From Cyanobacteria bacterium GSL.Bin1 (GTDB lineage: Bacteria; Cyanobacteriota; Cyanobacteriia; Cyanobacteriales; Rubidibacteraceae): a stretch of DNA of 38,229 nucleotides. Under the pieces are notes generated by a model. That model saw nothing but the letters and a program-made list of their open reading frames with translations, had not been told where the DNA came from and did not search any database. Every line of letters starts with the position of its first letter. The stretch's first letter is position 1. The position numbers and the translations under genes are program-made. Shown piece by piece: positions 1 to 38,229 of this stretch. Location of the stretch: NCBI GenBank assembly GCA_009909085.1, contig JAAANX010000026.1:1-38229 (forward strand), given 5' to 3'.

Positions 1-64
1 TAGCTGATCTCAAGCTAGGGAGTAATGGGTTAACGCTGTAGAAAGTGTTAATGAGGTAGGAGGC

Positions 65-1210
65 TTATCTAATATGCGTTGTGTACGTTGTAAGCGACAT
101 AAAGGCGTTAATATCACGATCTTCGCAATGACCACAATGCTGGCAATGATGAATTCGGTCACTCAATGTCTTTTTGGTGATTTCCCAACATTTAGCGCAT
201 CTTTGGGTCGGCTTAAGTGTCCGTGTTGGAGCTTCGGTGTAGATACCACCAGCTTCCTCAACTTTATACTTGAGATTGTCCTTGGTCATCCCAATAGCCA
301 CATCAAGCATTGACCGATTAAGCCCTGCTTTCTGAGGTTTACCTTTGCCTTTAGCCTTGCGGGTCATTCCTTTAAGCTTAAGCTGTTCCGTAGCAACCAA
401 GCTATTACTGCTGACAATTTGTGCTGCTACTTGATGCGACCAATCATGACGTTGATTGGCAACTTTTTTCTTAACCTTGCTGATTTGTTTTTGGTACTTC
501 TTCCAACGACGAGAAGCCTTAACTCTACGCTTTTCGGGGCGACGTTTGCGCCTTAATTTCTTAGAGAGTCGGTTTTCCTTAGTCTTAGCCTTAGCTTGGA
601 ATCTAGGAGCTTCGATAAACTCTCCATCGGAAGTGGCTATAGCAGACTTACATCCGAAATCAAGACCGATTGCACCTGTCCGAGTCTCTCTAATTGGTTC
701 GCATTTGACGGTTATACTTGCGTACCACTTTTGACCATCCCAAACTATCGTGCAAGTGGTAGGCTTCCCCCAAGTTCTGGCTTGTCCACGCATCCGAATC
801 TTTAAGCCTAAATCTCTGAGTTCTAGGTAGCCGTGTTTTCCTTCTGTATGAGCTTTCCAGCCTGCACTACAGGGATACGTCCACCCACGATATTTCCGTT
901 TGGCTTTGAACTTAGGATACTTACCTAATCCTTTGAAAAACCGTTGAAAAGCGAAATCAACTCGTTTTAAGGTGGCTTGGAGCGTGTGACTGCCGAATTG
1001 CTTATATTCCTTTAACTCTTCTTTGAAATCAGGAAGACTATTCTGTTGGTCAAAGTAATTTACCGAGTTTCCAAACTTTTGATACTGAACTTTTCGATTT
1101 GAAAGAGCAGCATTATACAAGTCGCAGTGGGCTTTTCTCGCATAATGGAGTTTTTGCTCTGCGGACTGATTAGGATAAAGTTTGAAAGTGATTCGGCCGG
1201 TTGTTGCCAT
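65..1210 (-). CDS. tnpB: TnpB, RNA-guided nuclease-like transposon protein
   Basis: A 381-residue TnpB of the IS200/IS605-IS1341 type. TnpB proteins are RuvC nucleases that use an RNA from the element's 3' end to cut DNA and so help retain the element. The split RuvC site is complete: Asp184 in IGLDFG, Glu275 in VATEQL and the DRD at 364-366. A zinc ribbon lies between the last two (Cys338/341 and Cys356/359). A very basic stretch covers residues 217-250. The ATG is followed by the usual short beta-strand N-terminus. No tnpA is in reach, so this is a tnpB-only element or a solo domesticated copy. The 3' end, where the guide RNA would be, lies at the left window edge and is probably cut off. 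The gene is divergent from a small RHH gene. No HIP1 site lies inside it. Confidence 0.93.
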   Translation of the reverse strand: MATTGRITFKLYPNQSAEQKLHYARKAHCDLYNAALSNRKVQYQKFGNSVNYFDQQNSLPDFKEELKEYKQFGSHTLQATLKRVDFAFQRFFKGLGKYPKFKAKRKYRGWTYPCSAGWKAHTEGKHGYLELRDLGLKIRMRGQARTWGKPTTCTIVWDGQKWYASITVKCEPIRETRTGAIGLDFGCKSAIATSDGEFIEAPRFQAKAKTKENRLSKKLRRKRRPEKRRVKASRRWKKYQKQISKVKKKVANQRHDWSHQVAAQIVSSNSLVATEQLKLKGMTRKAKGKGKPQKAGLNRSMLDVAIGMTKDNLKYKVEEAGGIYTEAPTRTLKPTQRCAKCWEITKKTLSDRIHHCQHCGHCEDRDINAFMSLTTYTTHIR

Positions 1211-1219
1211 AACCTATTT

Positions 1220-1257
1220 AAGTTAAACTTAGGCTAGTATAGCCTACGAAAAGCCTA
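1220..1257. promoter_or_regulatory. Divergent tnpB/RHH spacer with nested dyads
   Basis: The 48-bp spacer holds two inverted repeats: AAGTT-A-AACTT (1220-1230) and TAGGCT-N5-AGCCTA (1230-1246). A third AGCCTA half-site follows at 1252-1257, just before the RHH start codon. Repeated half-sites between a DNA-binding protein gene and its divergent neighbour are typical of an autoregulatory operator. That RHH binds here is inferred. Confidence 0.5.
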
Positions 1258-1258
1258 C

Positions 1259-1396
1259 ATGACAACCAGAGATAAATTTATTAAAATCCGCTTATCAGAG
1301 GAAGAGCAAGACAAACTAAAAAGATTTGCTGAAAGCAAAGGATGGAGTCAAGCTCAAGCAGTAAGAGATTGGATTAGAAGGCTACCCCAAAAATAG
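1259..1396 (+). CDS. Small ribbon-helix-helix (RHH) DNA-binding protein
   Basis: A 45-residue protein starting MTTRDKFIKIRLSEEEQDKL. The pattern is a short beta-strand with alternating residues (FIKIRLS), then two helices joined by a turn (EEEQDKLKRFAESKG, then WSQAQAVRDWIRRL). This is the minimal MetJ/Arc-type RHH fold, whose dimers read DNA with the beta-ribbon. It starts 48 bp from the divergent tnpB start and ends in TAG. RHH genes of this size are often missed by gene callers. The likely role is repression of itself and of tnpB. It could alternatively be an antitoxin, but no toxin gene follows. Confidence 0.7.
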   Translation: MTTRDKFIKIRLSEEEQDKLKRFAESKGWSQAQAVRDWIRRLPQK

Positions 1397-1495
1397 ATGG
1401 ATATCTCAAGGCATTGAGCCTTTCGACGATTGTTGCTTCGTTAGTATATTAAAAGTTAACTGGCTACGCGATCGCGCATTCTTCAAAGGAAAAAC

Positions 1496-2470
1496 ATGGC
1501 AAAAACGCTTAGCAATAAGGTTGCACTGGTTACGGGGGCAACCCGAGGAATTGGCAAAGGAATTGCCATTGGGTTAGGGGAAGCCGGTGCAACCGTTTAT
1601 ATTACCGGTCGTACCCTCAACGCCACCGCAGATCAGTCAGGAAGTCTGACCGAAACTCAGTCTGCAGTCGAAGAAGCAGGCGGAACTTGTATTCCGGTAC
1701 AAGTGGATCACAGTGATGATGAACAAGTCAGACAGCTATTTGAACAGATTGAACGAGAACAAAATGGGCAGCTTGATCTGCTCGTCAATAATGTTTTTGC
1801 CGGGGTGAAAACCCTAGCAGAAGCTTCTGGGGAACCCTTTTGGAAAAATGAGCCAAGTTTGTGGGATGCAGTAGCGAATGTGGGGTTACGGAGTCATTAT
1901 GTAACTAGTATTTATGCAGCGCGGTTAATGAGTCAACGGAAACAGGGGTTAATTTGTACGATTTCTTCTTGGGGCGGAATGTCTTATATTTTTGGCGCTG
2001 CCTATGGCGTAGGGAAAGCAGCTTGTGATCGCCTAGCAGCCGATATGGCAGTAGAACTCAAATCAGAAAATATTACTTCGGTTGCCATTTGGCCAGGAAT
2101 TGTCGGGACCGAACAATTTAGCCAGTTTGCCGAACAGATGCAGGGAGAAGACAATCTCGATCCGCAACAGTCTGTCTTGCGCGATCGCTATAACTGGGAA
2201 ACCCCTCTCCTAACTGGACGAGTCATTGCTACCCTCGCCTCGGATCCTAATCCCTTACGCTTAACGGGGAAGGTGCAAATTGTTGCTGAACTGGCGCAAC
2301 GCTATCAAATCAAAGATCAAGATGGCAATCTTCCTGCTTCCCTCCGTTCTCTGAAGTTTATTCTTCCGTCGGCTATCCCTGCTTTGAGACAATATTCTTG
2401 GCTGATCCCTGACTTTAAGGTGCCTTGGTTGATTTTGCTGTTAGGCGTTTTGCCCTCACCGAAGATTTGA
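1496..2470 (+). CDS. SDR family oxidoreductase (DHRS1-like)
   Basis: A 324-residue short-chain dehydrogenase/reductase. The N-terminal Rossmann motif TGATRGIG (residues 13-20) binds NAD(P)H. The NNVFAG stretch near residue 98 replaces the usual NNAG. Ser157/158, Tyr170 and Lys174 (YGVGK) form the catalytic set. The enzyme is longer than the usual 250 residues because of a C-terminal extension with a hydrophobic end, a length and layout like the DHRS1 subgroup. Its substrate cannot be read from sequence. AAAGGA precedes the ATG at good spacing and a HIP1 site lies just upstream. It opens a three-gene unit: the next gene begins 3 bp after its stop. Confidence 0.9.
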   Translation: MAKTLSNKVALVTGATRGIGKGIAIGLGEAGATVYITGRTLNATADQSGSLTETQSAVEEAGGTCIPVQVDHSDDEQVRQLFEQIEREQNGQLDLLVNNVFAGVKTLAEASGEPFWKNEPSLWDAVANVGLRSHYVTSIYAARLMSQRKQGLICTISSWGGMSYIFGAAYGVGKAACDRLAADMAVELKSENITSVAIWPGIVGTEQFSQFAEQMQGEDNLDPQQSVLRDRYNWETPLLTGRVIATLASDPNPLRLTGKVQIVAELAQRYQIKDQDGNLPASLRSLKFILPSAIPALRQYSWLIPDFKVPWLILLLGVLPSPKI

Positions 2471-2473
2471 AGG

Positions 2474-3280
2474 ATGACAGAATTAAAAAATAGCGCGATC
2501 GCGCTGACGGGTGCAGCAGGAGGGTTTGGTCAAGAATTTACTCGCCAACTTTTGCAAGCTGGCAGTCATCTGATTTTGACAGACTTAGATGAAACGATTC
2601 TACAAGAGCGAGTTACAGCGATTCAAAAGGAAATTAAAACGGGCAAGGTGATTGCTTGTTTTGGCAGTGATTTATCAACCCCTGAGGGCGCACACAAATT
2701 CTATGAAGCCGTCAAAGCCTTGAATTGTCCCGTTGATATTTTAATTAATAACGCTGGGGTTGCTTGCTATGGTCGCATGGATGAAGTGCCGTCTGAAAAA
2801 TGGGAACAGTTGATGCAAGTGAACCTACTCGCCCCAATGCGCCTAACTTCGCTGTTTATGACAGATATGATTGACCGTCAACAAGGGCATATTGTCAATA
2901 TTTCCTCTCTCGCTGGATACATTGCCCCGGCAGGATTGGCTCACTACAGTGCCAGTAAATTTGGTTTACGGGGCTTCACCGAAGGACTTTTTAATGAAGT
3001 AAAGCGCTACAACGTAAAAGTAACAGGAGTTTATCCCTTTTTTAGCCGTACTCCCCTTTTACAATCGACAAAATACGGAAGCCTTTCCCAAGAAACGACT
3101 GGTATTTCTGATGATATGGCAACCGATCCCGCGAAAGTGATTGCAGCAACAATCGCAGGGATTAAACGCAATCAACTGCACGTTTTTCCGGATCGAACGG
3201 CAAAAGTTCTATCTTTACTGAAACGCTTTGTTCCTAGTGTAGTGGCTTGGGGAAGCGAAAAATTTAAGCCGAAAAAATAA
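2474..3280 (+). CDS. SDR family oxidoreductase
   Basis: A classical 268-residue SDR. TGAAGGFG (12-19) is the cofactor loop, Asp37 at the end of the second strand (TDLDE) suggests NAD(H) preference, NNAG is at 92-95, and the catalytic residues are Ser144/145, Tyr158 and Lys162 (YSASK). The C-terminal part resembles the SDR group that includes cyanobacterial and mycobacterial ketoacyl or alcohol dehydrogenases, but no substrate can be assigned. It is 3 bp from the preceding SDR and 2 bp from the following monooxygenase, so the three are almost certainly co-transcribed and translationally coupled. Confidence 0.9.
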   Translation: MTELKNSAIALTGAAGGFGQEFTRQLLQAGSHLILTDLDETILQERVTAIQKEIKTGKVIACFGSDLSTPEGAHKFYEAVKALNCPVDILINNAGVACYGRMDEVPSEKWEQLMQVNLLAPMRLTSLFMTDMIDRQQGHIVNISSLAGYIAPAGLAHYSASKFGLRGFTEGLFNEVKRYNVKVTGVYPFFSRTPLLQSTKYGSLSQETTGISDDMATDPAKVIAATIAGIKRNQLHVFPDRTAKVLSLLKRFVPSVVAWGSEKFKPKK

Positions 3281-3282
3281 CA

Positions 3283-4584
3283 ATGAATAGCACCACACAC
3301 AAGCAATTAATCATCGGCGCTGGATTTGTTGGCTTAGGAATTGCTCAAGCCCTCAAAGCAGCCGATATTCCTTACGATCAAGTTGATGCCAGTGATGATA
3401 TTGGCGGAAATTGGTATCACGGCGTTTATGAAACCGCTCATATTATTTCCTCGAAGAAAGTCACCCAGTTTTCCCATTTTCCAATGCCTAGGCACTATCC
3501 TGACTTCCCCAGTGCGAAACAAATGCGGGATTATTTACATGCTTTTGCTGACTATTTTCACTTACGCCCCCATATTGAACTGAACCAGAAAGTTATTGAT
3601 GTGCGACCCATCGAAGATAATCTTTGGCAAGTGACCTTTGCCAATCAAGAACAACGAATCTATAAAGGGGTTATCTTATGTAACGGTCATCACTGGTGTC
3701 GGCGTTTTCCCGAATTCAAGGGAGAGTTTTCCGGTAAAATCATTCACTCTAAAGATTACAAAACACCGGACCAACTTCGTGGAAAGCGGGTTTTAGTCAT
3801 TGGTGGCGGCAATTCCGGGTGCGATTTAGCAGCAGAAGCAGCGCGAGTGGGGGCAAAAAGCGTTCTGAGTTTGCGTGAGTCAGTCTGGTTTATTCCCAAA
3901 ACATTTGCTGGCAAGCCGGTGGTAGATTTAATTCGAGGCTGGATGCCGGAGTGGCTCCAACGGTTGATGGTTTATGGCATTATTCGCATCACCTTCGGGA
4001 AACATGAAGATTATGGGATGGCAAAACCCCAACATCGCATCTTTGAGAAGCATCCCACTCTCAATAGCGAAATCCCCTATTACATCAAACATGGTCGAAT
4101 TACTCCCAAGCCAGAAGTCCAGCAGTTAGACGGTGACAAGGTTGAATTTGTTGATGGGACACGGGAAGTGTTTGATCTAATTGTTTGTGCTACAGGTTAT
4201 GATGTTGCTTATCCTTTTTTACCGGAAGAACTGCAACGAGTCAAAGGAACTGTGGTTGAATGCTATGGCGGTTCTTTTCTCGCCGATTATAGAGGATTAG
4301 CTTATGTGGGCTGGGGACAGGCCAGAGGCGGTGTCGGTTCTCTGATTTCAGCCTATGGTCCCCTCTTTGCCCGCTGTTTGCAACTTCAAGACGAGATTAA
4401 GGTTCCGATTGGTCGTGTTTTTCAGGAAATGGGACAATCGTTACCCAAAACTCATCTTTCTGATCCTCAGCAAGTGTTTCGACAATTAAAGTTACTCAAG
4501 CTTGGTTTCAATTTAGTTGAGAAGAAAGCGCATCAGGTTGACAAAACCAATCCTAACTTTTGTAACCGCCCTCTGCAAGCGTAA
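3283..4584 (+). CDS. Flavin-containing monooxygenase (FMO/BVMO-like)
   Basis: A 433-residue FAD/NADPH monooxygenase. The first dinucleotide fold is GAGFVG (12-17) and the second GGGNSG (174-179). Between them lies FSGKIIHSKDYK (149-160), a match to the FMO/Baeyer-Villiger fingerprint FxGxxxHxxxY. A CATGYD motif near the C-terminus is typical of FMOs. These enzymes insert one oxygen from O2 into N-, S- or carbonyl substrates. Coupling with two SDRs suggests a chain in which an alcohol is oxidised to a carbonyl that the monooxygenase then attacks. No hydrolase follows, so the end product is unknown. Confidence 0.88.
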   Translation: MNSTTHKQLIIGAGFVGLGIAQALKAADIPYDQVDASDDIGGNWYHGVYETAHIISSKKVTQFSHFPMPRHYPDFPSAKQMRDYLHAFADYFHLRPHIELNQKVIDVRPIEDNLWQVTFANQEQRIYKGVILCNGHHWCRRFPEFKGEFSGKIIHSKDYKTPDQLRGKRVLVIGGGNSGCDLAAEAARVGAKSVLSLRESVWFIPKTFAGKPVVDLIRGWMPEWLQRLMVYGIIRITFGKHEDYGMAKPQHRIFEKHPTLNSEIPYYIKHGRITPKPEVQQLDGDKVEFVDGTREVFDLIVCATGYDVAYPFLPEELQRVKGTVVECYGGSFLADYRGLAYVGWGQARGGVGSLISAYGPLFARCLQLQDEIKVPIGRVFQEMGQSLPKTHLSDPQQVFRQLKLLKLGFNLVEKKAHQVDKTNPNFCNRPLQA

Positions 4585-4660
4585 TCCCTACCTAATCAGG
4601 TTCATATTACGGATGTTTGGTTATCTTAGTGGGTTTATAGTTTAATTTTGGTTACACATA

Positions 4661-4694
4661 CTCCTCATAGCAAAGGAGGCAGCTGCATTTTTTT
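4661..4694 (+). terminator. Putative intrinsic terminator after the SDR-FMO operon
   Basis: CTCCT (4661-4665) pairs with AGGAG (4674-4678). A self-complementary GCAGCTGC follows, and then seven T residues (4688-4694). It lies 77 bp after the monooxygenase stop and before the pipX promoter region. The stem is short, so the call is moderate. Confidence 0.45.
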
Positions 4695-4819
4695 ATATCT
4701 TTTCTCAATGATGAATATAGAGTACTGTGATGCGATCGCGCCCAAAGCAAGATATCATCTATATTATCGTTCCCTGTTTCCAGGAACTGTTACTTAACTC
4801 ACTGCTCCTTCCTGCAATG

Positions 4820-4833
4820 GTAATCAGAGATAC
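4820..4833 (+). promoter_or_regulatory. NtcA-type binding site upstream of pipX
   Basis: The sequence is GTA-ATCAGAGA-TAC, an exact match to the NtcA consensus GTA-N8-TAC, ending 38 bp before the pipX ATG. NtcA is the CRP-family nitrogen regulator of cyanobacteria and PipX is its co-activator. A clear -10 hexamer at the ideal distance is not visible (TTACGT near 4857 is the best candidate), so the mode of action is uncertain. Confidence 0.55.
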
Positions 4834-4871
4834 TTGTTGAGAGTTCTGGGCGAACATTACGTAAAAGTTGA

Positions 4872-5144
4872 ATGAATACTAACGAAACTTATCTGAATCA
4901 CCCTACTTTTGGCTTACTCTATCGAGTTTGCCTTGTTGAGCCAAATCGAGAGATCTTTACCACGCTTTATGCCCAACGTCTCTTTTTTTTGGTAACAGTC
5001 AATGAGGAAGGGTTAGCTTTTGAGCCCAAAAGTCGGTCGGAAGCCCGTTTACTCATCGAAAATCGGTTACGGAAATTGCGACGCCTAGGGGCAAAAGAAG
5101 ACTACTCTGCCTTAAGTGAGACTTATAAACGTATTTTTCAATGA
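4872..5144 (+). CDS. pipX: PipX, PII-interacting co-activator of NtcA
   Basis: A 90-residue protein with the highly conserved PipX N-terminus (YLNHPTFGLLYRVCLVE, then LYAQRLFFLV), which forms the Tudor-like domain, followed by C-terminal helices (RLLIENRLRKLRR). Under low 2-oxoglutarate PipX is held by PII (GlnB). When nitrogen is scarce it is released and stabilises active NtcA on target promoters. It overlaps pipY by 4 bp, which fits the known linkage and balance between the two products. The ATG at 4872 gives the standard family length. An NtcA-type site lies just upstream. Confidence 0.95.
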   Translation: MNTNETYLNHPTFGLLYRVCLVEPNREIFTTLYAQRLFFLVTVNEEGLAFEPKSRSEARLLIENRLRKLRRLGAKEDYSALSETYKRIFQ

Positions 5145-5815
5145 CGGTTAATTTAACAAAACGCATTCAAGAACTTCGTGAAACCATCCCCCCAGAGGTC
5201 AGGTTAATTGCAGTTACCAAAACGGTTTCCGTTGAGAAGATACGAGAAGCGTATGCTGCAGGAATTCGAGATTTTGGTGAAAATAAAATTCAAGAAGCCC
5301 TAACCAAACAAGAAGAATTACAAGATTTAAATGATGTTTGTTGGCACTTTATTGGTCATCTCCAAACCAATAAAGCAAAACTCGCTTTAACGCATTTCCA
5401 TTGGATTCATACCTGTGATCGCCTAAAAATTGCTCAACGTCTTGATCGCTTCACCGCAGAATTAGACATTACTCCGCCTAACCTTCTCCTGCAAGTGAAA
5501 CCATTGCCTGACCCTAACAAATATGGCTGGACCATTCCGGAATTATTAGCTACCCTTGCCACCCTTGATCAATATCAAAACTTAAAAATTCAGGGATTGA
5601 TGACAATTCTGCCTTTCAATCAGTCTCCGTCAGCAGTGCAGGCTGGGTTTGAAAAAGTTCGTGATTTAGCGCGGGAGATTGATCAAAAAAATTACTCTCA
5701 TCTGGCCATGAAAGAGCTTTCGATGGGAATGTCAGCCGATTACCAGCTGGCGATCAAAGCTGGAGCAACTATGATTCGTTTAGGGCGTACAATTTTCGGT
5801 GAACGCCCCGTTTAA
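5141..5815 (+). CDS. pipY: PipY, YggS/PROSC family PLP homeostasis protein
   Basis: A 224-residue member of the COG0325 (YggS/YlmE/PLPBP) family, single-domain PLP-binding proteins that control vitamin B6 and amino-acid homeostasis rather than catalyse a known reaction. Lys27 in AVTKT is the PLP lysine. HFIGHLQTNKAK, the SMGMSADY stretch and the C-terminal RLGRTIFGER are the phosphate-binding and barrel motifs of the family. Its ATG overlaps the pipX stop, so translation is coupled. The order pipX-pipY-sepF-proC matches the yggS-sepF-proC synteny found in many bacteria. Confidence 0.95.
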   Translation: MTVNLTKRIQELRETIPPEVRLIAVTKTVSVEKIREAYAAGIRDFGENKIQEALTKQEELQDLNDVCWHFIGHLQTNKAKLALTHFHWIHTCDRLKIAQRLDRFTAELDITPPNLLLQVKPLPDPNKYGWTIPELLATLATLDQYQNLKIQGLMTILPFNQSPSAVQAGFEKVRDLAREIDQKNYSHLAMKELSMGMSADYQLAIKAGATMIRLGRTIFGERPV

Positions 5816-6136
5816 CAAAACGAAATAAAAAAGATTTTTCAAATGTAAAAATTAAGAGTAAAATTAGCGTGAACTTTGTAATAAAAGTTAGAGTTAACAG
5901 TGGTGTTAGAAGAAAGTCTGAAGATTAGTTTCATCAGATCAGCTAACATCTACCGTAAATGATCCTCTATTATCCCTCCAGGACAAAAAATATTTGAGAT
6001 CACTCTCTCAAGTTAGATAAACCTGGATTTTAGGTCAAAGAAATAGATATAAGAGGTTCCGTGTTTATCCTCTATTCACAATCACAAAAGAGGGTTAACA
6101 TTAATCAATGGCATTACTTTGTGAGGAATAAAAACT
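5816..6136. other. Intergenic region upstream of sepF
   Basis: 321 bp of AT-rich sequence without a credible ORF. It must carry the sepF leader, and GAGGAAT precedes the sepF ATG. I see no convincing terminator, NtcA site or consensus promoter here. Confidence 0.5.
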
Positions 6137-6733
6137 ATGAGTAACGTATTGAACAAATTTAAAGACTTTATTGGTATTAATGAAGCTGATGATCTTGATG
6201 ATGATTATCTTGACGAGGAAGACCTAGATGATGCCCACTATTCAGCTCAACCGGGCGTAACTGCCAGTCCCGAAGGTGAACCTCGGGCTCGGTATCAAAG
6301 ACGACCCAAGTTTACACCGGATGGACAAGAGGCAAAAAACACTTCTCCAAAAAGTAATGTGATCGGTATGCCGGGTGCAAATAATGGACCCAATGAAATT
6401 GTAATGCTTGAACCTCAATCCTTTGAGAAAATGGCAGAGGTCATTCAAGTGCTACGAGAACGCAAAACAGTGATTCTTAATTTAAATATGATGGAACCGG
6501 ACGATGCCCAGCGCGCTGTCGATTTTGTTGCGGGCGGCACTTATGCCATTGATGGTCATCAAGAACGGGTCGGAGAAAGCATTTTTCTGTTTACGCCAAG
6601 TTGCGTCCAAGTGAGTAGTCGTTCCCATACCACCCAAGGGACTACTGGTTCTCAATCAGGAACGCAAGCCAATGTCCATCCCATGCCTCCCACAGGGAAT
6701 TGGCAAAAACCAGAAAACCCGATCGCGCAATAG
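6137..6733 (+). CDS. sepF: SepF (Cdv2), FtsZ-associated cell division protein
   Basis: A 198-residue SepF. The N-terminal helix ([13 protein letters not shown]) is the membrane-targeting amphipathic segment. A very acidic linker follows ([15 protein letters not shown], residues 18-32). The globular SepF domain spans about residues 85-165, with [33 protein letters not shown] and the closing [15 protein letters not shown]. SepF bundles FtsZ filaments and tethers them to the membrane and is essential in cyanobacteria, which lack FtsA. A Gln/Ser/Thr-rich tail follows the domain. It is 47 bp before proC. Confidence 0.95.
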
Positions 6734-6780
6734 GATAAAATTAAACCGCATAGTAACGACAAGCGAGTTCGTCAATAATA

Positions 6781-7599
6781 GTGTCTATACGGTTTGGAAT
6801 GATCGGTGGCGGGGTGATGGGTGAAGCGATCCTCTCCCGCCTTATCGCCGAAAAAATTTATTCTCCAGAAACAGTTTTGGTGAGTGACCCTTCACCCCAA
6901 AGACGAGGGGAGTTAGCCCAGCGCTATCACGTTGCAGTGACAGAAAGTAATCGCCAGGTGATGCAGTCCACTTCAGAAGTCTTATTACTGGCGGTGAAAC
7001 CCCAAGTTTTACCTCGCATTGAATCGGATTGGGATGGTGCGAAGGAAAATATTGAACATTTACCTTTATTAATTTCGATTTTGGCAGGGATTCCGATTTT
7101 GCGCCTCAAAGCGGGGTTAGATCCTCTGCCGGTGGTACGAGTAATGCCTAACACCAATGCCACCGTAGGAGAGAGTATGAGCGCGATTGCGACCGGATCT
7201 GGCTTGCGACCGGAACAACTGACTCTGGCTAAAACGATTCTCGGCGCGATCGGAGAAGTCGTGGAAGTTCCCGAGTCAGCCATGGATGCCGTTACTGGTG
7301 TTGCTGGGTCAGGTCCTGCTTATGTGGCTCTCCTTATTGAATCTTTAGCCGATGGTGGGGTTGCTGCGGGATTGCCTCGCCCCACTGCCTTGCAGCTCGC
7401 GATTCAAACAGTTTTAGGAACAGCGACACTCTTACAAGAAGAACAACTCCATCCGGCCCAACTCAAAGATCGGGTAACCAGCCCCGGCGGAACCACTATT
7501 GCTGGAGTGACTGAATTAGAAGCAGCCGGGTTCCGATCAGCGGTGATTCAAGCTGTACAAGCGGCAACTGCTCGCTCTAAGGAATTGGGAAACGGTTGA
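6781..7599 (+). CDS. proC: Pyrroline-5-carboxylate reductase
   Basis: A 272-residue ProC, the last enzyme of proline synthesis (P5C + NAD(P)H to L-proline). The N-terminus has the Rossmann motif GMIGGGVMGEAI. The middle carries VMPNTNATVGES, and the C-terminal dimerisation domain has the signature VTSPGGTTIAGVTELE. The start is GTG at 6781, because there is no in-frame ATG before the Rossmann strand and GTG gives the normal length. It lies downstream of sepF, as in many bacteria. Confidence 0.95.
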   Translation: MSIRFGMIGGGVMGEAILSRLIAEKIYSPETVLVSDPSPQRRGELAQRYHVAVTESNRQVMQSTSEVLLLAVKPQVLPRIESDWDGAKENIEHLPLLISILAGIPILRLKAGLDPLPVVRVMPNTNATVGESMSAIATGSGLRPEQLTLAKTILGAIGEVVEVPESAMDAVTGVAGSGPAYVALLIESLADGGVAAGLPRPTALQLAIQTVLGTATLLQEEQLHPAQLKDRVTSPGGTTIAGVTELEAAGFRSAVIQAVQAATARSKELGNG

Positions 7600-7632
7600 T
7601 TATTTGCACTGACCAGCAACCAAAGAACAAAG

Positions 7633-7653
7633 GACCAATGACCAATGACTAAT
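7633..7653 (+). repeat. Tandem heptamer repeat (STRR-like)
   Basis: Three heptamers in a row, GACCAAT, GACCAAT and GACTAAT, in the proC-peroxiredoxin spacer. They resemble the short tandemly repeated repetitive sequences known from cyanobacterial intergenic DNA. No function is assigned. Confidence 0.55.
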
Positions 7654-7696
7654 TCCACTACTCAAAATCGTTATGACTATGATATAGTTGTAACAG

Positions 7697-7716
7697 TTAG
7701 TAAACTTTGTTACTAA
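7697..7716. promoter_or_regulatory. Perfect palindrome upstream of the peroxiredoxin gene
   Basis: TTAGTAA-ACTTTG-TTACTAA is a perfect 7-bp inverted repeat with a 6-bp centre, ending directly before the AAGGAG ribosome binding site. A wider GTAACA...TGTTAC pairing overlaps it. It could be an operator for a redox regulator or a leader hairpin. It does not match the PerR box pattern I know. Confidence 0.4.
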
Positions 7717-7728
7717 GGAGTATTTCCC

Positions 7729-8325
7729 ATGACAGAAGGATGCCTCAGAGTCGGACAACAAGCCCCTGATTTTTCTGCAACTGCCGTTGAAAACCAAGAA
7801 TTTAAAACACTCAGCCTGTCTGATTTTCGTGGACAATATGTTGTCTTATTTTTCTATCCTTTAGACTTCACCTTCGTTTGCCCCACTGAAATTACCTCCT
7901 TCAGCGATCGCGCCCAAGAATTCAAAGACATCAATACCCAAATTTTAGGGGTTTCCGTCGATAGCGAATTTTCTCACCTCGCATGGATTCAAACGGATCG
8001 TAAAAATGGCGGTGTTGGAGACCTCAATATTCCCTTAGTCTCCGATATTAAAAAAGAAATTAGCAGTGCTTATAACGTCCTCGATCCTGATGCTGGCGTT
8101 GCTCTTAGAGGACTCTTTATCATTGATAAAGAAGGAACCATCCAGCACGCTACTGTTAATAATCTTGCCTTCGGACGTAACGTTGATGAAGTTTTACGGA
8201 CTCTGCAAGCCATCCAGTATGTGCAAGCTAACCCCGACGAAGTCTGTCCTGAAGGCTGGAAGCCTGGTGAGAAAACCATGAATCCCGATCCAGTCAAATC
8301 CAAAGTTTACTTCGCTTCTGTTTAA
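7729..8325 (+). CDS. Typical 2-Cys peroxiredoxin
   Basis: A 198-residue AhpC/Prx1-type peroxiredoxin that reduces H2O2 and organic peroxides at the expense of thioredoxin. The peroxidatic Cys51 lies in FTFVCPTEI and the resolving Cys173 in [10 protein letters not shown]. It carries both elements tied to sensitivity to over-oxidation, GGVG (94-97, a variant of GGLG) and the C-terminal YF (194-195), as in plant and cyanobacterial 2-Cys Prx. The AAGGAG ribosome binding site is strong. It is monocistronic, with a palindrome before the start and a hairpin after the stop. Confidence 0.95.
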
Positions 8326-8332
8326 GCAACTC

Positions 8333-8361
8333 TTGCTCCTGTCTTCCAAGGATGGGAGCAA
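8333..8361 (+). terminator. Hairpin after the peroxiredoxin gene
   Basis: TTGCTCC (8333-8339) pairs with GGAGCAA (8355-8361) across a 15-nt loop, 8 bp after the stop codon. No T-tract follows, so it may protect the mRNA end rather than terminate by itself. Confidence 0.4.
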
Positions 8362-8414
8362 TTGTAGTGTTTGATTGCTTTTCCTAAATCCCTGTGTTAA
8401 TCTAGTAAAGGTCT

Positions 8415-8486
8415 GGGCGGTTAGCTCAGCGGTAGAGCGCCTGCCTTACAAGCAGGATGCCATTGGTTCAAATCCAATACCGCCCA
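8415..8486 (+). tRNA. tRNA-Val (anticodon TAC)
   Basis: A 72-nt cloverleaf. The acceptor stem is GGGCGGT/ACCGCCC with discriminator A at 8486. The D-arm region is TAGCTCAGCGGTAGAGC, the anticodon stem-loop CCTGC-CTTACAA-GCAGG has anticodon TAC (valine), and the T-arm contains GGTTCAAATCC. CCA is not encoded. It stands alone between the peroxiredoxin gene and the convergent DUF3352 gene. Confidence 0.97.
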
Positions 8487-8609
8487 CTGTTTTCAAGAAG
8501 ATGTAAATATAATTTAAGAACTCTGCGATCGCGCTAACACAAGCAGCGAGTCGCAGGCTCCAATCCTCCCCAACCCCTTGATTTTAGCTTTTTCTTCCTT
8601 AACTAATTA

Positions 8610-10208
8610 CTAATTTTGATCAATAGCTGTGGCAGTGAGGGATAAAAAGATATCAATTTGACGCAAAGAGGGTTCCGGTTGGAAGGCAGTGAGTGCAACT
8701 TGTTCTAGGGAATTTAGAGTGACTTTGGCTTGCGGAGAAAGCTTCTTGAGGGGATGTTGGGGCATCGCTTCTAAAAGTGTCATCGCTTGCTTAATATCGA
8801 AATAAACATAACCAAAGTTGCTATCGGGTAGATGTTCAGCCATAGCAGTAAATTGAGGACTATTTCTTAACGAATTTTCCCCTTGTTTTTCGGCAAAAAT
8901 CCGCAATGGTGTCGCAACAGTAACCATCAACCTTTCTTCTTGCAACCAACCGTAGCTGAGAAAGGGCTGCTGTGAAGGATCTTGCCAAGTGGTGACTTCG
9001 GTGTTGCCCAATCTCTCGGTTTCTTGGGTAAGAAAGGGATTTTTCGCGGCAATGTTACTGAGTTTCGCTAGTGTTTTTTCGCCGATCTCGGGTTGGCTAG
9101 ATTCAATTAAAATCCCTCCAGCAAAGGGAAGATTGGGAAGATTCGATTCCTGTGTAGGAAACAGCGCGATCGCGTATTCGCCATCTAACCAACTAAAAAC
9201 ATCTTGATCTAAATCAAGATCCCAAGATCGTGCCCAGCGCCGCATCACTGATAAGCCAATTCTTAAGAGGGGAGTTTCTTGACTGCGATCAACTAACTGA
9301 GACCAAAGTTGATCTAACTGATGACCATTGATCAGTGCTACGGTACTTTCAGGAAATTCCGACAGTAATTGACTCTCATTTGGAGGGAAGGTCAAAAACT
9401 CCGTTTCTGCACTCAGCGCTAGCGTTTGCCAATGTATTCCTTCAGGCTTTAATTCTATGCCCATTACTGCTGACTCAATGACATCGAATCCTTGCCCTGC
9501 AACCCCTTTTTCTAGCCATTGACTGTAGTCGCTTAAGTAAACTTGGGCAGCGGAATTTTCCAGAGTTAAACCTCTTGAAAGCAGTTGTTGCATTCCCTCT
9601 TCACTGGCAAAAGAAGGCTGACCTTGGGTGGTAGCAATCGCCTGTTCAATCACTTTTCCTTGCGGTGAAAAGAGAATATAACCTTGCACCATTGCCCCAC
9701 TCGCGCGACCGCCATCTGCTGTTTCTACTTCCGTAATGGTTACGCCTTGATACTGACGTTGTCTGACTTGGGTACTGCCATTATTTTTTAAGGAACCTAA
9801 GAAGTTTCTTGCTTTCAGAGAATTGGTAATTCCGGCAATAACTAAGACATTTTTGTCTTGCGAGAAAGGATTGAAGGAAGGAAAATGAGCAATTGCCATT
9901 CCACTTAACCAAGGGGCAATGTCTTCCTCATAATTAAGTTCAGAATGAGGGAGGATATCTTGTTCTAATTGTTCGAGATGATTTTTCCACACTGCTTGCG
10001 CTTCAGGCGTTCCATATTTCTCCAATTGCGACCAAATATCGGGATCAGTGTCAATAAAGGTCAGACTTGAAGCCCGTTCTGGCACAAGTTTTGCGCTCGC
10101 TTGGGGAGTTAACCGTTTACCGACAATGAGACGGAAGTAACTATAGGTTCCTCCGATCACTAAAACCAGTAAAATACCAATGAGGGTAATGCGTTTTTGG
10201 GTGAACAT
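8610..10208 (-). CDS. DUF3352 domain protein, membrane-anchored
   Basis: A 532-residue protein with one N-terminal membrane segment (about residues 8-28, an uncleaved anchor). A long extracytoplasmic region follows, beginning LVPERASSLTFIDTDPDIW. This opening and the repeated 'IAGITNSLKARNFL'-type blocks match the DUF3352 family, common in cyanobacteria and of unknown function. The two halves look related, with similar stretches near residues 110-190 and 340-450, which suggests an internal domain duplication. It is transcribed away from the rpmI promoter and toward the tRNA. Confidence 0.85.
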   Translation of the reverse strand: MFTQKRITLIGILLVLVIGGTYSYFRLIVGKRLTPQASAKLVPERASSLTFIDTDPDIWSQLEKYGTPEAQAVWKNHLEQLEQDILPHSELNYEEDIAPWLSGMAIAHFPSFNPFSQDKNVLVIAGITNSLKARNFLGSLKNNGSTQVRQRQYQGVTITEVETADGGRASGAMVQGYILFSPQGKVIEQAIATTQGQPSFASEEGMQQLLSRGLTLENSAAQVYLSDYSQWLEKGVAGQGFDVIESAVMGIELKPEGIHWQTLALSAETEFLTFPPNESQLLSEFPESTVALINGHQLDQLWSQLVDRSQETPLLRIGLSVMRRWARSWDLDLDQDVFSWLDGEYAIALFPTQESNLPNLPFAGGILIESSQPEIGEKTLAKLSNIAAKNPFLTQETERLGNTEVTTWQDPSQQPFLSYGWLQEERLMVTVATPLRIFAEKQGENSLRNSPQFTAMAEHLPDSNFGYVYFDIKQAMTLLEAMPQHPLKKLSPQAKVTLNSLEQVALTAFQPEPSLRQIDIFLSLTATAIDQN

Positions 10209-10326
10209 TTCGTTTCCTCACGTTGTCACAAGTTCTACCCTAGTTAAAATACACATTTTGAATTCGTCATGAGTCATTAGGGAATAAGTGACTCCTAGAA
10301 GCCTCATTATTCATTCTGCTCTCCCC

Positions 10327-10356
10327 TTGTCTGATTGAGCAAAATTCACTTATAAT
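10327..10356 (+). promoter_or_regulatory. Sigma70-type promoter of rpmI-rplT
   Basis: TTGTCT (10327-10332), an 18-bp spacer and TATAAT (10351-10356). Transcription would begin near 10363, giving a leader of about 30 nt. This also excludes the longer reading frame that opens at 10365 as the real rpmI start. Confidence 0.6.
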
Positions 10357-10391
10357 AGTAGGCTGTGTCAAAAAAAATAACAATTACAACA

Positions 10392-10592
10392 ATGCCGAAG
10401 CTCAAAACAAACCGGGCGGCTGCGAAGCGGTTTCGGACCACAGGAAGTGGAAAGATCCGTCGTCGCAAAGCTTTCAAAAATCACCTCTTGCAGCCAAAAA
10501 CCCCAAAACGGAAGCGGAGTTTATCTAAGTTGACGATGGTTAATGAACGAGACGAGGACAACGTGCGTCAAATGTTGCCTTATATGAAGTAA
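10392..10592 (+). CDS. rpmI: 50S ribosomal protein L35 (bL35)
   Basis: A 66-residue basic protein starting [20 protein letters not shown], the canonical L35 N-terminus. The frame is open nine codons further upstream, but the ATG at 10392 is the family start and fits the promoter position. [13 protein letters not shown] and the C-terminal MLPYMK are typical. It is followed 32 bp later by rplT. infC, which precedes this pair in many bacteria, is not adjacent here. Confidence 0.96.
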
Positions 10593-10624
10593 GTTAAGTG
10601 AACAAGCAAAGGTAAATATTATTT

Positions 10625-10975
10625 ATGTCACGAGTGAAAAAGGGGAATGTCTCCCAGAAACGACATAAGAAGATTCTTAAGTTAGCTAAAGGATTTAGAG
10701 GTGCCCATTCTAAACTTTTCCGCACAGCGAATCAACAGGTAATGAAGGCATTACGCCATTCCTATCGCGATCGCCGCCGTCGGAAACGTGATTTTCGTCG
10801 CCTCTGGATTGCTCGGATTAATGCGGCTGCCCGACAAAATGGGATGAGTTATTCTCAACTCACCGGTCAGCTGAGAAAAGCGGATATTCAACTCAATCGC
10901 AAAATGTTAGCTAACTTAGCAATGCTGGATCCCGAAGCATTTGCCAAAGTGGTGGAAACAGCGAAACAAGCGTAA
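10625..10975 (+). CDS. rplT: 50S ribosomal protein L20 (bL20)
   Basis: A 116-residue L20, needed early in 50S assembly on 23S rRNA. It has the long basic N-terminal helix ([20 protein letters not shown], then [20 protein letters not shown]) and the globular C-terminal domain with [20 protein letters not shown]. The length is normal. It is co-transcribed with rpmI. A solute-binding protein gene starts 19 bp after its stop and may be read through. Confidence 0.97.
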
Positions 10976-10994
10976 AGGTTCCAGGAGTTAAGCA

Positions 10995-11822
10995 ATGGCA
11001 AACGTGAACTCGGTTTCTTGGCGAAGCCGAGTTTTAAGTTTAGGATTTCGGTTACTGGTGGCAAGTGCGTTTTCTTTCCTCGCCCTACCTGCATCTGCAG
11101 CAGAGTTAGCGGAAATTGAGGCAAGAGGACATCTCACCGTTGCCGTTAAAGATAATCTGCGTCCTCTCGGATTTGAAGATGGAGAGGGCAATTTAAGAGG
11201 GTTTGAGATTGATTTAGCGCGACGCTTAGCAGAAGAAATTTTGGGGGATCCCAATGCGGTGCGTTTAAAGCCGGTGATGAATACTGAACGTTTAGAGGTC
11301 GTATTCACGGGAAAAGTGGATCTAACGATCGCGCAAGTTAGTCAAACGGCAGCGCGATCGCGCGTTGTTATGTTTAGTCCCCATTATTATTTAAATCGCA
11401 TTGCTTTTGTGACAAAAAACAATAAAATCAACCGCCTGAGTGATGGGAAGCCAGGAAAAATTGCCGTATTAAATCAATCCAGCGCGATCGCAGAAGTGAA
11501 ATTTCATTTTCCTGACATCCAACTAGTTGGCGTTGATTCCTATCAAGAGGCACTCTCTGTTCTTGAAGCAGGAGAAGCCGTTGCCTTTGCAGGAGACGAA
11601 ACGGTTCTGGCAGGATGGACTCAAGAATATCCTGACTATCATTTACTCCCCGAACGGATTGGTGGGGAAGCCCTAGCGGTTGTGATGCCTAAAGGTTTAC
11701 AATATTCTTCCTTACATCAAATTGTCAATGAAACCATTCGTCAGTTGAAGCAATCGGGATGGTTGCAACAAAAAGCACAAGAATGGGGATTGAGTAATGC
11801 TGGTCGGAAAAGCAGTGAATAG
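10995..11822 (+). CDS. Family 3 extracellular solute-binding protein
   Basis: A 275-residue periplasmic binding protein of the amino-acid (SBP_bac_3) type. A signal peptide of about 34 residues ends at LPASA-AE. The mature part starts with the typical RGHLTVAVKDNLRPLGFEDGEGNLRGFEIDLARRLAEEI, and a second lobe contains KIAVLNQSSAI. A short family-typical C-terminus (LKQSGWLQQKAQEWGL) closes it. No permease or ATPase gene lies nearby, so it either serves a transporter encoded elsewhere or acts as a stand-alone sensor or scavenging protein. The ligand is probably an amino acid; which one cannot be told. Confidence 0.85.
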   Translation: MANVNSVSWRSRVLSLGFRLLVASAFSFLALPASAAELAEIEARGHLTVAVKDNLRPLGFEDGEGNLRGFEIDLARRLAEEILGDPNAVRLKPVMNTERLEVVFTGKVDLTIAQVSQTAARSRVVMFSPHYYLNRIAFVTKNNKINRLSDGKPGKIAVLNQSSAIAEVKFHFPDIQLVGVDSYQEALSVLEAGEAVAFAGDETVLAGWTQEYPDYHLLPERIGGEALAVVMPKGLQYSSLHQIVNETIRQLKQSGWLQQKAQEWGLSNAGRKSSE

Positions 11823-11871
11823 TAAACGGTTTTTTGTCCTTTGTAGTTTGATCACTAATAATTCATAAAAA

Positions 11872-12426
11872 ATGCAAGATAATCTTCTTCTTTTATATTT
11901 ATCACTCTTAGTTTTAATTCTAGCGGGAGCGGGTTTCTTTCTCTTCCGGCAAATTTTCAAGACCCGTCGGAAAGAAAGCCGTATTTCTCAATTACAAAAA
12001 CAAATTAAAGAACAAACGGCTACCGCTAAAGATTATTATGAATTAGCCAGTCTTTACTTAGATAAAAAACTCTACGTTCAAGCTACGAAAATTTTACAAC
12101 AAGCCCTGAAGTTTAAAGATGTCGAACCGGAAAATCGGGCGTTAATTTATAATGCGATGGGGTATGCCTATTTTGTACAAGAACAATATGATTTGGCGAT
12201 TCGCCAATATAAAGAAGCGGTTAAACTTTATCCAGACTATGTTATTGGTTTGAATAATTTAGCCAATGCTTACGAACAGAAAAAATTAACAGCGCAAGCC
12301 ATTGAAACTTATGAAGAAGCCCTCCAATATGATCCGGAAAATAAAACCGCAAAACGTCAATTGGAAAAGCTAAATAAACGGTTTGTTAAAGAACCGCAAG
12401 CAGAAGAAAAAACTTCAAAAGAGTAA
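11872..12426 (+). CDS. Membrane-anchored TPR protein
   Basis: A 184-residue protein. Residues 5-27 form one membrane helix (LLLYLSLLVLILAGAGFFLF), followed by a basic stop-transfer patch (KTRRK) and a short coiled-coil. Three tetratricopeptide repeats occupy about residues 50-165: YYELASLYLDKKLYVQATKI, ALIYNAMGYAYFVQEQYDLA and VIGLNNLANAYEQKKLTAQA. A charged Lys/Glu tail follows. TPRs hold protein partners, so an assembly or scaffold role at the membrane is likely but the partner is unknown. Its stop is 3 bp from the aldolase start. Confidence 0.85.
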   Translation: MQDNLLLLYLSLLVLILAGAGFFLFRQIFKTRRKESRISQLQKQIKEQTATAKDYYELASLYLDKKLYVQATKILQQALKFKDVEPENRALIYNAMGYAYFVQEQYDLAIRQYKEAVKLYPDYVIGLNNLANAYEQKKLTAQAIETYEEALQYDPENKTAKRQLEKLNKRFVKEPQAEEKTSKE

Positions 12427-12429
12427 ACA

Positions 12430-13068
12430 ATGGTGAGGGCAGACTGGTTAGAGACCGTCAAAAAAGAACAAGTTATTGCTGTGATTCGAGCCTTTCCGAA
12501 AGCCTTAGGCAAGCAACTCGCCCAAGCCATGCGCCAAGGAGGAATTCGCTTAATTGAAATTACTTGGAATAGCGATCAACCGGAAGATTTAATTCCAGAA
12601 TTGCGTGCAGAAATGCCTGATTGTCTCATTGGCACAGGGACAATTTTAAATACAGAAGAACTTAATCGCGCGATCGCGCTGGGGGTGCAATTTATCTTTA
12701 CCCCTCACGTCAACCCACAACTCATCGCCACAGCGAACCAGCATAATATTCCCATCATTCCGGGTGCTTTATCCCCCACAGAAATTATCACTGCCTGGCA
12801 AGCCGGTGCAAGTGCTGTCAAAGTCTTTCCAGCACAAGCCCTAGGTGGCGTTAATTATATTAAAAGTCTGCAAGGTCCTTTAAGCAATATTCCTCTTATT
12901 CCCACCGGTGGTGTCACCTTAGAGAACGCCCAAGGTTTTATTGATGCTGGCGCAACAGCTGTGGGCTTATCTTCACAATTATTTCCCCAATCATTAATTC
13001 GTGCGGGAAACTGGGAGGCAATTACACAACGCGCTTTGACTTTAAAACAAACCTTGCAAGCCTCTTAA
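12430..13068 (+). CDS. eda: KDPG/KHG aldolase
   Basis: A 212-residue class I aldolase that cleaves 2-keto-3-deoxy-6-phosphogluconate to pyruvate and glyceraldehyde-3-phosphate (Entner-Doudoroff), and often also 4-hydroxy-2-oxoglutarate. Lys131 in SAVKVFPA is the Schiff-base lysine and Glu43 in LIEITW the general acid/base. PGALSPTEI and IPTGGVTLENAQ are the remaining family motifs. The start codon follows the TPR stop by 3 bp, so the genes are probably co-transcribed. Edd and glucose dehydrogenase are not in the window. Confidence 0.92.
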   Translation: MVRADWLETVKKEQVIAVIRAFPKALGKQLAQAMRQGGIRLIEITWNSDQPEDLIPELRAEMPDCLIGTGTILNTEELNRAIALGVQFIFTPHVNPQLIATANQHNIPIIPGALSPTEIITAWQAGASAVKVFPAQALGGVNYIKSLQGPLSNIPLIPTGGVTLENAQGFIDAGATAVGLSSQLFPQSLIRAGNWEAITQRALTLKQTLQAS

Positions 13069-13122
13069 AACGGTTTAAAACTAGAGAACAGTAACGCTTT
13101 TTATTTGAAATTACTATTATTT

Positions 13123-13146
13123 CTTTGTGCCCTTTGTGTCTTTGTG
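13123..13146 (+). repeat. CTTTGTG tandem repeat before the methyltransferase start
   Basis: Three CTTTGTG units (13123, 13132 and 13140) separated by one- to two-base spacers. This phrase recurs in cyanobacterial intergenic DNA. It is open in frame with the downstream gene and would encode a false hydrophobic leader if the TTG at 13105 were used. Confidence 0.5.
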
Positions 13147-13158
13147 GTTAATAACTCA

Positions 13159-14361
13159 ATGAATCAAACTCAGTCTAATCAACAACTCATTTCTATTATT
13201 CAAGATAAAATTGCCAATTCTCCCGAGCAAAAAATTACCTTTGCTGACTATATGGACTTAGTTTTATACCATCCCCAGCAGGGATACTATACATCCGGTC
13301 AGGTCGATATTGGCAAAGCAGGAGATTTCTTTACCGCTGCCTCTCTTGGGAGTGATTTCGGTGAATTATTAGCTGAAAATTTTGTCGAAATGTGGGAAAA
13401 GTTAGGACAACCCAATCCCTTTGATTTAGTGGAAATGGGGGCAGGAAAAGGAGAATTAGCCAATGATATTCTCAGTTATTTATCACAACACTATCCGCAC
13501 TGCTTGCCAGCACTCCATTATCATATTATCGAACAATCCCCTGCCTTAAGAGAAGAACAACAAGAGAAACTTAAAACCTGGCAAAATGCAGTCACTCTCT
13601 GCTGGCAAACTTGGGAAGAGATTCCTGATTCATCTTTAGTGGGTTGCTGTTTCTCCAATGAATTAGTCGATGCGTTTCCCGTGCATCGGGTACAAATTGA
13701 AGCAGGAACTCTCAAGGAAATTTATGTCACTCTTAGTGAAGACAAAGAAACATCGCCATTTACCGAAGTTACGGATAATATCTCCACTCCTCAACTCAAA
13801 GAATATTTCCAAACAGTTGGTATTACTTTACCTTCTAGTGAGTATCCAGAAGGCTTTCAAACTGAAGTCAACCTAGCTATCCCATCCTGGCTAGCAACCG
13901 TTTCTCGTTGCTTAAATCAAGGTTATTTATTAACCATTGACTATGGTTATCCTGCGCAAAAATATTATCATCCCCAGCGTTATACAGGAACTTTACAATG
14001 TTATGTTCAACATCAACGTCATAACGATCCTTACCTTTTAATTGGTCAACAAGATATGACCAGTCATGTTGATTTTACAGCAATCGAAACCTACGGCAAG
14101 CAGTATGGTTTAGAGTTTTATCACTTTACCCAGCAGGCCTTATTTTTAATGGCATCCGGTCTCGGTGATCGCTTGAATCAACTTTCTCAGGGTGGATTTA
14201 ATGTTATGGAAGTCCTGCAGCGACGGGATGCACTGCATCAGTTAATGGATCCTATGGGCTTAGGTGGTTTTGGTGTTTTATTGCAAGGGAAAGGAGTTCA
14301 AGCAGCAGAAAATACCTCTCCGCTTTTAGGGTTTCGAGAAAGCGGATCATCCCTACAATAA
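13159..14361 (+). CDS. SAM-dependent methyltransferase, MidA/NDUFAF7 (DUF185) family
   Basis: A 400-residue class I methyltransferase. The SAM loop is VEMGAGKGELANDIL, preceded by the family opening MDLVLYHPQQGYYTSG and followed by SNELVDAFPVHR. A second conserved block is LLTIDYGYPAQKYYHP. The mitochondrial homologue NDUFAF7 methylates an arginine of a complex I subunit, so a target in NDH-1 is plausible but unproven in cyanobacteria. I start it at ATG 13159. The open frame reaches TTG 13105, but that stretch is repeat DNA. Its 3' end overlaps the convergent J-domain gene by 9 bp. Confidence 0.88.
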   Translation: MNQTQSNQQLISIIQDKIANSPEQKITFADYMDLVLYHPQQGYYTSGQVDIGKAGDFFTAASLGSDFGELLAENFVEMWEKLGQPNPFDLVEMGAGKGELANDILSYLSQHYPHCLPALHYHIIEQSPALREEQQEKLKTWQNAVTLCWQTWEEIPDSSLVGCCFSNELVDAFPVHRVQIEAGTLKEIYVTLSEDKETSPFTEVTDNISTPQLKEYFQTVGITLPSSEYPEGFQTEVNLAIPSWLATVSRCLNQGYLLTIDYGYPAQKYYHPQRYTGTLQCYVQHQRHNDPYLLIGQQDMTSHVDFTAIETYGKQYGLEFYHFTQQALFLMASGLGDRLNQLSQGGFNVMEVLQRRDALHQLMDPMGLGGFGVLLQGKGVQAAENTSPLLGFRESGSSLQ

Positions 14362-14940
14362 AGGCTCAATCCGTTGAAAATCGCGATCCACTTCATACCA
14401 GAGAGAACGGTTATGGGGATCCGTACTGAGTGCTTTTTTTAAGAAGGTTCTTGCCAATTCAAATTGTCCTTGATTGACTAATTGTCGTCCTCGTTGTTGA
14501 TAGGTAATCGCTTGCCATTGACGCACTTCAGAATCGTGAGGAAAGCGTTTGGATAAACTTTCCACTAAAGTAGTGGCGCGAGCGAATTTTTGGGCTTTGA
14601 GTAACTCTTGTAATTGCTGATAAGCATCCCACTTCACCTTTTTATCAAAATCCGAAGCTGAAGGGGAGGTTTCTTTTTTATGACGCTTGACTTCTGTTTC
14701 CTTTGATGAAGCAGTACTTTGATGGGAAACGTTGGTGGAACTTTCGCCTTTAGAAACTCGTTCCAGAAGATATTTATAGGCTTCGGTAATGCGAATAAAT
14801 TGAGTATGGGCTTCTTCGCGATTGTTCGGATTGACGTCGGGATGATAGCGTCTCGCTAAACGGCGGTACGAGGTTTTGATCTCTTCAATGCCTGCATTGG
14901 GAGTTAATTCTAATAAGCGATAACATTCCACCAGTTCCAT
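14353..14940 (-). CDS. J-domain (DnaJ-like) protein with TPR-like C-terminus
   Basis: A 195-residue co-chaperone-like protein. The J domain occupies residues 5-62, with HPD at 33-35 (RYHPDVNP), the motif that stimulates the Hsp70 ATPase. A Ser/Thr/Lys-rich linker (about 63-100) follows. Residues 105-190 form helical pairs resembling TPRs (KFARATTLVESLSKRFPHD, then GQFELARTFLKKALSTDPHN). There is no zinc-finger or C-terminal substrate domain, so this is a class III J protein, probably a specialised partner of one DnaK. It is convergent with the methyltransferase gene. Confidence 0.9.
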   Translation of the reverse strand: MELVECYRLLELTPNAGIEEIKTSYRRLARRYHPDVNPNNREEAHTQFIRITEAYKYLLERVSKGESSTNVSHQSTASSKETEVKRHKKETSPSASDFDKKVKWDAYQQLQELLKAQKFARATTLVESLSKRFPHDSEVRQWQAITYQQRGRQLVNQGQFELARTFLKKALSTDPHNRSLWYEVDRDFQRIEPLL

Positions 14941-15292
14941 TGCTCACTTCTCAGGGAAAAACTTAACTTTCAATTGCTCACTATAGCTAGAAACACTTTC
15001 AAACTCAACTCTGAGGTGATTGCGGGTTTGCAAATTGCGGATTGAAGATCAGCCATGAGATGGCGTATTGATTGTACTTCAGGGATTATCGCTTTATATA
15101 GGCAAAACACTATATATAGAATAAATAATATTATTATAAGTCTATTATTATACCCAGCCTGCCTTATCGCTCAATCAGGCTTGATAGGTGCCGTTCTTGC
15201 CTTGCTTACGCTAAAAGCGAGGTCTTCTTGCTCACGTTAAGATAAAATTTAAAGTGTTAAAAGTTATTTCAGAGCCGAAGGAGTAAAATGCC
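14941..15292. other. AT-rich intergenic region with hairpins
   Basis: 352 bp between the divergent J-domain gene and the small membrane protein gene. It holds an A/T tract (about 15098-15152), a stem AGCCTG...CAGGCT near 15160-15182 and a small CGCT-AAA-AGCG hairpin near 15209. A short frame at 15055-15240 lacks family features and I do not call it. GAAGGAG precedes the next gene. Confidence 0.5.
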
Positions 15293-15433
15293 ATGTCTGA
15301 TCTCGATCGCGGAATTATGAAATTTAGTGGGGCAGATAAGCCAGTTATCGTCGCTGTTTCTTCTGTTGTTGTTCTCGGCGCGATCGCGGCTTTGATTATT
15401 TGGGCGTTACAAGTGGCTTATGCCGTTGAATAA
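15293..15433 (+). CDS. 46-residue single-span membrane protein
   Basis: Begins MSDLDRGIMKFSGADKPVIV, followed by a membrane helix at about residues 18-43 (VAVSSVVVLGAIAALIIWAL) and a short AYAVE end. The ribosome binding site GAAGGAG is good, a HIP1 site lies inside the gene, and codon use looks normal. An overlapping ATG 5 bp upstream is in another frame. The charged N-terminus followed by one helix is the build of small photosystem or NDH subunits, and I expect a thylakoid location, but I do not recognise a named subunit. Its length puts it below common gene-calling limits. Confidence 0.75.
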   Translation: MSDLDRGIMKFSGADKPVIVAVSSVVVLGAIAALIIWALQVAYAVE

Positions 15434-15869
15434 ATATTCCCCTTCGCCAAAATTCCTCTTCTTGAGACGGTTCAACCGGATTCACTTCTGTTCTTAAATC
15501 TTGAAGGCAGACAATTAAAGAGAAACATAATTAGCAGCCCATCCCTTTTTCAGAGAAAACCGGGTGGGTTTTGGCTCGTTGCATACAAGTAAACTTGAAA
15601 CCTTGCTTGTGCTCATAGAACTTGTATAGCTCTCAGCGGACAGCAAGAACCAAGGATTAATCTAATATTATCAACTCTATCTCTCCAGGCTCATTGGACA
15701 ACTACGTTAAATACACCTAACTTTTCAAACCTCCTGATGAGGAACTTTTAATCATTATCTTCAGTCTTACTGCCCAAAATCTCCTGACTATGTTATTGAT
15801 TAAATAGATTAGCAAATCACTTGGTCAGGGTATATATTTAACTCAATTTTTATTAAATTAGATTATATT
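15434..15869. other. Intergenic region before the epimerase gene
   Basis: 436 bp with no credible ORF on either strand. AAAACC-N5-GGTTTT (15556-15572) is a weak hairpin without a T-tract. The last 60 bp are very AT-rich and probably hold the epimerase promoter. No clear ribosome binding site precedes its ATG. Confidence 0.5.
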
Positions 15870-16820
15870 ATGGGGAAATATATTGTTACTGGGGCAGCCG
15901 GTTTTATTGGCTCTCATCTGGTTGAAGTTTTATTAGAGCGGGGAGAAACGGTCATTGGGATTGATGAGTTTAATGATTATTACGATCCTGACTTGAAACG
16001 AAAAAATTTGACTCAGGCGTTGGAGTATTCCCAATTTAAGTTGATTGAAGACAATATTTTGAATTTAGATTGGTCAACACTGCTTCAGGAAACTGAGGTG
16101 GTTTTCCATCAAGCCGCTCAAGCTGGGGTTAGAGCAAGTTGGGGTCAGGATTTTCATTTTTATACTGAACGCAATCTCAATGCAACACAGGTAATGCTAG
16201 AGGCGGCAAAAGGAGCGAAGGATTTAAAGCGCTTTGTGTATGCGTCTAGTTCTTCTATTTATGGCAATGCAGAAACCTTACCCACGCCAGAAACGACTTG
16301 TCCCCAACCGGTTTCTCCTTACGGAATTACTAAGCTCGCTGCCGAACAATTATGTTGGCAATATCATCAAAATTTTGCGGTGCCTGCTACAGCTTTGCGG
16401 TATTTTACGGTGTACGGTCCTCGACAGCGACCGGATATGGCTTTTCATAAGTTTTTCCGGGCAATTTTAAAGCAGCAGCCCATTGGCATTTATGGAGATG
16501 GTCAACAAACCCGCGATTTTACATTTATTAGTGACGCGATCGCTGCTAATTTAGCAGCAGCTACTGTTCCCGGTGCAGTAGGAGAAGCGTTTAATGTTGG
16601 TGGAGGCAGCCGAGTGGTTTTACATGAGGTATTAGACCAGATGGAAGCGGTGGTTGGATCGAAAATTCAGCGAACCTATCAAGAAAGAGCAAGAGGCGAT
16701 GCCAGAGATACCTCTGCGGAAATTTCCAAGGCACAAAAGATTTTACAGTATACTCCTCAAGTGAAGCTCGAAGAAGGGTTACGTCGGGAATGGGAATGGA
16801 TGCAAGCCTTAAAAATTTAG
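15870..16820 (+). CDS. NAD-dependent sugar-nucleotide epimerase
   Basis: A 316-residue extended SDR. The NAD loop is GAAGFIGSH (8-16) and the catalytic set is Ser126-129 with Tyr151 and Lys155 (SPYGITK). FTVYGPRQRPDMA and GDGQQTRDFTFI are the sugar-nucleotide binding motifs typical of UDP-glucuronate 4-epimerases and UDP-glucose 4-epimerases (galE/wbpP class). The long 'EFNDYYDPDLKRKNL' loop after the second strand favours the UDP-glucuronate 4-epimerase type. It would supply precursors for exopolysaccharide or cell-surface glycans. No glycosyltransferase lies next to it. Confidence 0.88.
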   Translation: MGKYIVTGAAGFIGSHLVEVLLERGETVIGIDEFNDYYDPDLKRKNLTQALEYSQFKLIEDNILNLDWSTLLQETEVVFHQAAQAGVRASWGQDFHFYTERNLNATQVMLEAAKGAKDLKRFVYASSSSIYGNAETLPTPETTCPQPVSPYGITKLAAEQLCWQYHQNFAVPATALRYFTVYGPRQRPDMAFHKFFRAILKQQPIGIYGDGQQTRDFTFISDAIAANLAAATVPGAVGEAFNVGGGSRVVLHEVLDQMEAVVGSKIQRTYQERARGDARDTSAEISKAQKILQYTPQVKLEEGLRREWEWMQALKI

Positions 16821-16836
16821 TGGTACTTTGAGGTTT

Positions 16837-17037
16837 TCAGCCCTTCAGCTTTTTCCTCACTTTTCGGAAGAATCTTTTTTCCTGACTCTTCTCAGCCAAT
16901 CGACGATGGGATCCTTCCCAGACATCAAGGCTTTGACAGGGTGAGGATTGAAAATAGCGAGTTCGTAGTTGTCTCCAGAGGAAGTAGAATAGCCCAAATA
17001 AGAGCAGCATCATAAGCGCCGATTCAACCAGTGCCAC
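16837..17037 (-). CDS. Small membrane protein, hypothetical
   Basis: A 66-residue frame starting at GTG (17037) with a GGGTGG purine stretch upstream. The N-terminus is a membrane helix (ALMMLLLFGLFYFLW, residues 7-21). The rest is basic and soluble and ends KRFFRKVRKKLKG. It is convergent with the epimerase gene and ends 16 bp from it. The helix plus basic tail is coherent and the frame does not overlap another gene, so I think it is real, but I recognise no family. Confidence 0.5.
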   Translation of the reverse strand: MALVESALMMLLLFGLFYFLWRQLRTRYFQSSPCQSLDVWEGSHRRLAEKSQEKRFFRKVRKKLKG

Positions 17038-17229
17038 ATTTTTCCACCCATTTTTCCATTCTCCGCTTCCTGTCTGGCGACGCTTCAGGTATTGATGTTG
17101 TAGCCGTTTAAATTTTGTTCAACAAGCCCTGCTTAGCAGATCTATCTTTTAGGAGATATAAATTGTTATAAAAATTTACATAATATAGGTGTAAGTTAAC
17201 AAAGTTTAACAATATAAGGAGAAATAACT

Positions 17230-17457
17230 ATGTTTTGGTTAATTGCATTATTTGTCGTCGGTTGGGTTGCAGCAGCATTGATTGGCACTCAAGCCTATTT
17301 CCGTGGCGAACAAACCAAGCCGATTCACGAACGGAACTGGCGTTCTGAGTCCTTTGAACAGCTTTCACAATCCTTTACGGGTCAGGAAGTTGATTATAAT
17401 GAGCGGACCCCTGCTTACGGACTCGACACCTATGCGAGTAACAACCTTCCTCGCTAA
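17230..17457 (+). CDS. 75-residue single-span membrane protein, possibly Psb35-like
   Basis: Begins with a membrane helix (MFWLIALFVVGWVAAALIGT), then AYFRGEQTKPIHERNWRS and a soluble acidic C-terminal half ending GLDTYASNNLPR. A strong AAGGAG lies 8 bp before the ATG. The layout and conserved central stretch match a small protein family widespread in cyanobacteria. From memory this resembles proteins annotated as photosystem II-associated Psb35, but I cannot confirm the name. It is probably in the thylakoid membrane with the C-terminus exposed. Confidence 0.75.
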   Translation: MFWLIALFVVGWVAAALIGTQAYFRGEQTKPIHERNWRSESFEQLSQSFTGQEVDYNERTPAYGLDTYASNNLPR

Positions 17458-17562
17458 CATCAGATGAAGTTTCAATCTAGAACACCCTTTGACCACTTAA
17501 ACAGAATGCCTTCTACTTCAGAAGGCTGACCTGCGATCAAACGAATTCTAGTAGCAAGTGCA

Positions 17563-17784
17563 ATGCAGCAAAAGCAATTGAGTCGAGAAGATATTAGTCG
17601 CATTATCGAGATGGCTTGGGAGGACGATATACCTTTTGAAGCCATCGAGACTCAATATGGTCTCAAGGAAAAAGAAGTGATTGAGTTGATGCGAAGCCAG
17701 TTGAAAGAGTCTAGCTTTAAGATGTGGCGACGACGGGTAACGGGTCGCAAAACCAAACACGCAAAGAAGAGAAAACGCTTTTGA
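17563..17784 (+). CDS. TIGR03643/DUF2805 family small protein
   Basis: A 73-residue protein: LSREDISRIIEMAWEDDIPFEAIETQYGLKEKEVIELMR, then QLKESSFKMWRRRVTGRKTKHAKKR. It fits a short conserved family (TIGR03643, DUF2805) with a helix-turn-helix-like first half (IETQYGLKEKEVIELMR resembles a recognition unit) and a basic tail. This suggests nucleic-acid binding, but the family has no proven function. No strong ribosome binding site is visible. It ends in a small spacer before the convergent acyltransferase gene. Confidence 0.85.
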   Translation: MQQKQLSREDISRIIEMAWEDDIPFEAIETQYGLKEKEVIELMRSQLKESSFKMWRRRVTGRKTKHAKKRKRF

Positions 17785-17797
17785 TCTTGATTGCTAG

Positions 17798-17826
17798 GCA
17801 TCAAGTTTGAGCAAGTGATTTGATGC
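17798..17826. terminator. Hairpin between convergent genes
   Basis: GCATCAA (17798-17804) pairs with TTGATGC (17820-17826) in the 48-bp spacer between the DUF2805 gene and the acyltransferase gene. It could serve both strands. No long T-tract follows on either side. Confidence 0.4.
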
Positions 17827-17832
17827 TAAGGA

Positions 17833-18666
17833 TTAATCTCTCTCGGAAATCGTAACTAACTCATCCAGAGACGTTTGCATCTGCTGATACACTTCCTGAT
17901 AACAAGCATCAACATAAGCGCGATCGCGCGCTGCTTCTCGACCTGAACCTTGAAAATAAATGGGAGAGCAAACTCGCGTATAAATTTTAGCGGGTAAAGG
18001 AAAATTGGGAACAAAGCCCATGGCAATCCCCCAAGGTAAACCGAGATAAATGGGAAAAACTCGGGTCATGGGAGTACTTGCATCAACGATGTCGAACTCA
18101 CGCAAGAAATGCATCAACTCTTTGCAATCGCTGAGAATAAGTAATGTTTCATGCGCCCCAACTGAAACTAAGGGAATGATCGGAATATTCTCTCTTAAGG
18201 CCAGTTTGATAAACCCTTTACGCCCAGCCAATTCAATCTGGTTGCGTTGACTGTAAGGACGAAATACATCATCAACGCCACCCGGATAAACGAGAACTGG
18301 TGCATCGCGATGTAAAGCAGCCGTTGCCATTTGCACTGTTGCTGGAACAGCACCCAATCTCGCAACAGAAGCGAGCATTCTTTCAGACGTAAAAGCTTCT
18401 CGTTGCATTAAACCGTAAGCGGGTCGATCAACACCAAAACGACGTAGCCAATCGAGCAAAAACATAGAAAGATCTGGGGCAGCCAACCCACCATTATGGG
18501 AACCCACCAATAAAAAACGTCCCGTTTTAGGAATATGGTGCCAACCTTCTGTTTCCACCCGAAAATACCAGTCGTAAAGGAATTGCCAAAACGGGATCAG
18601 GGATTGAAGAAGTTCTGGATCGCGCTGATCTAAAAGTGCTGCTGGTGAGTAACCCCAAAAATTCAT
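17833..18666 (-). CDS. PlsC/DGAT2-like acyltransferase
   Basis: A 277-residue membrane-associated acyltransferase. Motif I is a variant, VGSHNGGLAAPD (His57, Asp65), in place of the strict HX4D. Motif III is VYPGGVDDVFRP with GRKGFIKLAL following, and motif IV is NIPIIPLVSVGAHETLL. This set resembles the DGAT2/phytyl-ester-synthase-related enzymes of cyanobacteria more than classical PlsC, so products may be neutral lipids (wax, phytyl or plastoquinol esters, TAG) rather than phosphatidate. Which acceptor is used cannot be told from sequence. A HIP1 site lies inside. It is monocistronic. Confidence 0.8.
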   Translation of the reverse strand: MNFWGYSPAALLDQRDPELLQSLIPFWQFLYDWYFRVETEGWHHIPKTGRFLLVGSHNGGLAAPDLSMFLLDWLRRFGVDRPAYGLMQREAFTSERMLASVARLGAVPATVQMATAALHRDAPVLVYPGGVDDVFRPYSQRNQIELAGRKGFIKLALRENIPIIPLVSVGAHETLLILSDCKELMHFLREFDIVDASTPMTRVFPIYLGLPWGIAMGFVPNFPLPAKIYTRVCSPIYFQGSGREAARDRAYVDACYQEVYQQMQTSLDELVTISERD

Positions 18667-18744
18667 CTCATCGGAAGTCTAGCTGTGAGTAAAAATGAAC
18701 CGCTTTGGTTCTGTTAAGAATTATAACGATTCCTGTGATCCTGC

Positions 18745-18750
18745 TATAAT
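18745..18750 (+). promoter_or_regulatory. -10 element upstream of the VOC gene
   Basis: A perfect TATAAT 84 bp before the start codon. The -35 region is weak. It is the best promoter candidate for the following gene. Confidence 0.4.
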
Positions 18751-18833
18751 TTGTTCGCCACTACATAATCGAACTTGAGCAGCAGACCCGTTACGATGGC
18801 ATAAGGTCATACATTAAATTGTGGAGCATCTAA

Positions 18834-19184
18834 ATGAGTGCAACCTTCAAACACGTCATGTTGATGGTTAATGACGTAACCGCTGCGGCTAAATTTTACT
18901 CAGAAGGCTTAGGTTTACCCATCAAAAAAAATAGCCCCGCTTGGGCAGAATTAGACGCTGAGGGGACAACGATCGCGCTCCATGCTGCAGAAGGCGCCAA
19001 TGGAGGCAGCTCACCCATTCTTAGTTTTCAGGTGGATGATGTACAAGCGAGTGTCAATGCTTTAGAGTCTTTAGGGGGAACCTTAGAAGGTCGGATTCGC
19101 GAGCCTTCTTTTGGCAAAGTCGCTGCAATGCGAACCCCAGACGGGCATTTAGTCAGTTTACTCCAGCCGAATCAGGAAAACTAA
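18834..19184 (+). CDS. Glyoxalase/VOC superfamily protein
   Basis: A 116-residue single-module-pair VOC protein (two beta-alpha-beta-beta-beta units). The first unit is FKHVMLMVNDVTAAAKFYSEGLGLPIKK, with His5 as a candidate metal ligand. The second is ILSFQVDDVQASVNALESLG, ending AAMRTPDGHLVSLLQ. Members include glyoxalase I, bleomycin-resistance proteins and extradiol dioxygenases; the short length and lack of the full His/Glu set fit a generic glyoxalase-like protein. It is monocistronic, with a strong terminator 41 bp after the stop. Confidence 0.85.
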   Translation: MSATFKHVMLMVNDVTAAAKFYSEGLGLPIKKNSPAWAELDAEGTTIALHAAEGANGGSSPILSFQVDDVQASVNALESLGGTLEGRIREPSFGKVAAMRTPDGHLVSLLQPNQEN

Positions 19185-19224
19185 GCCCAGATATCGAATC
19201 TCATTTGTTCTCTCCCGCTGATAT

Positions 19225-19254
19225 GACCTCTCTACTCACAAGAGAGGTCTTTTT
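19225..19254 (+). terminator. Rho-independent terminator of the VOC gene
   Basis: GACCTCTC (19225-19232), a 9-nt loop, GAGAGGTC (19242-19249) and five T residues. The 8-bp perfect stem with an immediate T-tract makes this the clearest terminator in the window. Confidence 0.9.
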
Positions 19255-19343
19255 ATCGGTGAAATTCAAGGGGTTAATAGCAGAACCTAATTTTCTAATC
19301 AAACTTACTTAAATTTGATTATTTATTGTGCTATCATAGGGTT

Positions 19344-19946
19344 ATGAGTAAGTTTAGTATTTCCGAAGCAGCAAAAATTAAAGGAGTATCTCCATCAACA
19401 CTCAGACGTTGGGAAGCAGAAGGTAAGTTAATTCCTGAGCGAACCGAGTCAGGTCATCGGAGATACTCTATGTCTCAGCTTCTTGGCGTGGAATCTCATC
19501 AAGCATACACCATTGGCTATGCCCGAGTGAGTAGTCATGAGCAAAAACAAGACCTGGAGCGTCAAAAGGAGATCATTGAACTCTTCTGCGCTCAAAATGG
19601 TTGGGAGCACGAAATTATTCAAGACCTCGGTTCAGGTATGAATTACAGCAAGCGCGGTCTTAAACGCCTTCTACGATTAATCACTTCCGGGGAAATTGAC
19701 AGACTGGTACTGACTCACAAAGATAGGTTACTTCGATTCGGCGCTGAATTGGTGTTTAGCTTGTGCGAGCAATTTGGTGTTGAAATTGTCATCATTAACC
19801 GCACCGAAGACACGAGCTTTGAAGAGGATTTAGCAACGGACGTTCTAGAAATCATAACAGTGTTTTCTGCTCGTCTCTATGGTAGTAGGAGTCATAAAAA
19901 TCAAAAGATTGTTGAGGAGTTAAAACAAGTCGGTGAAAGGCTTTAA
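19344..19946 (+). CDS. tnpA: IS607 TnpA, MerR-HTH serine recombinase
   Basis: 200 residues from ATG 19344 (a TTG six codons upstream is open but unlikely). Residues 4-49 form a MerR-type helix-turn-helix (FSISEAAKIKGVSPSTLRRW, then GHRRYSMSQL). The serine-recombinase domain follows, with YARVSS at 59-64; Ser63 is the expected nucleophile and Arg61 the partner. GSGMNYSKRGLKRLL and LVLTHKDRLLRFG are further catalytic-domain motifs. A small IS607 resolvase of this type drives transposition with low target specificity. It overlaps tnpB by 14 bp. No frameshift is present, so it looks functional. Confidence 0.95.
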   Translation: MSKFSISEAAKIKGVSPSTLRRWEAEGKLIPERTESGHRRYSMSQLLGVESHQAYTIGYARVSSHEQKQDLERQKEIIELFCAQNGWEHEIIQDLGSGMNYSKRGLKRLLRLITSGEIDRLVLTHKDRLLRFGAELVFSLCEQFGVEIVIINRTEDTSFEEDLATDVLEIITVFSARLYGSRSHKNQKIVEELKQVGERL

Positions 19947-21054
19947 GACAAAACTAAAACTTAATAACCAACAACGGACACTAATGGCAAAACACGCAGG
20001 AGTTGCTCGTCATGCTTGGAATTGGGGATTAGCGACTTGTAAAGAGATATACGAGTCTGGAGGAAAACGACCGACGGCGGTTAACTTACACAAAAAGTTA
20101 GTCGCAGAAGTGAAATCAGTTAATCATTGGTATTATGAAGTCTCGAAATGCGCGCCCCAACAAGCCTTAAGAAATCTAGATCAGGCGTTTAAGCGAGTGT
20201 GGAAAGTCAAAGGAACCGGTTTCCCTAAATTCAAAAAGAAAAATATCAGAGATAGCTTTTATTTAGAAGGAAGTCTCACGATTTCAGGTGATTGGATTAA
20301 ACTCCCACGAATCGGTTGGGTCAGGAGTCACGAGCAACTACCCCCTGTTAAACCAAAGAACGTAGTTATTAGTAAACGGGCGGGAGACTGGTACATTTCT
20401 TTCAAGATTGAGTGTGAACCTCAACCTCATCCCAAAAGTAAAACCAGTATTGGTGTTGATGTCGGAATTAATACTTTGGCAACCATGAGTGATGGGACAA
20501 CTCACCCGAATCCAAAAGCCTATCGTCGCGCCAAAAAGAAACTAGCCAAACTGCAAAAAGAGTTATGCCGTCGCCAGAAAGGAGGTAAGAATCGTGAAAA
20601 GACTAAACTTAAATTAGCCAAAGCGCACAAGCGCATCGCTGACGTTCGAGCCGATCATTTACACAAGTTAACGACTCACTTAGCCAAGAACCACGGAGAA
20701 GTGAAAATCGAGAACTTAAATGTATCTGGAATGCTCAAAAACCATAAACTAGCGGGTGCGATTGCCGAGGGCGGTTTCTACGAATTCCGTCGCCAGCTTG
20801 AATACAAATGCCAATGGTATGGCAGTAAGTTAACGCTAATTGACCAATGGTACCCAAGTTCGCAGATTTGCTCTAATTGTGGACACAGACAGAAGATGCC
20901 ACTTAATCAAAGAACTTATGATTGTCCTAATTGTGGTCTCTCTATTGATCGTGACTTAAACGCAGCGATTAATCTAGAGCTCCGACCTGAGCTTCCGTCT
21001 AGGAAGCATCAGGAAGCGGAGCTAAGTGCGGATAGCTCAGCCGTGCAAGCCTAG
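19933..21054 (+). CDS. tnpB: IS607-associated TnpB, RNA-guided nuclease
   Basis: A 373-residue TnpB with GTG start overlapping the tnpA end. The RuvC residues are all present: Asp176 (GVDVGIN), Glu260 (VKIENL) and DRD at 339-341. The zinc ribbon has Cys313/316 and Cys331/334. The N-terminal part (residues 1-110) is the wedge/REC region, with HAWNWGLA and the basic FPKFKKK motif. It should be guided by an RNA made from the 3' end of this gene and the element end. The 3' terminal codons lie in predicted hairpins, as expected. The protein is only distantly similar to the two other TnpBs in the window. Confidence 0.95.
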   Translation: MKGFKTKLKLNNQQRTLMAKHAGVARHAWNWGLATCKEIYESGGKRPTAVNLHKKLVAEVKSVNHWYYEVSKCAPQQALRNLDQAFKRVWKVKGTGFPKFKKKNIRDSFYLEGSLTISGDWIKLPRIGWVRSHEQLPPVKPKNVVISKRAGDWYISFKIECEPQPHPKSKTSIGVDVGINTLATMSDGTTHPNPKAYRRAKKKLAKLQKELCRRQKGGKNREKTKLKLAKAHKRIADVRADHLHKLTTHLAKNHGEVKIENLNVSGMLKNHKLAGAIAEGGFYEFRRQLEYKCQWYGSKLTLIDQWYPSSQICSNCGHRQKMPLNQRTYDCPNCGLSIDRDLNAAINLELRPELPSRKHQEAELSADSSAVQA

Positions 21055-21090
21055 TGGTGGTAAAGTCAATGGACTCCCAGCTAGGAAGTA
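20989..21090 (+). ncRNA. Candidate omega (guide) RNA of the IS607 TnpB
   Basis: Structured sequence over the tnpB 3' end and beyond. GCTTCC-GTCTA-GGAAGC (20991-21007) and GAGCTA-N8-TAGCTC (21019-21038) are perfect 6-bp hairpins. CCTAG/CTAGG pairing spans 21050-21085. This is where omega RNAs of TnpB systems are encoded. The 3' boundary, and hence the guide, depends on the exact element end. Confidence 0.5.
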
Positions 21091-21190
21091 AACATCAAAT
21101 AGTTAAGTTTGAGTAAGTTTTATAGAGCGGAAAGATACACTAAAAGTAGTGCAAGTGTTAAGAAGCGTAACAGTCTTTCTGCAAAAAGCC

Positions 21191-21946
21191 ATGGTACAGA
21201 ATAAAGTTCCCGAGACTAAGCCCCTAACCGATTACAGTACAGAAGAGCTCAAACAACAGTTAATTGAAATCGCTGAGCCTCATGATACAGATTCTCTTTC
21301 GGAAAAAATTAAGTTCTATCAGCAGACGCTTTCCCCAATGGCAGAAGAGTTAGCCACTCGCAACCCGGTTCCTGATCTCAAAGAACAAGCGCAACTTGTG
21401 GTTGGAGTGTGGACGCCCGTGTGGTCAACCATTCCCTTTCAAGATGTGTTACCCGGGCGACGACGGGAGCAATCTTATCAAATCTTTCGCGAAGATGGAT
21501 ATTATGCCAATATCGCCCGTTATGCGCCGGGAATGAATTTCCCCCTATTACGTAATTTTTCTCTGAACCTCCTTGCTTATGACCTGATGTTGATTCAGAA
21601 ATATGAGATTGCAGAAGAAGCGTGGCAAATTGAAAACGTTGCGATTAAGCAAGCACTGAAATTAGGAGCATCCAGCCTTACTCTCGAAAAAGCTCAGGCT
21701 TGGTTTGAAAAAGTTATGAAATCTCCCCTAGAGGAAATGGACGCCAATGCAACAAACGTTAAATTACCCTTCTCGAAAAAAGCAACGCAAAAAGCCTCGC
21801 AGCAGTTAAAAGGCGCTGCTAAAGCCAAGCCCAAACTAGAACATCTTTATATTGACCGAGATTTTCGCCTTGTCCGATCGCAGCGAGAGAGCAAGCAACG
21901 ACCCTCTTATACAATTACAGTGCGGGCAGAAGGAACTCGCCATTAA
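21191..21946 (+). CDS. PAP/fibrillin-like lipid-associated protein
   Basis: 251 residues from ATG 21191; a GTG at 21149 is open in frame but that part lies next to the IS607 end and looks like leader. The core shows VVGVWTPVWSTIPF near the first third and YIDRDFRLVRSQ near the C-terminus, which correspond to the conserved opening strand and the 'YLDxDLRISR' signature of PAP/fibrillins (plastid lipid-associated proteins). In plants and cyanobacteria these act at thylakoid membranes and plastoglobules in photoprotection and quinone metabolism. The IS607 element ends about 80 bp upstream and may have changed its promoter. Confidence 0.7.
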   Translation: MVQNKVPETKPLTDYSTEELKQQLIEIAEPHDTDSLSEKIKFYQQTLSPMAEELATRNPVPDLKEQAQLVVGVWTPVWSTIPFQDVLPGRRREQSYQIFREDGYYANIARYAPGMNFPLLRNFSLNLLAYDLMLIQKYEIAEEAWQIENVAIKQALKLGASSLTLEKAQAWFEKVMKSPLEEMDANATNVKLPFSKKATQKASQQLKGAAKAKPKLEHLYIDRDFRLVRSQRESKQRPSYTITVRAEGTRH

Positions 21947-21967
21947 TAGCAGAGTTTTTTACTTTTC

Positions 21968-22510
21968 TCACCTTGCTTCTGGCTGCCATACAAAGCGGAA
22001 GGGTTGATCGCGCCATTCGCCAGCGTTTTTACTAATACCAATGCGCGGCGTCGTTCTGATCTCTGAGGGGTTAATCTCAACGCCCCTATCCACAAACCAC
22101 AGCCCATGTTCAGGAAGCACGGGTTTCCCATTGAGACTTTTCTCTAATTGCAAAAACTTAGTCAGTTTGCCGGGACCATTAATTTTACCTGCCCCTCGAA
22201 TCAAAACCGCAGCCGGATATTCCGTCTGATCGCATACAACATTCAGCATCAGATGAACCCCGTAGCACCAATACAGATAAAAGTAGCCCCCAACCGCAAA
22301 CATGATTTCATTTCTCGGGGTGCGTTTTCCGTTTGCCGCATGATTCGCTAAGTCTGTCACCCCATCATAGGCTTCGACTTCTTGAATCAGGAGCGAGGTC
22401 ATCGACTGATCTTGATATTGTCGCACTAACTGTTTGCCAAGGAGTTGTTGCGCAACGGTTACTGCCGACTGTTGAAAAAAGGTTGGGGACAATAAAGAAG
22501 AGTGGGCCAT
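21968..22510 (-). CDS. 3-methyladenine DNA glycosylase (AAG/MPG type)
   Basis: A 180-residue base-excision repair enzyme of the human AAG family, removing alkylated purines and hypoxanthine. The catalytic Glu is in LIQEVEAYDGVTDLANHA, followed by GKRTPRNEIMFAVGGYFYLYWCYGVHLMLNVV, which supplies the intercalating and nucleotide-binding residues. VLIRGAGKINGPGKLTK is the remaining motif. I start it at ATG 22510. The frame runs to a TTG at 22546, which would add 12 residues without family support. It is convergent with the fibrillin gene. Confidence 0.93.
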   Translation of the reverse strand: MAHSSLLSPTFFQQSAVTVAQQLLGKQLVRQYQDQSMTSLLIQEVEAYDGVTDLANHAANGKRTPRNEIMFAVGGYFYLYWCYGVHLMLNVVCDQTEYPAAVLIRGAGKINGPGKLTKFLQLEKSLNGKPVLPEHGLWFVDRGVEINPSEIRTTPRIGISKNAGEWRDQPFRFVWQPEAR

Positions 22511-22688
22511 ATCTGTGAAAGATGAGGTGACCTTGATTTTTGGCAAAAACAGTTATTAGTCTAACCGAGAACAAAGTTAATAGAGAGCGCGCCGCCATCC
22601 CACAAAAATCGGTCCTTACTTTTCCCTCAAAGTCATTGTATCTTTGCTCACAAAGGAGATTGAGGCATTATTGGGGAGGACGCTTGCC

Positions 22689-22856
22689 ATGAAATACACC
22701 GACTGCATCCACATCGGTACCTCCGGTTGGGACTATCCTCATTCGCGATCGCGCTTTTACCTTGACGATCTGCCCAAAAAAACGGCTAGTTTATTACACA
22801 GTAATGTTTTGGACAATCTCTGTCATGACCTTATCAATTCAGTACATCTTTCTTAG
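22689..22856 (+). pseudogene. Truncated DUF72 family gene (5' fragment)
   Basis: MKYTDCIHIGTSGWDYPHSR and the following RFYLDDLPKK are the N-terminal strand and loop of DUF72 proteins, which are normally about 230-300 residues. After about residue 35 (near 22788) the frame leaves the family and ends at residue 55. A GGGGAGGAC ribosome binding site and a HIP1 site remain. The rest of the gene is not in the window. The break marks a deletion or insertion junction at the edge of the accessory zone. Confidence 0.75.
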
Positions 22857-23006
22857 TCACAAATTATTTGTTAATAATACAACAACGTTATACCGCAGTT
22901 GCAACATAACTAATAGTTAGACAGCTAAATCAGGACTGATATCCCTTATCTGTTCCCCCCTAAATTGAGGCTGAGTTAACATTGTTGGAAAATCTCTAGC
23001 GCCGTA

Positions 23007-23960
23007 ATGACCAAGTTACCTAAACGTACTAAGTCTCAAAAGATTGGTGTAAGTGCTGCTGATCTACTCAACTCTGTTTTTGCTGAGTTTTGTAACGTTA
23101 TTCCTGTCCCTCAAGAAAGAGATCTGGGCATCGACTTCATTTGTGAAATTATGCAGGGGGAGCACCCAACTGGAAAGTTGTTTAATATTCAATGTAAAGG
23201 GAAAGAAGAAGCTAAAGTAGAAAGTAATTCAATTACAGTTCCTATTAAAGTTGCCACCCTCAATTATTGGTTGCTTCAGCTAAATCCAACATTCTTAATT
23301 GTCGTTGATCGTCAAAACGGTTGTTTTTATTGGTCTTTCCCCCAAGATTTCCTCAATTCACTTGATAAAAATTGGAAAGAACAACAAACAGTCTCAATTC
23401 CAGTTCCTATCCAAAATCGGTTTGGGCAAGCTATAAAAATCTTACCCAGCCAAATTGCTTCAATAGTTAATTCACATGCCTCTGTTACTCCTAAAAATGG
23501 TGATTATCTCGGAACATTGACACTTGGGGATGCAATAGATAGAGCAGTTATTGATTATGGATTGTCTGTACTGAGTTCACCCTTCTATCGCCCTTTTCAG
23601 TATATGGGGATGTCTATCGCGGATGCGGCAAGGGCAGTCAACGGTAAACCCAATAAAGTAGGCAACATTATCGTTGACTCTGAGCAAGCTCATATGCTGT
23701 TAGAAGCAGAAGGCAATTTTATTAATTATGTAGATATTGAACTAAAAAAGACTAAGCCTTGGAGTCAGAGCCAACCGTTTGATTCTGGGGCAATTTTAGG
23801 AGTACTTAGTATTAACCCAGCCGAGTTGGAACTAGCTCGTAAACAGATACACTTCCACACCTATTACGACCACAAGAGAAAGTTAAAGATCGGTGTATCT
23901 TGTCAGTATGATGGCGCGCCACTATCTGTAGGATTTAGCAGCAAGTATTATAGGGCATAA
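23007..23960 (+). CDS. DUF4365 (PD-(D/E)XK nuclease-like) protein
   Basis: A 317-residue protein. The N-terminal half fits DUF4365: a helix (IGVSAADLLNSVFAEF), then ERDLGIDFICEIMQ with Asp43 and GKLFNIQCKG with Gln62 and Lys64, the D...QxK core of PD-(D/E)XK nucleases. It continues with the strand pattern TFLIVVDRQNGCFYW. The C-terminal 160 residues are not recognised. Proteins of this kind are found in defence and mobile contexts, and here it lies between a truncated gene and IS elements. Nuclease activity and a defence role are inferred. No partner gene is adjacent. Confidence 0.75.
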   Translation: MTKLPKRTKSQKIGVSAADLLNSVFAEFCNVIPVPQERDLGIDFICEIMQGEHPTGKLFNIQCKGKEEAKVESNSITVPIKVATLNYWLLQLNPTFLIVVDRQNGCFYWSFPQDFLNSLDKNWKEQQTVSIPVPIQNRFGQAIKILPSQIASIVNSHASVTPKNGDYLGTLTLGDAIDRAVIDYGLSVLSSPFYRPFQYMGMSIADAARAVNGKPNKVGNIIVDSEQAHMLLEAEGNFINYVDIELKKTKPWSQSQPFDSGAILGVLSINPAELELARKQIHFHTYYDHKRKLKIGVSCQYDGAPLSVGFSSKYYRA

Positions 23961-24378
23961 AATATTAATCCGTCCGTCAAATAATTAACAGGCTATTTTT
24001 TCTGAAAATTTCATCAACTGGAGATTACACTAGGGCAGCCTGGCGAAAATAGTTAACCAGTTAGCGAATGCTCGAAGCATTGATTTTAGTTCAACTTTAG
24101 TGGTCAGTTACTTCTACCGCGTTGCACTAGGTTCTGTTGACATAAGACGATATTTTATGTGTGGAAATAAACTTATTTTTAGAGCAAACAATCAGTAAAA
24201 ACCGAAGATTAAAGAAAGGGGGCGTATTAGAGGCTAAAAGACCAAACTCCTTACTCAAGAAGCTTTCTAAGATTTAGAAAAAAATTTACGACACTATTAA
24301 CGAAATTCATTTCAATTAAAATTGCTACCAATGACATCGATTTGCTATTCTCATATTTGATCCTCATCGAGAAAAAAA
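23961..24378. other. Intergenic region with repeat remnants
   Basis: 418 bp without a complete gene. It holds a tight hairpin AATGCT-CGA-AGCATT (24067-24081) and the 45-bp repeat described separately. The part from 24200 is AT-rich and leads into the CAP gene, with only a weak purine stretch before its ATG. Confidence 0.5.
24086..24130 (-). repeat. 45-bp inverted-repeat copy A, transposase-tail remnant
   Basis: Matches 38069-38113 on the opposite strand with a single mismatch at 24118. Read on the minus strand it codes LVQRGRSN followed by a TGA stop, the same frame as copy B (LVQRRRSN). It looks like the 3' end of a lost transposase gene. Confidence 0.8.
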
Positions 24379-24783
24379 ATGAATCCTGATTTCATCAATC
24401 AAGTTGTCAATCTCATTAATGAGGAACGGACACAAGCAAATTTAGATCCGCTGCAAATGGATCGTCAATTATCTGAGGCGGCCCAACTGCACAGTGAAAG
24501 TATGGCCGATGATGATTTCTTTAGTCATTACGGCGTTGATGGATCTTCACCGTTTGATCGCATTGAAGATGCCGGCTATCAATATGCAAGGGCTGCCGAA
24601 AATCTTGCCGCAGGTTATCAAACGCCAGAAGCAGTAGTCCAAGGATGGATGAATAGTTCCGGGCATCGTGCCAATATCTTGAATTCTGACTTAACTGAAA
24701 TTGGTGTTGGTTATGAATATTTAGCCAATGATACGGGTTCGGTTAACTACAACAGTTACTGGACAACTACCTTTGGAACTCCT
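24379..24783 (+). repeat. CAP direct repeat, copy 1
   Basis: 405 bp, repeated at an offset of 444 bp (24823-25227). I count roughly 23 differences, nearly all at third codon positions. Confidence 0.85.
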
Positions 24784-25233
24784 TCGATGCCCAGCGAAAA
24801 ACAAATGAATAGTGAGGAAAAAATGAATCCTGATTTCATCAATCAAGTTGTCGATCTCATTAATGAGGAACGGACACAAGCAAATTTAGATCCGCTGCAA
24901 ATGGATCGTCAATTATCTGAGGCGGCTCAACTCCACAGTGAAAGTATGGCCGGTGATAATTTCTTCAGTCATTATGGGGTTGATGGGTCTTCACCGTTTG
25001 ATCGCATTGAGGATGCCGGCTATCAATATGCAAGGGCTGCCGAAAATCTTGCAGCAGGTTATCAAACGCCAGAAGCCGTGGTCCAAGGATGGATGAATAG
25101 TTCAGGACATCGTGCCAATATTCTAAATTCTGACTTAACTGAAATTGGTGTTGGTTATGAATATTTAGCCAATGATACAGGTTCAGTTAACTACAACAGT
25201 TACTGGACGACTACTTTCGGAACTCCTCTTTGA
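24379..25233 (+). CDS. Tandem CAP/SCP domain protein
   Basis: 284 residues made of two almost identical 135-residue CAP (CRISP/antigen 5/PR-1) domains joined by a 13-residue linker. Each domain shows VNLINEERTQANL (or VDLINEERTQANL), LSEAAQLHSESMA, FFSHYGVDGSSPFDRI, AAENLAAGY and GHRANILNSDLTEIGVGY, including the two His and the Glu of the CAP cavity. The protein has no signal peptide or membrane segment, unlike most secreted CAP proteins. Only three residues differ between the domains. An internal ATG with a GAGGAAA ribosome binding site opens the second domain. It is followed 9 bp later by the IS200/IS605 end hairpin. Confidence 0.9.
   Translation: MNPDFINQVVNLINEERTQANLDPLQMDRQLSEAAQLHSESMADDDFFSHYGVDGSSPFDRIEDAGYQYARAAENLAAGYQTPEAVVQGWMNSSGHRANILNSDLTEIGVGYEYLANDTGSVNYNSYWTTTFGTPSMPSEKQMNSEEKMNPDFINQVVDLINEERTQANLDPLQMDRQLSEAAQLHSESMAGDNFFSHYGVDGSSPFDRIEDAGYQYARAAENLAAGYQTPEAVVQGWMNSSGHRANILNSDLTEIGVGYEYLANDTGSVNYNSYWTTTFGTPL
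24823..25227 (+). repeat. CAP direct repeat, copy 2
   Basis: Second 405-bp copy, same length as copy 1 and without indels. It begins at an ATG preceded by GAGGAAA. Confidence 0.85.
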
Positions 25234-25274
25234 TTGATCCACTCCCACGGCTAAAAGCGCGTGGGATTCAGGAC

Positions 25275-26399
25275 TCAAACAGAAGTTGCAGGACAAGCCT
25301 GTCTTACACTTCCTACTCCCACAGACGGAATCCCGCCTGTTTTTAGGTTCTTAGCTGCGTTTAAATCTCGATCATGACGAGTATAACAGCTTGGGCAGTC
25401 CCACTCCCTAACTTTCAACTCCAAGGGTTCTAAAACATATCCACAATGACTACAAGTTTTAGAACTAGGAAACCATTGGTCTCTATAAACAACTTGTTTC
25501 CCTTTCTTGAGCGCAACCCACTCTAAAATATCAAGAAATTCCCTTAATGCTAAATCAGAGACTTTTCTCCCCCAGATACGCATCATTCCTTTAAGATTTA
25601 AGGTTTCAAAATAGAGAGTGTCGAATTGGTCGGTTAACTGATGAGCAAGTTTCCAGAACCAGTCTCTTCTTTGGTTGGCTACTTTCTCATGACAACGAGC
25701 TAAATGTTTTCTTGTTCTCTCTCGACCTCTTGAACCTTTCTCCTTTCGGGATAGTTGTTTGTTGGCTTTTCTAATCTTTTTTAAGGAACGTTTTAAGAAC
25801 AGAGGAGACTGAATCTCAAATCCTTCCGAGCAAGTTAGAAAACTCTTTAACCCAAAATCAAATCCAGCGATTTGACCCGTCTCAGATTTAATCTCTTGCG
25901 GAGAAGGAGTATCGACAACAACTGTTAAAAATAACTCACCTAATGGAGTTCTTTTAACCGTTACGGTTTTGACTTTCCCCTCAATGGGTTGGGAGTTCCA
26001 GAATTGATAGACTCGTTTTCCGATTTTGATCCGATTTCCACTAAGAAACTTGTAGCCAGCTTGTTTAAGCGTGAATGATTTATATTTCTTTACTTTCTTA
26101 AAGTTAGGCGGTCTAACCCCTTTCTTGTTGTGCTTAAAAAACAACTGGTAGGACTTTTCAATTCGTTGGCAAATATCTTGAACGGATTGAGAGCCTAACG
26201 TTTGCCATTGAGGATTTCGCTTTCTCAACTTGGCAATATGCTTCTGAAGTTTAGCACCGTTCAAATGCTTTCCAAACATACGATAATACCGCTTATGAAG
26301 GGCGATACAGTGATTGTAGATTACCCCTGCGGTATTAATTTGTCGCTTAAGATAGCGATTTCGCTTGTGTTGGTAGAGTTTGAACTTTATTGTCTTCAT
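25275..26399 (-). CDS. tnpB: IS605-type TnpB, RNA-guided nuclease
   Basis: A 374-residue TnpB. Active-site residues are complete: Asp181 (AGFDFGLK), Glu265 (LYFETLNL) and DRD at 343-345. The zinc ribbon has Cys316/319 and Cys335/338. The N-terminal half contains GVRPPNFKK and the helical IYNHCIALHKRYY segment typical of the family. The gene ends just inside the tnpB-side hairpin, so the guide RNA would come from the last codons and the region down to about 25240. It is divergent from tnpA over a 43-bp spacer. Confidence 0.95.
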   Translation of the reverse strand: MKTIKFKLYQHKRNRYLKRQINTAGVIYNHCIALHKRYYRMFGKHLNGAKLQKHIAKLRKRNPQWQTLGSQSVQDICQRIEKSYQLFFKHNKKGVRPPNFKKVKKYKSFTLKQAGYKFLSGNRIKIGKRVYQFWNSQPIEGKVKTVTVKRTPLGELFLTVVVDTPSPQEIKSETGQIAGFDFGLKSFLTCSEGFEIQSPLFLKRSLKKIRKANKQLSRKEKGSRGRERTRKHLARCHEKVANQRRDWFWKLAHQLTDQFDTLYFETLNLKGMMRIWGRKVSDLALREFLDILEWVALKKGKQVVYRDQWFPSSKTCSHCGYVLEPLELKVREWDCPSCYTRHDRDLNAAKNLKTGGIPSVGVGSVRQACPATSV

Positions 26400-26442
26400 T
26401 ATGTCTATAATAACAGATCAATAGACAACCCAGTAATCCAAC

Positions 26443-26841
26443 ATGAATCAAAAATATCGACACGATAACACATCGGTTTCTCTTTTGAACTACCATTTTG
26501 TGTGGATTACAAGGAGACGAAGAAAAATATTAGATGGTCACTTAGACAAAAGACTGAAAGAGTTAATCTATCAAGCAGTAGAGGAGATAGAATGCGAGGT
26601 TATTGCTCTACAAACTCATTACGATCAGGTTCATCTCTTTGTTAATGCTCACCCTCGATTAGCTCCTTATCAAATTATGCACAAAGTTAAAGGATACTCT
26701 TCTCACTTCTTAAGAAAAGAGTATCCTTGGTTAAAGCAAAAACTTCCAAGCCTGTGGACAAGAAGCTATTTTGTCTCTACTGCGAATCAAGTTTCAGGTG
26801 ATACGATTAAGCGATATGTGGAGGATCAAAAAAGTCATTAA
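26443..26841 (+). CDS. tnpA: IS200/IS605 TnpA, Y1 transposase with altered HUH motif
   Basis: A 132-residue Y1 transposase, the single-strand DNA 'peel and paste' enzyme. The family body is intact: VSLLNYHFVWITRRRRK, LIYQAVEEIECEVIAL, MHKVKGYSSHFLRKE and WTRSYFVSTA, and the nucleophile Tyr125 is in IKRYVEDQ. The metal-binding HUH motif, usually HVH, reads Gln62-Val63-His64 (DQVHLFV, codon CAG). A CAT or CAC to CAG change is one base. The enzyme may be weakened or inactive, or Gln may replace His as a ligand. The ATG overlaps no other gene. Confidence 0.93.
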   Translation: MNQKYRHDNTSVSLLNYHFVWITRRRRKILDGHLDKRLKELIYQAVEEIECEVIALQTHYDQVHLFVNAHPRLAPYQIMHKVKGYSSHFLRKEYPWLKQKLPSLWTRSYFVSTANQVSGDTIKRYVEDQKSH

Positions 26842-26860
26842 TCGAATTGGTTCGTTTTCA

Positions 26861-26899
26861 GGCTATCGTAGGCGCGAAGCGACTTCTCGAAGAGTAGCC
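26861..26899. repeat. REP-like palindromic repeat inside the IS
   Basis: Outer stem AGGCTA...TAGCCT (26860-26865 with 26895-26900) and a GC-rich centre with CGC-GAA-GCG. It lies between the tnpA stop and the end hairpin. From memory similar palindromes recur in cyanobacterial genomes. Confidence 0.5.
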
Positions 26900-27174
26900 T
26901 TCAACTCACCGCCTTATATCCCACGACTAAAAGCACGTGGGCTTTACGGCGATTCCTGTAAGCCAATTCAATTCAGTGACCTTCTCTTGACAAGAGCGAG
27001 CTCGAATTAATTCTGCAAACAATTAATGAAGTTATTGTTGTGCTGAGGTTTGCAGTAAGCATCATTTCCACCTCTACCCTGTCGTTGCTGTAGCGGTGTT
27101 TTGCCAATATGGGGCTGAATGCTAATGCAGGATTCATTTACTGAGTGATCAGCGTTTTTATCTTCCAGTCCTGA

Positions 27175-27306
27175 TGCTTTAATCATAAGGGTTCAATTTA
27201 TTACTATGATGAGCCGGCAAAAGTGTTAGGCTTGCCAGAAAGTGTTTTAGGAGAGGCTCGATTAAGATTGATTTTTAATCTTGCTCCCAATTCAGTCGCA
27301 AATTAA
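27175..27306 (+). pseudogene. 3' fragment of an unknown gene before moaA
   Basis: A 43-codon open frame directly after an in-frame TGA, without a start codon, ending 16 bp before moaA. It reads FNHKGSIYYYDEPAKVLGLP and continues ESVLGEARLRLIFNLAPNSV. The amino-acid composition looks coding, but I recognise no family. It may be the 3' end of a gene cut by the accessory zone or chance. The 26942-27174 part holds nothing I can assign. Confidence 0.3.
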
Positions 27307-27322
27307 AAGATAAAAATGCCTT

Positions 27323-28312
27323 ATGCAAACGATTGATTATCTTCGCATCAGTTTAATTGACCGCTGCAACTTTCGCTGTCAGTATTGCATGCCGAGTGAG
27401 GAAGAACTCGCTTATCTCCTGAAAGAAAATCTCCTCACCCAAGAAGAAATCATTACTCTGCTCAAAAAAGTTTTTATCCCTCTTGGTTTTAATAAATTTC
27501 GCTTAACCGGAGGCGAACCGTTATTGCGTCCTGATCTGGTTAAGATTGTTGAAGCAATTACTGCCCTTCCTGAAACCCAAGACTTAGCGATTAGCACCAA
27601 TGGTTTTCTGTTAGAAAAGTTTGCTCAACCTTTGTATAATGCAGGATTACGACGCATTAATATCAGTTTAGATTCTCTCAATCCAGCCAATTTTGATAGC
27701 ATTATTGGTAACAATGGGCGCAGTCGTTGGCAACAAACCTGGAATGGAATTTTAGCCGCCCATGCTATTGGGTTTGATCCTCTCAAGCTCAATGTTGTTG
27801 TCATTCCGGGAGTGAATGATCAAGAAGTGTTAGATCTCGCTGCCCTAACCTTTGAAAAAAACTGGCACGTGCGGTTTATTGAGTTTATGCCCATTGGCAA
27901 CAGCGAATGGTTCAGCGATCGCGCTTGGATTCCCTCAGAAGAAATTCGTCAAGACATTCGTCAAAAATGGGGCTTAGAAACCTCTCAAGTGCATGGCAAT
28001 GGTCCGGCAGATGTCTTCGAGATCCCAGGGGCTAAAGGTACCCTTGGTTTTATCTCCCAAATGTCAGAATGTTTCTGCGATCGCTGCAACCGGATGCGCC
28101 TTTCTGCTGATGGCTGGCTGCGCCCTTGTTTGCTCAATGAAACGGGGCAAATTGATCTGAAAACGACCCTGCGCAACTCTCCTAACTTCCACCAAATGCG
28201 TCAGCAAGTAAAACAAATTATTGCCATGAAACCTGAAATCAACTTCAAAGAACGGGATAATGGTACAGTGACAGGAAATTACACCCGTACAATGTCCCAA
28301 ATCGGCGGTTAA
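27323..28312 (+). CDS. moaA: GTP 3',8-cyclase MoaA
   Basis: A 329-residue radical SAM enzyme that starts molybdenum-cofactor synthesis by turning GTP into 3',8-cH2GTP. The N-terminal [4Fe-4S] cluster ligands are Cys15, Cys19 and Cys22 (CNFRCQYC), with TGGEPLLRP following. The C-terminal cluster motif is [11 protein letters not shown] with a further Cys in LRPC. The C-terminal GG (SQIGG) needed for activity is intact. No other moa/moe genes lie in the window. Mo-cofactor serves nitrate reductase in cyanobacteria. HIP1 sites at 27914 and 28075 mark the return to ordinary chromosomal DNA. Confidence 0.96.
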
Positions 28313-28364
28313 CTTTTCTTTGCGCTTATCAATAATTAAAACTTGTTGCAAGTGAGCCGATTAA

Positions 28365-28380
28365 CGAGTATCATTTTCAA
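28365..28380 (+). promoter_or_regulatory. Fur-box-like sequence upstream of fur
   Basis: GAGTATCATTTTCAAT matches one half of a cyanobacterial Fur box (ATCATTTTC half-site) 28 bp before the fur start. The other half is poor. Autoregulation of fur is known in cyanobacteria, so a site here is plausible. Confidence 0.35.
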
Positions 28381-28407
28381 TATATAGCATTTATTGCCAA
28401 GAAAACT

Positions 28408-28995
28408 ATGGTTAGGCAACCCTATACCTCATCCTCCCTGAAAGCAGAACTGAACTCTCGCGGTTGGCGACTGACCCCTCAACGGGAAACCATCCTTCAT
28501 GTCTTTCAAAACCTGCCTCGTGGCCATCATCTCAGTGCAGAAGAACTCTTTCATTTGCTGCAAAAGCGAGGCGAAGAGATTAGCTTATCTACCATTTATC
28601 GCAGCGTCAAACTGATGACACGCATGGGGATTTTGCGAGAGTTAGAATTAGCCGAAGGACACAAACATTATGAACTGAATCGCCCCCACCCCCATCATCA
28701 CCATCACATTGTTTGTATTCAATGTAATCGCACCATTGAATTTAATAATGACTCGATTCTCAAACAAAGTCTTAAGCAAGCGGAAAAAGAAGGACTCCAA
28801 CTCATTGACTGTCAGTTAACCATCATGACCATTTGCCCTGAGGCAATTCGGATGGGATGGCCCTCTGCGCTACCGAGTAACTGGGTTTGTACTCGTGCTA
28901 TTTCGGAAAGTCATCCTGAAGAGAGCATTGAGGAAATAGAACAAGAAATTGCTGAAAGTGAATCCTCTCAACAACAAACAACTAATAATTCCTAA
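28408..28995 (+). CDS. fur: Fur family iron-responsive regulator
   Basis: A 195-residue Fur. The winged helix spans about residues 9-88 (LTPQRETILHVF, then EISLSTIYRSVKLMTRMG). The His-rich metal site PHPHHHHHIVCIQC is at 94-106. The structural CxxC is Cys103/106, whereas the second pair is replaced: Cys143 stands in ICPEA, and Cys161 follows in NWVCTRA. The C-terminal 'CPEAIRMGWPSALPSNW' stretch matches the main cyanobacterial Fur rather than PerR or Zur. An acidic, Gln/Glu/Ser-rich tail follows (residues 166-195). Target genes are iron uptake and photosynthesis genes elsewhere. Confidence 0.88.
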   Translation: MVRQPYTSSSLKAELNSRGWRLTPQRETILHVFQNLPRGHHLSAEELFHLLQKRGEEISLSTIYRSVKLMTRMGILRELELAEGHKHYELNRPHPHHHHHIVCIQCNRTIEFNNDSILKQSLKQAEKEGLQLIDCQLTIMTICPEAIRMGWPSALPSNWVCTRAISESHPEESIEEIEQEIAESESSQQQTTNNS

Positions 28996-29000
28996 GCAGA

Positions 29001-30137
29001 CTACTTAGTAACTGGCGAATCAACATAAATCATCGGTTCTTCCATGGAAAATTCTAGTTGGTTATCAGACAATTGCTTACCAATTTCTTGGTTCGCCACT
29101 TCCACTAACCGCTTACGGAGGTTGAGGGAGCTACTACTGGAACTAAGGAGGAAAAAGCTCACCCGAGCCCGAGTTCCCGGTTTATCTTCCGGTTCAAAGG
29201 TGGCAATGCGAATACTTCCCGGTTCCACACCAAAAATTTGACTGAGGCTATTTCCTAAAACGCGATCCACAAATGCTCGCTCGGGGTCATTGAGCACTTT
29301 CTGAAAATCTAAGTAGAGCAACGCCATTACTTTTGTACCCCGAGAAATATTTTCCACATCCATACTTGCCATTAGCGAATTCGGAACAATCAAAAGGGTA
29401 TTTTGAGCAGCCAGTCGAATTTTAGTGGAACGAATGCCAATGGACTCCACACGACCGTAAATATCTTCCGCTGCGGGGTTGAAATTAGCACGGACATATT
29501 CCCCTGGGACATAAGGACGATCTAAGTAGAGGACAATCGTACCCACAATCTGCGATAAAACTTCTTGGGCAGCAAAAGCAACGGCAATCCCGCCAATACC
29601 AACCCCGGTCAAAACACTCACCAGATTCAAATTTTGACTATTGGCAAACACAATCACAGCAAAGAAACCAATGATGACATTGGCAACGGTTTCTCCCACC
29701 AGGAGAAAATCATCCATCTCTTTGCTGAAACGTTGCAGCAGTAACACGCCATAAACCCGAATCATTTGTCGTACTAACCGTGATAGCAGCCAAGCTATGG
29801 TAATTGTTAGGGCGAGATAAACAACGAGTTGTAAAAAGTCATATAATCCAGGATAACCTTGAAACCAGTTAATATTGATAGCGGTAATAATTAAAACACC
29901 CGTTCGAGCAATTAAACCTCGCAAGGGAGCAACCACTTTGTCATAAGGATCAGCAATCACTTTTGGGGCAAAACGATCAATACTCCATTGAAAGAAGGAG
30001 GGGAGCAATCGCCCTACTAAAATAGCAACTACGGTAAAAAAGACAAACCATCCTAGGTTAATCCCAAAGTTAATCAGTTCTGCTCTAAAGTTGTCATCAA
30101 TGGCAAATACTCTTTGAAAAATTTCTAAAATATCCAT
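29001..30137 (-). CDS. MscS family mechanosensitive channel (copy 4)
   Basis: A 378-residue small-conductance mechanosensitive channel that releases solutes on hypo-osmotic shock. Four to five membrane helices precede the pore helix, whose signature is LTGVGIGGIAVAFAAQEVLSQIVGTIVLYLDRPYVPGEYVR. The beta domain begins DIYGRVESIGIRSTKIRL and continues TLLIVPNSLMASMDVENISRG. The C-terminal alpha/beta domain ends EFSMEEPMIYVDSPVTK. It is the last gene of a four-member mscS operon, 30 bp after its upstream paralogue. It is very similar to copies 2 and 3. Confidence 0.92.
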   Translation of the reverse strand: MDILEIFQRVFAIDDNFRAELINFGINLGWFVFFTVVAILVGRLLPSFFQWSIDRFAPKVIADPYDKVVAPLRGLIARTGVLIITAININWFQGYPGLYDFLQLVVYLALTITIAWLLSRLVRQMIRVYGVLLLQRFSKEMDDFLLVGETVANVIIGFFAVIVFANSQNLNLVSVLTGVGIGGIAVAFAAQEVLSQIVGTIVLYLDRPYVPGEYVRANFNPAAEDIYGRVESIGIRSTKIRLAAQNTLLIVPNSLMASMDVENISRGTKVMALLYLDFQKVLNDPERAFVDRVLGNSLSQIFGVEPGSIRIATFEPEDKPGTRARVSFFLLSSSSSSLNLRKRLVEVANQEIGKQLSDNQLEFSMEEPMIYVDSPVTK

Positions 30138-30167
30138 TATCTTCTTTAAGGCAATACAATATAAAAA

Positions 30168-31307
30168 TTACAGAGGAACCGGTGAATCAACATAGATGGT
30201 TGGTTCGGCAAATTCAAACTGTAAACCTTCGGTTTGCAATTGCTTAGTAATCGATTCGTTGGCAATTTCTACTAAACGTTTTCGGATGGCGAGCGACTTT
30301 TCATTGGATCCTCTAATAAATAAGTTAATGCGAGCACGGGTAACGGGTTGATCCTCTAGTTCAAATAATGCAATTTGAATGCCTCCGGGATCGAGTCCAG
30401 AAAGCTCTTTATGAAAACTTTCTTCAATCACTTTGTAGACCAAAGCAGATTCTGACTCATCTAAGACACGAGCAAAATCGAGGTAAAATAGCACCATCAC
30501 TTTGGTGCCTCGGGAAATATTTTCCACATCCATGCTCACCATGAGTGAGTTAGGGGCGATTAAAAGAGTATTTTTAGCAGCAAGTCGGATTTTAGTCGAA
30601 CGAATGCCAATGGACTCCACTCGCCCGTAGATGTCTGCACCTCGGGGATTAAAGTTAGCCCGGATATACTCTCCTGGAAGATAAGGGCGATCCAGGTAAA
30701 GGATAATTGTCCCAACCACTTGCGATAGAGTCTCCTTCGCCGCAAAAGCAACGGCAACCCCGCCAATACCTACACCGGTCAGAAGGCTGATCAAATTGAT
30801 ACTTTGACTTTGGGCAAAGAAGATAACCGCAAAGAAACCAATGACAAAATTGGCAACGGTTTCACCCACAATCAAAAAATCATCTGCTTTCCGATTCAAA
30901 TGCTGAATCAGCTTCACCCCATAGAATCGAGTGAGTTGTCGGATGACTCGGGATAACAACCAAGCAACGGTTATGGTGAGGGGGAAATAAACCACCAACT
31001 TTAAGAAGTCATATAAACCGGGGTAAACTCGAAATAGGTTAATGTTAATGGCAGTAACGGCAAGAATTCCAGACCGAATTACTAATTGGCGCAAGGGACC
31101 CACTAAACGCTTGTAAGACTCGAAGAAGCTATCGGGAGCAAAGCGATGAACACTGGAGCGTAAAAAAGAGGGTAAGGTTAATCCTACTAACACGGCAAGG
31201 AGAGTAAATAAGATAAACCATCCTAGGCGAATGCCAAACGCTAACAATTGTCTTTGTAGTTCAGCATCAATTCCTAAGGCCTGTTGGAAAGTTTCTAGAA
31301 AATTCAT
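30168..31307 (-). CDS. MscS family mechanosensitive channel (copy 3)
   Basis: A 379-residue MscS channel, closest to copy 4. The shared core is LLTGVGIGGVAVAFAAKETLSQVVGTIILYLDRPYLPGEYIR, in which Lys replaces the usual Gln after AFAA, followed by DIYGRVESIGIRSTKIRL and NTLLIAPNSLMVSMDVENIS. The C-terminal FEFAEPTIYVDSPVPL is conserved among the paralogues. The intergenic distances (30 bp on each side) indicate one transcript. The Ala-Lys change lies in the pore-helix region and could alter ion selectivity; this is inference. Confidence 0.92.
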   Translation of the reverse strand: MNFLETFQQALGIDAELQRQLLAFGIRLGWFILFTLLAVLVGLTLPSFLRSSVHRFAPDSFFESYKRLVGPLRQLVIRSGILAVTAININLFRVYPGLYDFLKLVVYFPLTITVAWLLSRVIRQLTRFYGVKLIQHLNRKADDFLIVGETVANFVIGFFAVIFFAQSQSINLISLLTGVGIGGVAVAFAAKETLSQVVGTIILYLDRPYLPGEYIRANFNPRGADIYGRVESIGIRSTKIRLAAKNTLLIAPNSLMVSMDVENISRGTKVMVLFYLDFARVLDESESALVYKVIEESFHKELSGLDPGGIQIALFELEDQPVTRARINLFIRGSNEKSLAIRKRLVEIANESITKQLQTEGLQFEFAEPTIYVDSPVPL

Positions 31308-31337
31308 GAGTTTCCAAAACTTGCTGGCAAGTCATTT

Positions 31338-32510
31338 TTAGAGGGTTACTGGCGAATCGACATAAGTGGTGGGTTCGGCAAATTCAAATTTCAACCCCTG
31401 GGCTTGTAATTGATCGCTGATTGATTTGTTAGTAATTTCGACTAACCGTTTACGGATCATGATTGATTCTTCGTTCGATCCCATGACAAACAAGCTAATG
31501 CGAGCTCGGGTTCCCGGTTTGTCTTCCGGTTCAAACAGAGCAATTTTGGTACTGCCTGGGTCGAGTCCGAAGAGTTCTTTGTTGACACTTTCTTGAACCA
31601 CCTTATTCACTAACGCGCGCTCGGATTCATCCAGAACATTATAAAAATCAAGATAAAAGAGAACCATGACTTTCGTTCCCCGAGAGATATTTTCGATATC
31701 TTTAGTGACCATCAAGGAGTTGGGAACCACTAATAAGGTATTGGTAGCGGAAATCCGCAGTTTAGTCGAACGTAAGCCAATGGACTCGATGCGCCCATAA
31801 ACATCTTCTTGGGTAACCACAAAGTTAATGCGAACGTATTCTCCAGGAAGATAAGGACGGTCTAAATAAATAACAATGGTGGCAAGAATTTGGGAGAGGG
31901 CTTCTTGGGCTGCAAACGCGATCGCGATCCCCCCAATCCCTAAACCGGTTAGTAAGGCAATCAGGTTAAAGTTTTTACTTTGAGCAAAAATCAACACCGC
32001 AAGAAAGCCAATGATCACATTCACTGTGTTTTCAAAAATCAGAATGAGATCGTTCACTTCTTGACTCACTCGTTTGAGAAGAGTTACACCATAAATCCGA
32101 ATCGCTTGTTTGGCCACTCTTGACACCAGCCAGGCGACACTGGCCATTACCGCAAAATCAGCAATAAAGTTAATCACGCCATAAAACGGCTCATAACTCT
32201 TGAGGAAATTGAGACTAATATCAATGAGGATTAGGCTCAGTGTTCTCACAAAAGCATCACGGAAGGGATCGGTAAAGGTTTTGTATTCTTGAAATTTTTC
32301 TGGGGGCAGCGATCGCGCAGTAAACCACAGCAGAATCGAAGGGGTGACCCGACTCACCAGAATGGCAAGGACAATGCAGATTAATAATCCTGCCAAACGA
32401 ATTCCCAACAGAATCAGGAATTCTCGCGTAGGTTGGTCAAACTCCAAAAGCTGGGAAACCTTCCAATTTTCTGGAAGAATTTGTAAGGGATTAAAGGCAA
32501 GTAGATTCAT
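31338..32510 (-). CDS. MscS family mechanosensitive channel (copy 2)
   Basis: A 390-residue MscS channel. Core LLTGLGIGGIAIAFAAQEALSQILATIVIYLDRPYLPGEYVRIN, then DVYGRIESIGLRSTKLRI and NTLLVVPNSLMVTKDIENIS. The C-terminal domain is very close to that of copy 3 (ESVNKELFGLDPGSTKIALFEPEDKPGTRARI). The N-terminal membrane part differs more, so the channels may gate differently. It lies 27 bp downstream of copy 1. Confidence 0.92.
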   Translation of the reverse strand: MNLLAFNPLQILPENWKVSQLLEFDQPTREFLILLGIRLAGLLICIVLAILVSRVTPSILLWFTARSLPPEKFQEYKTFTDPFRDAFVRTLSLILIDISLNFLKSYEPFYGVINFIADFAVMASVAWLVSRVAKQAIRIYGVTLLKRVSQEVNDLILIFENTVNVIIGFLAVLIFAQSKNFNLIALLTGLGIGGIAIAFAAQEALSQILATIVIYLDRPYLPGEYVRINFVVTQEDVYGRIESIGLRSTKLRISATNTLLVVPNSLMVTKDIENISRGTKVMVLFYLDFYNVLDESERALVNKVVQESVNKELFGLDPGSTKIALFEPEDKPGTRARISLFVMGSNEESIMIRKRLVEITNKSISDQLQAQGLKFEFAEPTTYVDSPVTL

Positions 32511-32537
32511 CGCGCTTCAATATTCATTCAATGTGGA

Positions 32538-33761
32538 CTAGATATTCATTGGAGAATCGACATTAATCGGTTTCTTGTCAATTTGGAAACCAATGCCGTA
32601 ATCTTTGAGACGTTTACTAATGTTCCGTCGGGCAGCATCTAAGAGTTGGGTCCGAATTTCCAGCGCCATTGAACCTGAGCCAAGAATAAAGAACGTCACC
32701 TGCGCTTTCACTTGCCCTGATCGACCATTACTCGTGTTACCAACATCCTGGAAGGTAACCTCCGTTAAGCGATGGTCAATCCCATAAATATCTTTGGTGC
32801 TGTCGAGGATAATCTGGCGCACCAATGCCTTTTCTTGTTCCGGAATACTGCGCTCAAAAAAGATATTGAGCAGGGTAATAATTTTCTGCGCTCCCGAGAG
32901 ATTCTCAATCGACATCTGGGTGAGCATACTATTGGGAATCACCACGAGGGTTCCTTTCCCCGAAAGACGGATTTTACTGGAACGCCAGCCGATGGCTTCT
33001 ACCCGACCAAAGGTGCCATCTTGGAGATGAATATAATCATCGACCACAAAGGGACGATCAACATATAGAAGAATCGTCCATAAGACTTGTTCGAGAACTT
33101 TCTGAGACGCAAACGCGATCGCCAAACCACCAACGCCAATACTTGCAATTAAGCCCGTGATACTAAGGCGATGAGACTCGGCAAAGATAAAGATAACAAT
33201 CAGAATAATCAGAGCATTAGCCACAAATTTGATAAAGGCTAACAGCTCACTGTTGACATTGTTTCGGCTTCTCAGCGCTAAATCGAGGAGATATCCCCCA
33301 AAAAATTGATCAAAGAGGGTAAACGCTAAAAGACAAATATTAATCGCGATCGCGCCACCGAGAAAAAATTCACTGATGTATAACCAAGTGGGTTTATCCG
33401 GGGTTAATAATAAAACAATATCCCCAATGGAAAGGAAGAAAGATAACGCAATCCATCTCTGATAAGGGGCAAAGATTTGTTGATAGGCTTCTCGTAATTC
33501 GGAAGGGAGAAAACGAGAAACCAGAAAGCTCAGAATCCTTGGAATAACAAAAATAGTGGTGATGATAAGGAGAGCAAAAAATCCTACAATCAGATAAATG
33601 GGGTCGATAGAGATCGGTTGTCCAGAAGTCAATCGCTCTACTTGATCAAATAACTCCAGCATCGACTCTGCCGCTTCTAGAGAAGACGAATCTGTCTCTA
33701 AAAAATGTTGAAAAGTTGGAAAGAAATAATTCTGATTGGTCGTGCTGAACACAGTAATCAT
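32538..33761 (-). CDS. MscS family mechanosensitive channel (copy 1, divergent)
   Basis: A 407-residue MscS channel, first gene of the operon. It has extra N-terminal sequence (about 55 soluble residues, TDSSSLEAAESMLELFDQVE) before the membrane helices. The pore region is GLIASIGVGGLAIAFASQKVLEQVLWTILLYVDRPFVVDDYI, and the beta domain is GRVEAIGWRSSKIRLSGKGTLVVIPNSML. The C-terminus QIDKKPINVDSPMNI keeps the VDSP ending shared by all four. It is the least similar member, so it probably predates the duplications that gave copies 2-4. TACAAT about 45 bp upstream is a weak -10. Confidence 0.9.
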   Translation of the reverse strand: MITVFSTTNQNYFFPTFQHFLETDSSSLEAAESMLELFDQVERLTSGQPISIDPIYLIVGFFALLIITTIFVIPRILSFLVSRFLPSELREAYQQIFAPYQRWIALSFFLSIGDIVLLLTPDKPTWLYISEFFLGGAIAINICLLAFTLFDQFFGGYLLDLALRSRNNVNSELLAFIKFVANALIILIVIFIFAESHRLSITGLIASIGVGGLAIAFASQKVLEQVLWTILLYVDRPFVVDDYIHLQDGTFGRVEAIGWRSSKIRLSGKGTLVVIPNSMLTQMSIENLSGAQKIITLLNIFFERSIPEQEKALVRQIILDSTKDIYGIDHRLTEVTFQDVGNTSNGRSGQVKAQVTFFILGSGSMALEIRTQLLDAARRNISKRLKDYGIGFQIDKKPINVDSPMNI

Positions 33762-33877
33762 CTGGCCTTATGGCAAGAATAAACAACGAATTCCAGCACA
33801 TTGTACAGGACTAAATTTATTTTTGCATACCCCTAAATGCTGAGTTTAACTTATAACTAATTGGAGATGACTTCTGT

Positions 33878-34324
33878 TTAAGAGGATGTTACTTCTGACT
33901 GAGCCATATTAAACCCTAATGCTTTCTTCTTCATGGTTTGAAAAATATTATAAAAGCCGTTGGCGCGGGAGGGAGTCAGGCTTACTTTTAAACCAGTTTC
34001 CTCAATAAAATCAGGAGAAATCTGTAAAATTTCTTCTGGAGTTAAGTCATTTAAACCATCAATTAAAAAGGCAACTAACCCTTTCACTAACTGGGCATCA
34101 GAATCCCCTAAATAGTGAACTTTACCATCTTGAAGACTAGCGGTAATATACACTTGAGAAACACAACCAGATACTTTATTTTCGGGATTTTTTGCCTCTT
34201 CTGGCATGATTTCTAATTTCTTGGCATACCACAGCAATTGCTGATATTTTTGTTTCGGATCGCTGCGACGTTTGAAACGTTGTACAATTTTTTCTAACTT
34301 GGGTGGCAAAGCAGTAGCAGACAT
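33878..34324 (-). CDS. sufE: SufE family sulfur-acceptor protein
   Basis: A 148-residue SufE, which takes persulfide sulfur from cysteine desulfurase SufS and delivers it for Fe-S cluster assembly. The active Cys54 lies in KVSGCVSQVYI. The flanking blocks are KYQQLLWYAKKLEIMPEEAKNPENK and SDAQLVKGLVAFLIDGL, and PSRANGFYNIFQTMKKKAL closes the fold. I choose ATG 34324: the frame extends 5 codons to a TTG, but that TTG is part of the AGAAGGAAC ribosome binding site. It is divergent from bvdR. sufS is not nearby. Confidence 0.93.
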   Translation of the reverse strand: MSATALPPKLEKIVQRFKRRSDPKQKYQQLLWYAKKLEIMPEEAKNPENKVSGCVSQVYITASLQDGKVHYLGDSDAQLVKGLVAFLIDGLNDLTPEEILQISPDFIEETGLKVSLTPSRANGFYNIFQTMKKKALGFNMAQSEVTSS

Positions 34325-34396
34325 TTCGTTCCTTCTCAATTTATGCTTCTTACTGGCTAGTCCCCTATATCATAACAATTTCATCCCTTGGCACTT

Positions 34397-35377
34397 ATGA
34401 CACAATTGATTCAGATTGGTATTATTGGCACTGGTTTTGCTGCGCAAAAACGCGCGGAAGCATTTGCCCAAGACAATCGCGCTCAAGTCGTTGCAGTTGC
34501 AGGATATCGCCCAGAAAGCCGAGAAACTTTTTGTCAAACCTATGGCGTTACCGGTTACGATTCCCCGCATCGTCTAATTGCTAACCCCGATCTGGATCTG
34601 GTTGTCATCTGTAATATTAATGCAGAACATGGGAAGTTAGCCCAAGCGGCTTTAGAAGCGGAAAAGCACGTTGTTTTAGAATATCCCCTGGCTTTAAATC
34701 CGGAACAAGCGCAATATCTAATCACCCTAGCCAAGCAAAAAGACAAACTGCTTCATGTGGAACACATTGAATTACTCGGTGGCTTACACAATGCCATTCG
34801 GGAGTGGTTGCCTAAAATTGGCAACGTTTTTTATGCCCGTTATAGTACGATTAATCCCCAACGTCCGGCGCCGCAAAAATGGACGTATCACAAGCAGTTA
34901 TTTGGCTTTCCCTTTAGTGGGGCACTATCCCGATTTCATCGCTTTACAGACTTATTTGGCAAGGTCAATGCTGTGAATTGTCATAGTCGCTATTGGGACA
35001 GAGAAAACCCAGATCAATATTTTGCCTGTTTAACTCATGCGCAACTCCAGTTTGCCAATGGCTTACTTGCAGATATCATCTATGGCAAAGGAGAAGTCTT
35101 TTGGCAACCGAACCGTCTTTTTGAATTGCATGGCGATGAAGGCACTTTGATTTTTGATGGCAATGAGGGAAAACTGATTCGAGGTGAGGAAGAAATGCCA
35201 ATTGCAGTGGGGAGTCGGCGCGGGTTATTTGCCAAAGATACTGGGTTGGTGCTTGATTATTTGACAACTGGGAAATCGCTTTATGTCGCCGTTACATCTA
35301 GTTACTATGCAACGAGAGTCGCCGATGCAGCGCGAGTGGCTGCAGAAACCGGTAAAACAATCTTTTTGGAAAATTAA
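34397..35377 (+). CDS. bvdR: Biliverdin reductase BvdR
   Basis: A 326-residue Gfo/Idh/MocA-fold reductase. The N-terminus has a Rossmann strand with GIIGTGFAAQKRAEAF. The rest shows the cyanobacterial BvdR hallmarks: LLHVEHIELLGG, VFYARYSTI, APQKWTYHKQLFGFP, LSRFHRFTDLFG and AVGSRRGLF. It reduces biliverdin IXalpha to bilirubin with NAD(P)H and is linked to phycobiliprotein biogenesis and redox protection. The start is ATG 34397; a TTG three codons upstream is open. The beta-amylase-like gene begins 3 bp after its stop, so the two are probably co-transcribed. Confidence 0.9.
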   Translation: MTQLIQIGIIGTGFAAQKRAEAFAQDNRAQVVAVAGYRPESRETFCQTYGVTGYDSPHRLIANPDLDLVVICNINAEHGKLAQAALEAEKHVVLEYPLALNPEQAQYLITLAKQKDKLLHVEHIELLGGLHNAIREWLPKIGNVFYARYSTINPQRPAPQKWTYHKQLFGFPFSGALSRFHRFTDLFGKVNAVNCHSRYWDRENPDQYFACLTHAQLQFANGLLADIIYGKGEVFWQPNRLFELHGDEGTLIFDGNEGKLIRGEEEMPIAVGSRRGLFAKDTGLVLDYLTTGKSLYVAVTSSYYATRVADAARVAAETGKTIFLEN

Positions 35378-35380
35378 TCA

Positions 35381-36811
35381 TTGCTGAAGGTGAAGCAACG
35401 ACGCAAGCTTGCAATTCGTTTCTTGTTTGGGGTCATCGCCGCGATCGCGCTGACTTTTCCCTGGCAAGGGGTTACTTCTCCCACGCCAGTCAAAGACTTT
35501 AACGCCATTGCCCCTTTAGAAATCAGAATGGAACAAGAATGGCGGGCATTTCGCCGTCAACTCGCGATCGCGCAAGCCATGGGAATCGATGCCATTGCCA
35601 CCGATATCTGGTGGGGAAAAGTGGAAGCGCAAGGGGATCAACAATTTAATTGGGACTATTATGACCGCTTAGTTGCAGAAATTGAAGCGGCAAACTTACA
35701 TTGGATTCCCATTCTCTCCTTTCATCAATGTGGCGGGAATGTCGGTGATGATTGTGAGATTCCGATTCCCTCCTGGATTTGGACCCATTTCCCTAGTGTT
35801 TCCCCGCGAGATCTCCAATATGTCAGTGAAAAGGGCAATGCGAGTCCAGAAGTCGTTGCGTTGTGGGCGGATCAATTGGTGATTCCGCAATATCAGGAAT
35901 TCATGGTTGCCTTTAGCCAACGCTATAGTGACCAAGCAGAAATTATTGACGAAATCCAAATCAGTCTTGGTTCAGCGAGTGAATTGCGCTATCCCTCTTA
36001 TAATGCCCATGATGATTATCACTATCCCCATCGCGGTTATTTTCAAGCCTACAGTGACCCGGCAAAGGCGTCTTTTCAAAGATATGTGCGCGATCGTTAT
36101 GGCACTTTAGAAACAGTGAATCGTGCCTGGCAAACCCGTTTAACCTTCTGGCAACATATTCAGCCACCGCAACAGCCGGAACAATTTGTGCAACAGCGCG
36201 ACTACAGGGATACGCAGTATGGGAGAGACTTCATCGATTGGTATCACCAATCATTGCTTCATCATGGTCAACAGATGTTAGAGACAGCCCATCAAACGCT
36301 ACAGGGGGAGTTTAGTAAAATTCCTTTGGGCATAAAAATTCCTGGGATTCATTGGCAAATTGCCCACCCCAAAACACCTCGCATTACTGAAATCACAACA
36401 GGGTTAATTCCAACCAACATTAATTTTCACAGTCCGACCACTGGTTATGGTTATCTGCCCCTACTGCAACAAGTGGCGAATTATCTGAAAACCGCAACCT
36501 CTCGCGAAGTGATTTTGCATTACACCGCCGTAGAATTTTCCAATGGGCGCGATCAAAAACTGAAAGCCCATTCTCGGGCGAAAGATTTAGTGGGATGGAT
36601 TGCCACCACTGCTGGTGAACTTGGCATTCCCCTGAAAGCAGAAAATGCGTTACAAGGAGAACTGAGCAATCCCAAAGCTTGGGAAAATATTAATGGAGCC
36701 CTCAACCGCTATCCCTTCTCCGGGTTTACAGCTTTACGCTTAGCAGAGGTGACACAAAATCCAGTTGCCCATCGCCAGTACCGACAATTGATTCAAAACT
36801 CGACTGACTAA
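35381..36811 (+). CDS. GH14 beta-amylase, secreted
   Basis: A 476-residue glycoside hydrolase family 14 enzyme that releases beta-maltose from the non-reducing ends of alpha-glucans. GIDAIATDIWWGKVE and LSFHQCGGNVGDDCEIPIP are the N-terminal barrel signatures. Glu201 (ASELRYPSY) is the catalytic acid and Glu421 (AENAL) the catalytic base. KIPGIHWQIAHP is the inner loop. A signal peptide (RRKLAIRFLFGVIAAIALTF) makes it periplasmic or extracellular, unlike cytosolic glycogen. The start is TTG at 35381; a GTG at 35390 is the alternative. It follows bvdR by 3 bp. Confidence 0.88.
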   Translation: MLKVKQRRKLAIRFLFGVIAAIALTFPWQGVTSPTPVKDFNAIAPLEIRMEQEWRAFRRQLAIAQAMGIDAIATDIWWGKVEAQGDQQFNWDYYDRLVAEIEAANLHWIPILSFHQCGGNVGDDCEIPIPSWIWTHFPSVSPRDLQYVSEKGNASPEVVALWADQLVIPQYQEFMVAFSQRYSDQAEIIDEIQISLGSASELRYPSYNAHDDYHYPHRGYFQAYSDPAKASFQRYVRDRYGTLETVNRAWQTRLTFWQHIQPPQQPEQFVQQRDYRDTQYGRDFIDWYHQSLLHHGQQMLETAHQTLQGEFSKIPLGIKIPGIHWQIAHPKTPRITEITTGLIPTNINFHSPTTGYGYLPLLQQVANYLKTATSREVILHYTAVEFSNGRDQKLKAHSRAKDLVGWIATTAGELGIPLKAENALQGELSNPKAWENINGALNRYPFSGFTALRLAEVTQNPVAHRQYRQLIQNSTD

Positions 36812-36824
36812 CCTCAGTATAGTC

Positions 36825-37016
36825 TCAGTTGTATCTTTTGGGGCCTTTTTTCAGCAAGAGAAAACTTACATCCTCTGCTGCTCGATCAACCCCAGCAATT
36901 AAGGCTTGAATATTTTCACTATAGCGTTGTAAGCAAGGAAACAGGGAAAAGTGAACCGTAGGATACAGGTTGGTTTCAACAGTGCGGAATGTCTTAACCG
37001 CCGATCCTGCGGGAAT
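36825..37016 (-). pseudogene. N-terminally truncated gene remnant
   Basis: 63 codons read open from an in-frame TAA (just upstream at 37017-37019) to TGA at 36825-36827, without a start codon. The protein reads IPAGSAVKTFRTVETNLYPT then VHFSLFPCLQRYSENIQALI and ends KKGPKRYN. The frame is coherent and its stop lies 13 bp from the convergent beta-amylase stop, so it is the 3' end of a decayed gene. I recognise no family. The upstream part (37020-37182) shows no matching frame. Confidence 0.5.
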
Positions 37017-37182
37017 TTAATGCATCAAAAAAATTGGTATAAGTTCTTTAGTAAAATCTAATCGAGAGCGTTCAGCAGCGATATTGGAAGGATAAATTTC
37101 TTTTCAATACAGGTCGCATTGCTGTTATGTAATTCTTGTCTTTTGTTCCTGCATTACTCAATTTAGCGTCTGAAGTCGATCG

Positions 37183-37911
37183 CTATTTCCAGGATTCAAT
37201 CTGGTTTTGATGCACTCTCTTGAACTGGAATTGTACTTCTTGGTAGCGCTCACCTATATAAACCAGTAGAGCCCAGATAAAGACTATAACGCCTATAATT
37301 TCAAGACTTTCTTCGATAGTGACAATGATTTGATATGTTAAATTTGTCATCCCATAGGTTTCAGCGAAGTATCCACCAATTAACTCAATTCCCATAGCAC
37401 CGCAAAGGTAAATGCTAGCAGCAATTAAGAAAGCGATCTTCGTTTGTTCAGGAAGGCGTAACCAAAATTTCAACAAAATCAGTGCCACTATAGAGACAAG
37501 GAAAAAATAAGGTATGACCCAGGCAAAATAAAAAATACCAAGATTATCGTTACCTAATAGTGTACGCATTGGAGATATAAGTTCTTCGTGTACGCTAAAA
37601 ACTTCATCAAATGCCATATAGAAAAATCCGACGGCAAGGAATCTCCAATAGATTGGTCTTTTTTCAAGAAGAGTGATAATGGCCAGGAGTAAAGCTGAAA
37701 AAAGTAGTAAAAGGGCAGAATAATAAGTCGGAAGATTTTTCTCATGGTCAACATTGACCAGATTAATAAATTTGAGGGTTAGGGGATCTTGAATCCCATT
37801 CAAATAAATTATTAACTGTCCTGTAACACTAGCCAGGATCAGGATAAAAGCGATTGTCCCCAGAAAAACAGCAAACCAAGATGGAGATAACTGTATATTT
37901 CTTTTTCTCAT
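37183..37911 (-). CDS. Polytopic membrane protein, unknown family
   Basis: A 242-residue protein with about six membrane helices (residues 13-36, 62-82, 88-105, 125-147, 158-178 and 194-220). Acidic and His residues sit in or next to the membrane parts: FDEVFSVHEE (Asp102, Glu103, His108, Glu109), GIELIGG (Glu176) and IEESLEIIG (Glu200, Glu201, Glu204). That arrangement of D/E and H pairs could bind a metal. It has a basic N-terminus and C-terminus. No signal peptide is seen. I do not recognise the family, and the neighbours give no hint. Confidence 0.75.
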   Translation of the reverse strand: MRKRNIQLSPSWFAVFLGTIAFILILASVTGQLIIYLNGIQDPLTLKFINLVNVDHEKNLPTYYSALLLLFSALLLAIITLLEKRPIYWRFLAVGFFYMAFDEVFSVHEELISPMRTLLGNDNLGIFYFAWVIPYFFLVSIVALILLKFWLRLPEQTKIAFLIAASIYLCGAMGIELIGGYFAETYGMTNLTYQIIVTIEESLEIIGVIVFIWALLVYIGERYQEVQFQFKRVHQNQIESWK

Positions 37912-38041
37912 TTCAAAATCATTAGTTAAATTAAGCTTACTTTTAGCTTAACCTATACTTAACCTAGTGGGCTGTCAACTTAGAAATGAGCAATGCATCA
38001 AGCTAAGAAATAGGATAATTCCAAGTTTTCAGAAACATACT

Positions 38042-38095
38042 ATTCCTCAAAACAAACTTGATGACTTACTAGTGCAACGCCGTAGAAGTAACTGA
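38042..38095 (+). pseudogene. Transposase C-terminal remnant
   Basis: The frame IPQNKLDDLLVQRRRSN followed by TGA contains copy B of the 45-bp repeat (38069-38113). The ending resembles C-termini of transposases, and the same LVQR-RSN ending is repeated at 24.1 kb. No catalytic part remains. Family assignment is not possible. Confidence 0.45.
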
Positions 38096-38113
38096 CCACT
38101 AAAGTTGAACTAA
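38069..38113 (+). repeat. 45-bp inverted-repeat copy B
   Basis: Identical to 24086-24130 on the opposite strand except one position. The flanks differ completely. Confidence 0.8.
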
Positions 38114-38123
38114 TACCAATTTG

Positions 38124-38229
38124 CTAAATACCTGCTACAGATAGTGCTTCCAAAATAAATTGCCAACCCGTTACCGAAGCAATCACTTCAGTTGTTAAGC
38201 TGTTCAACATTTCTCTGAGTTTTTCTCTC
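38124..38229 (-). CDS. 3' end of an unknown gene, cut by the window edge
   Basis: The last 34 codons of a minus-strand gene entering from the right: REKLREMLNSLTTEVIASVT then GWQFILEALSVAGI and a TAG stop. The frame is open to the window edge. There is too little to name a family. The transposase remnant and the 45-bp repeat lie directly after its stop. Confidence 0.5.
   Translation of the reverse strand, partial: REKLREMLNSLTTEVIASVTGWQFILEALSVAGI

What the first reader, a model, noticed from the sequence alone, without database searches (positions are those of the whole stretch)
65..1396. TnpB paired with a divergent 45-residue RHH protein and an operator-like spacer
An apparently active TnpB (Asp184, Glu275, DRD 364-366, zinc ribbon) has no TnpA. 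It faces a tiny ribbon-helix-helix gene across 48 bp that contain AAGTT-A-AACTT, TAGGCT-N5-AGCCTA and a third AGCCTA. RHH proteins bind tandem half-sites of this type. The layout suggests a regulator that keeps an RNA-guided nuclease silent, which would be a dedicated TnpB control module rather than plain transposon debris.
Basis: partly seen in the sequence, partly recalled or inferred. Interest (0 to 1): 0.65.

Follow-up and report, generated by a model that had tools for sequence, protein, structure and literature searches.

The report
Repressor-like gene swapped for transposase gene
In many cyanobacterial jumping genes that carry an RNA-guided DNA-cutting enzyme, the transposase gene has been replaced, again and again, by a tiny DNA-binding protein that comes with its own likely binding site and probably keeps the cutting enzyme in check.

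Summary
In detail: a 45-residue ribbon-helix-helix (RHH) gene faces tnpB across 48 bp. The window copy is a remnant; homology to its nearest relative stops at bases 105 and 1426, so the right end with the guide-RNA region is gone.

The pairing is a recurrent module. Of 117 loci of this TnpB subfamily (a few sites twice), 67 have a divergent tnpA, 26 an RHH gene, 24 neither, none both; the RHH label needs 14 changes on the TnpB tree. A second subfamily: RHH 14, TnpA 7, neither 9 of 30.

In Picosynechococcus PCC 7003 (name inferred), seven RHH-TnpB copies share tnpB and both ends with one TnpA-TnpB element; only spacer plus ORF differ. RHH codons are under purifying selection. RHH spacers are enriched in 11-bp tandem repeats, and spacer likeness follows RHH more than TnpB, with exceptions. 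In PCC 7003 the repeat occurs only at the seven modules. All 24 RHH-side TnpBs checked keep the catalytic residues.

Best reading: a CopG-like autorepressor cassette controlling TnpB in non-autonomous IS200/IS605 elements. DNA binding and repression are untested. New variant of a known kind.

The parts
65..1210 (-). tnpB (RNA-guided nuclease family), D184, E275, D366 and 4 Cys kept; C-terminal tail replaced after DRDINA
   Evidence: homology to G368 stops at base 105
1..104 (.). no detectable homology to the right end of the relative G368; the contig begins at base 1, so right end and guide-RNA region are lost or cut off
1211..1258 (.). spacer, presumed to hold both divergent promoters; changes together with the RHH gene or tnpA in relatives
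1241..1258 (.). predicted RHH operator: AGCCTAC-N4-AGCCTAC, 11-bp period, conserved in G368 and as a YTAC tandem in G054
1230..1246 (.). TAGGCTAGTATAGCCTA inverted repeat; encloses a -10-like TATACT of the tnpB strand (1241-1236); left arm not conserved in G368
1259..1396 (+). 45-residue RHH (CopG-like) protein gene in the tnpA position
1397..1426 (.). remnant of the left end of the element, with hairpin AAGGC-ATTGA-GCCTT (1408-1422); homology to G368 stops at 1426

Best explanation
The RHH gene and the spacer beside it form a cassette that has replaced the tnpA cassette of IS200/IS605-type elements many times in cyanobacteria. Shown by sequence: position inside the mobile unit (PCC 7003), exchange with tnpA, mutual exclusion, selection on the protein, enrichment of 11-bp repeats in the spacer, a statistical tie of spacer to RHH type, intact TnpB. 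Inferred: the RHH dimer binds two or more half-sites one helical turn apart in the spacer, covers the divergent promoters and represses both its own gene and tnpB, so that the dose of the RNA-guided nuclease stays low and nearly independent of copy number, as CopG does for a plasmid replicase (recalled). Also inferred: the elements lack a transposase and move by a TnpA supplied in trans, while TnpB with its guide keeps the element in place. The window holds a decayed member whose RHH and tnpB frames are still open.
For: 117 loci: TnpA 67, RHH 26 (two labelled by hand), neither 24, both 0; after removal of near-identical rows, tree of 107: TnpA 63, RHH 21, neither 23; RHH label 14 changes, at least 11 forced by starred branches. 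Second subfamily, best locus of 30 of 43 genomes: RHH 14, TnpA 7, neither 9, both 0. G083: seven copies at seven sites with common ends, RHH inside; against its TnpA-TnpB element, identity of 85.6% over 1267 bp ends at the tnpB start codon and resumes at the RHH stop codon (89.7% over 87 bp); that TnpA is the only full-length Y1_Tnp match of two in G083. Eleven hand-picked RHH/TnpA pairs (three loci used twice): tnpB-side identity ends -3 to +22 bp from the tnpB start in 11 of 11. dN/dS 0.02-0.19 in 24 of the 25 pairs, of 32 compared, that gave a ratio; 0.44 in the other. Spacers: direct-repeat excess at offset 11 in 15 RHH clades (p=0.0025; t=3.0), not in 55 TnpA spacers (t=1.3); in seven spacers of the second subfamily p=0.005 at offset 11, no other of 15 offsets below 0.05. 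Spacer likeness follows RHH likeness with TnpB held constant (35 modules, partial r 0.23, p=0.001), less so the reverse (0.09, p=0.066); in 21 pairs with like TnpBs and unlike RHHs the spacer score stays at background (3-8, background 95th percentile 8). L085 and L158: TnpB 30% identical, RHH 62%, shared GACGGCAATATGRCGGC. G083 operator: 7 sites with up to 2 mismatches, all at the 7 modules; reversed control pattern 2.
Against: No binding or expression data. Five RHH copies in G255 sit in a 539-bp unit without tnpB, so RHH is kept without TnpB at least briefly. In one search, 65 of 111 RHH matches (some sites counted twice) have no TnpB in the fetched stretch, and 5 of 7 plasmid matches lie without a listed tnpB: the RHH family is not specific to TnpB. 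Of 15 clade representatives only 4 have a direct-repeat p below 0.05 on their own; offsets 5 (t=2.1, also in TnpA spacers, t=4.2) and 16 (t=2.7) stand out too. Of five pairs with like RHHs and unlike TnpBs, only two (L158 with L085 and L105, one event) share the site; L158/L217 and L158/L228 score 5 and L188/L245 8, near background. Left-end homology after the swap was sharp (within 11 bp of the stop) in 4 of 11 RHH/TnpA pairs, looser in 4, not found in 3. PDB fold matches are weak by E-value (best 0.57).
Confidence: 0.65

Rival explanations
1. RHH regulates or assists transposition rather than TnpB: it acts on its own promoter and on the element ends or on a TnpA made in trans, for example to limit excision. 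TnpB is only a neighbour.
For: RHH sits in the tnpA slot between left end and tnpB; RHH-only mobile units exist in G255.
Against: The repeats lie in the RHH-tnpB spacer, which changes with the ORF; the G083 operator with up to 2 mismatches occurs only in the seven spacers, not at element ends or before tnpA.
Confidence: 0.17
2. Antitoxin-like partner: RHH autorepresses and also binds TnpB protein to block it, as type II antitoxins do with toxins.
For: RHH domains are common in antitoxins (recalled); fold matches include VapB26 and TacA2; RelB-like NCBIfam matches in 6 of 21 at E 0.01.
Against: These proteins are short (43 to about 66 aa), many hardly longer than the RHH core, so they lack most of the C-terminal segment antitoxins use (recalled); unlike RHH types sit beside TnpBs 93% identical, so a fixed protein interface is unlikely.
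Confidence: 0.08
3. Passenger: RHH genes of host or plasmid origin are carried by chance in a tolerated slot and do nothing for the element.
For: RHH relatives also stand alone (65 of 111 matches; plasmid records).
Against: 14 changes of the label, at least 11 forced, always in the same slot and orientation by the way loci were scored; low dN/dS; spacer tied to RHH type.
Confidence: 0.1

Closest known systems
IS200/IS605 family elements (tnpA + tnpB, divergent) and tnpB-only IS1341-like elements (names recalled)
   Same: Same TnpB subfamily, same ends in PCC 7003, same slot divergent from tnpB
   Different: The tnpA cassette is replaced by an RHH cassette with its own spacer; no TnpA in the element
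CopG / ORF56 plasmid copy-control repressors (RHH)
   Same: Size and predicted fold (TM 0.69 to CopG over 36 columns; ORF56 also listed), repeated half-sites one turn apart (CopG site recalled)
   Different: Faces an RNA-guided nuclease gene instead of preceding a replication gene; sequence identity only about 25%
TldR, nuclease-dead TnpB-derived repressors (recalled, Wiegand et al. 2024; paper not held)
   Same: Link between TnpB and transcriptional control
   Different: Here the nuclease residues are intact (24 of 24) and a separate protein is the presumed regulator of tnpB

Membership tests
TnpB, RNA-guided nuclease (NF040570 / PF07282) | RuvC D, E, D and Cys4 zinc ribbon | tested here: met
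TnpB, RNA-guided nuclease (NF040570 / PF07282) | guide RNA encoded at the element's right end (window copy) | tested here: not met
   homology to G368 ends at base 105. Rfam gave no guide-RNA match in the window, but none in intact relatives L093, L178, L180 either, so it says nothing
RHH superfamily (MetJ/Arc/CopG) | RHH sequence profile and two-helix core in about 45 residues | tested here: met
   RHH_1 in 11 of 21 relatives, helices 14-27 and 31-41, CopG among fold matches; the window protein alone stays below Pfam's cut-off
RHH superfamily (MetJ/Arc/CopG) | dimer with beta ribbon that binds DNA on tandem sites | not testable with these tools
   monomer model only; indirect: 11-bp repeats
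IS200/IS605 element | defined ends, copies at different sites | tested here: met
   for the G083 relatives, seven copies; not for the truncated window copy
IS200/IS605 element | own Y1 transposase gene | tested here: not met
   0 of 117 loci carry both TnpA and RHH; hence called a non-autonomous derivative
TldR (dead TnpB repressor) | loss of RuvC catalytic residues (recalled) | tested here: not met
Type II toxin-antitoxin | antitoxin binds and neutralises a toxin protein | not tested
   no interaction data; protein hardly longer than the RHH core

The most novel reading that the evidence does not exclude
A portable repressor-operator cassette converts an ordinary IS into a regulated, transposase-free RNA-guided element: TnpA comes from elsewhere, TnpB secures the copy, and the cassette senses copy number and holds total nuclease dose steady. 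Cassettes with different specificity replace each other on the same TnpB chassis, so that families become insulated from one another, like plasmid incompatibility groups.
Probability: 0.4. Interest if true: 0.78.

Novelty: new variant of a known kind. Interest (0 to 1): 0.62.

Why it matters
How TnpB genes persist without a transposase, and how elements avoid harm from their own RNA-guided nuclease, are open questions. A dedicated, exchangeable repressor in the transposase slot would be a direct answer that can be tested in laboratory cyanobacteria such as PCC 7003, and would add a layer of control that the papers searched here did not turn up.

Tried and rejected
Debris or spurious ORF: rejected by dN/dS and recurrence. 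AAGTT-A-AACTT as operator: rejected because G368 lacks it. Inverted repeats as the general spacer feature: Fisher p=0.70 over 15 clades, against 0.0004 for direct repeats. Dead TnpB: rejected. RHH acting on the tnpA promoter in G083: no operator-like site there. RHH-tnpB association as chance: 40 of 111 RHH matches are divergent and within 400 bp of a TnpB match (some sites fetched twice); that profile was built from TnpB neighbours, so the fairer figures come from TnpB searches. PDB sequence search: weak hits only. Rfam: no guide-RNA match in the window or in intact relatives, uninformative. Literature: searches listed no paper that by title, start of abstract or the passages seen describes an RHH gene beside tnpB. 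Of the three papers holding TnpB and ribbon-helix-helix I saw passages of two and the listing of the third; of Karvelis 2021 and PMC6006769 passages; of the others the listing and start of abstract. The 2023 TnpB survey and the TldR paper that I tried are not held.

Rows dropped or doubled: the 117 loci hold the best locus of 30 of the 34 genomes (only 30 were loaded), the best 80 of 175 and the 7; L037 and L186 are one site. leave out modules with spacers under 22 or 20 bp and L187 and L229 (start codons unsure), one search also short TnpBs. The catalytic count covers the 114 loci with TnpB of 280 aa or more. One search scores L276 as neither although one search shows an RHH 61 bp from its broken TnpB (L069, L111). 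In one search seven of ten second-subfamily spacers were used (L281, L283, L294 are near copies); they belong to related RHHs and I had seen them before the test, but the 11-bp offset had been set.

Full report
The window is contig C26 of an unnamed cyanobacterial genome of 4.8 Mb. A 381-aa TnpB frame (65-1210, minus) and a 45-aa frame (1259-1396, plus) face each other across 48 bp. The small protein is RHH-like: its own Pfam matches stay below cut-off, but 11 of the 21 aligned RHH proteins match RHH_1, the predicted monomer has an extended start and helices 14-27 and 31-41, and CopG is among the fold matches, TM 0.69, 1.4 A over 36 columns, though no match has a strong E-value (best 0.57).

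The window copy is decayed. Against the nearest relative, G368 (TnpB 89% identical), DNA homology runs from 105 to 1426 only. To the left the last TnpB residues, the right end and the guide-RNA region are missing; to the right the left end is cut about 30 bp after the RHH stop codon. The contig starts at base 1, so an assembly cause for the left break cannot be excluded. This copy is probably immobile and, without a guide in cis, not a working nuclease system on its own.

The pairing recurs. A protein search of 386 cyanobacterial genomes found close TnpBs (E 1e-80) in 34, of which 30 loci were loaded; scans of named genome contigs and of viral contigs gave 80 (best of 175) and 7 more. Of these 117 loci, a few of them the same site twice, 67 have a divergent Y1 tnpA, 26 an RHH gene (L233 and L252 labelled by hand) and 24 neither; none has both. 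On a tree of 107 TnpBs left after removal of near copies (TnpA 63, RHH 21, neither 23) the RHH label needs 14 changes, at least 11 of them forced by well supported branches; shuffled labels need 19.5 on average, so it is clustered to some degree but far from one origin. In a second TnpB subfamily, typified by a TnpB of the window's own genome that is 36% identical to the window's, matches were found in 43 of 386 genomes, and 30 loaded loci gave RHH 14, TnpA 7, neither 9 and both 0.

The RHH gene lies inside the mobile unit and takes the place of tnpA. Genome G083 has seven RHH-TnpB copies at seven sites with common ends TGAACT...AGTTCA, about 1.5 kb; in six of them the TnpB match runs nearly full length in one frame, in L090 it is broken. 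From contig lengths and hit positions G083 is Picosynechococcus PCC 7003 and G058 is PCC 7117. Of two Y1_Tnp matches in G083 one is full length; it belongs to a TnpA-TnpB element on a 253-kb replicon. That element matches the RHH elements at 85.6% over 1267 bp up to the tnpB start codon, and again at 89.7% over 87 bp from the RHH stop codon outward; no match was found between. Eleven RHH/TnpA pairs, picked from the tree and with three loci used twice, were compared: in 11 of 11 identity ends between -3 and +22 bp from the tnpB start codon; beyond the ORFs collinear left-end homology was found in 8, within 11 bp of the stop codon in 4. RHH types also replace one another: the PCC 7003 and 7117 TnpBs are 93% identical but their RHHs 23%, and L187 and L189 have sister TnpBs with unlike RHHs.

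The protein is under selection: of 32 pairs compared, 25 gave a dN/dS ratio, 24 of them between 0.02 and 0.19 and one (L217/L228, 3 synonymous changes) 0.44; the rest were saturated or had no synonymous change. TnpB is too: in the 24 RHH loci with TnpB of at least 280 aa, all 24 keep D, E, D and the four Cys.

The spacer carries the presumed operator. In several clades the bases just before the RHH start codon show repeats about one turn apart: AGCCTAC twice at 11 bp in the window and G368, TATTGTA twice at 10 bp in G083, GACGGC twice at 11 bp in the KKLTVRC clade. Over 15 clade representatives the excess of direct repeats peaks at offset 11 (t=3.0; p=0.0025); 55 TnpA spacers show little there (t=1.3). 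Offsets 5 and 16 also reach t=2.1 and 2.7 in the RHH set, and offset 5 reaches 4.2 in the TnpA set. Seven spacers of the second subfamily, with related RHHs, show the excess at offset 11 (p=0.005) and at no other of the 15 offsets tried. Only 4 of the 15 clades reach p below 0.05 singly, and the MART clade seems by eye to have a palindrome instead.

Does the spacer go with the RHH or with TnpB? Over 35 modules spacer likeness follows RHH likeness when TnpB likeness is held constant (partial r 0.23, p=0.001), and TnpB likeness less (0.09, p=0.066); in 21 pairs with like TnpBs and unlike RHHs the spacer score is 3 to 8, that is background. L085 and L158 are the best case for transfer: TnpBs 30% identical, RHHs 62%, the same GACGGCAATATGRCGGC site, score 17 against a background of 5.7 with sd 1.4. 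Against it, L158 with L217 and with L228 (RHH 67% and 64%) score 5, and L188/L245 8: the tie is a tendency, and specificity may change within a type. In the whole of G083 the site TATTGTAGTCTATTGT with up to two mismatches occurs seven times, each time in one of the seven modules; the reversed control pattern hits twice.

Mechanism. Shown: an exchangeable unit of RHH gene plus spacer in the transposase slot of elements that keep an intact nuclease. Inferred: the RHH dimer binds the spacer repeats and represses both divergent promoters. In the window a -10-like TATACT for tnpB lies inside 1230-1246. In a multicopy element such a repressor would fix total TnpB dose, as CopG fixes replicase dose (recalled). 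Movement would depend on TnpA in trans; PCC 7003 has one full-length candidate. Against exclusivity, G255 holds RHH-only 539-bp units in at least five copies, 65 of 111 RHH matches have no TnpB in the fetched stretch, and of seven RHH matches on plasmids two lie beside a TnpB and five do not.

Known and new. TnpB without TnpA is known, and so are CopG-type repressors. A repeated replacement of tnpA by a repressor cassette was not seen in what the literature searches listed; key surveys were not held, so the claim of novelty is bounded. In the two plasmid records with RHH beside TnpB no separate gene is listed for the RHH (that gene table is incomplete), which may be one reason why it has escaped notice.

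Noticed in passing
L098-L102 (G255), 539 bp around the RHH: A 539-bp mobile unit with an RHH gene but no TnpB: five copies, four of them 96.3-99.6% identical to L098; a sixth (L103) shares only 201 bp on the RHH side. Six of the 12 RHH matches in G255 were fetched.
   Followed up: partly
L090-L096 (G083): The seven copies are mosaics: blocks of tnpB differ as if exchanged by gene conversion among copies.
   Followed up: no
L130, L133, L137, L139, L140, L142-L146, L149, L153, L155, L163, L165, L167, L168: A near-identical RHH (KKWAVKRITVNLATQEAEKLEKYC...) in 17 loci; 16 of them have no TnpB match in the fetched stretch (L140 has one on the same strand). Looks like a conserved chromosomal regulator.
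   Followed up: no
window 19326-21054: MerR-type serine recombinase overlapping a second TnpB: an IS607-like pair.
   Followed up: no
window 25275-26841: A third TnpB with a divergent Y1 transposase: a complete-looking IS605-type pair in the same window, a built-in comparison to the RHH module.
   Followed up: partly
window 29001-33761: Four similar membrane-protein genes in tandem (mechanosensitive-channel-like by eye, not tested).
   Followed up: no
window 24379-25233: One protein made of two nearly identical halves (internal duplication), seen by eye.
   Followed up: no
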